A DNA stretch of 64,000 bases from Lentilactobacillus raoultii (GTDB lineage: Bacteria; Bacillota; Bacilli; Lactobacillales; Lactobacillaceae): the NCBI RefSeq assembly GCF_900411375.1, contig NZ_LS422986.1, forward strand, positions 62,001-126,000. Direction: 5' to 3'. The notes under the pieces were generated by a model. That model was not told the origin of the DNA. It worked only from the letters and a program-made list of their open reading frames with translations, and did not search any database. Of the stretch, positions 1 to 64,000 are shown one piece after another (positions within the stretch are counted from its first letter, which is position 1; every line of letters begins with the position of its first letter). The translations under genes and the position numbers were made by a program.

Positions 1-547
1 CAGAATTCAAACGCTGGCCCCATTTAAGGCAGGTTTGTTTTTTTGATTCGGGAAGTTCTTGCATCCCAAAAGTATTGGTCAACACCAGTTCATGTAGTTT
101 AATCACACCGGCGGCCGTCATAACCTTATCAATCGTTCGAAAACTCTGATCGGTAACTCCGGTGACCCAGTTTTCAAACGTGCCAGTGTAACAGTCGGTG
201 ATACTTAAATAATGCTTGTTTTTAAAGCGATCCGGATGAGTGCCGCCCAAATGATCAATTCGCACCAACCGTTCTCGCATACAGTCGAAGAAGTCTTTCA
301 TTTTACCGGCCAAACCACCCCAATAAGTCGGCGCTGCCAAAACCCAAACATCGCTGGCCAGCATCTTCTGCTCGAGTTCATCCAATACCGGATTTGGTTG
401 ACCTTCCCGATCCGGTTTGAATGGATAATCCTCCAAATAAATTAACTCCGTTTGATTCGGTGCCTTAACACCGGCTAACACCGTTGATAGCATTTTTTCA
501 GTAATGCCATCTCGTCGATGCGCACCTAAAATTCCTAATACTTTCAC
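1..547 (-). CDS. NAD(P)H-dependent FMN reductase-like flavodoxin-fold protein, partial
   Basis: The gene starts with GTG at 547, seven bases after an AGGGGG ribosome binding site, and runs off the left edge, so the C-terminus is missing. The 182 visible residues open VKVLGILGAHRRDG, the phosphate-binding loop of the flavodoxin-like NADPH-dependent FMN reductase family. They carry APTYWGGLAGKMKDFFDC at about residues 79-96, the usual second flavin-contacting segment. Members transfer hydride from NAD(P)H to bound FMN and reduce quinones, azo compounds or free flavin in the cytoplasm. The substrate cannot be deduced here. It reads in the same direction as mntH and hemH, separated by about 80 bases, and could be the last gene of that transcript. 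Family call is firm; specific function is open. Confidence 0.8.
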   Translation of the reverse strand, partial: MKVLGILGAHRRDGITEKMLSTVLAGVKAPNQTELIYLEDYPFKPDREGQPNPVLDELEQKMLASDVWVLAAPTYWGGLAGKMKDFFDCMRERLVRIDHLGGTHPDRFKNKHYLSITDCYTGTFENWVTGVTDQSFRTIDKVMTAAGVIKLHELVLTNTFGMQELPESKKQTCLKWGQRLNS

Positions 548-627
548 TAGTTGATCCCCCTAACGCATCAAATCGTCTGTTAAATTTAGCTTATCACCAA
601 AACACCTAAACTCAAATGACCATCCAG

Positions 628-1959
628 TTAAACACTGAACATAAATTCAATGTTTAATATCATGATGATAGTGGTTAGCCCATATCCAAGCACCATTGTC
701 CAGAACGAATTAACATGTGAACCCATAAGTTTGCGATTTCCAGTTAATGCGACCATTGGATATAGTGTCACCGGTAACGCGATGGATAAAGCAATCTGAG
801 CAAACACAACCATCGCTTCAAAAGTTTGTTCATTAAAACCAACGATAAACCCAATGATTAAAATCGGAATCAACGTTACAAATCTGGTTAGCAGTCGTCG
901 TTCCCACAACGGCAGTCGAATATTCAGATAACCCTCCATCACAATTTGCCCCGATAGCGTACTAGTGATTGAAGAAATCATTCCCGTTAGTAGCAGTGCA
1001 AACGCAAACAAGGTACTCATTAGCGAACTGGACAACGAACCAACGACTGTTGAACTCTTTAGCCCGTCATAAACATCACGAAAGGCTGTCAACTGGGCCC
1101 CTTTATGAAAAAAGAGCGTGCCTCCCAAAATCAGCAAAAGGGCATTGATTAAAAATGCGGCAATCAAATGAACATTGGAATCCCACTTTGCAAACCGTAA
1201 CGCTTCATTCACCTGCTTTGGATCGTGATAATCATACCGCCGGCTTTGGGCTAAAGATGAGTGCAGATAGACATTGTGTGGCATGATTGTCGCCCCAATA
1301 ATACTCAGACTTAAAACCAATTCCTGATGGTCCAACAAAATTTGCGACCCGGGAACCAGGCCATTTAAAATTTCGATCCACCCTGGATGGGCCCGAAAAA
1401 CCTCAACGCTAAAGATAATCCCAATTGTCAAAATTGCCATTAAGACAATTAATTCGATTCGCCTAATCCCAAATCTTAAAAACAGCAGCACAACCAAAAC
1501 ATCCAGGATCGTCAGTAAAATTCCATAAATCAACGGTAGTCCGAAAAGTAACTTCAACGCAATTGAGGTGCCAACCACCCCGGTCATATCGGTTGCCATC
1601 ATGGCAACTTCATTGATTAACCACAAACCATACCGAACGACTTTAGGTACTCTTTGAGCAATTGCTTGAGCCAGATCCTGCCGGGCAACAACCCCTAATT
1701 TTATTGACAGCGTCTGCATAAACATCGCCACTAGAATCGACAACAGCAATACTGAAAGTAATCTAAACCGGTACTGGCTGCCACCAGACAAAGACGTCAA
1801 CCAATTTCCAGGATCCATGTAGCCAACCGCAACCAAGGCACCCGGACCACTATATGCTAAAAATTTTTGTAAGAAGGCCGTTTCATAAACACCAGGTACC
1901 TCAACACTGGCGTTAATTTCATCCAAACTTTTTTTATTAGGGTCGTTCACCTGAGCCAT
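628..1959 (-). CDS. mntH: Nramp-family divalent metal (Mn2+) : H+ symporter
   Basis: 443 residues, full length for bacterial Nramp. TM1 holds the metal-binding DPGN signature (GYMDPGNWLTS, about residues 47-57) and TM6 holds MPHNVYLHSS, the second half of the metal site, so both unwound helices are intact. About eleven hydrophobic segments are visible. It imports Mn2+ (and Fe2+/Cd2+ in homologues) with protons across the cell membrane. The first 23 bases overlap the end of hemH, with a GGAGGGG ribosome site inside hemH, so the two genes are probably translationally coupled. A manganese importer is expected in a lactic acid bacterium. Specific metal preference is inferred from the family, not visible. 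Confidence 0.95.
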   Translation of the reverse strand: MAQVNDPNKKSLDEINASVEVPGVYETAFLQKFLAYSGPGALVAVGYMDPGNWLTSLSGGSQYRFRLLSVLLLSILVAMFMQTLSIKLGVVARQDLAQAIAQRVPKVVRYGLWLINEVAMMATDMTGVVGTSIALKLLFGLPLIYGILLTILDVLVVLLFLRFGIRRIELIVLMAILTIGIIFSVEVFRAHPGWIEILNGLVPGSQILLDHQELVLSLSIIGATIMPHNVYLHSSLAQSRRYDYHDPKQVNEALRFAKWDSNVHLIAAFLINALLLILGGTLFFHKGAQLTAFRDVYDGLKSSTVVGSLSSSLMSTLFAFALLLTGMISSITSTLSGQIVMEGYLNIRLPLWERRLLTRFVTLIPILIIGFIVGFNEQTFEAMVVFAQIALSIALPVTLYPMVALTGNRKLMGSHVNSFWTMVLGYGLTTIIMILNIEFMFSV

Positions 1960-2914
1960 TCCCCTCCGTCCGTTTTAAATGATCAACACTTATATCTGCC
2001 AGGAAATCACAAAACGAATCACTTGCGTTCATTGGCGGAACTGCATCAAAAACTTTCCCGCCACTTGCTCGAAAGGTTTGGTAATTTTGAACGTTATTCT
2101 CTTCAATGGTTTCCAAGCAATCCTCTACAAATGACGGTGTCACAATCAACACATTTCGCTTGCCCATTGCAGCCAGTTGCATTAGCGTATTTTTAAGGTA
2201 GGGTTTTAGCCAAGGCATAGGTCCAAATTTTGATTGAAAGGCCATTTTGACTCTTTCATGCGGTAACTTTAGAAACTTAGTAACCGCGGCAGTAGTTTCT
2301 CGACATTCTTTCAGATAAGGATCCCCATGTTTAATCATCGATGTTGGAATCCCATGATAACTAAAAATCACTGAGTCGTAATCCTTCTTTTGATAACACT
2401 CATCAATTTGATGTGCTAATAATTTCTGATACTGTGTTTCATCATAAAAATGGCGAATGATGAGTGTTTCAATTCCAGAGGCTTTGACTTGTTGAATAAT
2501 GCCGCCATGGGTGCTTTTTGTATATTGAGGAAATAACGGTAACACGACAATTCGGTCATCTCCCGCGTTTTTCATGAGATGTAGCTGTTGCTCAATATGT
2601 GGTTGACCATAAGTCATCGCATATTGAACGTCCCAATCTGGAAGCCGTAACTGAACTTTTCGACACATTTGCTTGGTATAACTGACCAGTGGCGAGCCAT
2701 CCTTTCGCCACATATGCCGATAAAAAGTAGCCGAACGCCATGTCCTGGTTGGTAAAATCACGCCATTAAGCAACGGTTGCCAAAACCACCTTGGCAGTTC
2801 AACCACGTGTTGATCGCTTAGAAACTCCTTCAAATAGGCTTTAACATCCTTATTTAAGGGTGATGCCGGCGAACCTAAATTGACTAACAACAATCCCCGT
2901 TTATGTTGTTTCAT
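1937..2914 (-). CDS. hemH: Ferrochelatase (coproporphyrin/protoporphyrin ferrochelatase)
   Basis: 325 residues, typical ferrochelatase length. The catalytic histidine segment FSYHGIPTSM lies near residue 185 and the acidic metal-site motif SFVEDCLETIEE near residues 260-271, both intact. It inserts Fe2+ into a porphyrin; in Gram-positive bacteria the usual substrate is coproporphyrin III. Start ATG at 2914 follows GGGGGGAAG. No hemE, hemY/hemQ or hemN is seen in this window, so if the cell makes haem the later steps lie elsewhere; the enzyme could also serve imported porphyrins. It overlaps mntH by 23 bases. The siroheme region of this window uses a different chelatase (SirB-type, 33873-34577). 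Confidence 0.93.
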   Translation of the reverse strand: MKQHKRGLLLVNLGSPASPLNKDVKAYLKEFLSDQHVVELPRWFWQPLLNGVILPTRTWRSATFYRHMWRKDGSPLVSYTKQMCRKVQLRLPDWDVQYAMTYGQPHIEQQLHLMKNAGDDRIVVLPLFPQYTKSTHGGIIQQVKASGIETLIIRHFYDETQYQKLLAHQIDECYQKKDYDSVIFSYHGIPTSMIKHGDPYLKECRETTAAVTKFLKLPHERVKMAFQSKFGPMPWLKPYLKNTLMQLAAMGKRNVLIVTPSFVEDCLETIEENNVQNYQTFRASGGKVFDAVPPMNASDSFCDFLADISVDHLKRTEGNGSGERP

Positions 2915-3148
2915 GATCTTCCCCCCTTAAGAAATTTTAGGATAACTTTAAATTAACCATCTACTTGAATTTTATGCCTAATTTAAAACAGTGACAATTA
3001 AATTTTAATCAATCGTGTAAGATATGACCAATTCTGAAAAATGGTTTTCTAAAACCCGTTACGCAAGGCGGAAAATCTCGAGTTATGAATCGCAATCAAT
3101 TGAATTGTTGAGTACAATAGAGATTACAGAGGGGGGACGTGATCAATC

Positions 3149-3475
3149 GTGAATAAATCCGAACAGTTCCTGGACTTTTTTAATAAGGCTTACAACGATC
3201 CCAACAAGCATAGCAATTACAGTACCAACAGCGAGCTGCGTTTTGACAGTCGCTCAGATGCTTTAACCGTTAAACACTTATTGGAAGATCAAAGTCCGTA
3301 CGCCAAATACTATCATTTAAGCGCCGAATATATTAATCCCAATCAATCCATGCAGGTCGGTTGGTATTTAACCGTCAGAAAGGTTGCCAATCTGCCAAAA
3401 GAAGGCCCGGCATCAAGTAATACCAAGCCACAAACTCATCAAAACGATCCAAAAGACACTCACCAAAACGATTAG
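3149..3475 (+). CDS. Small hypothetical protein
   Basis: 108 residues from a GTG start preceded by a long G-run (GGGGGG, 3131-3136). I do not recognise the family. It is hydrophilic, has no signal peptide or membrane segment, and ends in a low-complexity tail rich in His, Gln, Asn, Asp and Lys with a repeated THQND element. The gene ends 14 bases before the aldo/keto reductase and is likely cotranscribed with it. The strong ribosome site and the close spacing support a real gene. Confidence 0.7.
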   Translation: MNKSEQFLDFFNKAYNDPNKHSNYSTNSELRFDSRSDALTVKHLLEDQSPYAKYYHLSAEYINPNQSMQVGWYLTVRKVANLPKEGPASSNTKPQTHQNDPKDTHQND

Positions 3476-3489
3476 GGGGCATTCATTAT

Positions 3490-4332
3490 ATGGTAAAAAT
3501 TCCAAATATCACTTTAAACGATGGCTACAAATTACCCGCCCTGGGACTTGGAACCTATCAAATTCGGGGTGGCGAAGGGGTTCAGCAAATCCTCGCTGCC
3601 ATTAAGGACGGTTACCGCGCTTTGGACACCGCTACTAATTACGACAATGAAGGCGTCGTAGGCGAAGCCATCCGTAAATCGGGGTTACCCCGTTCACAAT
3701 TTATTGTAACTTCCAAGTTGCCCGGTAAATATCATGAATACAATGAAGCCACCAAAGCCATTCAAGAATCCATTTATCGATTGGGTATCGACTATCTGGA
3801 TCTGTATCTCATTCACTGGCCATTGCCAAAGCGTAATCACTATGTCGAGGCCTTTCAAGCGATGATTGACGCCAAGAAGCGTGGTCTGATCCGTTCAGTT
3901 GGTGTGTCAAACTTTGAGCCGGAACACTTGGACCGGGTCATCAAAGAAACTGGCGTAACACCGGCAGTTAACCAAATCGAAATTCATCCCTATTGGGTTC
4001 AAGAACGAATGCTGGCTGAAGATCAAAAGCGTGGCATTGTGACAGAAGCTTGGAGCCCATTAGGCCGGGGAAATGGTGCCATTCAGGAACCATTGATTCA
4101 AAAGTTAGCCAAAAAGTATCATAAAAATGCCGGCCAAATTATTTTGAGATGGCACATCCAACGCGGCATCGTGCCAATTCCAAAATCTCGCAACTTGAAT
4201 CATCAGCGCACCAATCTTGACGTCTTTAATTTTGATTTGACAGCTGACGAGATAAAGGAAATTAATGGTCTTAATAAACAGGATGGCCGCATTGATGGTC
4301 AGGATCCCAACGTTTACGAAGAGTTCGATTAA
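3490..4332 (+). CDS. Aldo/keto reductase (AKR5-like, 2,5-diketogluconate reductase type)
   Basis: 280 residues forming the full (beta/alpha)8 reductase. The catalytic tetrad is visible: Asp and Tyr in DTATNYDNE (about 47-55), Lys in TSKLPGK (about 78), His in LIHWPLP (about 111). The NADPH phosphate-binding segment PIPKSRN lies near residues 229-235, a marker of AKR5-type enzymes. It reduces aldehydes or ketones with NADPH in the cytoplasm; the natural substrate is not readable. Start ATG 3490 follows AGGGGGC. It follows the small gene at 3149 and ends about 60 bases before the 4396 gene, which has its own TATAAT-like box near 4369. Confidence 0.93.
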   Translation: MVKIPNITLNDGYKLPALGLGTYQIRGGEGVQQILAAIKDGYRALDTATNYDNEGVVGEAIRKSGLPRSQFIVTSKLPGKYHEYNEATKAIQESIYRLGIDYLDLYLIHWPLPKRNHYVEAFQAMIDAKKRGLIRSVGVSNFEPEHLDRVIKETGVTPAVNQIEIHPYWVQERMLAEDQKRGIVTEAWSPLGRGNGAIQEPLIQKLAKKYHKNAGQIILRWHIQRGIVPIPKSRNLNHQRTNLDVFNFDLTADEIKEINGLNKQDGRIDGQDPNVYEEFD

Positions 4333-4395
4333 CAGCCACTTTTTCCCAAAAAATAACACAAGTCCCTTATAATATCGAAAAAGGGGGCTTTTGTA

Positions 4396-4794
4396 ATGGT
4401 ACAGGAATTGGGGACGACAGATCTCGGCACGTATGAATACGTTTCACGCGTTTACAATGAAAATATGCGACTTAAGGATTACCAATTGCCCGTAACTGCT
4501 AAGGATGGCGAGATCACTTTCTTCGATACCGATGAAATCAACCTCACCATGCTCATCAAAAACCAACGGGTCCAAAAAATAACGATTGTCACGCCTACTC
4601 CTCAATCTTCAACCTATATGCAGGTCTTTGAAGGCTTTGAGTTTGGGTTGGATGCTTTGGGGACTTGGATTAACACCTACCACCGTTCGACATCGACCCA
4701 CGGACCGGCGTCAGACGTGGTTAACGGGATTTTAGCCAGTTATAATACCACTCAGGATAACGTGTTAACAGTTGGTTTGACACGCGCTCAATAA
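4396..4794 (+). CDS. Conserved hypothetical protein, intact copy of a duplicated gene
   Basis: 132 residues, start ATG 4396 after AAAGGGGG. I do not recognise a domain. It is soluble, with no signal peptide, Cys or membrane segment. From residue 15 onward it is nearly identical to the product read from 9996-10382, and the DNA similarity continues through the stop codon and the terminator. This copy has its own promoter region and 5' end and is taken as the intact original. Confidence 0.7.
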   Translation: MVQELGTTDLGTYEYVSRVYNENMRLKDYQLPVTAKDGEITFFDTDEINLTMLIKNQRVQKITIVTPTPQSSTYMQVFEGFEFGLDALGTWINTYHRSTSTHGPASDVVNGILASYNTTQDNVLTVGLTRAQ

Positions 4795-4846
4795 TTGAAC
4801 TTCAGTCTAAAAACCAGGCATTCAAAATAAATGCCTGATTTTTTAA
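4439..4846 (+). repeat. Direct repeat DR-A, left copy (about 410 bp)
   Basis: This block matches 10026-10433 base for base apart from about twenty scattered substitutions. It covers codons 15 to stop of the 4396 gene plus its terminator. Similarity stops sharply on both sides. Between the copies lie the IS982-like remnant and the peptide/ABC/protease operon. Confidence 0.9.
4814..4846 (+). terminator. Rho-independent terminator after 4396 gene
   Basis: CCAGGCATT, a 7-base loop and AATGCCTG(G) pairing partner are followed by ATTTTTT. The same hairpin occurs after the second copy at 10402-10434. Confidence 0.85.
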
Positions 4847-4915
4847 TTAATAATACCAAGTTGAATGATAGGCTGCTATTTTTTCTTAACAACTACGCTA
4901 CACTAACATACTATA

Positions 4916-5986
4916 TAACGTGTTGTGTTAGTTGTGTAATTTTTGTAAAAAATTGACTAAACTGAGGCGTTACGTAACCAAAAAACCCGCATTTGCGGCA
5001 ACTTCTATGGTGACTAAACCAAAGAAAGAAGGAACCCCACATGCGGGACTGCCCTCAATTGTCTTAAAAATCAATCCAGTTCAAGCCAATTACAAGAATT
5101 TATTGAAATCATTAATCCTATTTATCAGAAATTGGATCCTGCGATTCGCTTACGCCGCAATCACCAGCACTTGATTGCTTCAGACGTCGTTATTATGGCC
5201 ACGATGTTGATGCGGTTTGAACAGCGCGACTGCTCAGAAAATCGTTTCTATCATGAGCTGGTGGCTTGGGGATTACGCTTACCGGAACGGTCGCGTTACC
5301 ATCGGCGTTGTAAGGCGCTAACTCAGGTTTTAAAGCTGATTCGCGCTATTTTACTACGCCGCTGGCAGACCGCCACGCCTTATGAAATCATTGACAGTGC
5401 GCCAATTGTCTTAGCTTCGGAACGCCGTAGTTCACAAGCCAAGGTAATGAGAGGTCTGGCCCATAAAGGCTTTAATGCGACCAAGGGCCATTACTTTTAT
5501 GGTTCTGAAACTACACGCAGTGATGGATGCCCAAGGCTATTTCCGCGCTTGGGAAGTTACCGCCGCCAACGTGGACGATCGGCGCGTGGCCGAAGAACTC
5601 TTGTTAGCGGCACCACATCGGTTTGTCTTGGCCGATGGCGGGGCTACCTAGGTCAACCTTTAAACGATCGTTTAGCCGCCACTTATGGGATCTATCTGTG
5701 GACACCTAAGCGCAAGAATATGAAGATAAATCCCAAAATTAACGTCGCCTAGTGTAAAAATCATCGGCGTCGGATTAAAACCGGCTTTGATAATGTAAAC
5801 ACGGCTGGTCATTTTGAACATCCGAGGATTCGGTCGTTTGAGGGACTAGATAGTCAGCTGTCGGTCATGTTTCTATGGCATACGATCAAGGTTCGCCAAC
5901 AGCTGGAAGCAGGTTGCAGCGGACTTAAAATTATTGACTACTAAAAACTCAAATGTTACAAATATTTTATCTAGCACAACACGTTA
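4916..5986 (+). mobile_element. Decayed IS982-family-like insertion sequence
   Basis: Terminal inverted repeats TAACGTGTTGTGTTAG (4916-4931) and CTAGCACAACACGTTA (5971-5986) match at 15 of 16 positions and enclose a broken transposase. The total of about 1.07 kb is normal for IS982 relatives. I see no clear target-site duplication. The element lies 70 bases after the 4396 gene, inside the duplicated bracket, and is probably immobile because its transposase is frameshifted and interrupted by a stop. Confidence 0.75.
5070..5944 (+). pseudogene. IS982-like transposase, frameshifted
   Basis: Pieces of one IS982-type transposase are readable in order: a start region ending IRLRRNHQHLIAS, the conserved ERSRYHRRCKAL segment, the first catalytic Asp in IIDSAPIVLA, the GFNATKGHYFYG block, then in another frame DAQGYFRAWEVTAANVDD, then back in the first frame LWTPKRKNMK. 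An indel near 5503 breaks the frame, another near 5640 restores it, and an in-frame TAG at 5750 stops translation before the C-terminal part, which ends at 5944. A normal member is about 290 residues. No functional product is expected. Confidence 0.8.
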
Positions 5987-6339
5987 CATAATTCTAATGT
6001 GGTTTAATTTATAAATATTCACCTATTTGGCATGATTTTTTTATTTATATTTCACTATATATACTAAGATCTTTTGAAAAACCTTTCGAATCTAAAAACT
6101 CGATCACTTAACTATAATTGTTTATTCTTTATTCCATTTAAAAACGTGTATATATCGAATTTATGTATAAAATTGTGAACTAGTCATTAAAGTATCGTTA
6201 CATTTTAATATTACAATCACAAAAAAATAATAATTTTTAACGAGTGTAATTCCTTTATGTAGATGAAATTTTATGTTATTTTTAGAGCGTAAAATGAATA
6301 TAAATAATTTTTACGTTTTGCATAGAAAGGATGTTAACC
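5987..6339. promoter_or_regulatory. AT-rich leader of the peptide/ABC operon
   Basis: No gene is visible in these 353 bases. Base composition is much more AT-rich than the hem and cys regions. An imperfect inverted repeat lies at 6288-6315 (CGTAAAATGAAT and ATAATTTTTACG), about 25 bases before the peptide start, and is a candidate operator or mRNA stem. I do not see a convincing consensus promoter. Confidence 0.4.
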
Positions 6340-6552
6340 ATGGGAGCAATTATTTATTATCAATCATTATTAGAATCGAAGTATCACAATGTTGTGAAAA
6401 ATAAATGGATCATTTGGCTTATTATTTTAATCGCACTTCTTGGTTCGATTGGGTACGCCTTTTACTGCGCTAGTAAAGGTTACAACTTCAGCGGTCAAGT
6501 ACGTTGGCATGTTCCGAAGATAACTGATATTTCTATCGGCTGCACAAAGTAA
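6340..6552 (+). CDS. Short membrane-anchored precursor peptide, candidate bacteriocin or pheromone
   Basis: 70 residues from ATG 6340, eight bases after AGAAAGGA (an in-frame ATG at 6331 overlaps the ribosome site). About 20 N-terminal residues precede one hydrophobic helix (about 23-42), then comes a polar 28-residue tail with Cys43 and Cys68 near its two ends, ending SIGCTK. I do not recognise a named bacteriocin. The context is suggestive: the next genes encode an ABC ATPase, its permease, a small membrane protein, an M50-like intramembrane protease and a PedC-like thioredoxin protein that could form a Cys43-Cys68 disulfide. A leaky terminator separates it from the transporter genes, as is common for structural peptide genes. 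Function is inferred from context only. Confidence 0.6.
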   Translation: MGAIIYYQSLLESKYHNVVKNKWIIWLIILIALLGSIGYAFYCASKGYNFSGQVRWHVPKITDISIGCTK

Positions 6553-6568
6553 TCCTTGTTACTTTAAA

Positions 6569-6594
6569 AGACCTATTCCATATAGGCCTTTTTT
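6569..6594 (+). terminator. Weak intra-operon terminator / attenuator
   Basis: CCTAT and ATAGG arms with a 5-base loop are followed by a run of six T, directly before the GGAGGAG ribosome site of the ABC ATPase. The short stem suggests partial termination, giving more peptide mRNA than transporter mRNA. Confidence 0.55.
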
Positions 6595-6604
6595 GGAGGA
6601 GAAT

Positions 6605-7321
6605 ATGTTTACAATCAACCATTTAAAAAAGTCCTTTGATCACAATGATGTATTAAAAGATATTAGTGCATCTTTTCCTAAAAATAATATATCTATTATT
6701 GTCGGTGCAAATGGAAGTGGCAAAACTACGTTGATGAATATTATTAGTGGTTTAGTTGTTGCCGATAATGGAAATATTGATCTTGACGATATCCCATATA
6801 ATAGCCAACATTATAGTGAAAATTTGTTTTACGTACCATCTGATTTCTATTTACCAGGATTCCTTTCTGGGAGAGAATATGTAAACTTTGTCTTAAGTCG
6901 TTATCCCCATCCTAATTATGACCTTCTTCCATACTTGTTTTCTCTTTTTGACTTAACCGATAGTCAAAATAAATTATTAGAGGGTTACTCCTTCGGAATG
7001 AAAAAGAAAGTACAGCTTATAGCAGCCCTTACAGTTGGCTCTAAATATTTATTTGCTGATGAAATTTTTAGCGGATTAGATTTTGAAACCGTATTGCTAG
7101 CTGAAGAACTTTTTTTAAAACTTCGTGAAAGTACAGGAATAGTAATTGTTTCTCATGAAATGAACACTTTGGAAAAATTCCCCCAAAATATATGGCTTAT
7201 GAAAAGTGGCTTATTAGTTCCATATAACGGTGATGTTCGTTCCCTTCCTGATGCAATAAAGTCAACCGGAAAGTTAGGTGAAAAAATTGCTAGTATTAAA
7301 AGACATTTCCCAATTGCTTAA
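6605..7321 (+). CDS. ABC transporter ATP-binding protein of the peptide operon
   Basis: 238 residues from ATG 6605, seven bases after GGAGGAG; an upstream in-frame TTG at 6593 overlaps the terminator T-run and is less likely. Walker A is GANGSGKTT (about 34-42), the signature motif is the divergent YSFGMKKK (about 129-136), and Walker B is LFADEIFSGLD. This is a single ATPase half of the YydI/BcrA type, working with the following permease. Its stop overlaps the permease gene by 44 bases. It probably powers export of, or protection against, the 70-aa peptide. AT-rich coding unlike the hem region suggests transfer. Confidence 0.85.
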   Translation: MFTINHLKKSFDHNDVLKDISASFPKNNISIIVGANGSGKTTLMNIISGLVVADNGNIDLDDIPYNSQHYSENLFYVPSDFYLPGFLSGREYVNFVLSRYPHPNYDLLPYLFSLFDLTDSQNKLLEGYSFGMKKKVQLIAALTVGSKYLFADEIFSGLDFETVLLAEELFLKLRESTGIVIVSHEMNTLEKFPQNIWLMKSGLLVPYNGDVRSLPDAIKSTGKLGEKIASIKRHFPIA

Positions 7322-8660
7322 ATTTCTTTATCAGGATGCATTTTATGGTCTATTCAATCATCCTTTTTTCAAAAGAAAAATTAATGTAATTATCTTGATA
7401 TCGATCTTAGGTGCTTTATACCTGTCTTACTTCTATGTCAACATGAGACAGCTAGCAATTTTATCTAATTTTTCTAACGCAACTCCTGCTGAAATCGCTG
7501 TTGCATCTAAGATAACATTAATAAGCTTTTACGATGTAACCATCGTCTTATCTGTAGTAATATTCATGGTTATTAATTCTACAGGAGGACTAAGTAAAAA
7601 TTCAATATACTTTGTAGCCACCTTACCTTTTAAAAGGAAAGAGGTACTCATTAGTTATAAAATTTTTAAACTTTCAATTGGAGCTACTTTATTTAGTATT
7701 CTCATCATTATTGTCACACCTGCCTTAAAACTAGTCACATCATCTTATATGATTGCCTTGACAATTCTGCTGTCTTTATACCTTGTTTTTGGAGCAATTT
7801 TTTTAATCATCAACAACTTGTATTCATTTATCAAGGTAAATATTTTCCACAATAATCGTCTTGGGATCTTAATCCTAAATCTGTGCATCCTATTAATCAC
7901 TATTTTTTACTTTTTAGTTGGAAGGTATAAAGTTGAATATTTTATTGGAAATTCAATCGCTACTAAACCTCTTATTGTTATAACCAGCGTTTTATCTTCA
8001 ATAATTCTATGGGTTGTCGGCTTCATCTCAATGAACAGGCTAGATATTCACACTCTTTTTACAATTAAGAAAGATTTTCTAGGCTTTCCTGTTAAGCCTC
8101 TCAAAGCCAGCACGCTCACTATGCCTATATTTGCCACTTTTAGGAACAAAAAATTTCTTTATTTCTCACTGATATTTGTACTTTTGGTTGCGTTAACAGT
8201 TATTTTCCAGAATAAACAAAATGAATTACAATTGTTAATCTATATGTCTCCATTGTTTGGTGTTCCACTCATGTCATACGCAGATGCTACCCTTGATTTT
8301 AGAAAAATGATCACATCTTTTAACGTTAAATCTATTAACGAACTCCAAGGCATTGTTTTAATAACTTTTATTATTTCAATCCCTAGTTTAATTATTGGAC
8401 TTGCTTCCAATCAAAAGTTAATTTTGTTTTTTTTGACCATAAATATTGCACTATCCGGGATTATAATCGGATTTCTCTTTCCAAAATCTCAAGGTAATAT
8501 TAATGATACCGTTTCATCAGTATTGCTAATTATTGTTATCATTTTGTTATTGCTTTCGTTAAATATCCAATGGGCATTATTTCCCATTTGCTGTTTTCTA
8601 ATTATTTGCTTATACATTATATTAAAAAAGGAAACGGGGCCGCTATATGAACTACGCTAA
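7278..8660 (+). CDS. ABC transporter permease of the peptide operon
   Basis: 460 residues from GTG 7278, inside the end of the ATPase gene. Roughly ten to twelve hydrophobic segments are visible, with a positively charged N-terminus and no extracellular domain. The sequence is too diverged for me to name a family; it fits the large permeases of peptide or lantibiotic-immunity exporters paired with a separate ATPase. It overlaps the next gene by 14 bases, so the cluster is tightly coupled. The exact start is uncertain, since TTG codons shortly downstream are also possible. Confidence 0.75.
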   Translation: MKKLLVLKDISQLLKFLYQDAFYGLFNHPFFKRKINVIILISILGALYLSYFYVNMRQLAILSNFSNATPAEIAVASKITLISFYDVTIVLSVVIFMVINSTGGLSKNSIYFVATLPFKRKEVLISYKIFKLSIGATLFSILIIIVTPALKLVTSSYMIALTILLSLYLVFGAIFLIINNLYSFIKVNIFHNNRLGILILNLCILLITIFYFLVGRYKVEYFIGNSIATKPLIVITSVLSSIILWVVGFISMNRLDIHTLFTIKKDFLGFPVKPLKASTLTMPIFATFRNKKFLYFSLIFVLLVALTVIFQNKQNELQLLIYMSPLFGVPLMSYADATLDFRKMITSFNVKSINELQGIVLITFIISIPSLIIGLASNQKLILFFLTINIALSGIIIGFLFPKSQGNINDTVSSVLLIIVIILLLLSLNIQWALFPICCFLIICLYIILKKETGPLYELR

Positions 8661-8910
8661 ACATCTCGGCTATGCATCGACCGTTTGGTTCGCTCTTCTA
8701 GTCGGAGATACACTGTATGAATTATTTCAAATCAACTCATCTGAGAGTGTGCATACTCTTTTAGGTTTAAAACTTACAGTTTTAATGACAAAGCATTCAC
8801 TTACAACACATTTTATGCTGAATTGGCGTGTCGCGATAATCTATATTCTTTTTGTCTCCATTTGGTTCATTGGATATTTCTTTTATAATCTAAAGAAAAG
8901 CAAAAAATAA
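8647..8910 (+). CDS. Small membrane protein of the peptide operon
   Basis: 87 residues from ATG 8647, overlapping the permease end by 14 bases. Two hydrophobic segments are seen (about 10-27 and 62-80), with a Lys-rich C-terminus ending KKSKK. I do not recognise the family. Its position between the permease and the protease suggests an accessory or immunity protein for the peptide. Confidence 0.65.
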   Translation: MNYAKHLGYASTVWFALLVGDTLYELFQINSSESVHTLLGLKLTVLMTKHSLTTHFMLNWRVAIIYILFVSIWFIGYFFYNLKKSKK

Positions 8911-8914
8911 GAGA

Positions 8915-9301
8915 TTGGAATTGATTATCTTGAATATTAATTTAGCTTTATTATTCCTTTTTTCTTTGTGTACGTCATTGTTAACTGTTGCCATTCATGA
9001 ATTCACACACTGGATTTTTGCCAAAGCTCTTGGTCTAAATCCCAAATTTCAATTTTCACATTTTCTTACACCAGAGGTAGTCTATATCAACAAACATGAC
9101 AATCTTAAAAACTTGATAGTATCTGTTTCAGCTCCAATTGTCCTTATCTTAATAGGGATTCTTACTCACTCAAATTCTATATACTTCCTTACTTTTAGGT
9201 TTCTTTGCTTTTTCAACGTATTTAATCTCTCACCCATAACTGCGGATGGCGAAGTTGCATTACTGTCAATTCTAAACATGCTAAGGAAAGGAACATCTTA
9301 A
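8915..9301 (+). CDS. M50/S2P-like membrane zinc metalloprotease
   Basis: 128 residues. The zinc-binding motif HEFTH (HExxH) sits inside a hydrophobic segment at about residues 28-32, and a second motif NLSPITADGE near residues 104-113 fits the NxxPxxxDG motif of site-2-protease-like enzymes. Three to four hydrophobic segments are seen. It is short for M50 but resembles the compact YydH-type proteases that process peptides. The start is uncertain: TTG 8915 has a weak ribosome site, and TTG 8921 or 8930 are alternatives. It may cleave the 70-aa precursor within its membrane helix and release the Cys-containing tail. Confidence 0.7.
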   Translation: MELIILNINLALLFLFSLCTSLLTVAIHEFTHWIFAKALGLNPKFQFSHFLTPEVVYINKHDNLKNLIVSVSAPIVLILIGILTHSNSIYFLTFRFLCFFNVFNLSPITADGEVALLSILNMLRKGTS

Positions 9302-9302
9302 A

Positions 9303-9818
9303 ATGAAAAAAATATTATTAACTATGCTGTCATTGTTTATCATTGCTGGAGCTGCTATTTATTTTTATACTAGCAAGTCGGATACCTCCTCAGCACAGTA
9401 CAATGACAAAACGGAACAGTTTATTCATAAGAGTCCAGTCACTACTTTGCAAACGCTAAGCAATAAAAAACAAGGAATATACTACTTTGGTTTTCCAACT
9501 TGTCCATGGTGTTTAGAACTGCTGCCTGTCTTCAATAAAGCATTAAAAGAACATCATTTAAAGTCATATGTGACCAACACGCGGGCTGATAATTATACTA
9601 GCCAAGATAACATTAAATTAGAACGCATCTTTTTAAAATATCGAAAAGAAAAGAGACTATCAGTTCCATTTATTATTGAAATAACAAAAAGTGGTAAGGT
9701 GGAAACACACGTAGGAACCGTTCCCGGACATGATGCAGAAGTTCAGAAAATGACTACCCAACAGGAGAATAAGTTAAAAAGCCAGTTAAACGCAATGCTA
9801 GCCGATTTTAGTAATTAA
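9303..9818 (+). CDS. Thioredoxin-like extracytoplasmic protein (PedC/BrcD type)
   Basis: 171 residues from ATG 9303, right after the protease stop. An N-terminal hydrophobic anchor (about 4-23) is followed by a thioredoxin-like domain with the redox motif FPTCPWCLELLP (CxxC at about 64-67) and a cis-proline-like SVPFII near residue 120. Proteins of this kind accompany disulfide-containing bacteriocins as accessory oxidoreductases acting outside the membrane. The upstream peptide has exactly two Cys, so disulfide formation or repair in it is a reasonable role. It is the last gene of the operon; a strong terminator follows at 9896. Confidence 0.8.
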   Translation: MKKILLTMLSLFIIAGAAIYFYTSKSDTSSAQYNDKTEQFIHKSPVTTLQTLSNKKQGIYYFGFPTCPWCLELLPVFNKALKEHHLKSYVTNTRADNYTSQDNIKLERIFLKYRKEKRLSVPFIIEITKSGKVETHVGTVPGHDAEVQKMTTQQENKLKSQLNAMLADFSN

Positions 9819-9888
9819 ACTTTTTAACTTTCTTTCGACAAATGAATAGACATCTTGCTGCTTACCAACAAACCTTGCTTTCTTAAAT

Positions 9889-10025
9889 CTAATCGAAAAA
9901 GCTTCAAGGCCTGAAGCTTTTTTATTTTTCCCTAAAAGAAATCACTTTATAATTTACCAAACCATTCAATAGCTAGATATAGACTCTTAACTAATTTGAT
10001 TGTGAATCCTCTCAAAACATTCTTC
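9889..10025 (+). repeat. Repeat R, copy 1 (about 137 bp)
   Basis: This stretch aligns with 12289-12429 at roughly 80 percent. It holds a hairpin followed by a conserved tail containing CCATTCAATAGCTAGA and AGACTCTTAACTAAT. Copy 1 abuts the right copy of direct repeat DR-A exactly at about 10026, so the junction of the island passes through it. Confidence 0.75.
9896..9930 (+). terminator. Strong terminator of the peptide operon
   Basis: AAAAAGCTTCA and TGAAGCTTTTTT form an 11-bp stem over a 6-base loop, followed by TTTATTTTT. It lies 77 bases after the thioredoxin-like gene and within repeat R. Confidence 0.85.
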
Positions 10026-10382
10026 TACGTTTCGCACGTTTATAATGAAAATATGCGACTTAAGGATTACCAATTGCCCGTAACTGCTAAGGATGGCGAG
10101 ATTACTTTCTTCGATACCGATGAAATCAACCTCACCATGCTCATCAAAAACCAACGGGTACAAAAAATAACGATTATCACGTCTATTCCTCAATCTTCAA
10201 CCTATATGCAAGTCTTTGAGGGGTTTGAGTTTGGATTGGATGCTTTGGGGACCTGGATTAATACCTACCACCGTTCGACATCGACTCATGGGCCGGCGTC
10301 AGACGTGGTTAACGGGATTTTAGCCAGTTATAATACCACTCAGGATAACGTGTTAACAGTTAGCTTGACACGTGCTCAATAA
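9996..10382 (+). pseudogene. 5'-truncated copy of the 4396 gene
   Basis: Codons 15 to stop of the 132-aa gene are preserved with a handful of amino-acid changes, but the first 14 codons and the promoter are replaced by repeat R. The only in-frame start is TTG 9996 inside R, without a convincing ribosome site, giving a different N-terminus (MIVNPLKTFF). The open frame and mostly silent or conservative changes show the truncation is not old, or that both copies were under selection in different genomes before being joined. Expression is doubtful. Confidence 0.7.
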
Positions 10383-10433
10383 TTGAATTTCAGTATAAAA
10401 AACCAGGCATTCAAAATAGATGCCTGATTTTTT
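10026..10433 (+). repeat. Direct repeat DR-A, right copy
   Basis: Right-hand partner of 4439-4846, in the same orientation, ending with the same terminator hairpin. Confidence 0.9.
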
Positions 10434-10434
10434 A
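10402..10434 (+). terminator. Duplicated terminator
   Basis: CCAGGCAT and ATGCCTG arms followed by ATTTTTTATTT; a copy of the hairpin at 4814. Confidence 0.8.
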
Positions 10435-10553
10435 TTTGGCTGACAATTACCGATAAGTAGTCTAGTTCATTAAGTACTGTAACAGCATTTAAAGAGAGTC
10501 CCATTTCTACCCATGTTGCCTACGATATGATTCGGCCTGCCTTAACTGCCAAC

Positions 10554-10718
10554 TTATCCAAGTACAAATGTCACGAGCAAAATAAATATGGTTTTTGATA
10601 TTTTCGATAATGTTAATCCATCCGATATAATCGTTGACAGTTCGCTTAGAATCAAAATGACTGCACCAACGGTCAAAAGCAATATTCCCGAAACTACAAG
10701 AGTACCCATAAATTTCAT
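10554..10718 (-). CDS. 54-aa small membrane protein
   Basis: ATG 10718 follows a good GGAGG site eight bases upstream, and the frame is open for 54 codons. The product has two hydrophobic segments (about 5-25 and 41-54) separated by a polar stretch, and ends in LLVTFVLG. I do not recognise it. The size and shape fit small membrane peptides, toxins or leaderless peptides of lactobacilli, but no neighbour supports a specific role. A real gene is likely because of the ribosome site; function is unknown. Confidence 0.5.
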   Translation of the reverse strand: MKFMGTLVVSGILLLTVGAVILILSELSTIISDGLTLSKISKTIFILLVTFVLG

Positions 10719-11084
10719 AGACTTATAACCTCCAAACGAATAGAGCTTGCATGTGATTTAGATACCACAAAAGTTATCACAAAGCGGGATTTTTTGATTG
10801 TCATATCTTCAATTTAGATAATTTTATAATTTTATAATCTAAAGAAAAACCGATTATCTTAGCTATTAAAATAATGGCTGTCGTTTCACTAAATAATTCA
10901 TCCTTAGCCGGTTGAGATGTAAAAGGAAAATTATCCAGCAATGGTAACTATAGCTGATTCAATTCAGTCCCAACGCGATATTTGCCCATGAATCATTGAA
11001 AACACATTTCAAAGCAGGGTAACGAATTGGAAGCATTAATCATTTAGGATATAGGATATCTTGAAATTCAAATTATTTAAAGCA
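10719..11084. other. Gene-free, degraded intergenic DNA
   Basis: I see no gene in these 366 bases. The stretch 10826-10862 (TTTTATAATCTAAAGAAAA, then GATTATCTT) resembles 8881-8932, the junction between the 87-aa and protease genes of the peptide operon, so this looks like debris of a related cluster. Confidence 0.5.
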
Positions 11085-11423
11085 TCATCCTTCTCTAGGC
11101 ATTAATCCCCAGCCCATTATTCTATCTACAAAAATATGAATTAGCCAAATTACAGAAAAAGCCAACATTTTATTATTTGCAATATTCAAACCAGCCACTA
11201 AATATAAAGAAATTAAAATTAATGGAAAGATCAATGTATGCCCTAAATTATAAAGTAGATTTCCAACCTTTTCAGAAAATAAGTAGCCTAATCCGCCAAC
11301 ATCAAATACAAGAAATGTAACTATAAAAAGCAAATAGCTACCTTTGATTTTATAATATAATATGAAAAGCATTATAATAATCGCGACGTATTCCGCTTTA
11401 TAAATATAACGTTTCAAAAACAT
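11085..11423 (-). CDS. DUF4260 family membrane protein
   Basis: 112 residues with four hydrophobic segments. Family markers are the central YNLGHTLIFP and the C-terminal HIFVDRIMGWGL, where a His and an Asp/Arg pair sit at the end of a membrane helix. The function of DUF4260 is unknown. It follows a TetR regulator gene on the same strand by 74 bases, a pairing that suggests the TetR protein controls it from the palindrome at 12122. Confidence 0.75.
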   Translation of the reverse strand: MFLKRYIYKAEYVAIIIMLFILYYKIKGSYLLFIVTFLVFDVGGLGYLFSEKVGNLLYNLGHTLIFPLILISLYLVAGLNIANNKMLAFSVIWLIHIFVDRIMGWGLMPREG

Positions 11424-11497
11424 TCTACCTCATTTCCCTTCCCGACTTTCTTTTGTGAAATCTAGCCATGATTAATTTGATTTTTACGTATATTCCA

Positions 11498-12115
11498 CTA
11501 ATTTGAATCTCTTCGAAATTTGTCTTTTAAAAAAGTGTAATTAAAATAATCATCCACGATTTTCTTAAGCCTAGGGATCAACTCTTCACTTGGTTCCTTT
11601 GAACTAATGTATGTCATAACTGTTCCATGCAAAAAGTAAAATACTCCTCTAACTAAGTTAACTCTCAATTCACCATCTAAATTATCTGAAATAATCTTTT
11701 TTAACACTTCTTCTAGCAGATTTAAAGACTTCATGCGCATTTTACTTGTATCGTTTTTATAGCTCTTTTCATCAATCCTTTCTCCATCGTAAGTGGCTAA
11801 AAGTGGATAGAACTGTCGTTGAGCAATTCCAAATGCCACGTAATACTCACACATTAATAAAAACTTATCTTTATTAGATTTATCCGATTCATAAATCTCT
11901 TCAAATTTTAAATATAATTTTTTTAAAGGTTTTTCCGCAATCAAATTAAATAACTCTTGCTTATTGCCAAAATACAAATAAATAGTCGTATGAGAATAGC
12001 CGGCTTCCTTTGCAATATCACGGATAGATGTTCCATCAACTCCTTTATTCTCAAATAGTTTTCTTGCTGCTTCAATTATCTTTGCTCTTGCAGTTTGTAT
12101 TTTAATCTCTTCCAT
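11498..12115 (-). CDS. TetR/AcrR family transcriptional regulator
   Basis: 205 residues. The N-terminal helix-turn-helix is clear (TSIRDIAKEAGYSHTTIYLYFGNKQELF, given here in part: IAKEAGYSHTTIYLYF, about residues 30-45), followed by an all-helical ligand domain. It very likely represses its own operon, which includes the DUF4260 gene, by binding the near-perfect 31-bp palindrome that begins seven bases upstream of the start codon. The ligand is unknown. The start ATG has only a weak, close-lying AGGAA. AT-rich coding marks it as part of the accessory island. Confidence 0.9.
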   Translation of the reverse strand: MEEIKIQTARAKIIEAARKLFENKGVDGTSIRDIAKEAGYSHTTIYLYFGNKQELFNLIAEKPLKKLYLKFEEIYESDKSNKDKFLLMCEYYVAFGIAQRQFYPLLATYDGERIDEKSYKNDTSKMRMKSLNLLEEVLKKIISDNLDGELRVNLVRGVFYFLHGTVMTYISSKEPSEELIPRLKKIVDDYFNYTFLKDKFRRDSN

Positions 12116-12121
12116 TTCCTA

Positions 12122-12152
12122 TATAACCAGTGGTTACTAACCGTTGGTTATA
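12122..12152. promoter_or_regulatory. TetR operator: 31-bp near-perfect palindrome
   Basis: The half site TATAACCA begins at 12122 and its complement TGGTTATA ends at 12152. Inside are GGTTA and TAACC, so the whole 31 bases read as a palindrome apart from the centre and two dinucleotides. It also forms two overlapping AACCnnnGGTT-like half units. Position directly before the TetR start fits autorepression. Confidence 0.8.
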
Positions 12153-12288
12153 CAATAAAATTATTTTATTTTTATGTCAAGACTCCTTGAAGTGAATATA
12201 CAAAATATTTGCAGATGCTTATATTTTTGTTCTAGAAAAAAGTTAATTTTCAAATTTTGTATTCAAAAACTAGAGCCCATAAAGACTT

Positions 12289-12429
12289 TATTTCTTATCC
12301 TAGTCGAAAAAGCCTCGAGAGCCTCTCGAAGCTTCTTAATTTGTTTCTTAAAAAATCACTTTACAATTTACCACACCATTCAATAGCTAGACATAGACTC
12401 TTAACTAATCGTCTTAAAGCATTCTCCTA
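12289..12429 (+). repeat. Repeat R, copy 2
   Basis: Partner of 9889-10025. The hairpin keeps its pairing (AAGCCTCGAGAG with CTCTCGAAGCTT) although the paired bases differ from copy 1, and the tail CCATTCAATAGCTAGA is retained. It ends about 100 bases before the end of hemD. Together with the TetR operator this accounts for the 12116-12528 gap. Confidence 0.7.
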
Positions 12430-12528
12430 GATGATTACCACAGAAAAAATTGCCTTTGTACAATTACAACTTTGATTGCTTCCAGCCTCTAATTTTGTTT
12501 AACGTCTAATCCGACTACTCCCAACAAA

Positions 12529-13248
12529 CTAACTCCTGACAATTCCAGCCTCATCCCAACACATTTTCAAAATCATTTGGGCTAACACGTTCGTGGCTTG
12601 ATCCGGTTCTTTAACTGGTCGATGGTCCCGCCGGATTAATTGAGCAGTTTGCGCTCCCAGTGTGTAGTACGTTGGAGCAACAAAATTTGTCGGCAACTGG
12701 AACTCGATCTTTTTTAACCTGCGATAACTGGAAGGGCTGGTTACCAAGATCCGGTTAATTTGTTTAGCAACTAACAATTGACGGGCGCTTTCCTGTGCAG
12801 CCTCGTTCCAAGTATTCTCGTAAACTTTTACCCGTTGAACCGATTTTGGCAGTGACCGCGAGCCAGCCTTTAAATTACCGCTTAAAGCCACGATTCGATT
12901 CGTCGATGCCTGTAATATCGAGACCAGACTTCGCTGATTTTCTGCCAGCGAAACGGTGACATTGGTCATACCCGCTGCCTTTAGTCGCGTCGCCATTTTT
13001 TGACTAAGTACCAGCAAGCCTGCCGTGGCATTCAGCCGCCGCAGGTTTTTTAAGTAAACGGTAAGGGCAAATTGACTGGTAATCAAAAAAGAATCGGCCT
13101 GCCGGATTAACCAACGATCGTATTCAGTCAGTGCTATGGCACGCAACTGCCTTAGCGGACAATAGATTGGCGTTGTCACCTGATTGAGACGAGCTCTTAA
13201 AGCCGGCTCAATTTTTTCTTTGGGATAGGTTATTAAGAACTGAATCAT
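12529..13248 (-). CDS. hemD: Uroporphyrinogen-III synthase (stand-alone)
   Basis: 239 residues from ATG 13248, eight bases after GGGGAAG; an upstream TTG would add seven residues. HemD proteins are poorly conserved. Supporting features are length, two lobes, the ILVTSPSSYRRL segment in the C-terminal lobe (about residues 176-187), and position as last gene of the siroheme operon behind hemL. It would convert hydroxymethylbilane to uroporphyrinogen III by ring closure with inversion of ring D. The cobA gene at the operon head also carries a HemD-like C-terminal half, so this function is present twice. Confidence 0.8.
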   Translation of the reverse strand: MIQFLITYPKEKIEPALRARLNQVTTPIYCPLRQLRAIALTEYDRWLIRQADSFLITSQFALTVYLKNLRRLNATAGLLVLSQKMATRLKAAGMTNVTVSLAENQRSLVSILQASTNRIVALSGNLKAGSRSLPKSVQRVKVYENTWNEAAQESARQLLVAKQINRILVTSPSSYRRLKKIEFQLPTNFVAPTYYTLGAQTAQLIRRDHRPVKEPDQATNVLAQMILKMCWDEAGIVRS

Positions 13249-13303
13249 GATCACTTCCCCATTTATCAACCGCTAACCAGACTAACGATACTGAACGCGG
13301 TAA

Positions 13304-14602
13304 TCATTTAGTCCGGGCAACGTCATCAAAAGCGGCATTAAACGCCGCAATAGTCGTCTCAATATCCGCTTCAGTATGCTTACTTGACATGAAGTTAGTC
13401 TCAAACTGCGATGGTGCCGTATAAATCCCGTGTTGCAATAGCGCCTTAAAGAACTTGGCAAAATAGGTAACGTCACTTTTCTGAACATCGTCGAAATTGT
13501 TAACGGGTCCCTGATTAAAGAAATAACTCCACATGGTGCCGACATGATGAACCGTTATTGGGACACCATGGGCATCGGCAGCACCTTTAATGCCTGTCAT
13601 CAACTCATCGGTTCGAGCCGTCATTTGCTTATAAAGCGACTCATCAAGTTGAGCAAGTGTGCTGAGTCCGCCGGTCATCGCCAGCGGATTACCAGACAAG
13701 GTACCGGCATGATAAACCGGCCCATCCGGCGTAATCCATTTCATAATTTCTTTTCGACCACCAAAAACGCCTACAGGCAAGCCGCCACCAACCACTTTCC
13801 CCAGTGTCGTTAAATCCGGTGTGATGTGATACAAACTCTGGGCACCGTGAAAAGCTGCCCGAAAGCCGGACATCACTTCATCAAAGATCAACAGGGCCCC
13901 GGCCTCGCTGGTCAGAGTTCGAAGTGTCTGCAGAAAATCGGCTGTCCCGGGAATTACCCCCATATTGCCGGCAATTGGTTCAACAATCACACCCGCAATT
14001 TCCTCACCATGGGCTGAAAAGACTTGTTTAATCCCTTCAATATCGTTATAAGCAACCGTTAAGGTGTCGTAGGCCAGATCTTCAGGCACCCCGGGTGCCT
14101 CGTGAATATCGTTAAAGGTTGCCACTCCCGAACCGGCGTCTACCAGCAATGAATCACTGTGCCCGTGGTAGTTACCGATGAATTTAACAATTTTATCTCG
14201 ATGGGTATAGCCCCGTGCCAGTCGAATCGCACTCATAGTGGCTTCGGTGCCGGACGAAACCATCCGCATCATTTCTAATGAGGGCACAATTGCTTGAATT
14301 TTTTTCGCCAACTCGGTTTCCAAGATAGTTGGGGCACCATAGCTGGTTCCCCGAGCGACCGCTGCCTGCAGATCTTTGACAACTTGGGGATCGGCATGAC
14401 CTAAAATAAGTGGTCCCCATGACAAAACGTAATCAAGATATCGATTGCCATCAATATCAAAGATATGGGCCCCGTCACCTTTGGCGATAAAAAGCGGTTC
14501 ACCACCAACATTTTTAAACGCCCGAACCGGACTGTTTACGCCACCGGGAAGGTACCGACTTGATTCTTGAAACGCCTGCTTGGATTTTTCAAAATTTAAC
14601 AC
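13304..14602 (-). CDS. hemL: Glutamate-1-semialdehyde 2,1-aminomutase
   Basis: 432 residues, full length, from GTG 14602 after AAAGGTGGT. The N-terminus shows the typical [11 protein letters not shown] and [15 protein letters not shown]. The PLP-binding Lys is in [18 protein letters not shown] (about residue 268), and the [14 protein letters not shown] segment is intact. It isomerises glutamate-1-semialdehyde to 5-aminolevulinate, the second step of the C5 pathway. The substrate comes from HemA, which is frameshifted in this window. It lies six bases after hemB. Confidence 0.96.
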
Positions 14603-14608
14603 TGTCTT

Positions 14609-15589
14609 TTACCACCTTTGTTTGTCAATTCGTCGGGCAACATCCTTGGCGAAATAAGTAATGATCAGGCCTGCACCGGCCCGTTTGATTCCCACCAAGG
14701 TTTCCTTCACAATTTGGGCTTCATCAATCCACCCGTTGTGAGCAGCAGCTTTAATCATTGCATATTCGCCCGACACGTTGTAGGCAACTAATGGCAGATT
14801 GGTTCGATCACGAACATCTCGCACAATGTCCAAGAAGGCCATCGCCGGCTTAACCATCACAAAATCCGCCCCTTCTTTTTCATCGCTGGCAGCTTCCCTT
14901 AAGGCTTCCAACCGATTAGCCGGATCCATCTGATACCCCTTGCGATCGCCGAATTGTGGTGCACCGTCTGCAGCATCCCGAAACGGGCCATAAAAACTGG
15001 AAGCGTATTTAACCGAGTAGGCCATAATAGGGGTCTCCTGAAAGCCGGCCTTGTCCAAGCCCTCGCGAATGGCAGCCACAAATCCATCCATGGCATTTGA
15101 TGGTGCAACCATATCGGCACCAGCTTTCACTTGACTGACCGCGGTTTTAGTATTGTAAATTAGCGATTCATCGTTTAACACTTGGTGATCTTTTACAATC
15201 CCGCAATGGCCGGTCGAGGTGTATTCACACAGGCAGGTATCCGCAATCACAACTAAATCGGGATAGGCAGCTTTAATTTGGGCAATTGCCTGTTGGACGA
15301 TCCCATTTTCTTCCCAAGCTCCCGACCCAACATCATCTTTGTGATCCGGAATCCCAAAAATAATGATCGATTGAATGCCTAACGCTACAATTTCTTTAAT
15401 TTCATCCAGGACGCTTGTCAGACTGTAACGATAAATTCCCGGCATCGAAGCAATTTCTTCCTTCCCCGTAATGGTGGCATCCACAAACACGGGCATAATC
15501 AAATCAGCCTTTACCAGATGAGTTTCGCGAACCAGGTCGCGAATCGGCGCCGTTGTTCTAAGCCGACGGTGACGATCAAAAGTTACCAT
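14609..15589 (-). CDS. hemB: Delta-aminolevulinic acid dehydratase (porphobilinogen synthase)
   Basis: 326 residues, full length. The zinc-site cysteines appear as [14 protein letters not shown] (about residues 117-130), so this is a Zn-type enzyme. The two Schiff-base lysines lie in [14 protein letters not shown] and [12 protein letters not shown]. It condenses two 5-aminolevulinate molecules to porphobilinogen. Start ATG 15589 follows AAGGAG. It sits between hemC and hemL in the T-box-controlled operon. Confidence 0.97.
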
Positions 15590-15614
15590 AATTTATAATT
15601 CTCCTTTTTAATCA

Positions 15615-16526
15615 TTATTGAATAACGTTCAGTGCGCCTTCTTTGATCAATTGATCAGCAGTTCGTTGACCAAGTCGATTGGGATCTTGATCAAGATTTG
15701 TTTTTTTAAACAACTTCTTCCCATCAATTGAAGCGACTAAACCGGTAAACCGACTCCCAGATGGTGTTTGCGTTGCGTAAGCGCCGATTGGAAAATTGCA
15801 ACTACCACCGAGTTGGCGTAAGAAATCCCGTTCAATGGTCACATTGCGTCGGGTCTTTTCATCTTCAATTTGATGCAATAGCTCAAGGGTTTGCCGATCA
15901 TCGGCTCGACATTCAATGCCAATCGCGCCCTGACCGGCAGCCGGTAGCAAGTCATCCTTTAAGGACAACCGGTAAACACCAGTTAAATCAACCGCCAACC
16001 GGTTCAAGCCGGCTTCGGCCAAAATCACACCATCCAGGTTTTCGGTTCGCAGTTTTTTCAATCGGCTATCAACATTCCCTCGAATTGACACAATCTCGAC
16101 GTCGGGTCTCAAATGCAAAAACTGGCCCTGACGTCTTGAACTGCTGGTACCAATCCTGGATCCCTTGGGCAATTGTGCAATACCTGTAATCGGGTTAGTC
16201 GTAATCAGGCAATCAAATGGCGACTCCCGCTTAGGAACCGCACCAATTGTTAGATTTGCTGGTAAAGTTGGCATCACATCTTTTAGACTGTGGACGGCAA
16301 AGTCAATTTGACCATCGGTAAGCTGTTGCTCAATTTCTTTCACAAACACGCCCTTTCCGCCAATTTTGCGCAGTGACTCACGTCGATTACGGTCCCCTTG
16401 AGTGATGACCGGTTTAACGGTAAACGTGATCGCTGGAAATTGACTTTTCAACTGTTCAACAACCAAATTGGTTTGTCGCATGGCAAGCTTGCTCTGGCGA
16501 GTTCCCACAACAAATTCAGTTCTCAT
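15615..16526 (-). CDS. hemC: Hydroxymethylbilane synthase (porphobilinogen deaminase)
   Basis: 303 residues. The cofactor-binding Cys is in QLGGSCNFPIGAYA (about residue 238), the catalytic-arginine region reads GTSSSRRQGQ, and the catalytic Asp lies in AVHSLKDVMPTLP. It polymerises four porphobilinogens into hydroxymethylbilane on a dipyrromethane cofactor. Start ATG 16526 lies within the last codons of the hemA reading frame, after AGGAGAAA, indicating translational coupling to the downstream part of hemA. Confidence 0.97.
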   Translation of the reverse strand: MRTEFVVGTRQSKLAMRQTNLVVEQLKSQFPAITFTVKPVITQGDRNRRESLRKIGGKGVFVKEIEQQLTDGQIDFAVHSLKDVMPTLPANLTIGAVPKRESPFDCLITTNPITGIAQLPKGSRIGTSSSRRQGQFLHLRPDVEIVSIRGNVDSRLKKLRTENLDGVILAEAGLNRLAVDLTGVYRLSLKDDLLPAAGQGAIGIECRADDRQTLELLHQIEDEKTRRNVTIERDFLRQLGGSCNFPIGAYATQTPSGSRFTGLVASIDGKKLFKKTNLDQDPNRLGQRTADQLIKEGALNVIQ

Positions 16527-17825
16527 TTAAAATTTTCTCCTGTTCAGTAGTGGTTTGAGGATCACCACCGACCAAATGAGCTTCAGATGTTAGACCAAAG
16601 ATTCGACAAAAGGCCTGCAGGTCAGCATCCGCATTAGGCTGAACCGATTGTTCCTTAATCGTTTTAATGGGCCCCTTAATCATCTGATTAATAATGCTTT
16701 TAAGATGCTTACTAATCACCTGACGCTCATGCGCATCCAAATCGGGAAGCTTCCTCAACAAACTATCATAAACCTCTTTTTCAATTTTTAGTGAAGATTC
16801 CCGCAACTCACGAATAACTGGCACAATGTGCAACTGTTTTTGCCAGATGTAGAATTGCTCAACGGCCTTGGGCACATGCTGAGCAATGCGATCCAGTAAG
16901 CGCTGTTTTAAAAGCTGATTTTGCTCAATTGTTTGGGTCAGATGATCAATATCCCAATAATCAATTTTTTCTGGCAATCCTGCCTGAGCAATATTTCGAG
17001 GAACCCCCAGATCAATCAAAACTTTGGGGCCATTCTGGTTTGAAAACAGGTGACCGTCAAATACTGCAGTAGTCGCTGAAGTTGCCGCGATCACAGCATC
17101 GACAGTCGTAATGGTGTCAAACCGCCCGCGCCATGGTAGTGCCTGAACTGTGTCATCGTACTGATCGGCAATGCTTTCAGCTTTTTGATCCGTTCGATTA
17201 TAAATAAGAATTTTTTCAAAGCCCATCGTACTGGCATTTTTTAACACGTGACTGCCTTCTTGACCCATGCCGATAATTGCCAGCCGTCGATTCGTCAAAC
17301 TGCCAAGGGTTAATTTAATTTGGTGCAGCCCCGCTTGGCCGGAGGTTTGCGATAATTCGCTAACCCGGTAAGCCGTATGCATTCGTTTGGCAAAGGTAAT
17401 TACTTGCTTAAATAAATGGTCGAGAATCGCACCTGTCGTCCCGTGATCGGCCGCTAGAAAATAGGCGGCCTTGACCTTTGGGGTTCGCCAACCATTAAGG
17501 ATTCCAAGCCAACCGTTACGCGAAACAGATGTGAAACGGCAGCTTCTTTAACCCCAATTTGCACCCACTGATTAAGCTGGTCGAGTGACACGTGAAACCA
17601 ATTTGCTAAAAACCGCTTGATGTAATAACGGCCAGTATGGACTTGGTCAACCACTGCATAGACGTCGGTTCGATTGCAGGTCGATAAAATAACATTTTCC
17701 AAGATGCTCTTTTCCTGATTTAGTTGACGATCCGCCTGTGCAAGCTTGGTTTCCGATAGTGCGAACCTTTCACGAACCTCAATTGGGACCTTTTGATAGT
17801 TTAAACTGACATAAATGATAAACAT
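16516..17825 (-). pseudogene. hemA: Glutamyl-tRNA reductase, broken by an internal deletion
   Basis: Two frames together make one HemA. The first (17825-17454) contains VILSTCNRTDVYAV with the catalytic Cys and runs to VGLESLMVGEPQ. Here the family continues ILGQVKAAY, but the DNA jumps from GEPQ to the bases for VKAAYFLAADHG in another frame, as if about ten bases (codons for ILG plus one) were lost near 17478. The first frame then stops at 17454. The second frame continues through an NADPH-binding domain (LAIIGMGQEGSHV) and the helical dimerisation domain to 16516. The missing ILGQ segment is highly conserved, so even with ribosomal frameshifting activity would be doubtful. Unless a second hemA exists or ALA is imported, the pathway lacks its first enzyme. 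Confidence 0.85.
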
Positions 17826-17827
17826 TT

Positions 17828-18289
17828 TCAGGACTCCTCTCTAAACCACTTTTTTTCTCGTAACCAAATCACCAGTTGCCGTTTAATAAATTTGGTCATC
17901 TTTGGAAATCGGCCTTTACTCGAAACGGTAATGAGATATTGGTGATTTTCGATCTTGGCAACATTGAAAAAATCTGATTGTTCCTTCTCACTGGTATTGT
18001 TAACCCATTGAAAGGCATTCGCTTCCATCACAATTTGGTGATTAACAGCTTCATCGCTAGTGCAGGCGATGATTAATCCAAACTTGGCAATGTCCCCGCT
18101 TCTATATGGCCGTTGAAGCCAAGTGACCGACCGCGGCTTGATCTGTGCCGATAATGTCGGACTGATCACCGTCACTTTTGCCCCAGCTGCTAACAATGAA
18201 CGAATCTTTCTAGCTGCCACCCGACCACCGCCAATCACGACAACCGGTTTATCTGTTAAATTTAAATTAATTGGATATGGATCGCTCAC
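17828..18289 (-). CDS. Precorrin-2 dehydrogenase (Met8/CysG N-terminal-like)
   Basis: 153 residues from GTG 18289, four bases after AGGAGATC; longer in-frame starts would lie deep in cobA. The NAD-binding motif VVVIGGGRVAARKI opens the protein (about 15-28) and later segments match the siroheme synthase N-terminal domain (VTVISPTLS, IACTSDEAVN, NTSEKEQSDFFNVA). It oxidises precorrin-2 to sirohydrochlorin with NAD+. The chelatase step is probably taken by the SirB-type enzyme at 33873. It overlaps cobA by 23 bases and ends two bases before hemA. Confidence 0.88.
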   Translation of the reverse strand: MSDPYPINLNLTDKPVVVIGGGRVAARKIRSLLAAGAKVTVISPTLSAQIKPRSVTWLQRPYRSGDIAKFGLIIACTSDEAVNHQIVMEANAFQWVNNTSEKEQSDFFNVAKIENHQYLITVSSKGRFPKMTKFIKRQLVIWLREKKWFREES

Positions 18290-19724
18290 GGTTGATCTCC
18301 TCACAGCTAACCCGAACTGAGCCGGCATTAGCTTTGAAATAAGCTTCAATTGCCGCCGGGACTTTATCAATTTGACTTGGTACCAAAATGACCCGCTGTA
18401 AACCGGCTGTCAAACACTTCTCAAAAATCCGCCGGCCCATCACGAAACACGGCAGGTCTGCCAACTGAGTAATTTGTTCAGGTTGACAACCATTCAATAA
18501 ATCATCAACAGCCGGCGAACTGGGAAAAATAACACCGTGAAACTGGCTAAGTTCAATGGGTTGGGGCACTGCAACCGCCCGATAAGTGGCAATTTTTTGA
18601 CCCTTAAAGTCGGTTGTCCGTTTTAAGTCAGCCGCTTCGCCGATCATCACGCTTGAAGCAACTGACCGTGCCAACTGATTCGGCTCATAAAGGCCATCTG
18701 CAGATATTCCCCGCGCTTTCAATGCCTTGACTGTCAGTTGATTGGCCGCCAATAAACGCCAATCCGACAACCAGCGATGATCATAGCCGGCTGCCAATAA
18801 CCGGCGCTCAAAAAAAGTAAAGGCGGTTGGACTGGTCACAATCAGCGTCCCTGGTTGGATCTGAGGCCAATCAAAGTCCAATGCCAGGTTTTGCCGTCGT
18901 TTGAAGAAGGCCACGGCCGCCCCTTGATCCTGCAAATTTGCAAACAGTTTTGATGATTCCTTAAATGGCATTAATAGGTGACGACCGGCAAGCGGTTTAG
19001 TCAATGCCAGTTCCGGCATTAAAGAAACCACTTTGCCCACAACAATCAACGCCGGAGCGCCTAAGCCGTGTTGATTCACGACTGTTTCAATCGTGTCCAA
19101 GTCAGCTCGAACCGCTCGTTGCTTCCAGTGAGTGGCCCACTGAATAACCGCCACAGGAGTCGTCTTCGGCCGGCCGTGGTTAATCAGTTGGTGGGTAATC
19201 TCCCCCAGCTCCTTCATGCCCATTAAGAAAACCAACGTCCCTTCCTGATGGGCAATGTTTTCCCAATTCAGTTGATGCCCACCTGCTTTATGGTGACCGG
19301 TGATTACGTGAAAGCTGGACGCAAACTCTCGATGGGTAATCGGAATGCCAGCTGCTGCCAGCCCGGCAATCGCGCTGGTAATTCCTGGAACGACCTCAAA
19401 GTCGACTCCCGCCGCATGTAGGAATTGACTTTCTTCACCACCCCGACCAAAAACATCGGGATCGCCGGATTTTAAGCGGATCACCCGTTTCCCCTGGCGA
19501 GCCAGCTTTACCAGCAATTGATTGATCTGATACTGACTAACCCGATGATGTTCAGGCTGTTTGCCGACATTAATTAACTCAGCCGTTAGCGGCATTAACA
19601 GCGCCGAATTAATTAGCCGATCATAAACCACTACATCCGCTTCAGCCAGCCGTCGTTTAGCCAACACCGTCAGTAACTCCGGATTCCCCGGACCAGCACC
19701 GACTAACGAAACAAATCCACTCAT
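18267..19724 (-). CDS. cobA: Uroporphyrin-III C-methyltransferase fused to a HemD-like domain
   Basis: 485 residues from ATG 19724 after AAAGGAG. Residues 1-240 are a SAM-dependent SUMT: VSLVGAGPGNPELLT at the N-terminus and VIRLKSGDPDVFGRGGEE near residues 80-97. Residues 245-485 are a diverged uroporphyrinogen-III synthase-like domain (TLIVTSPTAFTFF, VIFPSSPAVDDLL). The fusion would both make uroporphyrinogen III and methylate it at C2 and C7 to precorrin-2. It is the first gene of the siroheme operon, behind the T-box leader. Since a separate hemD ends the same operon, one of the two HemD parts may be inactive or specialised. Confidence 0.93.
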   Translation of the reverse strand: MSGFVSLVGAGPGNPELLTVLAKRRLAEADVVVYDRLINSALLMPLTAELINVGKQPEHHRVSQYQINQLLVKLARQGKRVIRLKSGDPDVFGRGGEESQFLHAAGVDFEVVPGITSAIAGLAAAGIPITHREFASSFHVITGHHKAGGHQLNWENIAHQEGTLVFLMGMKELGEITHQLINHGRPKTTPVAVIQWATHWKQRAVRADLDTIETVVNQHGLGAPALIVVGKVVSLMPELALTKPLAGRHLLMPFKESSKLFANLQDQGAAVAFFKRRQNLALDFDWPQIQPGTLIVTSPTAFTFFERRLLAAGYDHRWLSDWRLLAANQLTVKALKARGISADGLYEPNQLARSVASSVMIGEAADLKRTTDFKGQKIATYRAVAVPQPIELSQFHGVIFPSSPAVDDLLNGCQPEQITQLADLPCFVMGRRIFEKCLTAGLQRVILVPSQIDKVPAAIEAYFKANAGSVRVSCEEINRERSISN

Positions 19725-19754
19725 GTAATCAACTCCTTTGAAACTCAACTTTTA

Positions 19755-20040
19755 GGCAAGAAAAAACGCCCATGTACAACTATTTTTGTACAAGGACGAT
19801 TTAAACCGTGGTGCCACCTAACTTTACAATCCAAAAAGATTGCCTCAACACTCACTTGGAACTAATCCAAGAAAGTCGGGCACCGTAACGAATGCCGATC
19901 GTAGGCATAGCCTTCACCTGCCTAATACTCCGAGCTCATCTTCACCGATGGTTACTTTGCGTCCTCTCAGCTGCCGGACACTCTCTTTAAAAGCCAACAT
20001 CAGCTACTCATCTCATCAACGTGCTTTTATTAAAGTTATT
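19755..20040 (-). promoter_or_regulatory. T-box leader of the siroheme (cobA-hem) operon, Met specifier
   Basis: Read on the minus strand. The stem I base contains GATGAGATGAGTAG (about 20019-20006). The helix CTGATG/CATCGG is followed by GAA-G-ATG-A, giving specifier AUG at 19939-19937. The T-box core AGGTGGCACCACGG lies at 19819-19806. The terminator (19798-19761) pairs CGTCCTTGTAC with GTACATGGGCG and ends in TTTTTT. Uncharged tRNA-Met should favour the antiterminator and expression of the operon. The bulge reads UGGC instead of the UGGU seen in the other two leaders. Confidence 0.9.
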
Positions 20041-20044
20041 CAAG

Positions 20045-20073
20045 AATTTAGCTTAATTTTGATTAATTGTCAA
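20045..20073 (-). promoter_or_regulatory. Promoter of the siroheme operon
   Basis: On the minus strand TTGACA (20073-20068), a 17-base spacer and TAAATT (20050-20045), just upstream of T-box stem I. Confidence 0.8.
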
Positions 20074-20090
20074 GATCATGACCGGCCCAC

Positions 20091-21086
20091 TTAAGCAATC
20101 GCCGTACTGTGCAGGGGTTGCTTTCGTTCGGGATAGAGCGCCTCTGCCAGATGATTGATGGCTGTCGGTGCTTCCCCAAACCCGGCCGAAATCAGTTTCA
20201 CTTTCCCTGGATAGGTCACGGCATCGCCAATCCCGTAAATACCTTCAACTGCCGTTTGCATATGTTCGTCAACAACCAATGACCGGCGTTCAAGTGGTAA
20301 TCCCCACTTCTTTAAAACTCGATTATCCGAAGTAAAACCGTAGTTGACTAACAGGGAATCGACCGTTAACGTCTGCTGGTCATCCCCCTTGGCCACTTGA
20401 AGCTGAATGACCAGCCCGGCCGCCGGTTGATCAACCACTTGCTTAATATTATATGGGGTGACTAACTCAACAGAAGAGGCCTTCAGTCGTTCAACACTGG
20501 CTTCCAATGCCCGAAACTTATCGCGTCGATGGATTAGATGAACTTTTTTGGCAATCGGTTCCAGCGTCAACGCCCAATCAATGGCGGCATCACCGCCACC
20601 GGCAATTGCGATTTCCTTATCAGCAAAATCAGCCACTCGCTTAACGAAGTAAAAGACTTTTCGATTGTCCAATTGATGATCATAATCAACTGCCAGAGGC
20701 CTTGGCGCAAATGCCCCACTGCCAATTGCCACTAACACACTTCTGGTATGGGTGACGCGGTGAGCCGTTTTCAAAATAAAGGTCCCGTCTGCCTGCTTTT
20801 CAACGGCGGTCACCTCTTCGCCGCACCGAATCGCTAGTTGATCTTTAAACTCAAACAGTTGGCGTTTTAAGTTTTCAACGAGATCAGCACCCCTGGCTGG
20901 CACGAAACCGGCCACATCGTGAATGATTTTTTCAGGGTACAGTGCCGCAACTTGGCCGCCTAATTCCGGTAAACTTTCAATCAATTGGGTATCCAGGTTT
21001 CGCATTCCGGCGTAGAACGTGGCAAACATCCCCACGGGGCCACCGCCAATCACTGTCAAATCGTAAAGATGTTCATCAAATTCCAT
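20091..21086 (-). CDS. Type-2 ferredoxin--NADP+ reductase (thioredoxin-reductase-like)
   Basis: 331 residues from ATG 21086 after GGGAGG. FAD motif TVIGGGPVGMFATFYAG at the N-terminus, NAD(P) motif IAIAGGGDAAIDWAL near residues 155-169, and a C-terminal GIGDAVTYPGKVKLI FAD segment. It lacks the CxxC of thioredoxin reductase, which marks it as the YumC-type reductase. It moves electrons from NADPH to ferredoxin or flavodoxin. The flavodoxin and siroheme sulfite reductase at 31784-33858 make a natural electron chain with it. It ends at the promoter of the siroheme operon, so its stop and that promoter are adjacent. Confidence 0.92.
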   Translation of the reverse strand: MEFDEHLYDLTVIGGGPVGMFATFYAGMRNLDTQLIESLPELGGQVAALYPEKIIHDVAGFVPARGADLVENLKRQLFEFKDQLAIRCGEEVTAVEKQADGTFILKTAHRVTHTRSVLVAIGSGAFAPRPLAVDYDHQLDNRKVFYFVKRVADFADKEIAIAGGGDAAIDWALTLEPIAKKVHLIHRRDKFRALEASVERLKASSVELVTPYNIKQVVDQPAAGLVIQLQVAKGDDQQTLTVDSLLVNYGFTSDNRVLKKWGLPLERRSLVVDEHMQTAVEGIYGIGDAVTYPGKVKLISAGFGEAPTAINHLAEALYPERKQPLHSTAIA

Positions 21087-21252
21087 GCTTAATTACTACC
21101 TCCCGGTCCATTAAATTTTTGATTGAAGACTCAATCAAGATTTCACTAAAAGTACCATCATAATTTTCATCTGTCAAGAAGGATTTTAATTAAATGTTAT
21201 TTCAATGAGTCGATCTGTCGCCACTAAAACCGGCTTTTTGAAAAATTCATAC

Positions 21253-21280
21253 TTGACAAATCTCACGAATCACTTGTAAA
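21253..21280 (+). promoter_or_regulatory. Promoter of the LysR gene
   Basis: TTGACA (21253-21258), 16-base spacer, TGTAAA (21275-21280), upstream of the second T-box. Confidence 0.65.
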
Positions 21281-21299
21281 CTGACAACAATTTAATTTA

Positions 21300-21572
21300 T
21301 TTCTAATAATTAAAAACATGTTGAAGAGAAGAGTAACTGTCAGTGAAGGTGCCAGTGAACCCGGCTAGTGAAAAAGGGATCATCATCACGACAGCGAATA
21401 TGAGCTCGGAGTCATCGGCCGGTTCACGCTAGTCGATCGTCAGTCACCGTTATCTGACTAGGTATCATTGGTACCGAAAACGAGGTGTCACTTGTGGTGG
21501 CATAAATTTGGGTGGTAACACGGCGAATCGTCCCTTTGCAGCTAAAACTGCGGGGGACGATTTTTTATTTTT
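21300..21572 (+). promoter_or_regulatory. T-box leader of the LysR regulator gene, Met specifier
   Basis: Stem I starts GAAGAGAAGAGTAA. The helix CTGTC/GACAG is followed by C-GAA-T-ATG-A, giving specifier AUG at 21400-21402. The T-box core GGGTGGTAACACGGCG lies at 21510-21525. The terminator (21529-21569) pairs CGTCCC with GGGACG and ends in ATTTTTTATTTTT. The specifier side strand TGAGCTCGGAGT is shared with the siroheme-operon leader, pointing to common origin. Confidence 0.88.
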
Positions 21573-21592
21573 AGAAATTAGGTGATTTTAAA

Positions 21593-22498
21593 ATGAATAT
21601 TCAGCAAATGCGTTACGTTTTAGCCGTCGCTGATCACGGCAGTTTTCACGAGGCTGCCAAGAAACTGTACGTTTCACAGCCCAGCTTGTCGCACGGCATT
21701 AAAGAACTTGAACACGAACTAGGTGCTCAGTTATTTGAGCGGACCCGCCAAGGCAATTTCTTGACCAATTCCGGCATTGCGTTTGTCCGTCAGGCAAGAA
21801 AAATTGTTGGCGATGTTGAGAACCTTCATCGGTACTTTACCAATGACCCCCTGCATACCCGTTATTTTTCAATTGCCGGTCAACACTATGATTTTATTGC
21901 CACAGCCCTTTGTCACGTGATGCAAAAATATCCGGACTATCAGTATTTACGGGCGTTTGAAAGCACCACTCTCAAAGTAATTCGGGATGTGGCCGAGTTT
22001 CGAAGCGAGATTGGGATCATTTTTATTAACGAGCTCAATCAATCTCGTTTGCTGAGCTTATTTGATCAAAATAATTTAATTTATGAGGCCCTTGGAACTT
22101 TCCAGACCCATATTTTCATGCGAACCGGCCATCCATTAGCTGATAAGCAACTGATCACTTTATCAGATTTGGCACCTTACCCACAAGTTCGCTTTACTCA
22201 AGAGGCCACCTATTCTGAATTGGCGGAAGATCCACTGGCACCACCCAGCAGCGGACCAGTGATTGCCACCAGCGACCGGGCAACTTTGAGTAAAATTGTC
22301 AATCAGACAGACGCTTATGGTTCCGGATCCGGCATCTTGGAAAAACCGTCTCAGCAAGGATTAGTTGCCCGACCACTCAAAGATTCTCCCAGGAACAGCA
22401 TGATTCTTTTAAGACGAACCGACCATCCGTTATCTGAAATTGCTCAATATTTCATTAAAGAAGTCAAGTCCCATCTCCATCAAAAAGTGACTTTTTAA
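21593..22498 (+). CDS. LysR-type regulator of sulfur metabolism (CysB/CmbR-like)
   Basis: 301 residues, ATG 21593 after AGGTGAT. N-terminal winged helix MNIQQMRYVLAVADHGSF and KKLYVSQPSLSHGIKELE (about 19-36), then a periplasmic-binding-like effector domain. Placed between two T-box-controlled operons of sulfate assimilation and itself behind a Met T-box, it is best read as their activator. In relatives such as CmbR and CysB the effector is O-acetylserine or a related precursor; the effector here is inferred. Only the family is directly shown by sequence. Confidence 0.88.
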   Translation: MNIQQMRYVLAVADHGSFHEAAKKLYVSQPSLSHGIKELEHELGAQLFERTRQGNFLTNSGIAFVRQARKIVGDVENLHRYFTNDPLHTRYFSIAGQHYDFIATALCHVMQKYPDYQYLRAFESTTLKVIRDVAEFRSEIGIIFINELNQSRLLSLFDQNNLIYEALGTFQTHIFMRTGHPLADKQLITLSDLAPYPQVRFTQEATYSELAEDPLAPPSSGPVIATSDRATLSKIVNQTDAYGSGSGILEKPSQQGLVARPLKDSPRNSMILLRRTDHPLSEIAQYFIKEVKSHLHQKVTF

Positions 22499-22621
22499 AT
22501 GAAACGATAGAAAAGAACTATGGCCTTCAAATCTTATCACGTCAGCTTTTAGGATCGATTTATTTTAAGGGAATTCCCTAAATTTCAAAAAAATCGATAA
22601 AGAATAACTATGTTAATCCCC

Positions 22622-22650
22622 TTGCCAGGTGGATTAAGACCCATTATGAT
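22622..22650 (+). promoter_or_regulatory. Promoter of the sulfate transport/reduction operon
   Basis: TTGCCA (22622-22627), 17-base spacer, TATGAT (22645-22650), directly before the third T-box. The non-consensus -35 leaves room for LysR activation. Confidence 0.7.
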
Positions 22651-22659
22651 ACGAAACTA

Positions 22660-22943
22660 ATAACTGATATTCAGCGACGAAAAGATGAGTACGAGTCTTT
22701 CATCCGGACAGAGAGTCCCCACTTGGTGAAAAGGGATCGGTTGAAATCTCGGAAGATGGTCTTTGAGCTTTGCGGGTGAATCTGCTTATCTGTCAGGCAA
22801 GCCCCCAACGACCGCACCCGTTACCGTGCGGACACTTATAGTTACTAAGTGTCCATAAGATTTTAACCGTGAAGCTAAAATAATCAAAGGTGGTACCACG
22901 CAATGCGTCCTTTTCCGTAATCGGAAAGGGGCGCATTTTTATT
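22660..22943 (+). promoter_or_regulatory. T-box leader of the sulfate operon, Met specifier
   Basis: Stem I begins AAAAGATGAGTACGAG. The CGAG...TTTCA / TGAAATCTCG helix is followed by GAA-G-ATG-G, so the specifier is AUG (22756-22758). The apical AGAGAG is present. The T-box core AAGGTGGTACCACG lies at 22887-22900. The terminator (22903-22943) pairs TGCGTCC...CCG with CGG...GGGGCGCA followed by TTTTTATT. The operon from the sulfate-binding protein onward would be read through when tRNA-Met is uncharged. Confidence 0.9.
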
Positions 22944-22968
22944 ATCAGTCAAGAAAGGAGGGTCCCTC

Positions 22969-24033
22969 ATGCAAACTAGTCAACGCCATCATTTCAAACG
23001 ATGGTTCTCCCTGGCATTTCTCTTGGTTCTTGTCGGTGCATATTGGTTATTTTATCTCCACCAAGTAGACCAATCAAAAAAAGCCATCGGTAACCGCCAT
23101 ACAACACTAACGTTAACCAACGTTTCCTATGACCCAACCCGCGAACTCTACGCGGCCTATGATCAGGTATTTCAAACATACTGGCACAAAAAGACGGGTC
23201 AAAAAGTCCATGTTGATGTTTCCAACAGCGGTAGTGGCAAGCAGGCCAACTCAGTGATTGAAGGCAATCAGGCCGATGTCGTCACCCTTGCCCTTGACCC
23301 TGACATTACCAGTATTCAAAAAGCGGGACTCATTAAAGCCGGATGGCAGAAAAAGTTCCCAGATAATTCATCGCCTTACACTTCGACCATTGTTTTTTTA
23401 GTTCGCAAGGGCAACCCTAAACATATTCGTGACTGGGGCGATCTCATAAAAAATGATATCAAAATTATCACACCCAATCCCAAAACATCAGGCGGGGCCC
23501 GGTGGAATTATCTGGCGGCGTGGGCATATGCCGACAAACACTATCATCACCAACAATCGACTGATAAAGCCTTCCTCAAAAAGCTCTATCACCACGTGAC
23601 TGTTTTGGATTCCGGCGCCCGAGACGCGACCACAACGTTTGTTCAAAACGGCCAGGGTGATGTTCTGTTAGCTTGGGAAAATGAAGCTTTGCTGGCAATG
23701 AAGGAACATCCCGGTAAATACCAGATTGTTACCCCAAGCATCAGCATGAAAGCCGAGCCGTCAGTGGCCGTAGTCGATCAGGTTGCTAAGCAACGCCGAA
23801 CAACCAAACTCGCCAAAGCCTATATCCGATACCTCTATTCAAAAAAGGCCCAGGAAATTGAAGCGCAAAACTTTTATCGGCCGATTAATCAACAGGTTGC
23901 CAAGAAGTACCGACGCCAATTTCCAACGGTTAACCGGGTCTCAATCAATGATCCGCTTTTTGGCGGTTGGGACAAAGTCCAAAATAAACACTTTGATAAC
24001 GGTGGGATCTTTGATCAGATTTATCAGAAGTAA
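22969..24033 (+). CDS. Sulfate/thiosulfate ABC transporter substrate-binding protein
   Basis: 354 residues, ATG 22969 after AAAGGAGG. It has an N-terminal membrane anchor (about 12-29) but no lipobox Cys, so it appears tethered by an uncleaved helix. Hallmarks of Sbp/CysP are SYDPTRELYAAYD, SNSGSGKQANSVIEG, ADVVTLALDPD, NPKTSGGARWNYLAAW and the Asp/Arg sulfate-contact segment DSGARDATTTFVQNG. It captures sulfate outside the membrane and passes it to the CysT/CysW permease. First gene of the operon after the T-box. Confidence 0.95.
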   Translation: MQTSQRHHFKRWFSLAFLLVLVGAYWLFYLHQVDQSKKAIGNRHTTLTLTNVSYDPTRELYAAYDQVFQTYWHKKTGQKVHVDVSNSGSGKQANSVIEGNQADVVTLALDPDITSIQKAGLIKAGWQKKFPDNSSPYTSTIVFLVRKGNPKHIRDWGDLIKNDIKIITPNPKTSGGARWNYLAAWAYADKHYHHQQSTDKAFLKKLYHHVTVLDSGARDATTTFVQNGQGDVLLAWENEALLAMKEHPGKYQIVTPSISMKAEPSVAVVDQVAKQRRTTKLAKAYIRYLYSKKAQEIEAQNFYRPINQQVAKKYRRQFPTVNRVSINDPLFGGWDKVQNKHFDNGGIFDQIYQK

Positions 24034-24052
24034 GGGCTAAGCGTTGGGATCC

Positions 24053-24183
24053 GCTCACTATTCTTAGGACAACTCCCAAAAGCAACACCACTCCAGATAA
24101 GGGTTCGATTTAAAAAAGCCAAACCCAGGCTTTCTCAAATCGACGCCTTATCTTCCGGGTGTTAACCGCTTTTGTCCGTTCAC
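24053..24183 (-). repeat. Structured hairpin repeat H, copy in reverse orientation
   Basis: Read on the minus strand it begins GTGAACGGACAAAAGCGG and ends TCCTAAGAATAGTGAGC. Its arms pair along most of their length: AACACC/GGTGTT, GATAAGG/CCTTATC, TCGATTT/AAATCGA, AAAGCC/GGCTTT. It is about 95 percent like the unit at 29900-30031 and lies between sbp and cysT, inside the operon. Confidence 0.85.
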
Positions 24184-24205
24184 TACTTTCAAAAGGAGGT
24201 CTACC

Positions 24206-25045
24206 ATGCAGAAAGTTCAAAAAATTTCCAATCGACTGATTCCCGGCTACCGACTCGGGATCAGTATTACTCTTATTGGCCTATTACTCATCGTTGTTAT
24301 CCCATTTGCTTCCTTGTTCATCCAAGGATTAACCATTGGCTTCAAACAATTCTGGTTTCAAGCCACCAACGCCCGGATTTTAGCCAGCTACGCCGTTAGT
24401 TTGAAAGGCGCATTTCTAGCCGCCCTGATCAACACCTTTTTGGGCCTGATTCTGGCGTGGGTTCTGACTTTCTACCAATTTCCCGGCAAACGGTTACTGG
24501 ATTGTCTGCTGGATCTGCCCTTTGCCCTCCCCACCGCGGTAGCTGGTATCGCACTGGCCTATCTGTTTTCCGATAAGGGTTGGTTGGGTCGACTTGCCGC
24601 CCCACTACACATTCAAATTGCCTACACGTTCACTGGTATTGTGATCGCAATGGTGTTTGTGACTATTCCCTTTGTGGTTAGAGAAGTCCAACCGGTTTTA
24701 GCGCAGCTGGACAATACCTACCAAGAGGCCGCCTTAACTTTAGGAGCCAATTCATGGACCATTTTTCGAAAAATCATTTTCCCGGAAATTCTACCAGCGT
24801 TAATTGCCGGCTTCGGCTTGGCTTTCGCTCGTAGTCTCGGTGAATATGGCAGTGTGATTTTCATTGCCGGCAACCAACCGTTTAAAACGGAAATTACCCC
24901 GTTAATGATTATGTTTCAGCTAGAGGCCCATTCCTACACAGGTGCCACCGTCATCGCTTTAGTTATGCTGGTCTTCTCATTTTGTTTTATTTTCGTCATT
25001 CATGCACTTCAACGTCACCTCGAAAGAAAGAAGGGAACTCCTTAA
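24206..25045 (+). CDS. cysT: Sulfate ABC transporter permease CysT
   Basis: 279 residues with six membrane segments, ATG 24206 after AAAGGAGG. The binding-protein-dependent transport signature EAALTLGANSWTIFRKIIFPEILP (key part EAALTLGANSWTIF, about 173-186) docks with the CysA ATPase. LLDLPFALPTAVAGIAL is typical of CysT. It forms the membrane channel with CysW for sulfate import. The stop codon overlaps the cysW start (TAATG). Confidence 0.94.
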   Translation: MQKVQKISNRLIPGYRLGISITLIGLLLIVVIPFASLFIQGLTIGFKQFWFQATNARILASYAVSLKGAFLAALINTFLGLILAWVLTFYQFPGKRLLDCLLDLPFALPTAVAGIALAYLFSDKGWLGRLAAPLHIQIAYTFTGIVIAMVFVTIPFVVREVQPVLAQLDNTYQEAALTLGANSWTIFRKIIFPEILPALIAGFGLAFARSLGEYGSVIFIAGNQPFKTEITPLMIMFQLEAHSYTGATVIALVMLVFSFCFIFVIHALQRHLERKKGTP

Positions 25046-25884
25046 TGTCACTATTTCAAGCCGCAAAAATTAAATGGCCGTTAATTTTAATTGCGTGGAG
25101 CTTCATGTTAATCATGCTAATCTTGCCAATCGTTCTGGTAATTTCACAAGCTTTTTCCAACGGTCTCCCTCATTACCTTAGTGTCCTGGGCAGTCTCAAT
25201 ACATTGCATGCGATCAATTTAACCGTTGCCGCAACCGTCGTTTCAGTGGGCGTCAATTTAGTCATTGGGGTTTGTGCAGCTTGGGTGATTGCATTTCATG
25301 ATTTCCCCGGCAAGCGGCTTTTAAACACGTTGATTGATTTACCATTTTCTGTTTCGCCCGTCGTTGCCGGCCTGATTTTTATCTTGATTTTTAGCCGAAC
25401 GGGCTGGTTTTATCCGGTATTGGCAAAGTTAAATGTCCAAATTATTTTTGCCCCGCCTGCCATTTTTCTGGCAACTATCTTCGTGACCTTTCCCTTTGTG
25501 GCTCGCGAACTCATCCCGGTACTTGAGGCTCGGGGGCGCGAAGAGGAACAAACCGCCGCTTTTCTGGGCGCACATTTAAAGGATATCTTTTTTCAAATTA
25601 CGTTACCGGCCATTAAAACGCCCTTATTAACCGGTTTGGTGCTGGCCACGGCCAGAGCAATGGGTGAATTCGGGGCGGTTGCTGTGGTTTCCGGTAATAT
25701 TCCTGGTAAAACTCTCACCCTGCCGTTACTTGTTCAATCTCTATATAACCAGTTCAAGTTTCCTGACGCATTTGCGGTTGCAACCATTTTACTAATCATG
25801 ACGTTTTTAATTGTTTTTCTCCAGCGTTTTTTAACTGAATCAAGCCCAACTAGAAAGGATGACGCCAATGTACATTCAAATTAA
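25045..25884 (+). CDS. cysW: Sulfate ABC transporter permease CysW
   Basis: 279 residues from ATG 25045, overlapping the cysT stop; longer in-frame starts lie inside cysT. Six membrane segments, with IDLPFSVSPVVAGLIF and the ATPase-docking loop EEQTAAFLGAHLKDIFFQI (key part EQTAAFLGAHLKDIF). AMGEFGAVAVVSGNIPGKT matches CysW. It pairs with CysT. It overlaps the cysA ribosome site. Confidence 0.94.
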   Translation: MSLFQAAKIKWPLILIAWSFMLIMLILPIVLVISQAFSNGLPHYLSVLGSLNTLHAINLTVAATVVSVGVNLVIGVCAAWVIAFHDFPGKRLLNTLIDLPFSVSPVVAGLIFILIFSRTGWFYPVLAKLNVQIIFAPPAIFLATIFVTFPFVARELIPVLEARGREEEQTAAFLGAHLKDIFFQITLPAIKTPLLTGLVLATARAMGEFGAVAVVSGNIPGKTLTLPLLVQSLYNQFKFPDAFAVATILLIMTFLIVFLQRFLTESSPTRKDDANVHSN

Positions 25885-26941
25885 TCATATTTCAAAGGCC
25901 TTTCAAAAAGAGGGCCAAAACGTCCTTCATGATATTAGTTTTGGTGTCCAAAAAGGCAGTCTAACCGCTCTTTTGGGACCCAGCGGCAGTGGTAAAACGA
26001 CGCTGCTTCGGATCTTAGCGGGACTTGAAACCGCCACCGCCGGCAGTGCCAGCATTGACGGACAAGCCATTGAATCAGTTACCCCTCAAGACCGCGGGAT
26101 CGGATTTGTCTTTCAAAATTACGCCCTATTTCGGTATTTAACGGTTTACCAAAATATTGCGTTTGGTTTGAAAACCCATCATCGTCCAGCTGCCGAAATT
26201 AAGCAGCGGGTGACTGATTTATTAGCGTTAACCGGCCTAAGTGAGTTGGCCAACCGTTACCCCGATCAGTTATCAGGCGGCCAAAAACAACGGGCCGCCT
26301 TTGCCAGAGCCATTGCGCCCCACCCTAAAGTACTGTTTTTGGATGAACCCTTTGCGGCTCTGGATAAGCAAATTCGTCAAGAACTCCGCAGTTGGCTAAA
26401 ACAATTAATTCATCATTTGGGCATTACCAGCATTTTCGTCACACATGATCACGAGGAAGCCATTGAAACCGCCGATGAAATCGTGGTGATGAATCAGGGA
26501 CGTGTCCAGCAAATTGGCACCCCAACCGAAATTTATAACCAGCCAAGTTGCCAATTTGTAGCTGAATTTATCGGTCACGCCAGCATCCTTACGTCACCTG
26601 ATTTAAACGGGTTTGCGTTACCAGAAAAACCATTTACCGTCCAGGTTCGGCCGGAACGAGTTCAGATTTTTAAAAAGACTGGACAACCTACCGACACCGC
26701 GCATCTGACTATCGCCACGGTCAAAGACGTCATCTTCAGAGGTGCAACCATGACCGTCAAGCTGGATTTAAATGGCCAATCCCTCCTTGCCAATCGATCA
26801 GCCCTTCAACCGGGATTAGTCATTGGTGAACAGGTCTCGATTCTAATTGAGCAGCTAGTCGTTTTTAAACATGGCACCGGCATTCTCGAAAAGAATCAGT
26901 TACCAACCACAACGCCGTTAAAGTCTTACGCGATTAATTGA
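25868..26941 (+). CDS. cysA: Sulfate ABC transporter ATP-binding protein
   Basis: 357 residues from ATG 25868, nine bases after AAAGGA; the ATG at 25859 is too close to that site. Walker A GPSGSGKTT (about 36-44), signature LSGGQKQR, Walker B LFLDEPFAALD, H-loop FVTHDHEEA, and a C-terminal TOBE-like domain. It hydrolyses ATP to drive sulfate (and probably thiosulfate) uptake through CysT/CysW. It ends 14 bases before the aprA start. Confidence 0.94.
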   Translation: MYIQINHISKAFQKEGQNVLHDISFGVQKGSLTALLGPSGSGKTTLLRILAGLETATAGSASIDGQAIESVTPQDRGIGFVFQNYALFRYLTVYQNIAFGLKTHHRPAAEIKQRVTDLLALTGLSELANRYPDQLSGGQKQRAAFARAIAPHPKVLFLDEPFAALDKQIRQELRSWLKQLIHHLGITSIFVTHDHEEAIETADEIVVMNQGRVQQIGTPTEIYNQPSCQFVAEFIGHASILTSPDLNGFALPEKPFTVQVRPERVQIFKKTGQPTDTAHLTIATVKDVIFRGATMTVKLDLNGQSLLANRSALQPGLVIGEQVSILIEQLVVFKHGTGILEKNQLPTTTPLKSYAIN

Positions 26942-26955
26942 AAGGAGTCAATGTG

Positions 26956-28641
26956 ATGAAACAACAACTCATTGAAACCGATCTCTTGATTATCGGTGGC
27001 GGCACGGCCGGTTGCTACGCCGCTAAAACGGCCGCCAAACTCAATCCCGATTTAAAAATCGTGATTGCCGAAAAGGCCGATATTCGTCGAAGTGGTTGCC
27101 TAGCATCAGGGGTCAACGCACTAAATGCCTATATTACCAAGGGCAAAACGCCTGACTTTTATGTTGATTACGCGACCAATGATGCTGCCGGCATTGTTCG
27201 GGGCGATCTACTGTTAACGCTAAGTCAGCGACTCAATAAAGTCACCGCTGATCTCGAAAAAATGGGGTTGGTGATTCTCAAGGATCAAAATGGAGATTAC
27301 GTTGCCCGGGGTGATCGCAATATTAAAATCAACGGTGAAAATATCAAGCCGATTTTGGCTCGGGCAGCTCGTCGTCAGCGTCACGTTAAAATCATCAATC
27401 ACGTTAACATCGTCGATTACCTGGTTGACCACCAACGGATATATGGCGCCGTGGGCTTTAGTCCGCTAGCTGAAGTTGCCTACATTTTTCATGCCAAGGC
27501 CGTCATTGTTGCTACTGGTGGTGCTTCAGGTCTTTATCGACCGAATAATCCGGGCTTTTCCAAACACAAAATGTGGTATTCCCCGTTCAATACCGGCGCC
27601 GGTTATGCAATGGGCATGCGGGCGGGAGCTGAAATGACCACTTTTGAAATGCGATTTATCGCCTTGCGATGCAAAGACACCATCGCCCCCACTGGCACAA
27701 TTGCCCAAGGAGTTGGTGCCAAGCAAATCAATGCTCTCGGAGAAGTATATGAAACCAAATACGGCTTACGGACTTCGGAGCGGGTGTACGGCACGGTAAA
27801 GGAAAATCAGGAAGGCCGCGGTCCCTGCTACCTACGGACCGTTGGCATTACCAAGCAACAGGAAGAAGATCTCTATCATGCCTATTTGAATATGGCACCG
27901 GGGCAAACCCTCCGTTGGTTGGAAAATCAGGGCCCGCGGGAACAAAACGTGGAGATTGAAGGCACCGAGCCTTACATTGTCGGTGGTCATTCAGCCAGTG
28001 GTTACTGGGTTGATACTGATCGACAAACCACCATCCACGGACTTTTCGCCGCTGGTGATGTGGCCGGTGGCGCACCTCAAAAATACGTGACCGGTGCCTT
28101 GGCAGAGGGTGAAATTGCGGCTGAGGCAGTCGTTCGCCAGTTTCAACAATTATCGATTACTTTTCCCGACGTACTTAACGTGACTGCTCAAGCCATCATT
28201 CATCAAGCTGAACAGTATTTGACTCAACCGCACCCTACCAAGACAATTTCAGAGATCGAAACGGCGATGCAAACGGTGATGGACCAGGATGCCGGTGGCA
28301 TTTCTCAATATTACGGGTACACCACAGCCCAGTTAACAACCGCGGCCGAAAAAATCACCCAACTTCAACAGGCACTTCACCAAGTCCGCGCCCATAATAT
28401 GCACGATTTAATGAGCCTTTACGAGGTTCGCGAGCGGCTATTGGTTTGCCAATGCGTGATTGCCCATTTGAAAGCCCGCAAAGAGACCCGCTGGCACAGT
28501 TTCGCGGAAAATTTGGATTATCCCAACCCCGACGATCCCCATTTCAAAAAGTACGTTAACTCTGTCTATCGCAACGGCCACGTCAAAATTATTTATCGGG
28601 ATTTAGTGAAAAGAGATGAACGCTATGAGCATCAGAATTGA
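26956..28641 (+). CDS. aprA: Adenylylsulfate (APS) reductase alpha subunit, AprA-like flavoprotein
   Basis: 561 residues from ATG 26956, after AAAGGAGTCAATGTG. FAD motif LLIIGGGTAGCYAAKTAAK at the N-terminus. IAEKADIRRSGCLASGVNALNAYI (key part RSGCLASGVNALNAYI, about 46-61) matches the AprA RSGxxAxGxxAxN signature rather than succinate dehydrogenase. A second FAD contact GLFAAGDVAGG lies near residue 360. Next to it is AprB. The pair should reduce APS to sulfite and AMP. It is shorter than dissimilatory AprA (about 620-660). An AprBA pair inside a CysDN/siroheme sulfite reductase operon points to assimilatory use. The chain ends inside the aprB start region. Confidence 0.87.
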   Translation: MKQQLIETDLLIIGGGTAGCYAAKTAAKLNPDLKIVIAEKADIRRSGCLASGVNALNAYITKGKTPDFYVDYATNDAAGIVRGDLLLTLSQRLNKVTADLEKMGLVILKDQNGDYVARGDRNIKINGENIKPILARAARRQRHVKIINHVNIVDYLVDHQRIYGAVGFSPLAEVAYIFHAKAVIVATGGASGLYRPNNPGFSKHKMWYSPFNTGAGYAMGMRAGAEMTTFEMRFIALRCKDTIAPTGTIAQGVGAKQINALGEVYETKYGLRTSERVYGTVKENQEGRGPCYLRTVGITKQQEEDLYHAYLNMAPGQTLRWLENQGPREQNVEIEGTEPYIVGGHSASGYWVDTDRQTTIHGLFAAGDVAGGAPQKYVTGALAEGEIAAEAVVRQFQQLSITFPDVLNVTAQAIIHQAEQYLTQPHPTKTISEIETAMQTVMDQDAGGISQYYGYTTAQLTTAAEKITQLQQALHQVRAHNMHDLMSLYEVRERLLVCQCVIAHLKARKETRWHSFAENLDYPNPDDPHFKKYVNSVYRNGHVKIIYRDLVKRDERYEHQN

Positions 28642-28948
28642 TAAAGAAAAATGTAACGGTTGCGGACTATGCGCGGATATCTGCCCGGGAAATCTGATCA
28701 AAATGGTCGGCGAAGGCAAAAATCGGAAAGCTGAAATGGCGTATCCGGATGAATGTTGGGGTTGCATGTCTTGTGTCAAAATCTGCCCAAAGCACGCCAT
28801 CGAATTTTACCTGGGCGATGATATCGGTGGTCAAGGAACATCATTAATTGCTGAAGCCAACCATCGGGAAATTGACTGGACAGCCTGTCGCAAAGGTTGC
28901 ATTTTAGAAAAGATTATCACGTCGCGTCAGGAAGCCAATAAGTATTGA
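28625..28948 (+). CDS. aprB: APS reductase beta subunit, AprB-like 2[4Fe-4S] ferredoxin
   Basis: 107 residues from ATG 28625, eight bases after AAGAGA (an ATG at 28616 would add three residues). Two cluster motifs are complete: CNGCGLCADICP (about 10-21) and CWGCMSCVKICP (about 42-53); the latter closely follows the AprB consensus CWxCxSCVKxCP. It carries electrons to the FAD of AprA. The start lies within the last codons of aprA, giving strong coupling. The C-terminal tail is shorter and more polar than in dissimilatory AprB and contains two further Cys. Confidence 0.9.
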   Translation: MSIRIDKEKCNGCGLCADICPGNLIKMVGEGKNRKAEMAYPDECWGCMSCVKICPKHAIEFYLGDDIGGQGTSLIAEANHREIDWTACRKGCILEKIITSRQEANKY

Positions 28949-28966
28949 TTAGAAAGGATGCAGAAA

Positions 28967-29767
28967 ATGGATCATTTAGATGAATTGGAAGCGGAGAGTA
29001 TCTATATTCTGCGCGAAGCATATAAAAACTTGGGAAAATTAGGCTTATTGTGGTCAATCGGTAAGGACTCAACGGTTTTACTCTGGTTGGTCAAAAAAGC
29101 CTTCTATGGCCAAACACCATTCCCATTTATTCACGTTGACACCAGTTTTGAAATGCCGGAAGTCATTGAGTATCGGGATCGGATGGCCAAAAAATTAGGA
29201 CTTGATCTGATTGTTTATACCAATCAGAAAGCGTTAGACGAGGGTGTCAACCCGAAACTGGGTCGTTTGCTATGTTGCGGTGCTTTAAAAACCGTTGCTT
29301 TAAATCAAGTAATTCATAAATATTCATTTGACGGTTTAATCGTGGGTGTTCGTCAGGACGAGGAAGGGTCGCGTTCCAAGGAGCGGATTTTCTCCGAACG
29401 GACCAAGCAGGATAAATGGGATTATACCAATCAACCGCCTGAGTTGTGGGACGAATTTAAAACTGACTTTCCAAAGGGCAACCACATCCGAGTCCATCCC
29501 CTACTTCACTGGACGGAGTTGGACATTTGGGAATACATTCAGCGTGAAAATGTTCCGATTATTGATTTGTATTTTGCCAAAAATCACCGGCGCTATCGAA
29601 GTCTGGGGTGTGCGCCATGTACCGGTTCGGTTAAATCGGATGCTAAGAATATCGCCGAAATTATTGAAGAACTAAAGCAGACCAAGGTCAGCGAACGAGC
29701 GGGCCGAGCCCAGGATAAGGAGGACGCGTACGCCATGCAGAAATTGAGGCAGGGGGGATATATGTAG
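28967..29767 (+). CDS. cysD: Sulfate adenylyltransferase subunit 2
   Basis: 266 residues from ATG 28967, eight bases after AGAAAGGA. The ATP pyrophosphatase P-loop reads LLWSIGKDSTVLLWL (about 27-41), and conserved CysD segments follow: FIHVDTSFEMPE, RQDEEGSRSKERIFS, HWTELDIWEYI, and SLGCAPCTGSV, TKVSERAGRAQDKE near the end. With CysN it adenylates sulfate to APS. It is about 35 residues shorter than E. coli CysD in the loop before RRYRSLGC. The structured repeats follow at once. Confidence 0.95.
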   Translation: MDHLDELEAESIYILREAYKNLGKLGLLWSIGKDSTVLLWLVKKAFYGQTPFPFIHVDTSFEMPEVIEYRDRMAKKLGLDLIVYTNQKALDEGVNPKLGRLLCCGALKTVALNQVIHKYSFDGLIVGVRQDEEGSRSKERIFSERTKQDKWDYTNQPPELWDEFKTDFPKGNHIRVHPLLHWTELDIWEYIQRENVPIIDLYFAKNHRRYRSLGCAPCTGSVKSDAKNIAEIIEELKQTKVSERAGRAQDKEDAYAMQKLRQGGYM

Positions 29768-29773
29768 TGAGCA

Positions 29774-29905
29774 GTGAGCGGATCCCAGCGGTTAATCTAC
29801 GGAGACTAAGGCGTCGAATGGTGAAAAGCCTGGGTTTGGCTTTTGGCCATTCGATCCCTTAGACGCAGTAGATTGCTGGGAGGAGCTGTCCTAAAATCAG
29901 TGAGC
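29774..29905 (+). repeat. Structured hairpin repeat H, unit 1
   Basis: Starts GTGAGCGGA and ends CTGTCCTAAAATCAGTGAGC. Nested helices: CCAGC/GCTGG, AATCTAC/GTAGATT, CTAAGG/CCTTAG, TCGAATGG/CCATTCGA, AAGCC/GGCTT. It lies between cysD and cysN. The pairs differ from unit 2 at both partners of most helices. Confidence 0.85.
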
Positions 29906-30031
29906 GGACAAAAGCGGTTAACACCCGGAGGATAAGGCGTCGATTTGGGAAAGCCTGGTTTTGGCTTTTTCAAATCGAACCCTTATCTGGAGTGGTGTTG
30001 CTTTTTGGGAGCTGTCCTAAGAATAGTGAGC
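29900..30031 (+). repeat. Structured hairpin repeat H, unit 2
   Basis: Tandem to unit 1, sharing the GTGAGC at 29900-29905. Helices: AAAAGC/GCTTTT, AACACC/GGTGTT, GATAAGG/CCTTATC, TCGATTTG/CAAATCGA, AAAGCC/GGCTTT. With unit 1 it explains the 312-base gap 29768-30079; no gene is seen there. Confidence 0.85.
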
Positions 30032-30079
30032 AAACCCCGGCCCTTAGCACCAACTTCCCAATGAAAGGAGTTACCACAA

Positions 30080-31768
30080 ATGAAAGAACCAGCCTTACAC
30101 ATCGTCATGGTTGGCCACGTCGATCATGGTAAATCAACCGTGATTGGCCGGTTGCTATATGATACCAAAGCCTTACCAGAAGGCACCATTGATAAAGTCA
30201 AACGAATTGCAAAAGAAACCGGAAAACCCTTTGAATATGCCTATTTATTGGATGCCTTTGAAGAAGAACAAAAACAGGGAATTACGATTGATACCACTCA
30301 GCTGCAATTTAAAACGGCTAAGCGCGAATATGTGATCATCGACGCGCCCGGTCACCAGGAATTTTTAAAAAATATGATTTCAGGTGCTTCCAACGCGGAA
30401 GTGGCCTTCCTGATTGTTGATGCGGCCCGGGGCGTTGAGGAACAAACCAAACGCCATGCTTATATCTTGCGACTACTGGGGATTAAAAAAATCTATGTCC
30501 TGATTAATAAAATGGACTTGGTTGATTATCAACAGGCCAAATTTGAAGCGGTTAAGCAACAAGTGGCCGATTTCCTTGCAACGCTGCATCTGAAGCCAGC
30601 CGGCTACCTGCCGATTTCCGCTTACTATGGCGAAAACTTACTGAAAACTTCTAAAAAACTGGCTTGGTATCATGGCAAAAGTTTTATTGAAACCTTGGAT
30701 CAAATTGAAACAGCTGATCAACCGATCGATAAACCCCTTCGACTCCCAATCCAGGACGTTTTTAAATTCGATGATCGTCGAATTATTGCCGGTCGAATTG
30801 AGGCCGGTACCCTAAAAGTCGGCGATCAGATTACCATCTACCCAAGCGGTCGTCAGACAGAAGTCACCGCCTTTGCCAACTGGGCACCAAAAGACGCCAA
30901 AGCCCAAGCTTCAGCCGGCCAATCCGTTGGTATCATGCTTAAGGAGGAATTTTTTAACCAGCGCGGCGAAGTTATTACCAGAACTGACGAACAGGCCAAC
31001 GCCCCGATTGTCACCAACGTGTTGCAAACCAATCTTTTCTGGATGGGCCAGGCACCGTTAGTAACCGGAAAGGTTTATAAATTAAAAATTGCGACGCAGC
31101 AAGTTAATGTCAAAGTGCTTAAAATCTTAAAAGTCACGGATGCGGCGACTTTAGCCGCAAGAAAAGATGCAGAGGTGAAATTAAACGATGTGGCAGAAGT
31201 GGTCTTTCAGGCCGAGCAGCCACTCGTGTATGATTTCTTCGATCAACAGCACGTTACCGGCCGCTTCGTGGTAGTGGACGGCTACGATGTGGCAGGCGGC
31301 GGCACGATTACCGAGAAGTATCAAGGCGAGGTGGCCTTAAAGGGTGGCGACTTCACGGACAACACCCACCACTATCAAATCAACATTTTTGATACCTATC
31401 GGCTGACTGGTGGCGGCCAAATTGAAACGGATGAATACCAGGGGCAATTTGCTTTGAACGCGCCATTACCACTGGCGGATCAAGGTTACCACTATCCAAG
31501 CAGTTTTAATCTGATTTTACCGCGTCAAGATCGGGTACTGCTTGTCCGTGACGGTCGTTTCAAGGGCTCGGTGGCTTTAGATGACCAAATTAATTGGCAG
31601 CTGCCAACCGTTAACCAGATCGGCGCCAAGATCAACATCCGGCGTGCCGAAGATCTTCAGGCATTTTTGGCTGAACAGGAAACTTTAAATGATAAAACTA
31701 AAGCGGCGTTTTACCAGAAATGGCTGGACTTTAACGCCTATCACCAAGTTGTGATCGAAAATATTTAA
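30080..31768 (+). CDS. cysN: Sulfate adenylyltransferase subunit 1 (GTPase) with C-terminal extension
   Basis: 562 residues, ATG 30080 after AAAGGAG. EF-Tu-like GTPase: G1 GHVDHGKST (about 11-19), G3 DAPGHQEF (about 90-97), G4 NKMD (about 145), followed by beta-barrel domains. GTP hydrolysis drives APS synthesis by CysD. It is about 90 residues longer than E. coli CysN. The extra C-terminal part is not an APS kinase: it has no P-loop and instead shows two similar blocks, [17 protein letters not shown] and [15 protein letters not shown], then a tail rich in charged residues. Its role is unknown; similar barrels occur in CysN relatives, but I cannot place it. Confidence 0.92.
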
Positions 31769-31783
31769 AAGCGAGGGATGCAT

Positions 31784-33409
31784 ATGAGTTATAAAGTTAC
31801 CTGGGCGGATCAACGGATTAATAAAAACGAAAAGGCCAAATTAAAAGAGGACGGACTGGATGTTTTTAAAGATCTACCGGAGTTGGTCAAACACCCCTTT
31901 TCAGAAATTGACAAAAGTTACTATATGTACTTCAAATTTGCCGGTTTAACAGTTCAACGTCCCCAAGACAAGGGTTATTTTATGATGAGAATCAAGATCC
32001 CCGGTGGCCGGCTGAACTTAAAGCAGGCCGAACACATCGCTTGGTTGGCTAACACTTACGGTCGGGGAATTGTTGATTTGACGACCCGACAGGCAGTCCA
32101 ATATCACTGGATCCCATTTGAAAAATTACCCGAAATTTTTGCCGGGATTAACGACGTCGGCCTGACAACCATGGGTGCGGAGGGCGATATTACCAGAAAT
32201 ATCGTCGACAACCCCCTTTCCGGCATTGATGCAAACGAATTGTTCGACACTCGACAAACGGTTTTGGATGTCTATCAACGGTTTCAAGGTAACCGGGATT
32301 ATTCCAACTTACCACGAAAATTCAAAATTTCTATTAATAGTAACATTTATAATGCCGGCAATGCTGAAATCAATGACCTGGCATTTATTCCCGCAACCAA
32401 GGAACTTAACGGCCAAACCACTCGAGGCTTCAACGTCAAAATCGGCGGTGGGCTGGGCATGCTGCCCTATTTAGGGTTAGCCATGAATATTTTCGTGACC
32501 CCTGATCAGGTAGCGGACGTTGCCGAAGCGGTAGTGACACTCTACCGCGATTATGGGCCACGTCGCAGCCGAGCGAAATCCAGGTTAAAGTTTCTGATTC
32601 AGGATTGGGGCGTTCAAAAATTTGAAACGGCATTACGTGAAAAAGTTCCCGGCCTTCAAACGGCTGGCCATAGTGAAATTGTTGGTTGGTCAAATGGGAC
32701 GGCGCTTGGCGTTCATCCTCAGCGGCAAGCCGGTTATTACTACATCGGCGTCAGTGTTCCTGCCGGCCGACTTTCCGGGGATGATTTTCAAGCCTTCGTC
32801 GATTTGGCAAAAAAATACGGCCGTGATGAACTGCGCCTCGATCACGGTCAAAACCTGATTTTACCGTATATTGCCGAGAAGGATTTGGCGGCGGTCAAAT
32901 CAGCTGAAGTTTTTAAGCGCTTTTCAATTACCCCGCACCGATTATTGGATTTTGGAACTACGTGTACCGGGATCGAATATTGTAATTTGGCCAATGCCCA
33001 CACCAAGGAAATCTTTAAACCGCTACTTAACGAGTTGGACAAGCGCTTCACCTTTGAAAAGCCGGTAACCATTACCTTAACCGGCTGTGGTAACAACTGC
33101 GCTCATCGAAGCATTGCCGACATCGGCATTGAAGGTGTTCGGGCCAGAACCCAGGCCGGCGATCACGCGGAGGGCTATGTCTTATCCGTTGGCGGTAGTT
33201 TATTAAACGGTGGTCACTTTACCGAGCCGCTTAAAGGAAAATTCTCAAAGGATCAGTTGGCAGACGCTTTGAGCGCTATTTTACAAGATTATCAGGATCA
33301 AAAGCTGCCTGAAGAAAGTTTCTATGATTTCTTTTTGCGTCAGAAAGCACCTCATTTTCAATCGTTGGTGGACCAGTATCGATCACAATTACAGGAGGTT
33401 TTAAAATGA
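31784..33409 (+). CDS. Ferredoxin/flavodoxin-type siroheme sulfite reductase (NirA/Sir family)
   Basis: 541 residues from ATG 31784, seven bases after GCGAGGG. The [4Fe-4S]-siroheme ligands are present: Cys394 and Cys400 in TCTGIEYC, Cys435 and Cys439 in TGCGNNCAH. Two ferredoxin-like half domains and TTRQAVQYHW (siroheme-contact region) are typical. The family reduces sulfite to sulfide or nitrite to ammonia with six electrons. Position after CysDN/AprBA and before flavodoxin and SirB argues for sulfite. It needs siroheme from the minus-strand hem operon and reducing power from the FNR at 20091. The stop overlaps the flavodoxin start. Confidence 0.93.
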   Translation: MSYKVTWADQRINKNEKAKLKEDGLDVFKDLPELVKHPFSEIDKSYYMYFKFAGLTVQRPQDKGYFMMRIKIPGGRLNLKQAEHIAWLANTYGRGIVDLTTRQAVQYHWIPFEKLPEIFAGINDVGLTTMGAEGDITRNIVDNPLSGIDANELFDTRQTVLDVYQRFQGNRDYSNLPRKFKISINSNIYNAGNAEINDLAFIPATKELNGQTTRGFNVKIGGGLGMLPYLGLAMNIFVTPDQVADVAEAVVTLYRDYGPRRSRAKSRLKFLIQDWGVQKFETALREKVPGLQTAGHSEIVGWSNGTALGVHPQRQAGYYYIGVSVPAGRLSGDDFQAFVDLAKKYGRDELRLDHGQNLILPYIAEKDLAAVKSAEVFKRFSITPHRLLDFGTTCTGIEYCNLANAHTKEIFKPLLNELDKRFTFEKPVTITLTGCGNNCAHRSIADIGIEGVRARTQAGDHAEGYVLSVGGSLLNGGHFTEPLKGKFSKDQLADALSAILQDYQDQKLPEESFYDFFLRQKAPHFQSLVDQYRSQLQEVLK

Positions 33410-33858
33410 AAGTTAAAATTATTTATACCAGTTTAACCGGTAATACTCAGGAAGCTGTCGACGTGTTAACGGATGCCTTAGACGAAAAAGGAGCGGAAGT
33501 TGACGTCCTCGACAGTGAAGACGGCATCGAAGTTGATGATTTTTTTACCGACGCGGACGCTTACGTGTTGGCAAGTTACAGCGACGGTGATAATGGTGAA
33601 TTACCGGACGGCATCGTCGATTTTTCCGATGATTTAACCGATTTTGATTTATCCGGGAAAAAGGTGGCCGTGATCGGCACCGGTGATTCAAGCTATGATG
33701 AATTCTGTGGTGCCGTTGATATCTTGGAAAAACAGGTTCGAGACGCCAATGCTACTTTAATTGCCCCGTCACTTAAGATTGAAAATGCGCCGGATGACGA
33801 CGCCATAGCCGAACTCGAACAGTTGGCGCAAACACTGACAACTAAAGTGGCGGAGTAA
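33406..33858 (+). CDS. Flavodoxin
   Basis: 150 residues, ATG 33406 overlapping the sulfite reductase stop (ATGA), with AGGAGG just upstream. The FMN phosphate loop is TSLTGNTQEAV (about 8-18). SYSDGDNGELPDG and GTGDSSYDEFCGAVD form the isoalloxazine loops. The protein is very acidic, as expected for a flavodoxin that docks with a reductase. Gene order makes it the electron donor to the sulfite reductase, reduced by the type-2 FNR. Confidence 0.95.
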   Translation: MKVKIIYTSLTGNTQEAVDVLTDALDEKGAEVDVLDSEDGIEVDDFFTDADAYVLASYSDGDNGELPDGIVDFSDDLTDFDLSGKKVAVIGTGDSSYDEFCGAVDILEKQVRDANATLIAPSLKIENAPDDDAIAELEQLAQTLTTKVAE

Positions 33859-33872
33859 AGGGGGGGCCAACT

Positions 33873-34577
33873 ATGACAGAAGGCATTCTTTACGTCTTGC
33901 ACGGTCGGCGTGGCAAAATTCCCAAATCAAATATCGAACTGCTTCAAGCTTACCTGGCTCAATCGGGCATCCCGTCAATTATCAGCTTTCTTGAAGGTCA
34001 GCAGCAGACGCTTGAAGATGGGGTTCGTTTTCTTCAAGATCGGGTTGATCAACTAACCGTGGTGCCGGTATTATTATTTTCAGCGACGCACATTCGCTGG
34101 GACATCCCCAGACGAATCAACGCCGTCATCCGATCAGACCGTTCCTTTAACATTTTGAAACCTTTGGCAACCACCGAAGCGGTTTTTGATTACTTAAATC
34201 AGCAGTTGCAATCAGCTGTTCACCAGTTTCCCAACCGTAAAATCTTGATTGTCGCTCACGGCACGCCCCATTTCCCGGAACCGTACCAGCAGTTGACCGC
34301 TTTGGGTGATCGGCTACAATCAGCCATTAACGTGCCCATCCTTTGTGCCAACCACATTGGCCACCATTTAGTCAAAGAGGTGTTGGCAGAGGAAACCGCG
34401 CCATTGATTGTCCAACGATTGTTTTTGACGGACGGCCGACTCGCCAACCGCATTAAGAAAAACGTATTAAGTATTCAGCCTGATAGCATTTTCCTGCCCA
34501 CACTGGAAGATCAACCCGTCATTACAGCAGCGATCAGTGAACGGCTCAACCAATACCGCTTGGCGGTTAATCAATAA
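33873..34577 (+). CDS. Sirohydrochlorin chelatase (SirB/CbiX type)
   Basis: 234 residues, ATG 33873 after AAAGGGGGG. N-terminal ILYVLHGRRGKIP has the metal-binding His of class II chelatases, repeated in the second half as ILIVAHGTPHFPEP. VPVLLFSATHIRWDIP matches the CbiX core. It inserts Fe2+ into sirohydrochlorin to give siroheme for the sulfite reductase. It is the last gene of the operon, followed by a strong terminator. Co or Ni specificity cannot be excluded from sequence, but no cobalamin genes are present here. Confidence 0.9.
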   Translation: MTEGILYVLHGRRGKIPKSNIELLQAYLAQSGIPSIISFLEGQQQTLEDGVRFLQDRVDQLTVVPVLLFSATHIRWDIPRRINAVIRSDRSFNILKPLATTEAVFDYLNQQLQSAVHQFPNRKILIVAHGTPHFPEPYQQLTALGDRLQSAINVPILCANHIGHHLVKEVLAEETAPLIVQRLFLTDGRLANRIKKNVLSIQPDSIFLPTLEDQPVITAAISERLNQYRLAVNQ

Positions 34578-34612
34578 TCGTCAGTCTTAATAATTTAATG
34601 TCCCAATTGTGG

Positions 34613-34651
34613 TAAAAACCGGGTATCCCAAAAACAGATACCTGGTTTTTA
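34613..34651 (+). terminator. Terminator of the sulfate operon
   Basis: TAAAAACCGGGTATC and GATACCTGGTTTTTA form a long stem with an 8-base loop and T-run; it can act in both directions and lies about 48 bases after the 34699 gene end on the other strand. Confidence 0.9.
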
Positions 34652-34698
34652 CGCTGACAAATCGTTAACAGGATGATTTCAAAATTAAGTTGTTTAAT

Positions 34699-35472
34699 TT
34701 AGATGCGCTTATGTTCAAACGCCCAAAAAGCCAATACTAAGAAAACAATACTGTATCCAACATTTCCTAAAATCAGTTGTTTGAGTGTTAGTAACGTCGT
34801 ACTGTATGTTCCAGGATATGACCATTCATTTGACATATTAAGCATATTGAACGGGTTCCATCTAATCAGTGGGAAGTTCGAGGCCGCATTTCTAATTAAC
34901 ATAGAGGACACTGTTTGACCAATAAAAACAACTGTAAGTCCGCTTGCAACCGCAACTGCTGAAGTTTTGGTTGCACAAGCCAGTAGGAAAATCAATCCAA
35001 CAATAATGATCGACCCAAAAAAGTCCAACACACATTCATCAAATAAATTTACCAAAATCGTTTGGTGATAAATATACAGACTAAAGAATGGATATTTAGA
35101 ACCATAAGTCAGCCATTTAACTGGAAACGTTAATACAAAAACCAATCCGTGTAAATAAGCATCGTAAATTAAAACGGTCACAAATTTAGAAACAAAAATT
35201 CGGATCTTTTCTTTATCTTGAATCACCAGATGTTTAATTGTCCCGTATTCATATTCCATTGAAATGATGGTTGAACTTACAATGATGATAACTGTAGTTG
35301 CCCACTCCGTCCCGGCAAACGTAGCGGTAATATAGAATTGCGCATCACTGGCACTAACATTTCTCACCATCATACCAACGGCCAACATTGCTAAGGCTAA
35401 AAAAATTGGCGTATAAAGTGTGCTTCGTTTATGGAGTAATTTATAGATTTCTTCGTTGATTAGGTTTAACAT
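34699..35472 (-). CDS. ABC-2 type permease, bacitracin/lantibiotic-immunity type
   Basis: 257 residues with six hydrophobic segments and the N-terminus MLNLINEEIYKLLHKRSTL, typical of ABC-2 permeases that work with BcrA-like ATPases. MEYEYGTIKHLV near residue 75 is a family landmark. It forms an exporter with the ATPase gene, whose stop it overlaps by one base. Likely role is protection against a membrane-active peptide, but no target is identified. Confidence 0.85.
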   Translation of the reverse strand: MLNLINEEIYKLLHKRSTLYTPIFLALAMLAVGMMVRNVSASDAQFYITATFAGTEWATTVIIIVSSTIISMEYEYGTIKHLVIQDKEKIRIFVSKFVTVLIYDAYLHGLVFVLTFPVKWLTYGSKYPFFSLYIYHQTILVNLFDECVLDFFGSIIIVGLIFLLACATKTSAVAVASGLTVVFIGQTVSSMLIRNAASNFPLIRWNPFNMLNMSNEWSYPGTYSTTLLTLKQLILGNVGYSIVFLVLAFWAFEHKRI

Positions 35473-36341
35473 TAGCGATCTTTCCCCCTGCTTTCATTTG
35501 CCATCATAGTTAATACCGAGTCTTCAAGATTTTCTTGGAAATGGCCAACGTCTTCAATTTTAATTTTGTTAGATAGCAGGTCATTAAACAATTGATTCAA
35601 GTTGCTGCTTTGCGATAAGGGAACCTGGACGCCATTTTGACTTTTAGTAGCGCTGATTTTATCCTTAATCAAAGTTCTTGTGCATCGAGTATCATCATCA
35701 GTTTTTAGAAAGAGATAGTTTGCACCAATCGCATGCAAATGCTTCATGGAAGTTGCTAGAATGACTTGCCCCTTATCCAAAAGAACCACTTGGTCAATCA
35801 TCTTTTCAAGTTCACTTAAAATATGACTGGAAATCAAAAAACTAATTCCTTTTTCCGCCAATCTCATAATTAGATCCCTTAATTCTCGATTAGACATTGG
35901 GTCAAGGCCATTCATCGGTTCATCTAAAATAACGACATCCGGATGATTAAGAAGGGCGCTTGCAATCCCCATTTTTTGCTTCATTCCTAGGGAATAGTGG
36001 ACTACCCGCTTATCAATATACTTAGTCATCGCCATTTCTTTAACAATTACATTAACGTTGGCTGCATTTTGGTGTGAATAAAGCATTAGTTGTTGGCGGC
36101 CCGTTAAAAATGGATAAATCGCTGGACTTTCGATTAAGGCCCCAACAGTTCCTTTTGAAGAAACTGTCCCGGAGTCTGCTTTATAAATTCCCAGAATTAT
36201 TTTCATAATTGTTGATTTTCCAACTCCGTTTGGCCCGATTAACCCAACAATGGCGCCTTTTGGAATATCAAAACTGACGCTTTTTAAAACCTGCCTCTTA
36301 CCAAAACGTTTGGATACATCCCTGACGCTTAAAATATTCAC
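35472..36341 (-). CDS. ABC transporter ATP-binding protein, BcrA-like
   Basis: 289 residues from GTG 36341, nine bases after GAGGAGG; a longer frame to 36383 lacks a ribosome site. Walker A GPNGVGKST (about 36-44), signature YSLGMKQKMGIA, Walker B VVILDEPMNGLDP, H-loop SSHILSELE. The C-terminal 80 residues are the variable domain of immunity-type ATPases. Partner of the preceding permease. A long AT-rich control region lies upstream. Confidence 0.9.
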   Translation of the reverse strand: MNILSVRDVSKRFGKRQVLKSVSFDIPKGAIVGLIGPNGVGKSTIMKIILGIYKADSGTVSSKGTVGALIESPAIYPFLTGRQQLMLYSHQNAANVNVIVKEMAMTKYIDKRVVHYSLGMKQKMGIASALLNHPDVVILDEPMNGLDPMSNRELRDLIMRLAEKGISFLISSHILSELEKMIDQVVLLDKGQVILATSMKHLHAIGANYLFLKTDDDTRCTRTLIKDKISATKSQNGVQVPLSQSSNLNQLFNDLLSNKIKIEDVGHFQENLEDSVLTMMANESRGKDR

Positions 36342-36941
36342 GTGAATTGCCTCCTCAAAAATTAATGACATAGGTTCAATCACAACCTGTCGTGAAACAT
36401 AATATGGAAAAGATCTCTAGTGATCACACATCTACAAGGGATGTTTTTCCATAAATAGGGTTAATGGTTGCTTTATCCTTTTCATGAGGTGTTTATTTTA
36501 CCTACAATCAATAATATACACTTCATTGTTATTAAATAAAGTACTTAAACATTATGTAATTACTTAATATAATACTTTGCTACATTTTAAAAAACACAAC
36601 AAATGCCCTTAAGTCAAGATAATAAAGAGTATTTTAAAATAATATCATATAACTATAATATTATGCGTTATTTTTACGGTTATTTCTTTATTTTTCCTAC
36701 TATGTAAGAATATAATAACTGTAATTAAGATTGAGTGCTCTATATAATAACTTTTTTAATTATCATTAAATTAAAAGTAAAGAAATAGATAATTTCCGAT
36801 TTGTAGATACGGTGTCTTTGCTAGACTTCTATTCTAAAATGTAGTAATTTTCAGAATGAAAGCGTTTCATATATATAAATCATTCATGTTTTGCGTATTT
36901 TTTTAAGTTTCTAAAGCCTTTTAAGGAAGAAGATTTTTATT
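36342..36941. promoter_or_regulatory. 600-base AT-rich gene-free region
   Basis: No gene is seen. An inverted repeat TATGGAAAA ... TTTTTCCATA spans 36402-36454, close to the ABC gene start on the minus strand. 36540-36840 is extremely AT-rich. A palindromic ATGAAAGCGTTTCAT lies at 36856-36870, 70 bases before the lipoprotein gene. Confidence 0.5.
36856..36870. promoter_or_regulatory. cre-like / LacI-family operator palindrome
   Basis: ATGAAA-GCG-TTTCAT resembles catabolite responsive elements (core AAAGCG), but the right half is one base closer than in the classic 14-base cre, so CcpA binding is uncertain. Confidence 0.4.
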
Positions 36942-37379
36942 ATGAAATTAAAGATCGCAAAGGTTTTCCTATTAATAACACTTGCTTCAATAACTCTTGT
37001 TGGGTGTGGCACATCACAATCTTCCACTTCAAATAAGCCACACAACAACTGGACTGATGTTTATAATCGCTCTGGCAAAAAAGTCGCAACTTTTTCTAAG
37101 CAAAAATGGATAAACTATTTCTCTGATTTTCCCGGAAGCGGACACGGTAACGTTAAAAAATCTAGTCTTCCTGCTGGCTCAAAGCTCAAATTCAAATATG
37201 TTCTTCACCAGCGAACAAAAAATGAAAAAGCAATATTAAAGGTCTATTCCAACAAGTATGCCTCTCTAAGCGCGCATTCACATCAGGGGGTTGCTGATCA
37301 AGATATTCCTAATCTTATCTGGAAATTAAGCAACCAAACGTATAACAAAGTTACAAATCCAAAAGCTTTTACAAAATAA
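36942..37379 (+). CDS. Small lipoprotein of unknown function
   Basis: 145 residues, ATG 36942 after AAGGAAGAAG. The signal peptide ends in the lipobox LVGC (Cys22), so the mature protein is membrane-attached by lipid. The mature part is basic, with no other Cys, and has a Ser/Asn/Thr-rich linker followed by a compact domain (KFKYVLHQR, KVYSNKYASLS). I do not recognise a family. AT-rich coding and upstream region suggest recent acquisition. Confidence 0.75.
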   Translation: MKLKIAKVFLLITLASITLVGCGTSQSSTSNKPHNNWTDVYNRSGKKVATFSKQKWINYFSDFPGSGHGNVKKSSLPAGSKLKFKYVLHQRTKNEKAILKVYSNKYASLSAHSHQGVADQDIPNLIWKLSNQTYNKVTNPKAFTK

Positions 37380-37457
37380 TTGTTTAAAAATACACAATAT
37401 TTCAAATTATATTTAAAAACATGCTTTAGCTTGACTGTTTATTTAATAAAATGCAAC

Positions 37458-37496
37458 AAAAGCTCTGCCATCCAACAAAGGACGTAGGGCGTTTTT
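37458..37496 (+). terminator. Possible terminator after the lipoprotein gene
   Basis: AAAAGCTCTGCC and GGACGTAGGGCGTTTTT form an imperfect stem with G-U pairs and a T-run. Confidence 0.4.
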
Positions 37497-37662
37497 ATCT
37501 ATACTCTTTGGATAATTAGTAACTCAGCCATCAGTATGCATAAGTTGGTATATCAATGTTAAAATAATCAAAAGTAACAAAATAAAAAAATAAAAATTTC
37601 CTGCATGTTTTAAAAAAATAAGTAATTTGTCCATATAATATCAATTCAAGGAAGAAACACTC

Positions 37663-38296
37663 ATGACTCATCTAACAAGAAAAGCTTTTCAAGAAACCTA
37701 TTTCTACAAAACCGAATTAATCAAGCTCTGCCGCCAGTATGGCCTACCGACTCAGGAAACCAAAGCTGAATTGACTCACTATATCGATCAATTCTTAACT
37801 GGCACTCCTGCCAATAAAGTAGCCGCTGTTCGTACTCACTCCTCAAAACCGACCCTTAAGGCTAATCAAATCAGCTTGGATACTCCCGTGGTTGGTGCCG
37901 GCTTCTCATTTAACCAAGAGGCTCGAAAATTTTTAAAGGTTTACTTTGGTGTTGAAAAGTTCTCATTCACAAAAGAAATGGCCATTATTAAACGACGGGC
38001 TGAAGCAACTCATGATTTAACATTAACTGTAGGCGAACTGTTGGCACAAGCCGAAAGTTTAAGGGCTCATCCATCTTCAATTCTCGCCCATAATCCAGAA
38101 GAACAGACCTAGTCAATGGAACCGGTTCGTTAAAGATTTTTGTTGCAGTCCTCAAAGTCGGGCCTTTGCTAAAAAACTGAAGGTAGCTGCACTTCTTTGG
38201 CAGCATGTGAAACGTTCAAAGGGCCCTAAACAATACCGAGATCAATTGCTGAACCAATTTGCAGATGAGCTTAAGCCATATCGGAAACGACATTAA
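37663..38296 (+). pseudogene. SAP/HeH-domain DNA-binding-like protein, frameshifted
   Basis: The first frame (37663-38112) gives 149 residues with an N-terminal SAP-like helix pair (TELIKLCRQYGLPTQETKAEL, key part LCRQYGLPTQETKAEL). It hits TAG just after EEQT. A one-base shift continues with QWNRFVKDFCCSPQSRAFAKKL and ends KPYRKRH at 38296, clearly the missing C-terminus. A single-base indel near 38106 therefore splits a gene of about 210 codons. Function of the family is unknown to me. It may also be a sequencing error, as everything else is intact. Confidence 0.7.
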
Positions 38297-38304
38297 TCAT
38301 TCAA

Positions 38305-39105
38305 CTAACGTTTGTTAGTCATTAATTTTTCAATCCAGTCATTTCGTTGATCCAACTTTGTATTTCTTAAATCGTACGCCGTAATTATCAATAGTCCCAC
38401 GTCAAAGATTAGTGACAAAGTAACTGAATCAGGTACCAGAAATGCGCCATTTAAACCAATCACGATGAAGTCCCATAAGCTGTGAAAAATAATTGGCAGC
38501 CATAACGAACCTGATCGAATATAGATAGCACAAAATAAACATCCAATCGAAAGCGCCCCAAGCATTTGGATCAAGGTCGCCGACAAACTTTGTTCCGTTA
38601 AGTTCAAAACATGAATACACGCAAATAGCAGGCTGGGGATTAAAACGGCTAAATAAAGATCTTGATGGGTCCAAGTCCCAAGTGCTTTAAGAACTTGCGG
38701 AAAAATTAGTCCTCTAAACAGATATTCTTCAGCAATACCGATTAAAGTAGTTCCCGCTAAAATATCCAGAAGCATTGACCACCCACTAAAAGAATGACGA
38801 GAAAGCAGGATTATCGTTGCCCCAATCGCCAACAGTATCAGAAAAATTGGTAATGAAAGATAAATTAGATTTTTCAACGGACCCAAGAGTCGATAAAAAA
38901 CCGGTTGTTTAACGTAAAACCTGTTTAACATGAAAATGATCACCAATACTGGTAGTTCTTGAATCCCAATCAGCCAAAACCAGTCAATTGATCGACCGCT
39001 GGGGATTAATGGACGGACTAAAAACGGCAATCCAATAATAATTAAACCAGTGATGCCGATCATGATTGCAACGTTAATCCAATTTTGTTTTTTCACGGTT
39101 TTCAC
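38305..39105 (-). CDS. CPBP-family intramembrane metalloprotease
   Basis: 266 residues with about eight membrane segments. Motif 1 EEYLFRG (EExxxR, about 148-154), motif 2 FACIHVLNL and motif 3 HSLWDFIV contain the Glu and His residues of the CPBP (Abi) active site. Such proteins cleave membrane substrates; in lactobacilli many act in bacteriocin maturation or self-protection. No peptide gene is adjacent, so the role is open. It converges on the frameshifted 37663 gene with only eight bases between. Confidence 0.88.
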   Translation of the reverse strand: MKTVKKQNWINVAIMIGITGLIIIGLPFLVRPLIPSGRSIDWFWLIGIQELPVLVIIFMLNRFYVKQPVFYRLLGPLKNLIYLSLPIFLILLAIGATIILLSRHSFSGWSMLLDILAGTTLIGIAEEYLFRGLIFPQVLKALGTWTHQDLYLAVLIPSLLFACIHVLNLTEQSLSATLIQMLGALSIGCLFCAIYIRSGSLWLPIIFHSLWDFIVIGLNGAFLVPDSVTLSLIFDVGLLIITAYDLRNTKLDQRNDWIEKLMTNKR

Positions 39106-39190
39106 ACTCTTTTTATAGTTTTATAAATGCTTAGTTTGATAATATCACTTTTATAATAAGGTTAAAATTTATTTTAATGCCTATGAAATT

Positions 39191-39235
39191 AAAGTGGCTG
39201 ACAACCTGATCTTTTCATCAGTTATCAGCCACTTT
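39191..39235. terminator. Strong hairpin terminator
   Basis: AAAGTGGCTGA and TCAGCCACTTT form the outer stem with an inner CTGAT/ATCAG stem. It lies 25 bases beyond the end of the broken SDR gene (minus strand) and probably belonged to it. Confidence 0.75.
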
Positions 39236-39260
39236 AGAATTTTAACTCAATTATTCATAG

Positions 39261-39600
39261 TCATTGCCAATCATTTTCATGCCCATAATCTAAACTGGCT
39301 GAGAGCTTTTGCCACGTCTCAAAATCGTCTTTTTGACTGGCAGCTCAGCTAAGGCCCGGTCAACCGAATTTTCACCCGCCAAAAAGTGAAGTGGTGGATT
39401 TGCCATTCGGCTCAATTTTATGATCCCTTTTGCCAACAAGTCCGGCGAGCCAATTTACTGACCAGATTTTGCTTCAATCTGTTCGTTAGTTGCATGAACT
39501 GTTTGATCATAATCCTGAATAGTTCTGGGTGCCGCTTCATGGAAACGTCCTGCCCAATCCGTTCTAAGAGGTTGGTTGCCCTATAGGGGGAATCATTCAT
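39261..39600 (-). pseudogene. Remnant of a short-chain dehydrogenase/reductase (C-terminal part)
   Basis: The minus strand shows GSPDLLAKGIIKLSRMANPP-type sequence (key parts DLLAKGIIKLSRMANPPLHF and AGENSVDRALAELP), then after a frameshift DFETWQKLSASLDYGHEND and a stop at 39261. This is the C-terminal hallmark of classical SDR oxidoreductases. An upstream frame (39600-39418) leads into it through another frameshift near 39445. The N-terminal Rossmann part with TGxxxGxG and YxxxK is absent. A dead fragment. Confidence 0.55.
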
Positions 39601-39803
39601 TATCCGCTCGTTTTATTCCCAACGAGGACAAAATTCCGAGTAATGATAACCCCCCCGGTACCGATCATTGCCGCTTTAAAGCCGCTGGAAAACACATCCC
39701 AACCGTGACAATTCGATAACTAAACTTGCTACTTATCCCCGGTTACCCTTAATATATTAGAAAAGGAATCATCCATGAAACAATAGAATCGAGGATCCCG
39801 CTT

Positions 39804-40571
39804 ATGACAAACACTCAGAAATGTCTATCAATGCTTAAATCAACCTATCAAAAAATCCTATCCACTAACTTAGTCGGTATCTATCTTCACGGTTCCTACG
39901 TGATGCACAGTTATAATGCATCAATCAGTGACTTAGATTATATCGTAGTAGTAAAAACGCCATTATCCTTTTCAACAAAACAGCAATTGATGACCGTCAC
40001 CCTCAAGAAACTATGGCCACTCGCCCCAGCAAAGGGATTGGAATTTCATGTGTTACGTTTGTCAGATACTCAGCACTTTCGCCAACCTTTGCCATTTGAC
40101 TTCCACTTTTCAAAGATGCATTTTCAAAACTACTTGGCAAATCCTGCCCGTTACATTGAAATAATGCACGGAACTGATCCGGATTTAGCTGCTCACTTAA
40201 CTATTATTAATCATTTTGGTCAAGTCTTGGTGGGCACCCCGATTATTCAGGTTTTTGACCAAGTTCCTGAAATTGACTATTGGCAAAGCATCATCTTTGA
40301 CATCCAAGACGCTCAAACCAACATTTTAAAACAACCGGTTTATACCATTCTAAATCTTTGTCGAGTGCTGGCTTACAAGCAAGAACGTTTAATCACGTCC
40401 AAGCAGTCAGGCGGCCAATGGGGGTTTACTCACCTCGATAGTCAGATGCACCCACTTATTCAGCAGGCACTTCACGTCTACACGAAACCGTCTGCCAATA
40501 TTGAATTTAAGGCATTGCCAGCCGAGCTAACAGCTTTCGCCACAAAAATGCTTTGGCACTTAGGACTTTAA
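39804..40571 (+). CDS. Nucleotidyltransferase with DUF4111-like domain (ANT(9)/AadA-like)
   Basis: 255 residues. The polymerase-beta-type motif is HGSYVMHSYNASISDLDYIVV (key part GSYVMHSYNASISDLD, about 31-46), with the two metal-binding Asp. The C-terminal helical half with NLCRVLAYKQERLITSKQSGG fits the DUF4111 domain of aminoglycoside adenylyltransferases. It would transfer AMP to a small molecule. Resistance is possible but not established: many chromosomal relatives have no known substrate. It has no operon partner. TTG and ATG alternatives nearby leave the start slightly uncertain. Confidence 0.78.
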   Translation: MTNTQKCLSMLKSTYQKILSTNLVGIYLHGSYVMHSYNASISDLDYIVVVKTPLSFSTKQQLMTVTLKKLWPLAPAKGLEFHVLRLSDTQHFRQPLPFDFHFSKMHFQNYLANPARYIEIMHGTDPDLAAHLTIINHFGQVLVGTPIIQVFDQVPEIDYWQSIIFDIQDAQTNILKQPVYTILNLCRVLAYKQERLITSKQSGGQWGFTHLDSQMHPLIQQALHVYTKPSANIEFKALPAELTAFATKMLWHLGL

Positions 40572-40829
40572 AACTTACTTGAGAGAGAAACTTAAAACCA
40601 TAATAGAAAGTCAAATCGCCATTCTACCACTTAAATCCACTTTCATTTAAACGCATAGTACCCAATCATAATAAACAAATCAACCCAAACTAAATTTTAC
40701 CAGATCATTTGTGTGTTCAGTAATAGTAACTCGTATTAAATACCAGGTGACATAAACTAGAGGGCAACATAAAACATACTCATTGGATTTCACTATTTAA
40801 CTGGCACAAAAACACCAGCAAAAATTAAA

Positions 40830-40870
40830 AATCCAAGCAACCCAAGAGATTATCTCGGATTACTTGGATT
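40830..40870 (-). terminator. Terminator of the YdeI gene
   Basis: AATCCAAG ... CTTGGATT with an inner CAAGAGA/TCTCGG-like pairing, 13 bases beyond the 40883 stop. The remaining gap 40572-40829 shows nothing recognisable. Confidence 0.6.
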
Positions 40871-40882
40871 ATCTTCATATTT

Positions 40883-41494
40883 TCATTTTTCCGGCCAAAC
40901 CGTCACATAAATGTTGCTCAAACGACCACCATCGTTCCAATGACCAATCATTTTGTGATCACGACAGGCATTTGCAAACTTAGTCATCCTTGACCTAAAT
41001 AGTTTTGGATCGTTACTTTTAATTTGAATTGTATCAACGCGGACCCTTTGATAAAGGGGTGGACAACTACAGAAATACTCCCAAGCCCCTGGGCGACGTT
41101 TTAATGCCCGTTTAATTCTTTTGTCGATGGTGAAATTTTTAGGATCCATATTAGGTAGTTTTGATCTGCCAGCTGCGGTCATCCGACCCAAATATGCCAT
41201 TCGAATGCACCGAGCCTTATTCAATTCAGACCAGGCACTTCCTGACTTTCTAGGCACAAAACGTTGCATAGCCGGCCGGCTAGGAATAATTACTTTGTAG
41301 GTGCTGTCTATCCACCCAAAACACATGGCTTCCTCAACCGCATCAACATACCAAAAGTGACCATTTCCTTTTGGAATTCCACGTTTAACGTTAACCCAAC
41401 ATTCGCTTGCCTGATCACCGTTTTCAGCCAACCATTGCCGGAAAGCCTCTCGATTGGTTACCTTTAATAAATTTTGAGGATTTTGAATACTCAT
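40883..41494 (-). CDS. YdeI/OmpD-associated family protein
   Basis: 203 residues. Family landmarks are REAFRQWLAENGDQASECWV, YVDAVEEAMCFGWIDS (about 48-63), RFVPRKSGSAWSELNK and a C-terminal RPGAWEYFCSCPPLYQR segment. Members are cytosolic proteins linked in enterobacteria to peptide resistance, but without a known biochemical activity. Monocistronic by its flanking terminator and gap. Confidence 0.85.
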   Translation of the reverse strand: MSIQNPQNLLKVTNREAFRQWLAENGDQASECWVNVKRGIPKGNGHFWYVDAVEEAMCFGWIDSTYKVIIPSRPAMQRFVPRKSGSAWSELNKARCIRMAYLGRMTAAGRSKLPNMDPKNFTIDKRIKRALKRRPGAWEYFCSCPPLYQRVRVDTIQIKSNDPKLFRSRMTKFANACRDHKMIGHWNDGGRLSNIYVTVWPEK

Positions 41495-41568
41495 TTTTTA
41501 GATAACACTTCTTGCCATAACTTCTTATTAATGGACTGATCATCAAAATTCACTTTCATTAAAAATTA

Positions 41569-41838
41569 TCACTCCTGTTGCTTCTTCTCCAACGCTTTTA
41601 ACAACTTTTCATTTTGCGAAATCAAAATCCAGTTCTGCTCCATAATCGCCCGCAGAAACCCCACCTTTTCCTGATTGGAACGATCAGTAAAATTAGCGGT
41701 ATCACTGTCTCTAAGTAATTTTTTGCTATCCAGTTCGCTTAGAATAGCTTCAACTTGGGACTCGGTTTCTTCACTTAAGTCACTCAATCCACGATCTGCC
41801 ATAATACCGGCTACTTTTCGATTGTCAAATAATGCCAT
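41569..41838 (-). CDS. Small conserved hypothetical protein
   Basis: 89 residues from ATG 41838, eight bases after AGGAGG (the ATG at 41844 is too close). It is helical and charged, with a C-terminal coiled-coil-like stretch (QNWILISQNEKLLKALEKKQQE; key part LISQNEKLLKALEKK). I do not recognise it. It follows the FAD oxidoreductase gene by about 90 bases on the same strand. Confidence 0.65.
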   Translation of the reverse strand: MALFDNRKVAGIMADRGLSDLSEETESQVEAILSELDSKKLLRDSDTANFTDRSNQEKVGFLRAIMEQNWILISQNEKLLKALEKKQQE

Positions 41839-41931
41839 AACCATACCCTCCTAAAGGTAAGAAAAAAGAGGATTGGCCCCCTCTTTTCACGATAATTGTT
41901 CTTAAGTCGATTACTTGAATGACATCCAGAT

Positions 41932-43263
41932 TTATAGCTGGGCCCATGCGGAAGAACTGATTGATGGGAATAGGTAAACCAATCGGCCAAGTTCTTCAGG
42001 ACCAAACTTGAATTCAATAGCTGGTAATAACGTATTAATCACGTTATCCGCTTGCTCACTGACTTCAGTAACTCCAATTAGATGATGCTGTTTATCAAAA
42101 AATAGAGAGTTATCACCCATGGTTTCATTATCAACTTGACGATACCAGTCATCAGGCAAGTAGTTGGTTTCAACGTCATCTCCATTCTCCTTGGCTTCTT
42201 CTACGGAAACACCAGCTTTGGCAATTCTTGGAGAAGTAAAGACAACCGATGGGATAACCGGATAATGGATCGGCTCGCTGCTTTGACCCGAGAACCGCTT
42301 AAAAAGATAAGTTGACTCAAAGATCGCGGTGGGCGTTAACTTTGGTTGTGTTTTATCAATCACATCACCGGAAGCATAGATGTTGTCAACGTTGGTTTGA
42401 AGATAATCGTTCACCTCGACACCATTTTGATTATAGTGAACGCCCACTTCATCCAAACCGATGTTTTCAACATTTGGAATTCGACCAGTAGCGTCCAAAA
42501 TCCAGTCAACCGTTAGAGTATGATCATCACCATAGTGAACTTCAAATTGATCGCCGGATTTTTCAAACGCTGAAACGCCGGCATTTTTGATAAATTTGAC
42601 GCCCCGTTTTTCCAAATCCTTTACCACTTGAGCCACGTATGGATGATAGAATTTCCGCAATGCCCGATCATGATGCATCAAAACTGTCACTTCAGAACCA
42701 GCAGCATTGGCAATTGTCGCAAATTCCATACTGATGTAGCCTGAGCCCACAATTGCAATCCGTTTTGGCAACTCGGTCAGACTCATAAATGCCCGACTAT
42801 CATGTGCCAGTTCAGTGCCAGGGATATCTAATCGATGCGGCCGCAAACCAGTTGAAATCACAATGTTTTTCGCCGTCTTTGATTGGCCGTTAACTGTCAC
42901 GGTATGCCGATCTTTGAAGCTTCCTTTACCATGAATGACATCAATTCCGGAATCTTTAAGTAAGCCACCAATCATCCCAGGTAATCCCTTAATGACGTCT
43001 TGTTTGTGGGCTTCGCTTTTAGTCCAATTGATCGTCAAATTTCCTTCGACGACGCCTTGTAGTCGTTCAACCTCCCGGGTCAGTGCAACCGGCGCATCAA
43101 GGGTGATTTTAGCGTTACACCCATAGTTTGGACATGTACCGCCAATCATATCTTCTTCAATAATGCCTACTTTCACACCGGAATGGGCAAGTGGAATGGC
43201 ACCATCAAAAGTTCCGTGACCACTACCAAGATATAAAACATCGTAATCATACTGATTTGCCAT
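41932..43263 (-). CDS. Pyridine nucleotide-disulfide oxidoreductase (glutathione-reductase family)
   Basis: 443 residues from ATG 43263 after GGAGG. FAD motif DVLYLGSGHGTFDGA, redox disulfide GTCPNYGCNAK (about 43-53), NAD(P) motif RIAIVGSGYISMEFA (about 168-182), second FAD contact YASGDVI near residue 300. The sequence matches class I flavin disulfide reductases (glutathione or mercuric reductase, dihydrolipoamide dehydrogenase), but the C-terminal HPxxxE dimer motif reads HLIGVTEVSEQADN, unlike true glutathione reductase. Substrate unknown; a low-molecular-weight disulfide or metal is possible. Confidence 0.88.
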   Translation of the reverse strand: MANQYDYDVLYLGSGHGTFDGAIPLAHSGVKVGIIEEDMIGGTCPNYGCNAKITLDAPVALTREVERLQGVVEGNLTINWTKSEAHKQDVIKGLPGMIGGLLKDSGIDVIHGKGSFKDRHTVTVNGQSKTAKNIVISTGLRPHRLDIPGTELAHDSRAFMSLTELPKRIAIVGSGYISMEFATIANAAGSEVTVLMHHDRALRKFYHPYVAQVVKDLEKRGVKFIKNAGVSAFEKSGDQFEVHYGDDHTLTVDWILDATGRIPNVENIGLDEVGVHYNQNGVEVNDYLQTNVDNIYASGDVIDKTQPKLTPTAIFESTYLFKRFSGQSSEPIHYPVIPSVVFTSPRIAKAGVSVEEAKENGDDVETNYLPDDWYRQVDNETMGDNSLFFDKQHHLIGVTEVSEQADNVINTLLPAIEFKFGPEELGRLVYLFPSISSSAWAQL

Positions 43264-43558
43264 AAAAATTGCCTCCAGTTCACGAAATCGACTACTAAAA
43301 TAAGCAAAATTCATCATTTCATTGTACACAATTAGTCTCTGACTTCATTATAGCCCACACAAAGATGAGTTACAAAAACTAAGGTTGGGAATCAACAGGT
43401 AAATCGGTCAAAAACAGTTTACGTAAAGTGTTCAAAAGCCCTACCGATGCCAACTAAAAACTGATAGTTGCAATAAATAAGAGTACCTTCCATTTGATTT
43501 ACCCATAACTTAACTATATGATAATGTTGAAAATGATCGCTTATCGGGGGAAAATCAT
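43264..43558. other. Intergenic region without recognisable gene
   Basis: Nothing convincing is seen beyond the probable promoter of the flavoprotein gene. An open frame on the minus strand (43419-43616) lacks a ribosome site and overlaps a pseudogene. Confidence 0.5.
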
Positions 43559-43844
43559 ATGAAAAAACGTTTGAACTACTCTCAGTCATGGTTGGTTTAG
43601 TTGTCGATTCTACCATGATAAGTATTACAAAAGACTAATTTTTTTAAAGAAAGCGGCAAAGCATTTAGGACCCTATAGCCTGACAACTCCGCAAAGGATT
43701 GCCAAAATCAAGCAAACCTTGCTGGCTAAAGGCTTCACTAAAAGTAAACGTGACGCCATGCATGACTATGTGATTAGCATTTACATGTCTAACCCTAACG
43801 TTTTGTGGAAAGAGGTCACTTGGAGTCTAAGCAAGTCGTTGTGA
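43559..43844 (+). pseudogene. Decayed member of the secreted paralogous family
   Basis: GGGGGAAAATCAT precedes ATG 43559, opening MKK and, after a one-base shift, a signal-peptide-like FELLSVMVGLVVDST. Most of the protein is deleted. From about 43650 the frame reads TTPQRIAKIKQTLLAKGF and VISIYMSNPNV, matching the C-terminal parts of the 43927 gene (TATQRIANFEKYLNSIGY) and the 62799 gene (SINQRYTQIKQLLNANGY, IIGIYLSNKYL). Stop at 43844. It is a collapsed tandem copy directly before the intact gene. Confidence 0.65.
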
Positions 43845-43926
43845 CTTATGATCACAAACTTTTTAACCATTAAACTAAAAAACTCGTAAAATTGAGGTAG
43901 ATACAACTCGGGGGAGGAAAATAACA

Positions 43927-44748
43927 ATGTCTAACAAATTAATTAAGTTCGTCGCCAGTTGCATCCTGACAATTGGCATTGGGATCACCATTCAAGCAAA
44001 TCCGGTTCACGCCAATGTTTTATTTGGTGACTGGACTAATTTTCGTGATTCATGGATGGCTTATGGCATCAATCAAAAAACGGTTAAAGCCCACAATGCC
44101 TATATCTGGAATTTAAACCATACCAAACGGATTCATAATTTAAACAACTATAAAAATACGACTTGGTATACGATGATGGCCTTTACCCGAACCAAAAGTA
44201 ACAAAGGACCAATTTATTATAAAATTTCTAACGGCACTAATATCACCGGGGTCGTTTACAATAAATACCTCACCAAATATTACGCTGAAGAGCCCAAAAC
44301 CTTCCAAACAGATGATCAATACCTGCACTATCTGAAAACGGCCCCCTCACAAAAATTAGCGCGCGGTGTGATGCGTTTGTTTCCCAATAGTCACGTTAGT
44401 CTAAAGCTTTCACAGATTGCTTCAGATCAGTATGACTCAGGAAACGAAACCCTAGTAAATGCCGACTATACTGATGTTCAAACCACCATTTACCGAAACG
44501 CCTTTAGTGTTTTAGAAGCTTGGCTAACCAAGAAGACGGCTACTCAGCGAATTGCAAATTTTGAAAAATATTTAAATTCAATTGGTTACGACCAGGCTAA
44601 GCGAGCTTCGATGAGTGATTATCAACTGGGACTCTTTATTCGTGATAATGTTGGCATTGGACGGCCGTCAACTCAACTCCCAATTGAAAAAACAACCGAT
44701 GACGCTGCTTCCGTAAGTTATCAAGTTCTGTTAGCTAAAGAAAAATAA
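43927..44748 (+). CDS. Secreted protein, lactobacillar cell-surface paralog family, member 1
   Basis: 273 residues, ATG 43927 after GGGGGAGG. Signal peptide with hydrophobic core (about 8-24) and likely cleavage after PVHA. A repeated-type surface module follows: AYIWNLNHTKRIHNLNNY, TTWYTMMAF, IYYKISNGTNITGVVYNKYL, resembling GW-like modules in which a Trp/Tyr-rich strand ends in a G-x-V-W/Y-x-x-Y-L box. A conserved helical C-terminus comes next. Two intact paralogs (58932, 62799) and one remnant lie in this window. Function unknown; wall binding is inferred. Confidence 0.75.
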   Translation: MSNKLIKFVASCILTIGIGITIQANPVHANVLFGDWTNFRDSWMAYGINQKTVKAHNAYIWNLNHTKRIHNLNNYKNTTWYTMMAFTRTKSNKGPIYYKISNGTNITGVVYNKYLTKYYAEEPKTFQTDDQYLHYLKTAPSQKLARGVMRLFPNSHVSLKLSQIASDQYDSGNETLVNADYTDVQTTIYRNAFSVLEAWLTKKTATQRIANFEKYLNSIGYDQAKRASMSDYQLGLFIRDNVGIGRPSTQLPIEKTTDDAASVSYQVLLAKEK

Positions 44749-45096
44749 TGCTGATTCAATAGCTGCCAACTTAAAATACTGTGTAGTTTACCGATGTTTT
44801 AAACAGGTACTAAGCGGATCTTTTCTGATAGTACGTATTTGGGTCTAGGCAGCCAGTCATTTTTCCTGTATGATACATAGAAGGAGCTCCTTTCTGTATT
44901 TTTTGTTTTTCTTGGTCGATAAACAGCTTTACAGGTGGAATTCCTGTTTTTGTATTCTTTTTTAATTCTATTTTCTAGACTGCCGGAAAAATAGGCGGAT
45001 CAAAAACGGCAAATAATTCCGACAACCGTGAGGACGTTGCTGAAATCATTTGCTGTTTTTGGTTAATATAAATTCGAAATTGTGTACTGATCGACA
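44749..45096. other. Gene-poor stretch with a coding remnant on the minus strand
   Basis: Between about 44950 and 44815 the minus strand reads KTGIPPVKLFIDQEKQ, then MYHTGKMTGCLDPNTYY, and stops. It looks like the tail of a lost gene that I cannot name. An AAGGAGCTCC ribosome-like site precedes the internal ATG at about 44877, so a 22-residue peptide is formally possible. Nothing else is recognised. Confidence 0.35.
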
Positions 45097-45627
45097 CTAA
45101 ATTCTTTTCTTTAATCGCAGTTTTTTTGACACATACATGCCTAATCCAAAGATTATACCGGCTAAGATGACCGTCCAATAACTATGAAAAGATTGAAGGC
45201 CTTGAGTGAAGCTAATTCCGTCAAAGAACCAATCCAATCCTCTTTGGACAAACCACATGTATATTCCAAATTCGATTCCTGCTTTAATAGCCCACCATCT
45301 AATTCCCTTTAAAACCTGAGGATAATTCTCAGGAGAAACTTCTTTGTCATTTAAATGAAGTTTATTCGTGGCTGGCAGAATGTAGCCGGCGGTGAGAATA
45401 AGCGTAAACAAAATGTTTATAAATATAAAGCTAATCAAAACGTTTAATGGATGAGTTGTTGCAAGAAAAGCCATAACTATATTAGACACCAACATGTAGC
45501 CAAATGAAATCAGAAATGCATTATTTCCAATTCTATTAACTTGCTTACGCTGGTAATCATTTAACGGTGAATCTATACCATAGAAGCGCCTAATGATTTT
45601 TTCCCATAAACTTTCTTTTTGTTGCAT
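45097..45627 (-). CDS. DUF3278 family membrane protein
   Basis: 176 residues, ATG 45627 after AAGGAGG. N-terminal ESLWEKIIRRFYGIDSPLNDYQ and QVNRIGNNAFLIS are DUF3278 markers, and four membrane segments follow. In other lactobacilli this family sits behind an XRE regulator gene; here no such gene precedes it on the same strand, but three membrane-anchored XRE genes lie 1-4 kb away on the other strand. Function unknown. Confidence 0.8.
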   Translation of the reverse strand: MQQKESLWEKIIRRFYGIDSPLNDYQRKQVNRIGNNAFLISFGYMLVSNIVMAFLATTHPLNVLISFIFINILFTLILTAGYILPATNKLHLNDKEVSPENYPQVLKGIRWWAIKAGIEFGIYMWFVQRGLDWFFDGISFTQGLQSFHSYWTVILAGIIFGLGMYVSKKLRLKKRI

Positions 45628-45659
45628 GATTGATTTACCTCCTTGAAATTGCCATAACA

Positions 45660-45961
45660 GTTCGCTAGTTACCCACAGATTCCGGATCTTGCAAAGTCAT
45701 TTGTGCTTCAACATAATCATTAAACTAATCAGTTTTAACAAATCCATTAGTCGGATTTTAGCTCATCCTTTGCTCATACTCCGAATTGGTGATCTTAGTA
45801 ACTTTCGCCCTACAATTTACAGCTGCATTGTCTTCTGCTGAAGCAAGATAACCTGCTAGGGTAAAAGTCCGTTAAAAAAACAATTAGCCACTTAAAAACA
45901 ATCGCATGTGCTGCTTAATGTTGCTGTGAAGATTTTCTTTAGCTTTGTGTTCAACCTTCAT
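45660..45961 (-). pseudogene. Decayed small secreted-protein-like gene
   Basis: ATG 45961 follows AAAGGAGTGG and gives 25 codons (MKVEHKAKENLHSNIKQHM) before a stop. Downstream, in shifted frames, AGYLASAEDNAAVNCRAKVTK, key part AEDNAAVNCRAKVTKITNSEY, is readable and looks like a secreted-protein start. Several indels and stops make a functional product unlikely. The family is not recognised. Confidence 0.35.
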
Positions 45962-46058
45962 TATTAATCCACTCCTTTCAAAGTGCCTTTTGCAATCCGT
46001 TACACAAACACTGTTCGGTATAAGAATTTCTCTGGCTATTTGTTGTACTTTAATGCAC

Positions 46059-46349
46059 TTAAAACAATGCTCGAAAAACGCCTACTAAGAAAAGTGCCAG
46101 AAAACAACCTTGAATTACTGTAACGGATAATATTCCATCATATTTGCCAAGTTGATTGAATATTATCCCGTTAATGGATATGGAAAATGTTACGGCAAGA
46201 ATCAGCACCATAGTCAATCCAATTATTTCTAAAATATTATTTGGGACCCCAAGTGGAAGAATAATTCCCATAGACAACAAGCAGAACGCATCAATTAATC
46301 CCCAAATAAAAACCTGTTTCGCAGTTGGATGGATAAAGACTTTTTTCAT
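46059..46349 (-). CDS. Small membrane protein
   Basis: 96 residues, ATG 46349 after AAGGGGTG, with three hydrophobic segments (about 11-33, 40-63, 74-96). I do not recognise a family. The C-terminus ends inside the membrane (GVFRALF). It lies in a cluster of small membrane proteins beside XRE regulators. Confidence 0.6.
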   Translation of the reverse strand: MKKVFIHPTAKQVFIWGLIDAFCLLSMGIILPLGVPNNILEIIGLTMVLILAVTFSISINGIIFNQLGKYDGILSVTVIQGCFLALFLVGVFRALF

Positions 46350-46472
46350 AATATAGCCGCACCCCTTTACATAAAATTACTCCTACGCTGGTTTATCTTC
46401 TCTTGATTCAAACTCGCAAACGCCTTTCTTTGCACTCTTCTAGAGAATTATACGAGCCAACAAACTTGTTTA

Positions 46473-46691
46473 TTAATTTATCCCAGATATTAAAAACAAG
46501 CTGCAAATCAAAAGGCTCAATGAAGTAGTTATAAAGAACAGCCAAAATGCTACTGATGATTCAGGATCGATCAATGAATGACCTTTTGACTGTAAAAACG
46601 GAAATATATGATACCTTTGAATTAATTTCGTGTTTATATAATTCGCCAAGATAAGAAGTCCCATTGCAAAAACAAAAATTATGATAAACAT
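46473..46691 (-). CDS. Small membrane protein
   Basis: 72 residues with hydrophobic segments at about 1-17 and 49-70 and a charged middle containing QRYHIFPFLQSKG. Ribosome site is weak (GGAATG). No family recognised. It reads toward the 46059 gene, 120 bases away, and may be cotranscribed with it. Confidence 0.5.
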   Translation of the reverse strand: MFIIIFVFAMGLLILANYINTKLIQRYHIFPFLQSKGHSLIDPESSVAFWLFFITTSLSLLICSLFLISGIN

Positions 46692-46901
46692 AGCATCAAC
46701 ATTCCTTAATTAGCTTCTAACTTAATAGTCATCAATAACACCCAAATTTAATGGTGCCGTCCTTCGATCGATAAATTTAATTTACCCGACAATAACCAAA
46801 AAATCAACGATTCCTGTGTCTGTAATAACCAGACACTAGGTTTGACGGGGGCTTATATTTGTTACATAATTATAAAAAACCTGTTGTGAGAGGGATTTAA
46901 C

Positions 46902-47558
46902 GTGGATATTTCAGATAAACTAAGACAATACCGGAAACAAAATAATTTGACTCAAAAAGAGCTTGCTGACAAACTTCACCTATCTAGAAAGACAATTTCT
47001 GGATGGGAAAATGGTCGAGGTTACCCAGATATAAAAAGTATTACGCAATTAAGTGAAATATTTGGCGTTTCAGTTGATGATTTGTTAAAAGATGATAACC
47101 TGTTAGAGCACTATAATGAACAGAATAAACAGAGTGAGCGAGCAGAAAAGATAGTCAAAATTACATATTATTTGAATTTAACTTTAATCTTGATACTTTA
47201 TTGCAACCTGTTTGATCTCCTGATTATCAACACTTCTTTATTTTTACTTCTTTTACTTACAAATCTAGTGATATTCTTTTCAACCTATTCTGATTGGGAT
47301 AGGTTTAAGAAAAATAAGCGATCATTAAAGGCCGTAATTGCTTTTGTAGTGTTACTTATGGTCAATTCCAGCGTAGTGCCATTAAATAGCGAATTCTTTC
47401 GGTTACTTGCAGTTAATAACCAAGCGGAAAAATTGGGCGTTATCACGGGAGAGATTCTTATTATCTTACTTCTATCGATTTGCCTAACGCTAATTTTCTG
47501 TTTCTATCCTCGTAAACAACAGAGAAAAAGGAATTCTAACAATTCAGCTAAAAATTAG
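46902..47558 (+). CDS. Membrane-anchored XRE-family regulator, paralog 1
   Basis: 218 residues from GTG 46902 after GAGAGGGA. N-terminal XRE helix-turn-helix (LTQKELADKLHLSRKTISGWENGRGYPD; key part LADKLHLSRKTISGWENG, about 22-39), DDLLKDDNLLEHYNEQ linker, then four hydrophobic segments and a Lys/Arg-rich end. It combines a DNA-binding head with a membrane domain, so it may sense a membrane signal such as a peptide or envelope stress. Two further paralogs lie downstream in the same direction. Confidence 0.85.
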   Translation: MDISDKLRQYRKQNNLTQKELADKLHLSRKTISGWENGRGYPDIKSITQLSEIFGVSVDDLLKDDNLLEHYNEQNKQSERAEKIVKITYYLNLTLILILYCNLFDLLIINTSLFLLLLLTNLVIFFSTYSDWDRFKKNKRSLKAVIAFVVLLMVNSSVVPLNSEFFRLLAVNNQAEKLGVITGEILIILLLSICLTLIFCFYPRKQQRKRNSNNSAKN

Positions 47559-47674
47559 TGTTGAAATAACTTGGTTAAAAGAGGCCTTTAATTTTCAAAC
47601 TCCTTAAAGCAGGCTAGGTAACTGTGCACCAGCAGCTGAATAATATTTTTCTTCTCCAATTTCTTTTTAATCCC

Positions 47675-47782
47675 TTACGTATTGCTACAAAGTGATTTTA
47701 AAGAAATAGGAAAATTTGAAGGATTTGGCTTACCAATACAATCAGAAGCCAGGTTCTCTTCACGTAAACCATCAAAATTCAT
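47675..47782 (-). CDS. Possible 35-aa small protein
   Basis: ATG 47782 follows AAAGGGGAAG at good spacing and stays open for 35 codons (MNFDGLREENLASDCIG). No family or hydrophobic segment is recognised. It could equally be the 5' remnant of a longer gene. Confidence 0.25.
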   Translation of the reverse strand: MNFDGLREENLASDCIGKPNPSNFPISLKSLCSNT

Positions 47783-47934
47783 AAATGACACTTCCCCTTT
47801 CAAATTAGCGCTATCCATTTATCAACAGTTTCGCGAAAACTAATTGACGATCATAGTATCTCCCCATATCGCCAAAAAGGCTAGCTAATAACAATAGACA
47901 TTGATAAATTAGGCTTCGCTACAAAGATTAGACA

Positions 47935-48081
47935 TTAGATGTTGTCTTTTAAATATCGGAAACTGGTTTCCGTTCCGGTTACCATTATTAGTTTGCCGTC
48001 CATGTCGACCTTTGATTAATAAATTACTTTATTCGAATTATTAAGTTTCACTACTGTGCCATAAATTTGATAATTAAACAT
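47935..48081 (-). pseudogene. Small gene with an internal stop
   Basis: ATG 48081 follows AGAGAGA. The frame reads MFNYQIYGTVVKLNNSNKVIY, key part YQIYGTVVKLNNSNKVIY, meets TAA, then continues VDMDGKLIMVTGTETSFRYL and KDNI to a second stop at 47935. Total 49 codons with one nonsense codon. The product is unknown. Together with the small frame at 47675 this covers what I can see in the gap 47559-48209. Confidence 0.35.
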
Positions 48082-48209
48082 TCTCTCTTTTATTTGAATA
48101 TAATTAGCGAAAATATCTAATCTATTCATAATTTGGTGCGACACGATGCAACGTTATGATTTATAATTAATTTATAAAGAGCTAATTCTTATTTTATGGG
48201 GTGATAACT

Positions 48210-48842
48210 ATGGGCGATTTAGCAAATAAACTAAAAAGATATCGTGCAAAAAAGGGATTAACTCAAGCCGCATTAGCAGAAAAATTATCAATTTCCAGAA
48301 AAACTGTTTCGAGTTGGGAAAATGGCCATAGTTTCCCCAAGTTTTCGACTATTATTCAGCTAAGCAAAGTTTTTGGAATTAAAGTTGACGATCTTCTAAA
48401 GGGTGATGAAAAAGTAATTGAGCACTTTAACAAACAGGATAAGCAAGTAAGAAAAGATAAAAGAATTTTAAAAGTGTGTTATTACCTAAACACCTTCTTG
48501 CTAATCCTAAGCTACGTTAATATGTTCAAACCCTTTGGATTCCACAGTTCATTAATCTCTTTAACCCTAATTGGCAATATGATCATCTTCTTTTCACAAT
48601 ATTCAAATTGGAAACTTTTTAAAAAGAAAGAACAACTAACTAGACTTGTTATTGGTTTTTTCCTATTTTTATTCTTAAACTCCACTACCATGATATTCAA
48701 TGTTAGTTTTCAAAGAACCTTAGTTCCGGGTGATGCTATTGCAATTATTGGTGCATCAAGCGGTGAGTTTACCTTAATTCTATTTATTACCATTAGCTGG
48801 ACATTGGCCGTCTTTTTTCGATCTGCTAAAAAGAACAAATAA
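48210..48842 (+). CDS. Membrane-anchored XRE-family regulator, paralog 2
   Basis: 210 residues from ATG 48210, eight bases after ATGGGGTG; a GTG at 48201 overlaps that site. XRE head (LTQAALAEKLSISRKTVSSW), DDLLKGDEKVIEHFNKQDKQ linker, and four hydrophobic segments. It is closest to paralog 3: both share NMFKPFGFH/DMFRPFGFH and AxxGEFTLILFIT/AAAEEFILILFIT. Encoded alone with its own leader. Likely a local regulator of adjacent membrane-protein genes; target unknown. Confidence 0.85.
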   Translation: MGDLANKLKRYRAKKGLTQAALAEKLSISRKTVSSWENGHSFPKFSTIIQLSKVFGIKVDDLLKGDEKVIEHFNKQDKQVRKDKRILKVCYYLNTFLLILSYVNMFKPFGFHSSLISLTLIGNMIIFFSQYSNWKLFKKKEQLTRLVIGFFLFLFLNSTTMIFNVSFQRTLVPGDAIAIIGASSGEFTLILFITISWTLAVFFRSAKKNK

Positions 48843-49082
48843 CATTATTAAAACATTAAGTTTCTGTCTGATTCTATACACAAGTTTACTTAAAAGGGCT
48901 CCTTTAAAATAAACATGAACATTTAAAACTTAAGATGTCACTGAATTTTCCTACAAAGATCAAACAACAAAAAGTACTATATGGATTTTTCAGTTTTCGA
49001 TTAAGGTTTGCAAAACAGGAAACCCCAAACTGTATATTTAACATGTTCTACCACAACACTATTTATTATGAAGGTGGCAGTT

Positions 49083-49730
49083 ATGACCGAATTATCAAAC
49101 AAAATAAAACAATATCGCAAAGAGAAACATTTAACTCAAAAAGACTTGGCTGAAAAAATGTTTGTTTCTAGAAAACTAATTTCAAGCTGGGAAAATGGGC
49201 ACAGTTTCCCAGACTTCCAAGCTATGATTCGATTAAGTGAAATCTTTCAGATTAAAATTGATGACCTTTTAAAAAATGATAATAAAGTAATTGAGCATTT
49301 TGATGAACAAGACGAACAGGCAAAAAAGGATAGACACACTTTGCATATCTGTTATAACTTAAACTTTTTGTTTTTAGTTTTGTCTTATATTGATATGTTC
49401 AGACCCTTTGGATTCCATGCATCAATAATTCCTCTAAGTCTAATTATCAATATGTTTGTCTTCTTTTCCCATTACTCAGATTGGGATTCTTTTAAAAAAA
49501 GTCGAAAAGTAGTTTTATCCATCATCACTTTTATTGTATTTTTGTTGATGAACACATACTCAATGGCTCTTAACTTTAATTTTCAAAAATCTTTAAATCC
49601 TAACGACGTCATTGGAACCTTCGGAGCTGCAGCAGAGGAGTTCATACTGATCCTATTTATCACCTTTAGCATAACTTTAGCGATTTTCTTTCACCCCGCT
49701 AAGGAAAAACGACAACGCAAAAATAAATGA
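49083..49730 (+). CDS. Membrane-anchored XRE-family regulator, paralog 3
   Basis: 215 residues from ATG 49083, eight bases after GAAGGTGG; an in-frame extension to 49008 has no paralog counterpart. XRE head LTQKDLAEKMFVSRKLISSWENG, key part LAEKMFVSRKLISSWENG, then NNKVIEHFDEQDEQ and four membrane segments with a basic tail. Similar length and layout to the two upstream genes show tandem duplication. A hairpin at 49770 follows. Confidence 0.85.
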   Translation: MTELSNKIKQYRKEKHLTQKDLAEKMFVSRKLISSWENGHSFPDFQAMIRLSEIFQIKIDDLLKNDNKVIEHFDEQDEQAKKDRHTLHICYNLNFLFLVLSYIDMFRPFGFHASIIPLSLIINMFVFFSHYSDWDSFKKSRKVVLSIITFIVFLLMNTYSMALNFNFQKSLNPNDVIGTFGAAAEEFILILFITFSITLAIFFHPAKEKRQRKNK

Positions 49731-49769
49731 TTCCGATTGACGATGAATTAATATTGTGCAAAAACACAA

Positions 49770-49806
49770 AGCGACATGGCCTGCAAAATATCAAGGTCAT
49801 GTCGCT
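49770..49806 (+). terminator. Hairpin between XRE paralog 3 and the glpQ gene
   Basis: AGCGACATGGCC and GGTCATGTCGCT form an 11-bp stem over a 13-base loop, followed by AAAA; on the minus strand it is followed by T residues and may end the ugp-glpQ operon transcript. Confidence 0.6.
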
Positions 49807-49901
49807 AAAAATACATAAGAATTTGTTTAATCCGTTTCTATCATTAAGCTGTTTTAGGCCATTTTGACAGATAACCGATTATTGAATTAATCGTCTAATT
49901 G

Positions 49902-50594
49902 CTAAACCAACACGCTGGACTTAACATTCTTAGCCATTTCGAAATTATCGGTGATGATCCCCGCCACATGGTCCGCTAACAAAGCGCGTTGCTTCTTGGG
50001 ATCATCGATTGTCCAGATCCGCTCTTTAATGTTTCGCAATGGCTGATAATGACTGAGATGTAATCCTGCCAAGTGAGCCTCAATCATTAAATCACGGGGA
50101 TGTTTCAAAATGTGATTGGATAACAGGCAATATTGCTGACTGGGATCTACCCGGTAAGCATCCTTTAGTGTCTGCAATGAAAATGACGAGTAAATCACTG
50201 GGTGAGCCAAATTATATTCTTTGACCATGTCCAAAACAATCCGCTCGATGTTTGGATAGTGAATCTTGTTGGTCTTGAATTCCAAATTTAGGTAAACTGG
50301 TTTTTGACTCACCAGCGATAGCAAGTCCCTCAAACTGGGGATCGTTTCACCATTTCGTAACTGAAACTGTTGTAATTGTTGATACGTGTAATCCCGAATC
50401 TTCCCCCGACCGTTAGTGGTTCGGTTAATTTTTTCATCATGCATAATTACCGGGATGTTGTCCTTAGTTAGGTGAACATCAAATTCCAACCCATCAACAC
50501 CATGCTCAACTGCATAAGCGAACCCACTTAACGAATTTTCCGGAAACTTGTATGGATAACCACGATGCCCAAAAATCAACGTTTCATTTGTCAT
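49902..50594 (-). CDS. Glycerophosphodiester phosphodiesterase
   Basis: 230 residues from ATG 50594 after AAAAAGGAG. The GDPD signature is intact: FGHRGYPYKFPENSL with the catalytic His (about 8), GVDGLEFDVHLTKD with Glu/Asp metal ligands, and PVIMHDEKINRTTNG with the second catalytic His. No signal peptide, so it is a cytoplasmic UgpQ-type enzyme. It hydrolyses imported glycerophosphodiesters to glycerol-3-phosphate and an alcohol. It is the last gene behind ugpCAEB, fitting a phosphate-scavenging operon. Confidence 0.93.
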   Translation of the reverse strand: MTNETLIFGHRGYPYKFPENSLSGFAYAVEHGVDGLEFDVHLTKDNIPVIMHDEKINRTTNGRGKIRDYTYQQLQQFQLRNGETIPSLRDLLSLVSQKPVYLNLEFKTNKIHYPNIERIVLDMVKEYNLAHPVIYSSFSLQTLKDAYRVDPSQQYCLLSNHILKHPRDLMIEAHLAGLHLSHYQPLRNIKERIWTIDDPKKQRALLADHVAGIITDNFEMAKNVKSSVLV

Positions 50595-50644
50595 TTTGAG
50601 GATACTCCTTTTTAAAATCAACCCTTAATCAAATTCTCTCATTT

Positions 50645-50672
50645 AATCGCTTTTGTCCGCTCACTTGCTCAC
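50645..50672 (-). repeat. Remnant of structured repeat H
   Basis: Minus strand GTGAGCAAGTGAGCGGACAA followed by AAGCGATT equals the 5' boundary of the repeats at 29900 and 24183; the hairpin itself is missing. It lies between ugpB and the phosphodiesterase gene. Confidence 0.6.
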
Positions 50673-52039
50673 TTATAATTATTATTCGCTCGATTCGTGG
50701 TCTTCAAATTAGCATTCATGCCACGACTGGCTGTTGATAATGCTTTGGAGATACTACCACCGTCATAAACGGTTTCCATCGACGTCTCCTCCAGCTCTCG
50801 AGTTAACTGCATCCCCTCCATCAAAATTCCTGAGTTGGTGTGGTTCGGCTTGGCAGCCGCTAACTGTTCACCAGGAACCCTAGCTTCTGGTTGCTTTTTA
50901 TACAAGCTCTTTAAAGCCGGCTGACTTTGCGACTTGCTGTTAAGCGCCAGATAACCAGTGGCCTTTTGCCAATTAGCCTGACTGTCCGGTCGTTCTGCAT
51001 ACTTGATAAATTCAAAGGCGCCTTTTTGAACTTTAGATGGTTTATCATTTGAAATCCAAAGTGCCGCACCACCAATCCCGACTCCGTTGGCTTTTTTGCC
51101 ATCGGGATGTGGGAAGTATGAAATTCCCAGCTTATTTTTATTACCGGTCGTTAACTGGCCAATGTAAGCTGATGATTGAACAAAGATACCTAGTTTCCCG
51201 GCAAGAAAAGCTGCGATTTCATTAGTTTCCGCACTGGCACCGGATCCGTAGTTCACAAAATCGCCCGATTTAATATTGGTTCGAATCCATTTCAGGTAAT
51301 TAACCGTCGTTGGATTTTTTAAATTAATTTTTGTCGGATTACCGGTGTGTCCATCCCCGTGATTAACCAGCGACGTTTTCGCGTTCGCCAAAGCTTCTTC
51401 CATTAACCAGCCGTAAATTTCCATCGTCATCCCCTTTACCTGATGATGCGACCGCTTATAAAGTTGTTCGGCTACCCGGGTGACATCACTGTAACTCGGT
51501 GATTTAGCTGGTGGTGTAATGTGATATTTCTTCAACAGACTGGCATTATAATAAAGAACCGGCTGAGAGGTGTTAAACGGCATTGCCAACTGCTGACCCT
51601 TGTTTGAATAAAATGATCGGGCAACTGGTGAAATGTCTTTTACGTTGTAGTTCTCCTTGTCAATAAACTTCTGAACCGGCGTCGTGTACTTGCTGTGCAT
51701 CATTTGGGCCGTTGAAATATCAAAGGACTGAAACAACGCCGGCGAAGCATTTGAGCCATGGCTTTGAATAATCTTTTGAACGGCTTCGTCATAGGCGCCT
51801 TCATACTGAGGAATGACTTCGTATTTATTCTGCGATTTATTAAACTTATCAACCATTTGGTCCAGCGCGACTTCAGCGGGACCGCCCATTTCGTGCCAAA
51901 AAACAATCGGTGTTCGACCAGCTTTAGCAGAGGTTTGTTTATGTGCCGATGTATAAACCAACGCGCCCATCGCTACAACCACGACCACTAGGACCGGCCA
52001 AAAGTGGGCTCTTAAAAAGGCTGTCACTTTTTGAATCAT
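50669..52039 (-). CDS. ugpB: Glycerol-3-phosphate ABC transporter substrate-binding protein
   Basis: 456 residues. It has an N-terminal hydrophobic segment (about 12-30) with no lipobox Cys, so membrane tethering is by an uncleaved helix. The mature start IVFWHEMGGPAEVALDQMVDKFN, key part FWHEMGGPAEVALDQMV, and PALFQSFDISTAQMM match UgpB-type family 1 binding proteins. It binds sn-glycerol-3-phosphate or glycerophosphodiesters outside the cell. ATG 52039 overlaps the ugpE stop. A maltose-type sugar is less likely given the phosphodiesterase downstream and Pho boxes upstream. Confidence 0.88.
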   Translation of the reverse strand: MIQKVTAFLRAHFWPVLVVVVVAMGALVYTSAHKQTSAKAGRTPIVFWHEMGGPAEVALDQMVDKFNKSQNKYEVIPQYEGAYDEAVQKIIQSHGSNASPALFQSFDISTAQMMHSKYTTPVQKFIDKENYNVKDISPVARSFYSNKGQQLAMPFNTSQPVLYYNASLLKKYHITPPAKSPSYSDVTRVAEQLYKRSHHQVKGMTMEIYGWLMEEALANAKTSLVNHGDGHTGNPTKINLKNPTTVNYLKWIRTNIKSGDFVNYGSGASAETNEIAAFLAGKLGIFVQSSAYIGQLTTGNKNKLGISYFPHPDGKKANGVGIGGAALWISNDKPSKVQKGAFEFIKYAERPDSQANWQKATGYLALNSKSQSQPALKSLYKKQPEARVPGEQLAAAKPNHTNSGILMEGMQLTRELEETSMETVYDGGSISKALSTASRGMNANLKTTNRANNNYK

Positions 52040-52866
52040 TTAACCGCACCTTCATTCATTCCGGATTTGAAGTAATGCTGACCAACAAATAGAACAATCA
52101 AAGTTGGAATGACTACGATTGCTGCCGTTGCTTGAATCATTCCCCAATCATTGAAAGTTTCTTCAGATTGCAGTTGTCGCAGTCCATTTTGAACGGGCCG
52201 AAAAGCATTACTGAAGGTCGTCAACATTGGCCACAGATATTGATTCCATGCACCCAAGAAACTGTATGCACCAAGTGTAATTAGGCTAATCCGATTATAC
52301 GGCAGCACCATTTTCCAATAAAATTGAAAGTGGCCCAATCCTTCGATATCCGCTGCTTCCTTTAGTTCAGCCGGCATTTGCATGAAGGATTGCCGTAACA
52401 TAAACGTTCCAAAGGCAGAGGTTAAAAACGGCACAATCATGGCCGAATAGGTATTTAATAGGCCCATTCCTTTAATGGTCATGAAGTTTGGAATAATTTC
52501 AGCTTCAAATGGCAGCATCATCGTTGCCAAAAAGAGGATAAACAGTACTTTTCGACCTTTAAATCGAAGAAATACAAAGGCATAAGCACTCATTGAGCAA
52601 AAGATGAGTTGCGCAATGGTCGTAATAGTAGAAATCCATAAACTATTTCCCAAATATTGAAGAATCGGTGTTTGTTTAAAGGCATTTACATAGTTGGTCA
52701 AAGAAATATGAAGACTTAGAAAATTTCCTTTTGCAATATCCATAGTGGGTAAGAGACTGGTCCAAAGACCGATCAGAAACGGCCCTAACACCACAACGGT
52801 TAAAATAATTAGTAAGACATAATTCAAAATTTTTTGAGGTAACTTTTGTTTCGCAACCATTTCCAT
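52036..52866 (-). CDS. ugpE: Glycerol-3-phosphate ABC transporter permease
   Basis: 276 residues with six membrane segments and the docking loop ELKEAADIEGLGHFQFYWKM, key part EAADIEGLGHFQFYWK (about 180-195). FLTSAFGTFMLRQSFMQMP is typical of UgpE/MalG permeases. ATG 52866 overlaps the ugpA stop (TGATG). Forms the channel with UgpA. Confidence 0.9.
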   Translation of the reverse strand: MEMVAKQKLPQKILNYVLLIILTVVVLGPFLIGLWTSLLPTMDIAKGNFLSLHISLTNYVNAFKQTPILQYLGNSLWISTITTIAQLIFCSMSAYAFVFLRFKGRKVLFILFLATMMLPFEAEIIPNFMTIKGMGLLNTYSAMIVPFLTSAFGTFMLRQSFMQMPAELKEAADIEGLGHFQFYWKMVLPYNRISLITLGAYSFLGAWNQYLWPMLTTFSNAFRPVQNGLRQLQSEETFNDWGMIQATAAIVVIPTLIVLFVGQHYFKSGMNEGAVK

Positions 52867-53828
52867 CAGTAGTTCACCCGCTTTTCCAAAACTTTGAACT
52901 GAATCAACGTGAAGATGGCAATAATAATCGTTAAGATTAACGACTCCGCACTGGCTTGAGCATAATTACCACTATAGAAAGCGTCCTTATAGATTCGATA
53001 AACCAGCATGTTAGTCGCGTTGGTTGGACCGCCTTTAGTCATTAGGTCAATTAAGCCGAAGCTCTTAAAGCCTTCAATTAATGTGATAATCGACACGAAG
53101 AACAAGGTTGGTGAAATCATTGGGATCGTGATGTGAAATAACTGGTGACGCGGTGTGGCCCCTTCGATACTGGCGGCTTCATATAGTGTTGTTGGTACCG
53201 ACTGCATGGCACCCAGTAAAATCAAAAAGGTAAAGCCCAGGTTCATCCAAACCGTTGTAATAATAACTGCCAACATGGCCCAACCGGGATCCGTCAACCA
53301 ATTGATTTGTGGTAAATGAAGCCAAGTGCTAACCAGTGATAGGAATCCGGTTGATGGGTTAAAAATAAATAGCCAGAAGATTGCCGCTACTGAAACCGAA
53401 ACCCCCATGGTGGCTGAGAATAGCGTCCGGAAGATTCCAATGCCGGCAAGTTGCTTATTCGCGTAATTGGCCAAAATTAGTCCAAGAACAATCGTAATTG
53501 CCGTAACGGCCAAAACATAGACCATAGTCACGCCCAAACTGGAAAGATAATCGGCCGACGTTAACAAACTAATGTAGTTTGACAAGCCAACAAAGACCGT
53601 TGGTTTACCAACCGTGTTTGTCAAAAATAGACTTAAGTAAAGGGTTCGAAACATTGGATAAAATATGAAAACACCCAGAATTAGCAGTGAGGGTCCTAAA
53701 AAGATCCATGCATAATATTTATCCTTCGCATTTAACCAAAAGCCGGCTTCACTTTTTGCCGCTTTTGAATTCGTTTTATGAGAAGCAACTGGGGTTGTTG
53801 AAGAATGAGTGGCAGGTGATTTAAGCAT
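52866..53828 (-). CDS. ugpA: Glycerol-3-phosphate ABC transporter permease
   Basis: 320 residues from ATG 53828, after GGAGG; the frame runs open upstream only because it passes through the shifted end of ugpC. A Ser/Thr/Lys-rich N-terminal tail (about 30 residues) precedes six membrane segments. Docking loop LYEAASIEGATPRHQLFHI, key part YEAASIEGATPRHQLF. GGPTNATNMLVYRIYKDAF matches UgpA/MalF-type permeases. The start overlaps the proper stop of ugpC, as expected for a coupled operon. Confidence 0.9.
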   Translation of the reverse strand: MLKSPATHSSTTPVASHKTNSKAAKSEAGFWLNAKDKYYAWIFLGPSLLILGVFIFYPMFRTLYLSLFLTNTVGKPTVFVGLSNYISLLTSADYLSSLGVTMVYVLAVTAITIVLGLILANYANKQLAGIGIFRTLFSATMGVSVSVAAIFWLFIFNPSTGFLSLVSTWLHLPQINWLTDPGWAMLAVIITTVWMNLGFTFLILLGAMQSVPTTLYEAASIEGATPRHQLFHITIPMISPTLFFVSIITLIEGFKSFGLIDLMTKGGPTNATNMLVYRIYKDAFYSGNYAQASAESLILTIIIAIFTLIQFKVLEKRVNY

Positions 53829-54916
53829 TGGCAACCGCCTCCTTCGCCAAATCAATTCGTTGACCCTGATCATCAAAGAATAATAGGTGAGAACCGATGC
53901 CGACTTTAACTGGCTCATACCCCCGGAAACTGACTTGACCGGGTAGTACAATGCGGACATCACCACCGCTATTTAGGGGTGGCGTAAACAATCGTTTCAT
54001 TTCCTAAAAATTCAGTATTTTTCACCACCGCATTGGCATCTACTGATGAGGCTGCTGATGAAACGGTCATCTCATCCGGTCGAACGCCAACTCGCAATTG
54101 ATCACGGGGAACTTCTTCATCCAAAGCCAATTGCAGATCATTTGAACCGATGGTTAATAAATGATGATTTTTTGCTGAGCGTTTGGCCGACAAAATATTG
54201 ATTTGTGGGGTGCCAAAGAATTGCGCCACAAATTCGTTTTCTGGATTTTGATAAATTTCCGAAGGCGTCCCAATCTGTTGAACATGCTGATCATTTAATA
54301 CCATGATGTGATCGGCCATGGTCATCGCTTCGACCTGGTCGTGTGTCACGTAAATCAACGTTAAACCTAATTTCCGCTGCAACTGATAAATCTCCTGACG
54401 CATTTTAATCCGAAGTTGCGCATCCAAGTTCGACAGCGGTTCGTCCATCAAACAAATTTCTGCATCACTGGCAACTGCTCGGGCCAAAGCAACCCGTTGA
54501 CGTTGACCACCTGACAATTCACGCGGTTTTCGTTTGCTAAAGTCAGTTAGATTAACCATTTTCAAAGCATGTTCCACCCGCTGCTGGACATCGGACTGGC
54601 TCAGCTTTCGGGCCTTCAACCCAAAGGCCACGTTATCCCAAACACTTAGAAACGGATATAATGCGTAATTTTGAAATACCATGGTTAATTTTCGGGCTTT
54701 TGGTGGTAATTCATTGACAACCTGATCATTGATTCGCACCTCGCCATCCGTAATTGGCGTCAAGCCGGCGATCATTCGTAACAACGTACTTTTTCCACAA
54801 CCAGAGGGTCCAACAATCACGAAAAACTCGCCGGTTTGAACCTCGGCTGAAACATTTTCCAATACTTTCGTTTGTTGATCATAATCTTTTCGAACATTTC
54901 TCAACGAAATTGACAC
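53821..54916 (-). pseudogene. ugpC: Glycerol-3-phosphate ABC transporter ATPase, frameshifted near the 3' end
   Basis: Residues 1-310 are intact: Walker A GPSGCGKST (about 37-45), signature LSGGQRQRVALARA, Walker B CLMDEPLSNLDAQL, and the start of the TOBE region VGVRPDEMTV. At a CCCC run near 53981 the frame shifts and the protein stops after IVYATPK at 53969. One frame over, the expected end continues LNSGGDVRIVLPGQVSF ... GSHLLFFDDQ to a stop at 53821, which overlaps the ugpA start. The total of 1096 bases is one more than a multiple of three, so a single inserted C explains it. A 315-residue protein lacking the last TOBE strands may still work; polymerase slippage or sequencing error are alternatives. 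Confidence 0.8.
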
Positions 54917-54970
54917 ATTGACTCACCTCAACTTAGTTATTTTAACTACATCATCATTGTGGCAGTTCAA

Positions 54971-55009
54971 TGTAAAACCTATGTTGAAAGAGTGTAAAAG
55001 TGATGTAAA
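54971..55009 (-). promoter_or_regulatory. PhoP box array upstream of ugpC
   Basis: On the minus strand TTTACA, TTTACA, TCAACA and TTTACA occur at exact 11-base intervals (plus-strand starts 55004, 54993, 54982, 54971). This equals the TTNACA-N5 repeats bound by PhoP in Gram-positive bacteria. A TTAAAAT -10-like box lies near 54943-54949 and ugpC starts at 54916. Phosphate-starvation activation of the operon follows. Confidence 0.8.
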
Positions 55010-55182
55010 GAGTTGAAAAGATGCCAAGCATCCCCATATGTTCTAATGAAAATACTTGGCGTTTATGTACAACATGGCGTTAAAAAGCAATCTTATGAAT
55101 TGTTTTCAGAAAAAGATGATCTATAATTAAATAGGCATTGAAATATAGTGAAACACACAAATTTAAGGAGTGATTCATCAAC

Positions 55183-56427
55183 ATGAAAACTTTGACAACC
55201 AATCGTGATCGGACACTATCGCTGATTTTTAAAGTGCAGTGTCTATTGATTTTCATTACTTTAACTGGGAACCTTTGGTTGAATTTTCAAAATAGCTTAA
55301 GTGATTTTGGCGGCTTTTCTACCATTGTTATTTTGATATTGACTGCCCTATTAGGATTCTTAATTCCAAAGATTAGCCAACCGGCAACCAACTCACTCCT
55401 TAATCAGATCACTAAAACAGTTGTCCGCTTAATTGTAACGGCCTTTTTCCCAACTGCTGCATTCGCCAGTATTGCATTATTACTCCACCCACTAATTACT
55501 CAGGTTCATCTCACCAAGATGCCGATTATCTATCTCGCATTTTTAATGAGTCTTATTAACTTAATTCCATACTTAAAATTGTTATCAGCCAGTGAACCGC
55601 GTTCAATCACCAGAATGATGTTTATTTTCAGTTACCTATTTTATTTCCCAACTGCTTTTAACCAGTTAGAAATCTTAGGGTATGATGTTAGCGATCAATT
55701 TAACGTCTGGATAACCTTTAACCCGACCATTACCCTTTTAATTCTAGCGTACCTCTTTCTTTTTGCTTCGACTTTTTACATCATGATCCGCTGGGGATTC
55801 AGTCTGCCAAAACTCAAGCTCAATTCCAAAGTCAATTTTGGCTGGCTTATATTAATAATCGCCCCAACTCTCTTAGAATTAACGGAACCCGCCAGAAGTT
55901 GGCAAGGCTTATTGCACCATTTAACGCCCCATGTTGTAAGCGGCCCCATAACTTACCTGATTGTTATTATCATAACGGTTTGCTGCTACGAAGAAATCAT
56001 TTTTCGGTACGCCCTATTATGGCCCTTATCGCAGACGAATAAACGACCGGCCAGCTTTTCTCAGATGACCAGCGGCATTCTCATAAGCAGTCTTTTGTTT
56101 AGTTTTTGGCACTTCACAAATCTTCAAACTAACGGCTTGACAGCCACACTCTTGCAGGTCGCTAGTGCAATTGGGACAGGCTTTATCTTGGCAACCATCT
56201 GTTTATATACTGGTACAATCTGGATTGGCGTTATTCTTCACAGCTTGATGGATTTAGTCTCCACAACCAGTGTTTCCAGCGTGTTCTCTCAGACACCGAA
56301 TCTTTTCGAAACAGGCTTTATGTTAATTGTTGCCGGGATAGAAATAAGTTGCGCGATTCTCCTATTACTAAGCAAATCCAATCAACTAGCTTTTAGACAA
56401 ACGATGAATCGAATTAAAATTAGTTGA
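55183..56427 (+). CDS. CPBP-family intramembrane metalloprotease, large
   Basis: 414 residues, ATG 55183 after AAGGAGTG. About eleven membrane segments; the CPBP core is C-terminal: CCYEEIIFRYALLW (EExxxR, about 268-281), LLFSFWHFTN and VILHSLMDLV. An N-terminal half of extra helices makes it longer than usual (about 200-300). Role in peptide processing or immunity is plausible given two class III bacteriocin genes nearby, but not shown. No partner gene; a terminator follows. Confidence 0.85.
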   Translation: MKTLTTNRDRTLSLIFKVQCLLIFITLTGNLWLNFQNSLSDFGGFSTIVILILTALLGFLIPKISQPATNSLLNQITKTVVRLIVTAFFPTAAFASIALLLHPLITQVHLTKMPIIYLAFLMSLINLIPYLKLLSASEPRSITRMMFIFSYLFYFPTAFNQLEILGYDVSDQFNVWITFNPTITLLILAYLFLFASTFYIMIRWGFSLPKLKLNSKVNFGWLILIIAPTLLELTEPARSWQGLLHHLTPHVVSGPITYLIVIIITVCCYEEIIFRYALLWPLSQTNKRPASFSQMTSGILISSLLFSFWHFTNLQTNGLTATLLQVASAIGTGFILATICLYTGTIWIGVILHSLMDLVSTTSVSSVFSQTPNLFETGFMLIVAGIEISCAILLLLSKSNQLAFRQTMNRIKIS

Positions 56428-56545
56428 AAGTTGCCATCAGTAATGGACACTGAGGGAATTCCACCCAACTAGCATTTGTTAAATAATATGCAACAAAATT
56501 TGGCGCATTTAGTTGAAGGGGTAATTGCGGAATTATTATTTGAAT

Positions 56546-56588
56546 TTAAAAAGCGTCTCGCCATTAAGTTGACGAAACGCTTTTTAAA
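56546..56588. terminator. Bidirectional terminator
   Basis: TTTAAAAAGCGT and ACGCTTTTTAAA arms with an inner TCG/CGA; placed between the converging CPBP and S24 repressor genes. Confidence 0.85.
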
Positions 56589-56609
56589 CACTGGAAATGA
56601 ATAAAATAG

Positions 56610-57305
56610 TTAGTTGTTTAAAGTCCCAATCACGACCCCCTTGATCGCAAAGGTTTCATTTCCTTGGACATCAATTGGGGCATACTTAGGATTTAGACTA
56701 ATCAGCTGACAATCTTGAGCAGTCTTTTTCAACTTTTTAAGGTAACTGCGGCCATCGACATAGGCAATCACGATTTGGCCATTATCAGCATCCACCGCGG
56801 CCTTTGCCAGGGCGACCTGCTGATCGTGAAATTGCGGTTCCATGGAATCACCGTTAATTTTAACGGCATAGTCAAAGCGGGGCAGTTTACCCTGATAATT
56901 GATTTCATCACGTTCATCGGCGGCGAGTTCTTCCCCGGTTCCCGCCGAGACAACCCCATCCAGTTGCAAGATTTGAGCGGGCAATTGAGCAACTGAACGC
57001 GTTTGTTCAGTCTTGAGACGCTGGGCCAGTTGATAAACGCGTTGCTGATGAGCCGGGGTCAGCTGAGCATAAATTGGCATGATACTAGGACCTTGGTTCA
57101 ATTGACTCAGATCACGTTGGAGCAAATCCGTTGCATCAACGGCAAATAAAGTCGCAATCTTTTCAATAATAGGTAATTTAGGGGTATATTTCCCCGCTTC
57201 CCATTCACTCACCGAGGCGACACTTTTGCGTCCCAGTCGGTGAGCTAATTCGGTTTGGTTCAAATGGTGCTGTTTTCGTAAGTAGCGTAAATTTTGGGCA
57301 AACAT
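56610..57305 (-). CDS. Phage-type XRE/S24 repressor (CI/LexA-like)
   Basis: 231 residues, ATG 57305 after AAGGAGG. N-terminal XRE domain LNQTELAHRLGRKSVASVSEWEAGKYTP, key part LAHRLGRKSVASVSEW (about 21-36). C-terminal S24 peptidase: cleavage region VVSAGTGEEL, catalytic Ser in GDSMEPQF and Lys in YLKKLK. Such proteins repress phage or stress genes and self-cleave upon RecA activation. It is the intact head of prophage debris that includes the holin, ArpU and truncated HTH genes; a related truncated frame lies at 61341. It may control the bacteriocin genes, though no operator is proven. Confidence 0.9.
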   Translation of the reverse strand: MFAQNLRYLRKQHHLNQTELAHRLGRKSVASVSEWEAGKYTPKLPIIEKIATLFAVDATDLLQRDLSQLNQGPSIMPIYAQLTPAHQQRVYQLAQRLKTEQTRSVAQLPAQILQLDGVVSAGTGEELAADERDEINYQGKLPRFDYAVKINGDSMEPQFHDQQVALAKAAVDADNGQIVIAYVDGRSYLKKLKKTAQDCQLISLNPKYAPIDVQGNETFAIKGVVIGTLNN

Positions 57306-57536
57306 CCGATCAGCCTCCTTCTAAGTAGTTATATTATATCATAATTTCGCAAATACCGAATGTTTTCCTTGGTCTTAGTTTTACCGAAGCTTATATTAAA
57401 GACAGTTAGTAAAAATCATCCAAAGCGACTTAGTTTAAAATGCAAAACTCACTAAATTTGAAGGGAGTCAGCTAATGGGCCCAATTAATAAACACGCTCC
57501 AATTCAACGCACTAAACAATTTCTCAAAGATCATTC

Positions 57537-57567
57537 GTCTCGTCATTTATTGATGAGGCTTTTTTTC
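57537..57567 (+). terminator. Terminator upstream of helveticin-like gene 1
   Basis: GTCTCGTCA and TGATGAGGC arms with a T-run. The equivalent hairpin lies at 61471-61506 before gene 2, so the duplicated block begins here. Confidence 0.65.
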
Positions 57568-57569
57568 AT

Positions 57570-57740
57570 TGGCGGAAAAGTGGCGGTGGTTTGGCGGTAA
57601 GTTGTCCGGAAGTGGTCGGTTTTAAGCGCGATAAAGACGATATGCTATCAGTGTCAAATCGATTTGATGCAATAACCGCTGATTTAATACCGGAGTTAAA
57701 TTGGCCAACCAAAATAAATTTAAAGAAAGAAGTCATTATT
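57570..57740 (+). promoter_or_regulatory. Promoter leader of helveticin-like gene 1
   Basis: Three direct repeats TGGCGG start at 57570, 57581 and 57592, exactly 11 bases apart. GTGGTCGGTTTTAA follows, then a TATGCT -10-like box near 57641, then the palindrome TCAAATCGATTTGA at 57654-57667. The segment GGAGTTAAATTGGCCAACC and an AAAGAAAGAAG ribosome site lead to the start. The whole block is repeated before gene 2. Phased repeats above a promoter with a poor -35 suggest an activator. Confidence 0.7.
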
Positions 57741-58721
57741 ATGTCAAGTAACGTCGATGCACATTTGAAATATCGGTTTAAAGGACTCCCCAAGAAGAAC
57801 GTAGTTCAAAAAGTCTATGTTGGCTCAACTTATGTGTACGCCCTCCAATTGTTCAACGCCAACACGGATGTGGTCATTTCACGAGTTAGAAAAGATTCTG
57901 CCAGTGGCTTTAACCTCGACTTCTCAAACGCAGAGAAGATGTATCTCAAAAACTTTGGTCACGGCCAAACGTTTGAATACTTCAGTTACAATGGTCAGGC
58001 CTACTGGTGGATTGTGACCAAGGGAGCCGGCGATTCAGAGAATTGGGGCACGCAGGTCGGGCGGATTCAGTTTGAACCCAATACTGAAGACACCACAACC
58101 TATAATGGGAATACCAGTATTACCCGTTTATCAGCGCTCAGTACGGCGACGACCACTGGCAAAGCCTATGGTCACATTAAGCGAGTTGAGGCCGCTTTAT
58201 CTTCAACGAATGCCCCAGTTTCGGGAGGAACAACCGACCGATTGTTATTGTTAGCTGGAATTGATACCAACAATAATGGGCACTTTACCCTTTACGATAA
58301 TGATAAAGTAAACGCCATGCTTGATACGGTAGATGCTAACCACGGTCATATTCCTTGCAGCAAACTGAAATCAGCGTTGGTTTCAGATCCATACCGTCAG
58401 GTAGCCAACTTAGCATCAAAGCTAACCAGTAATTCGGTTCAGGGATATGATATCTCTGATGGCCGGGCAATCTATATCTCAAGCGGACAGCCTAAGCACG
58501 ATGATCATAAAATTGACCAACCTGGAGTATCAAAATTTTATTGGAGCAATTCTAAGATCGTCAACCATAACTTGCGCAATACAAATTGGTCGGGAGTTAA
58601 CACTGAAGCTGAAGGAATCCAAATTGCCAGTGATTTATATGTTGGCATTTCCTATCATAATGTAGAGGGAACAGCAACAACTGAGAATCGTCTCTACACC
58701 ACGACAAAAGCATCCTGGTAA
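57741..58721 (+). CDS. Helveticin-J-like class III bacteriocin, gene 1
   Basis: 326 residues from ATG 57741 after AAAGAAAGAAG; the frame is open further upstream only through the leader. The length and sequence follow helveticin J (about 333 residues): NVVQKVYVGSTYVYALQLF at the N-terminus, GHGQTFEYFSYNGQAYWWIV, and a C-terminal AEGIQIASDLYVGISYHN. No signal peptide is visible, as in other helveticins. These are large heat-labile antibacterial proteins of lactobacilli. No immunity gene is identified. A second diverged copy lies at 61683. Confidence 0.85.
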   Translation: MSSNVDAHLKYRFKGLPKKNVVQKVYVGSTYVYALQLFNANTDVVISRVRKDSASGFNLDFSNAEKMYLKNFGHGQTFEYFSYNGQAYWWIVTKGAGDSENWGTQVGRIQFEPNTEDTTTYNGNTSITRLSALSTATTTGKAYGHIKRVEAALSSTNAPVSGGTTDRLLLLAGIDTNNNGHFTLYDNDKVNAMLDTVDANHGHIPCSKLKSALVSDPYRQVANLASKLTSNSVQGYDISDGRAIYISSGQPKHDDHKIDQPGVSKFYWSNSKIVNHNLRNTNWSGVNTEAEGIQIASDLYVGISYHNVEGTATTENRLYTTTKASW

Positions 58722-58728
58722 TTAAGTA

Positions 58729-58873
58729 GGAGTGGCTGGGACATAAGTCGAAAAATGGTCGCAAATCAAAGGAATCCCGTGTAATCAGCACGATAAATTG
58801 TTGATTACACGGGATTTTTATTTTTAAAAATAGGTCAAAATTTTGAGTGACACCTTTATGTCCCAGCCTCTCC
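58729..58873. repeat. Nested inverted repeat between helveticin-like gene 1 and secreted protein 2
   Basis: Outer arms GGAGTGGCTGGGACATAA (58729-58746) and TTATGTCCCAGCCTCTCC (58856-58873) match except at one or two bases. Inner arms AATCCCGTGTAATCA (58773-58787) and TGATTACACGGGATT (58802-58816) are perfect and followed by TTTTATTTTT. The inner stem should terminate transcription from both sides. Confidence 0.85.
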
Positions 58874-58931
58874 CTCTTTTTGCTCTTTAGATTCAATTGA
58901 GTGTGAGATTCATCTATAATTAAGTGATAGT

Positions 58932-59684
58932 TTATTCAGGTTTTAAAAAATAAATAATACCATTTCCATAGTCTTTACTATTTTTCCCTGCTATAGTAAA
59001 GGCAACTTGCCACCCAGTAAGATCCTTGACCGTCTGGACGCCCGCTAATCCGTCCTTAAAACGATAAGAACCTTTAATACTAAAGGGAAGTTCTTTTTGT
59101 AAGAACGCATTATAAGAAATTTGGCCGGATTGTAATTGCTTTAAGGATGTCGTCCTACCAATATCGGGAAGCCCGATAGCTTTTAGTTGCTTGTATTGTG
59201 AGCCTAGAATTTTTTGAAGATACTCGCCGCCACTATCACCGGGGTGGTTTTTTAGTTGATTAACAATCCGTTGTAAATAGGGACTATAGATGGTTCCAGG
59301 TAAAGCATTTAGTGTCTGTTGTTTAATGCTCAAATGGTTAATCCGTCGCAGATACCCCCGCCAAACTAATCCTGAGACAGTATTCTCAGGATTCTTAATC
59401 CGGTAAAAGATCCCCGTTTTCTTGCCATTAGTCATTTTATAACTTTTGTAAACGTACCAATTAGTTTTAGAGTAATTACTTAATGAAAACTTTTCCTGAG
59501 TAAGATTATTATTCCAAATAACGGCCTTAGAGCTGTTGGTTTTAGCACGATAGGTTGGTAAAACATTCGCATAGCTTTTGCTCTTAATGGTGTGATAAGG
59601 TCCTGCTGCATGGACCTGAGTTGTGAATCCGATCCCCCAAGCCAATCCACAAACCAATAACCCCTTCACTAATTTATTTAACAT
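58932..59684 (-). CDS. Secreted protein, paralog family member 2
   Basis: 250 residues from ATG 59684, after AAGGAGC; a longer frame to 59774 has no ribosome site. Signal peptide with cleavage after QVHA. The surface module reads AVIWNNNLTQEKFSLSNY, TNWYVYKSYK, GIFYRIKNPENTVSGLVWRGYL, matching the 43927 and 62799 products in order and spacing. The C-terminus is most diverged. It lies opposite helveticin-like gene 1, with the nested hairpin between. Function unknown. Confidence 0.75.
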   Translation of the reverse strand: MLNKLVKGLLVCGLAWGIGFTTQVHAAGPYHTIKSKSYANVLPTYRAKTNSSKAVIWNNNLTQEKFSLSNYSKTNWYVYKSYKMTNGKKTGIFYRIKNPENTVSGLVWRGYLRRINHLSIKQQTLNALPGTIYSPYLQRIVNQLKNHPGDSGGEYLQKILGSQYKQLKAIGLPDIGRTTSLKQLQSGQISYNAFLQKELPFSIKGSYRFKDGLAGVQTVKDLTGWQVAFTIAGKNSKDYGNGIIYFLKPE

Positions 59685-59935
59685 GTTAACGCTCCTTAGA
59701 TAATTTACCTTCAGTATACTAGGCAGCTGACTAAACATAAAATAAGTTGGCTGCGAAATAATTATTGAAAACAATCGGGTTTAGGAAATGTTTTAAATTT
59801 TTAATTTGTTTTAATCAAGTATTAAAAGTGTTCGAAATTAAACATTTTTATCCATTAATATAAACAATTGCTGGTTTTAAATTTAAAAATGCCTTGATCT
59901 AAAAATAAGAATCCTGCGTAATAAATAAAATGCCC

Positions 59936-59998
59936 ATGGAGGTCAATGGAATATCTATACGAAACCGATATCGGTATAGAGCAAGGACGAACATTTAA
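59936..59998 (+). pseudogene. Truncated start of an HTH-like gene, copy A
   Basis: ATG 59936 opens MEVNGISIRNRYRY and stops after 20 codons. Bases 59939-59964 match 61347-61372 and 63870-63895. A perfect ACCGATATCGGT palindrome (59964-59975) follows. The rest of 59685-60360 holds a hairpin at 60006-60045 (AAAAAGAGAA/TTCTCTTTTT) and otherwise nothing I recognise. Confidence 0.4.
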
Positions 59999-60005
59999 TC
60001 AAAAT

Positions 60006-60045
60006 AAAAAAAGAGAAGTGTTGTTAATACGGCATTTCTCTTTTT
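60006..60045. terminator. Hairpin with T-run
   Basis: AAAAAGAGAAGTG and CATTTCTCTTTTT flank a 13-base loop; a likely terminator of lost prophage genes. Confidence 0.65.
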
Positions 60046-60360
60046 TGCGTTAACCAGATTCAAAGCAAAATCGGCGAGTGATACTCCCCTTGGTCACGTA
60101 ACGTACCACACCATATTTGGTGCTCGCTGAATTACCAAACGGTAGCCAAAATCTCACGAAGCAACGTTACCCGACCAACTTGAAAAAGATAGGGCGTAAA
60201 TTTCATGGTGACCATGGGGGGTCTTTAATGAAGCAGACGAAGGCCAGCATCTTCGTTTCAGGATAAATAAAAAATCCATCACCAGTTTGCCCAGTGACGA
60301 ATTATTCTAACTTCGTAACCACCATTATTTGTTAGGTGGTCGGTGGTAGTTACGATCGGC

Positions 60361-60690
60361 TTAGGCCACTTTAGCCGCAATCATTTGCTCGGTTAAGGAT
60401 AAGCCCAGAGCCTGTAAGTGTTGCTCAACAAACTTGATAGCGGCCTCTTTACGCTGGTCCGGCTCAAGTTCGGCCATTTTGGCTAACTCCGGGATAATCG
60501 CGCCGGCTAGTTCATCAGCTAGCTGCAGCGCTTGCAAAACCTGCGTGTTCTTAATGGTTTGTAGCCGCGCTTGAATCAGTGGGTGAAGCAGACGATAACT
60601 CGCTAACAACATGGTGGCCAGGAAAGTGAGTAAGCCCGTGGTGTCGGCTGATTGCAGCCAATGCATGACTTGATTAAGCATTTTTTTCAC
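60361..60690 (-). CDS. LLH-family phage holin
   Basis: 109 residues, ATG 60690 after GAGGTG. One strong hydrophobic segment (about 17-37) is followed by a helical region: LADELAGAIIPELAKMAELEPDQRKEAAIKFVEQ, key part IIPELAKMAELEPDQR, characteristic of phage holins of the LLH type. It would permit release of phage endolysin through the membrane. No endolysin gene is adjacent, so it is a leftover, or it may have been recruited to help release the leaderless helveticin-like proteins. Confidence 0.75.
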   Translation of the reverse strand: MKKMLNQVMHWLQSADTTGLLTFLATMLLASYRLLHPLIQARLQTIKNTQVLQALQLADELAGAIIPELAKMAELEPDQRKEAAIKFVEQHLQALGLSLTEQMIAAKVA

Positions 60691-60787
60691 CTCCTCAAGA
60701 TAAAACTAAAGTTAGCTAACTTTGTCATCTTGAGGATACTGCAACTTGAGACGCAATAACCGACGACTTACGGCCACTTAACCGCCA

Positions 60788-61177
60788 TTATCGGACGATT
60801 AAATTTCGCGGGCACGCGTACGCAAAGCTTAATAAAGCCCGATTTTGGTAACGGTTCACCGTCCGTTCGGCCAGATAGCCCTGATGGTATTTGGCGGATA
60901 GGTCGGCAACGGTTTGCGGAATCGTTAGGCGGTTAATATAGCGGTCAGTCAGTAAATCAGCCAATAACGCGGTAGATTGATCGACTTCGCGCATGGCAGC
61001 CAGGGTTTTTAACCGTAATTGACATTCAAAGTCGGCCTGTCTGGCAGCTTGGGGCATGGTTTTGGTAGGTTGCGTTACCCATTGCGAAAAGCTTTGTTTC
61101 CGAAGCTGCCATTGGTGATAATCCTTGAGAAATTGTTTAGCCCGTTGAATCGTCGCGGGTTCATTAATGGCATCCAT
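60788..61177 (-). CDS. ArpU-family phage late-gene regulator
   Basis: 129 residues, ATG 61177. The layout fits ArpU/RinA-like phage transcription regulators: N-terminal YHQWQLRKQSF, a central helical region, and a C-terminal recognition-like segment AKYHQGYLAERTVNRYQNRAL, key part YLAERTVNRYQNRALL. These proteins activate late phage operons. It lies upstream of the holin on the same strand, as in prophages. The intact frame leaves open a role in controlling nearby bacteriocin genes. Confidence 0.7.
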   Translation of the reverse strand: MDAINEPATIQRAKQFLKDYHQWQLRKQSFSQWVTQPTKTMPQAARQADFECQLRLKTLAAMREVDQSTALLADLLTDRYINRLTIPQTVADLSAKYHQGYLAERTVNRYQNRALLSFAYACPRNLIVR

Positions 61178-61340
61178 AATTCCCTCCTTCCGAGTTTAAT
61201 TAATCCTGGGTTTTGGATGAACATCGTTGATTAATTTCGGCTCTACCTTTAATAGAGTCTTCGGAATAACTAAAATCAAGGAAAATTCGGTATTTTTGAA
61301 ATTTACGTTATACTACAGGTCACTAAGGGAGGTTAGTGGC

Positions 61341-61445
61341 ATGTTTGAGGTCAATGGAACATCCATACGAAAATGTGTCGCCTTGGTTAGTGAATGGAAA
61401 TCCGGCAAGTACACACCGATAAAGGGATCGTCATTAGCACTTTAA
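61341..61445 (+). pseudogene. Internally deleted S24/XRE repressor fragment
   Basis: GGGAGG precedes ATG 61341. The 34 codons read MFEVNGTSIRKCVALVSEW, then KSGKYTP, corresponding to the RKSVASVSEWEAGKYTP region of the repressor at 56610 joined to a different N-terminus, then stop. It looks like a repressor gene shortened by deletions. The ribosome site is good, so a short peptide could still be made. Confidence 0.45.
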
Positions 61446-61470
61446 AATAGTTAGAACATCGCCATTACAA

Positions 61471-61506
61471 AAAACGTCTCGTCATTCATCTGACGGGGCG
61501 CTTTTT
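61471..61506 (+). terminator. Terminator upstream of helveticin-like gene 2
   Basis: ACGTCTCGTCA and TGACGGGGCG arms followed by CTTTTT; homologous to 57537-57567. Confidence 0.75.
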
Positions 61507-61511
61507 GTGAT

Positions 61512-61682
61512 TGGCGGTTAAGTGGCGGTGTTTTGGCGGTTAGTCGTCCGATAGTGGTCGGTTTTAAAAGCTCAATCGGCGATATGCTATAAGCATCAAA
61601 TCGATTTGATACATCAATCGCTGATTTAATGCCGGAGTTAAATTGGCCAACCAAAATAAATTTAAAGAAAGAAGTAATTAAA
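61512..61682 (+). promoter_or_regulatory. Promoter leader of helveticin-like gene 2
   Basis: TGGCGG repeats start at 61512, 61523 and 61534 (11-base phase). The perfect palindrome ATCAAATCGATTTGAT lies at 61595-61610, and the same -10-like TATGCT and GGAGTTAAATTGGCCAACC precede the AAAGAAAGAAG ribosome site. Most of the block is identical to the leader of gene 1, while the proteins behind are strongly diverged. Confidence 0.7.
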
Positions 61683-62657
61683 ATGGCAGTAAAGAATGTA
61701 ACACCAGAAAAGGAGTATACGTTTATCAATTTACCAAGCACTCACGTTATTCAGAAGGCCTACTTTGATATTCCAAATAACTACGTATATGCTTTACAAT
61801 TATACGGAGAGCGGCCAACAAAGCAAGCGGTACTTTCACGTGCTCATATTTCAGAAGGGACTATCGATTTTCAACATGGTGCTGAAAAAATGATTTTATC
61901 AGATTTTGGGCATGGGGAAACTTTAGATATGGTTCCTAATAGTGGCGTTAATCCAACTTTTTGGATTACAATGCATGCAGCAGATAAACCTTACAAAGGA
62001 GATTATTGGGGAACGCAGATTGGAAAGCTACAATTTGACCCTAACGGTGGTTCCATTGGCTTTTCTTCTTTGAAACGTTTAGCTAGTATCAGTCATGCTG
62101 GGAAATTAGCTGATGGAGATAAGGCGCGGTTCCCATTACGACGAGTAGATGCTGCTCTTTCGAGTAATGGTCGCTATCTAACGATTCTAGCAGAGGGGAC
62201 GAATGGAAAATGGCAAATTACGTGCTATGAAACCAATGTTATTGATAGGTTGTTAAATGAATCAACAACGAATTATATTAGTTGCGGTCAAACTGAAATG
62301 CGAACTCGACATGGTGCTGATGGAGGCGCCTTGGTCAGCTCAGTTGCGTTTACACGCCACTTCCCTTGGGATTCCATGCAAGGTATGGAATTTTCAAATG
62401 ATCTAAAGGTTTATCTTACTGGAGGCCAGTGGATTGCAGGAGGAAAAGGCGAAGCACCACATGTTTTAAAAGGAAATTGGGATTGGAGTAAATATGAAAC
62501 GGTTTCCTTACAAGTTGATAATGTCCAATATGCTGAAACAGAAGGAATTCAGCTTTATGGAGATTATGTGTATGTTGGTGTAGAATTTCATGAAAATGGA
62601 ACTGGTGAAGCTAGACATACAATTCAGGTATTTAAAAAGAGCGAATTCACCGTATAG
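61683..62657 (+). CDS. Helveticin-J-like class III bacteriocin, gene 2
   Basis: 324 residues from ATG 61683 after AAAGAAAGAAG. Aligns with gene 1 over the full length: HVIQKAYFDIPNNYVYALQLY, key part VIQKAYFDIPNNYVYALQ; FGHGETLDM; YWGTQIGKLQFDPNGG; ETEGIQLYGDYVYVGVEFH. The coding region is more AT-rich than gene 1, so the two probably came from different sources and share a captured promoter block. No signal peptide or immunity gene is seen. A terminator follows. Confidence 0.85.
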   Translation: MAVKNVTPEKEYTFINLPSTHVIQKAYFDIPNNYVYALQLYGERPTKQAVLSRAHISEGTIDFQHGAEKMILSDFGHGETLDMVPNSGVNPTFWITMHAADKPYKGDYWGTQIGKLQFDPNGGSIGFSSLKRLASISHAGKLADGDKARFPLRRVDAALSSNGRYLTILAEGTNGKWQITCYETNVIDRLLNESTTNYISCGQTEMRTRHGADGGALVSSVAFTRHFPWDSMQGMEFSNDLKVYLTGGQWIAGGKGEAPHVLKGNWDWSKYETVSLQVDNVQYAETEGIQLYGDYVYVGVEFHENGTGEARHTIQVFKKSEFTV

Positions 62658-62715
62658 GCTGTGTTACCAGATTGGTCTTCAAGGAATTTAGATCTTTAGT
62701 TTTTAACGTAAATGG

Positions 62716-62764
62716 AAGCTCCCATGGATATGATGCCAGAGAACACCATATCTATGGGAGCTTT
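62716..62764. terminator. Bidirectional terminator
   Basis: AAGCTCCCATGGATATG and CATATCTATGGGAGCTTTT form a long stem between converging genes. Confidence 0.85.
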
Positions 62765-62798
62765 TAATGAACGGTTTTATGATTGATTGACTTCCAGG

Positions 62799-63617
62799 CT
62801 ATTTCGATGTTCCAATGACAATTGTTTGACCATTAAGCTCATCGCTAACTGGCAGATATTTGTTTGATAAGTATATCCCAATGATAAACTTTTGCTGGCG
62901 TCGTTTGGCGCCATACCCATTTGCATTCAGGAGCTGCTTAATTTGTGTATATCGTTGATTGATCGATAGGTTGTAGGAATGCAGGTTCAAAAAGTCATTT
63001 AATGTGGGAAGTTTGTCGTATGGTGAAATGATATTGCTAATGTCGTATGTGGCTGAATTTAACCCCAAACCGGCCTTGGCTAAATCGAGTGAAACGGTAC
63101 TATTTGGAAATAAAGCCATTATTTTGCGGGTCAGTACTTGAGATGGGGATAGTTTAACGTATCGCTGATACTCGTGATTATTATAAAAGTTCAAAATATC
63201 AACCGTACCAATATTTTGAAAGTTAGGATTGTGACCCTGCTTTAAATAGCCATGCCAAACGTAGCCAAACGCTTTAACGGGTTTGTCATCAGCAACTACC
63301 TGGCTGATATGATAATAAACGGATTTTTTTCCATTATGTTTAAAAATTGCAACTGCGTCTCGAGACCAAGTTGTATTGGGATAGTTTTTCAGATTGTGCT
63401 TAACTTTACTATGAGTCGAATTCCAAATTACGGCTGATCTTTTGGGATTTTTTGCATAGTATAAAGGGCCGTTATGTTTTAGCGTGTAGCCCGGTGTTTT
63501 TGAACTGTCATATTTAACACTGACCAACTTGTACGAAGTGCTTGCAAAGGCTTGGGAGCCAGTGTAAATACCAGTGCCGATGATTATACCAATTAGTAAC
63601 CAAAGTAATTTTTTCAT
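62799..63617 (-). CDS. Secreted protein, paralog family member 3
   Basis: 272 residues, ATG 63617 after AAAGAAAAA. Signal peptide with cleavage after QAFA. Surface module: AVIWNSTHSKVKHNLKNY, TTWSRDAVAIF, VYYHISQVV, FGYVWHGYLKQ. The C-terminal part LSPSQVLTRKIMALFPNSTVSLDL closely follows member 1 (APSQKLARGVMRLFPNSHVSLKL), so members 1 and 3 are closest. It lies opposite helveticin-like gene 2, just as member 2 lies opposite gene 1. Function unknown. Confidence 0.75.
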   Translation of the reverse strand: MKKLLWLLIGIIIGTGIYTGSQAFASTSYKLVSVKYDSSKTPGYTLKHNGPLYYAKNPKRSAVIWNSTHSKVKHNLKNYPNTTWSRDAVAIFKHNGKKSVYYHISQVVADDKPVKAFGYVWHGYLKQGHNPNFQNIGTVDILNFYNNHEYQRYVKLSPSQVLTRKIMALFPNSTVSLDLAKAGLGLNSATYDISNIISPYDKLPTLNDFLNLHSYNLSINQRYTQIKQLLNANGYGAKRRQQKFIIGIYLSNKYLPVSDELNGQTIVIGTSK

Positions 63618-64000
63618 TTTTTCTTTATACTCCTAATACTAAGCTCTGTTTTGAAGTGATGTTGTCCTCGTAGGTAACGTAAATTTTAGGTCAATATCAC
63701 ATTGCTCTCCTTCTAAGCACCTGTATTAGCACGAATCTCACAAATCCCGAATTTACCTTTACCCTTAATCTTAACTTTTCTGAAGACCATGTTAAAACCA
63801 AAACCAAAATTAATCAAAGGAAGTTCGTCAGAAACTAACAGTTTTTGACTATGATTCGAAATGCCGGTAGAGGTCAATGGAACATCCATACGAAACAGCG
63901 GTAGGAAGACGAATTAGCCGAGCATGAATGGCGCTTTCTTGGTTAACATTTGGCATCGGATAAGGTGGTAGCCTATCTGAAGCAACCATAGCTCCCCGGG
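63618..64000. other. Gene-free right end with HTH-start remnant, copy C
   Basis: The only recognisable piece is 63861-63917, ATG opening MPVEVNGTSIRNSGRKTN and a stop; 63870-63895 is identical to 61347-61372. Other parts show no gene; a gene may begin beyond the window. Confidence 0.4.

Follow-up and report, generated by a model that had tools for sequence, protein, structure and literature searches.

What does a six-gene operon of Lentilactobacillus raoultii that opens with a 70-residue membrane peptide produce, and how might that peptide be matured? The operon spans positions 6340–9818 of the window, the 64,000-nt stretch of contig NZ_LS422986.1 that we analysed (Table 1). An ORF check finds all six genes intact and open in this Lactobacillaceae genome and, together with a hydropathy scan, agrees with the first-pass annotation, which had described six genes headed by a peptide with one helix, Cys43 and Cys68. 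The genes had also been said to follow one another with overlaps, which holds for the ATPase and permease genes (44 nt) and the permease and 87-aa genes (14 nt), but not for the peptide and ATPase genes, 52 nt apart, or the last two junctions, with gaps of 4 nt (87-aa gene to protease) and 1 nt (protease to CPWC gene). The region 5900–10100 holds four terminator-like sites against a shuffle mean of 1.4, a promoter scan returns 25 sites versus 21.3 in shuffles, and a hairpin between the peptide and ATPase genes is not significant (an equal or better fold arises in 21 of 200 shuffles).

Table 1 Features of the operon and its flanks, in window coordinates
Feature	Position	Strand	Remark
Left copy of duplicated sequence	4438..4848	+	covers end of 132-aa gene and beyond
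Insertion-sequence-like element	4912..5990		20-nt ends, 90% complementary; upstream of operon
DDE transposase frame	5132..5752		within insertion-sequence-like element
tmcA-like precursor, 70 aa	6340..6552	+	segment 1–18 (putative leader), transmembrane helix, 28-residue tail
tmcB-like ABC ATPase, 238 aa	6605..7321	+	PF00005 66 bits, cut-off 25
tmcC-like permease, 460 aa	7278..8660	+	homologue at 35/35 loci (fragment in L064)
tmcE-like escort protein, 87 aa	8647..8910	+	homologue at 35/35 loci
tmcP-like DUF3267/S2P-type protease, 128 aa	8915..9301	+	TTG start, uncertain
Anchored thioredoxin-like CPWC protein, 171 aa	9303..9818	+	last gene of operon
Terminator-like stem	9895..9923	+	12 pairs then T-run; 3′ of last gene
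Right partial copy of duplicated sequence	10026..10437	+	94% over 300 nt to left copy
TetR-type gene	11498..12115	-	strand opposite to operon

The product of this operon is very probably a TMcin. According to the 2025 Nat Commun report, TMcins are a bacteriocin class of helix-retaining, large-pore antibacterial peptides (PMC12328743). Their core cluster comprises the tmcA precursor, the tmcB/tmcC exporter, the tmcE escort and tmcP, a DUF3267 intramembrane protease (PMC12328743, PMC13252029), in three published gene arrangements (PMC12328743), and a 2026 preprint shows this core set to yield bacteriocin (PMC13252029). The first-pass annotation had proposed a new maturation logic for the operon; since five of the genes match the published TMcin core, that logic is already known. 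The same five genes stand in identical order at all 35 peptide loci examined, one of them (G168) split over two contigs. In TMcin-G1905 of Staphylococcus aureus the core runs from tmcB to tmcA, whereas the peptide gene comes first here, and we found no staphylococcal-type gene order in 84 Staphylococcus genomes.

The peptide has a single hydrophobic segment (residues 23–41) and a tail carrying C43, C68 and K70, with 25 residues between the cysteines and 28 from the first cysteine to the end; the corresponding tail residues of TMcin-G1905 are described as C25, C50 and R52 (PMC12328743, PMC13252029). It thus resembles TMcin-G1905 in its transmembrane precursor, cysteine spacing and tail length, and appears to have the one-helix architecture of a TMcin, with two conserved cysteines that would pin a C-terminal loop. 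Both cysteines are kept in 24 of 25 aligned peptides, 25 apart in 21 and 22 apart in 3, and the remaining peptide has a single cysteine; two tryptophans of the family consensus are absent from the window peptide. The predicted model of the peptide has low confidence (63.7), and a Pfam Wzz match (22.4 bits, below the cut-off of 25.5) was set aside as a helix pattern. Kinship to TmcA of G1905 is proposed on the grounds of geometry and gene neighbours rather than alignment.

Where is the precursor cut? TMcin-G1905 is described as losing its leader while the helix stays in the secreted 5.8 kDa peptide (PMC12328743). The first-pass annotation had instead placed the cut within the helix, releasing a soluble, disulfide-looped peptide of 28–30 residues, as an HExxH intramembrane-type protease, a helix adjoining the loop and two conserved cysteines might suggest. 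That proposal is probably wrong and has very little likelihood in our estimate, because TMcin-G1905, with equal geometry, keeps its helix; conservation across the alignment also points away from it, being low at residues 1–18 (0.36) and higher in the helix (0.59 at 19–42) and loop (0.68 at 43–70). A putative leader of about 18 residues, compared with 45 in TMcin-G1905, would leave an oxidised peptide starting at V19 with a calculated mass of 5885.0.

The remaining core proteins broadly fit this assignment, and the operon shares with G1905 a probable ABC pair, a predicted two-helix protein with a three-stranded sheet, and a DUF3267 protease. The ATPase carries a Walker A motif at 34 and a Walker B Glu at 153, and the permease matches no Pfam or NCBIfam family. 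TmcE is described in the preprint as a three-stranded sheet flanked by two helices (PMC13252029), and the AlphaFold2 model of the 87-aa protein (mean pLDDT 85.8) shows this predicted fold, with helices at 3–28 and 60–86 and strands at 33–36, 41–47 and 52–58 between them. A simple scan finds 11, 1 and 2 hydrophobic segments in the permease, TmcE-like and TmcP-like proteins, versus 12, 2 and 4 published helices. The 128-aa protease, which had been called M50-like and part of a peptide-maturation operon, scores slightly below the DUF3267 cut-off (25.9 versus 27.1 bits), and all seven family members examined match DUF3267, which upholds that description. Its motifs are HEFTH and PITADGE; HExxH occurs in seven of seven family proteases and P[IV]TxDG[EQ] in six, the seventh being truncated, so by domain and motifs, including the distal Asp, it is a likely TmcP. 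PADLOC matches hit the ATPase only, among the best 25 of 34 matches, and a defence-system reading was therefore dropped.

The peptide could alternatively be a pheromone or other signal, with the ABC proteins serving other ends such as self-protection. Three related loci do have Rgg/RNPP-type regulators upstream of the peptide, and the top NCBIfam match of the ATPase, far under its cut-off, is a lantibiotic-protection subunit. However, no such regulator lies beside the window operon among the eight flanking ORFs scanned, and bacteriocin production has been demonstrated for this same core set (PMC13252029), so we regard a signalling role as quite improbable.

A further comparison is with the epipeptides. 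Like the window operon, the YydF operon combines a small peptide with an ABC exporter and a metalloprotease of the membrane, and it needs a radical SAM enzyme; to our knowledge it has neither a Cys pair nor a protein resembling TmcE. As the first-pass annotation had noted, radical SAM, lanthionine and C39 families find no Pfam match in the six operon proteins and eight flanking proteins. What the window operon has instead is a TmcE-like protein and a transmembrane precursor with paired cysteines, and a YydF-type system is scarcely credible here.

The peptide frame is more than chance, as its homologues form a discrete set with the same neighbours each time. Among 397 Lactobacillaceae genomes searched, its own included, homologues occur in eight others (E 9e-18 to 3e-11), and the following matches begin at E 1.3e-3; those with E between 1e-3 and 0.1 were excluded. 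A wider genome-contig collection adds 25 loci; one candidate, L088 (E 7e-5), which lies in a 369-aa frame, was rejected. The 35 loci belong to Bacillota and one Actinomycetaceae MAG. With the frame kept beside the cassette at every one, the prospect that it might not be conserved there, which would have told against the first-pass annotation, falls away. A tree of 31 of the 35 loci, leaving out G168 and L064 (no long permease frame in either) as well as L043 and L092, places the window on one of its long branches. The cassette is bracketed by a duplicated sequence that has a single match in 18 of 23 congeners and none in 5. Plasmid searches with cassette DNA, peptides and the L065 permease gave no match, nor did the peptide profile against viral contigs.

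The sixth gene looks new relative to the known TMcin core. Its product has one N-terminal hydrophobic segment and the motif C67-P-W-C70, and C-x-W-C and V121-P122 are conserved across its family. The likeness to PedC that the first-pass annotation had pointed out stands as a distant one: the protein scores 23.3 bits against PedC_BrcD (TIGR01295), under the curated cut-off of 120, and seven of seven family members match at E <= 0.01. Pfam returns only Thioredoxin_9 (18.8 bits, cut-off 25) and no DsbA-type domain, PF13462 is absent across the whole genome G000, and the protein's profile has no match among viral contigs or PDB sequences. PedC/BrcD proteins are described as accessory proteins of class IIa bacteriocins (PMC4919988); like them, this is an anchored thioredoxin-like CxxC protein in a putative bacteriocin operon, although its partner would be a TMcin rather than a class IIa bacteriocin. 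In-operon CPWC proteins occur in Lactobacillaceae, Streptococcus, Kandleria and others.

The preprint reports no disulfide enzyme tmcD beyond the staphylococci and suggests distant oxidoreductases in its place (PMC13252029). The CPWC protein could close the peptide's disulfide, and we propose it as the disulfide enzyme of this TMcin branch, where by analogy it would do the job of staphylococcal TmcD; the latter is DsbA-like with a CPHC motif and encoded in its own unit in G1905, whereas the PedC/BrcD-like CPWC gene lies within the operon here. Of the nine peptide-bearing Lactobacillaceae genomes, eight contain a close relative (E <= 4e-63), against none of the 388 others (Fisher 6e-16); two of the 388 have much weaker relatives, and the nearest weaker ones (G222, G166) adjoin class IIa-like genes. 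BdbC/DsbB (PF02600) is found in 0 of 14 cassette genomes with the CPWC gene and 17 of 20 without it, a link that spans only 2–3 independent contrasts; significance at 0.05 is beyond the reach of the sign test. G168 counts as a carrier despite the split of its operon, the CPWC frames seem to be incomplete in L057 and L059, and absence from L047 is unproved because little of its contig follows tmcP. Neither the CPWC gene nor BdbC is present in L064, L065 or the peptide-bearing G121, whose tmcP is truncated, and G425 has BdbC plus a divergent CxxC protein.

The CPWC protein might instead be a passenger or act on another substrate, the disulfide arising without it, given that the gene is missing from the TMcin clusters of Bacillaceae and Exiguobacterium and that S. 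aureus still exports reduced TMcin (PMC13252029). We consider this unlikely, though a more serious contender than the rivals above: the gene begins 1 nt after tmcP and is the last before the terminator, and its distribution among Lactobacillaceae and the class IIa-like neighbourhood of its relatives speak for a functional tie.

The best explanation overall, which we hold with considerable confidence, is an acquired TMcin cluster whose disulfide would be made by the CPWC protein. In this Lactobacillaceae strain, TmcA would span the membrane and expose its loop on the outer side, where the CPWC protein would form or correct the C43–C68 disulfide. TmcP, helped by TmcE, would cut off the leader ahead of the helix, and TmcBC would extract the helix-bearing peptide of about 52 residues from the membrane and release it to form pores in competing Gram-positive membranes. 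Our own analysis establishes which genes are present and in what order, how they are conserved, the motifs of the protease, the predicted fold of TmcE and how closely the CPWC gene accompanies the peptide; leader removal, escort, export and pore formation are here taken from TMcin-G1905.

TMcins are a young pore-forming class whose maturation has been worked out in one staphylococcus, and this operon with its relatives offers a testable answer to how the disulfide, on which activity depends, forms in other producers, a question left open in the preprint (PMC13252029). L085, L086 and L087 may form a more distant TMcin-like branch in which the protease is fused to a PqqD-type recognition domain. 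On balance we lean towards TMcins having acquired disulfide enzymes of different lineages on two or more occasions, as DsbA-like TmcD in staphylococci and as the PedC-like CPWC protein, retained where the host lacks BdbC/DsbB, with the PqqD-fused branch in addition. If so, there would be a broader group of peptides made in the membrane, with TMcins as one of its branches. Lactobacilli are likely TMcin producers, and the thioredoxin gene may serve as a marker for further TMcins.

The operon comprises six genes on one strand, all with open frames, and a terminator-like stem lies downstream of the last gene. The first-pass annotation described this gene set accurately, except at the first junction, where it had read an overlap and peptide and ATPase are separated by 52 nt. 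As described in the text of PMC12328743, the staphylococcal bacteriocin TMcin-G1905 is a 5.8-kDa peptide that retains its transmembrane helix, has a C25–C50 disulfide pinning the 28 residues after the helix, and oligomerises into large pores. The texts of PMC12328743 and preprint PMC13252029 have the leader removed by TmcP (DUF3267), with TmcE as escort and TmcBC for export, and assign the staphylococcal disulfide to DsbA-like TmcD. The window peptide carries C43 and C68, with 28 residues from C43 to the C terminus; when it is aligned with TMcin-G1905 on the first cysteine, the mature start would fall at V19, giving a calculated oxidised mass of 5885.0. Mean conservation across 25 peptides is 0.36 for residues 1–18, 0.59 for 19–42 and 0.68 for 43–70, and the higher value for 19–42 than for 1–18 is expected if the helix belongs to the product. 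An earlier reading, in which the protease cuts the helix and frees a 28-residue loop, is probably wrong and should be dropped, given the retained helix of TMcin-G1905 and this conservation of the helix residues.

A weak AlphaFold2 model of the peptide (63.7) breaks the helix at 20–21 and places strands at 49–51 and 67–69. The 87-aa protein is well predicted (85.8) as a helix, three strands and a helix, the layout published for TmcE in those texts; a simple hydropathy scan detected one of its two helices. All seven protease family members match DUF3267 and carry HExxH, and six of the seven carry P[IV]TxDG[EQ]. We place the operon among the TMcin clusters, its peptide being likened to TmcA-G1905 by published geometry and by its neighbours rather than by sequence alignment.

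When 397 same-family genomes (its own included) were searched with the 70-aa peptide, eight others matched at E 9e-18 to 3e-11, followed by a gap to 1.3e-3; the 23 congeners in this set gave no match below E 7e-3. A profile built from the nine peptides found 25 loci in genome_contigs, five of them in genomes already matched; the hosts include Halobacillus, Ornithinibacillus, Gracilibacillus, Bacillus, Exiguobacterium, Streptococcus, Kandleria, Staphylococcus cornubiensis and an Actinomycetaceae MAG. An order-level search (395 genomes) added G425 and G516, and a class-level search (398 genomes) added G913, G1031, G1055 and G963, another four of its matches being Exiguobacterium genomes already in the 25-locus set. 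The total is 9 + 20 + 2 + 4 = 35 loci in 34 genomes. At all 35 the order peptide, ATPase, permease, 90-aa protein, HExxH protein is kept, and in genome G168 the cassette is split across two contigs, the second starting within tmcC. Damage affects tmcP in genome G121 and at loci L037 and L057, tmcB and tmcP at L048, tmcB and tmcC at L064, and the peptide at L065, where the frame stops ahead of the second cysteine.

Features of the window and of related loci (L, loci in genome contigs).
Sequence	Positions	Feature	Remark
Window	4438–4848	Duplicated sequence, left copy	94% over 300 nt to right copy
Window	4912–5990	Insertion-sequence-like element	350 nt upstream of tmcA; DDE_Tnp_1_3 frame, 20-nt inverted ends (90%)
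Window	6340–9818	Operon	
Window	10026–10437	Duplicated sequence, right copy	Across cassette from left copy
Window	12529–34577	Tetrapyrrole and sulfate-assimilation-like genes	
L032	6852–7694	Rgg_C or RNPP_C regulator	
L056	5980–6207	TMcin-like operon	Kandleria vitulina DSM 20405
L059	5980–6207	TMcin-like operon	Kandleria vitulina DSM 20405
L063	4609–5475	Rgg_C or RNPP_C regulator	
L083	5425–5886	Divergently encoded CSFC thioredoxin-like protein adjoining peptide	G425; E 2.5e-9 to A2
L084	6125–6991	Rgg_C or RNPP_C regulator	
L085	5684–9515	Divergent TMcin-like locus	
L086	2365–6121	Divergent TMcin-like locus	
L087	6127–9597	Divergent TMcin-like locus	
L089	3420–3722	CSHCTMC-containing frame directly after tmcP	G963
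L114	3927–4782	Class IIa-like peptide gene next to PedC-like protein	
L115	3410–4602	Class IIa-like peptide gene next to PedC-like protein	

More divergent peptides (E 2e-9 to 1e-7 against the profile) occur at L085, L086 and L087, with the motif AAYC..KGG..F..GC and the order peptide, ABC ATPase, 510–530 aa permease, PqqD-HExxH protein, small membrane protein. In all three, a PqqD domain (PF05402, above cut-off) is fused to the HExxH membrane part; the terms PqqD and 'recognition element' are absent from the main texts of PMC12328743 and PMC13252029. Regulators above the Pfam cut-off lie upstream of the peptide at L032, L063 and L084, which suggests peptide-pheromone control there; at L033 the equivalent position shows a weaker HTH match, and beside the window operon none of the eight flanking ORFs scanned is of the Rgg_C/RNPP_C type. 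The two Kandleria operons differ from each other, both include a thioredoxin-like gene, and their peptides have one or two additional cysteines ahead of the usual pair.

G+C content in 2-kb bins is 30–33% at 6000–12000 and 42–49% at 0–6000 and 12000–34000, with one further low bin (33%) at 36000–38000. Of 23 congeners, 18 have a single match to the duplicated flank sequence and five have no match. In two of three congeners examined, its gene is followed by homologues of window 37663–39105, which puts the cassette on the border of a variable region spanning about 33 kb. The genes at 12529–34577, which lie in a region absent from the same place in two congeners, include a HemD match, CobA above and a HemA-like match below cut-off, AprA-like, CysD and CysN matches above cut-off, and a sulfite/nitrite-reductase-like match below cut-off.

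The product of the last operon gene is an anchored protein of thioredoxin-like type that carries CPWC and an invariant Val-Pro. All seven CPWC family members match PedC_BrcD at E <= 0.01, although the window protein, at 23.3 bits, falls short of the cut-off of 120. The CPWC profile matched in ten of the 397 genomes at E <= 1e-8; eight of these, at E <= 4e-63, all belong to the nine peptide-bearing genomes, and the ninth, G121, has a truncated tmcP. Co-occurrence with the peptide gives Fisher p = 6e-16, treating both searches as one 397-genome set (number and handles agree), and the CPWC gene is strongly tied to the cassette in Lactobacillaceae. The two weaker matches, in G222 (1.5e-13) and G166 (5.8e-10), adjoin small genes with YGNG, a motif we take to mark class IIa bacteriocins; this is the setting where PedC proteins belong. 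The PedC-like proteins at L114 and L115 are the next relatives of the operon protein in Lactobacillaceae. According to PMC4919988, PedC increases pediocin potency, and disulfide formation by PedC is its authors' speculation.

PF02600 (DsbB/BdbC) was sought under 38 handles, which identical hit positions reduce to 34 distinct genomes. It is present in 0/14 whose operon includes the CPWC gene versus 17/20 whose operon does not (Fisher p = 1e-6, relatives not being independent); G121, L064 and L065 have neither. PF13462 (DsbA-like) is less sharp, at 1/14 versus 12/20 (Fisher 0.003). A permease tree covering 31 loci shows 14 with the CPWC gene alone, 15 with BdbC alone, two with neither and none with both, a pattern comprising just 2–3 independent contrasts. 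Because relatives are not independent and contrasts are so few, the tie between the CPWC gene and missing BdbC is suggestive. G425, one of the 17 genomes with PF02600, encodes its CSFC protein divergently from the peptide, possibly a third way to add an oxidoreductase, and the CSHCTMC frame at L089 could be what is left of a thioredoxin-like gene.

Preprint PMC13252029 states that tmcD is absent outside staphylococci and proposes distant oxidoreductases in its place. The word thioredoxin is absent from the main texts of PMC12328743 and PMC13252029, and PedC has no mention in that of the preprint. The operon is very probably a TMcin cluster, a kind already known, and carries a putative disulfide module of a second type, which the text of neither paper mentions.
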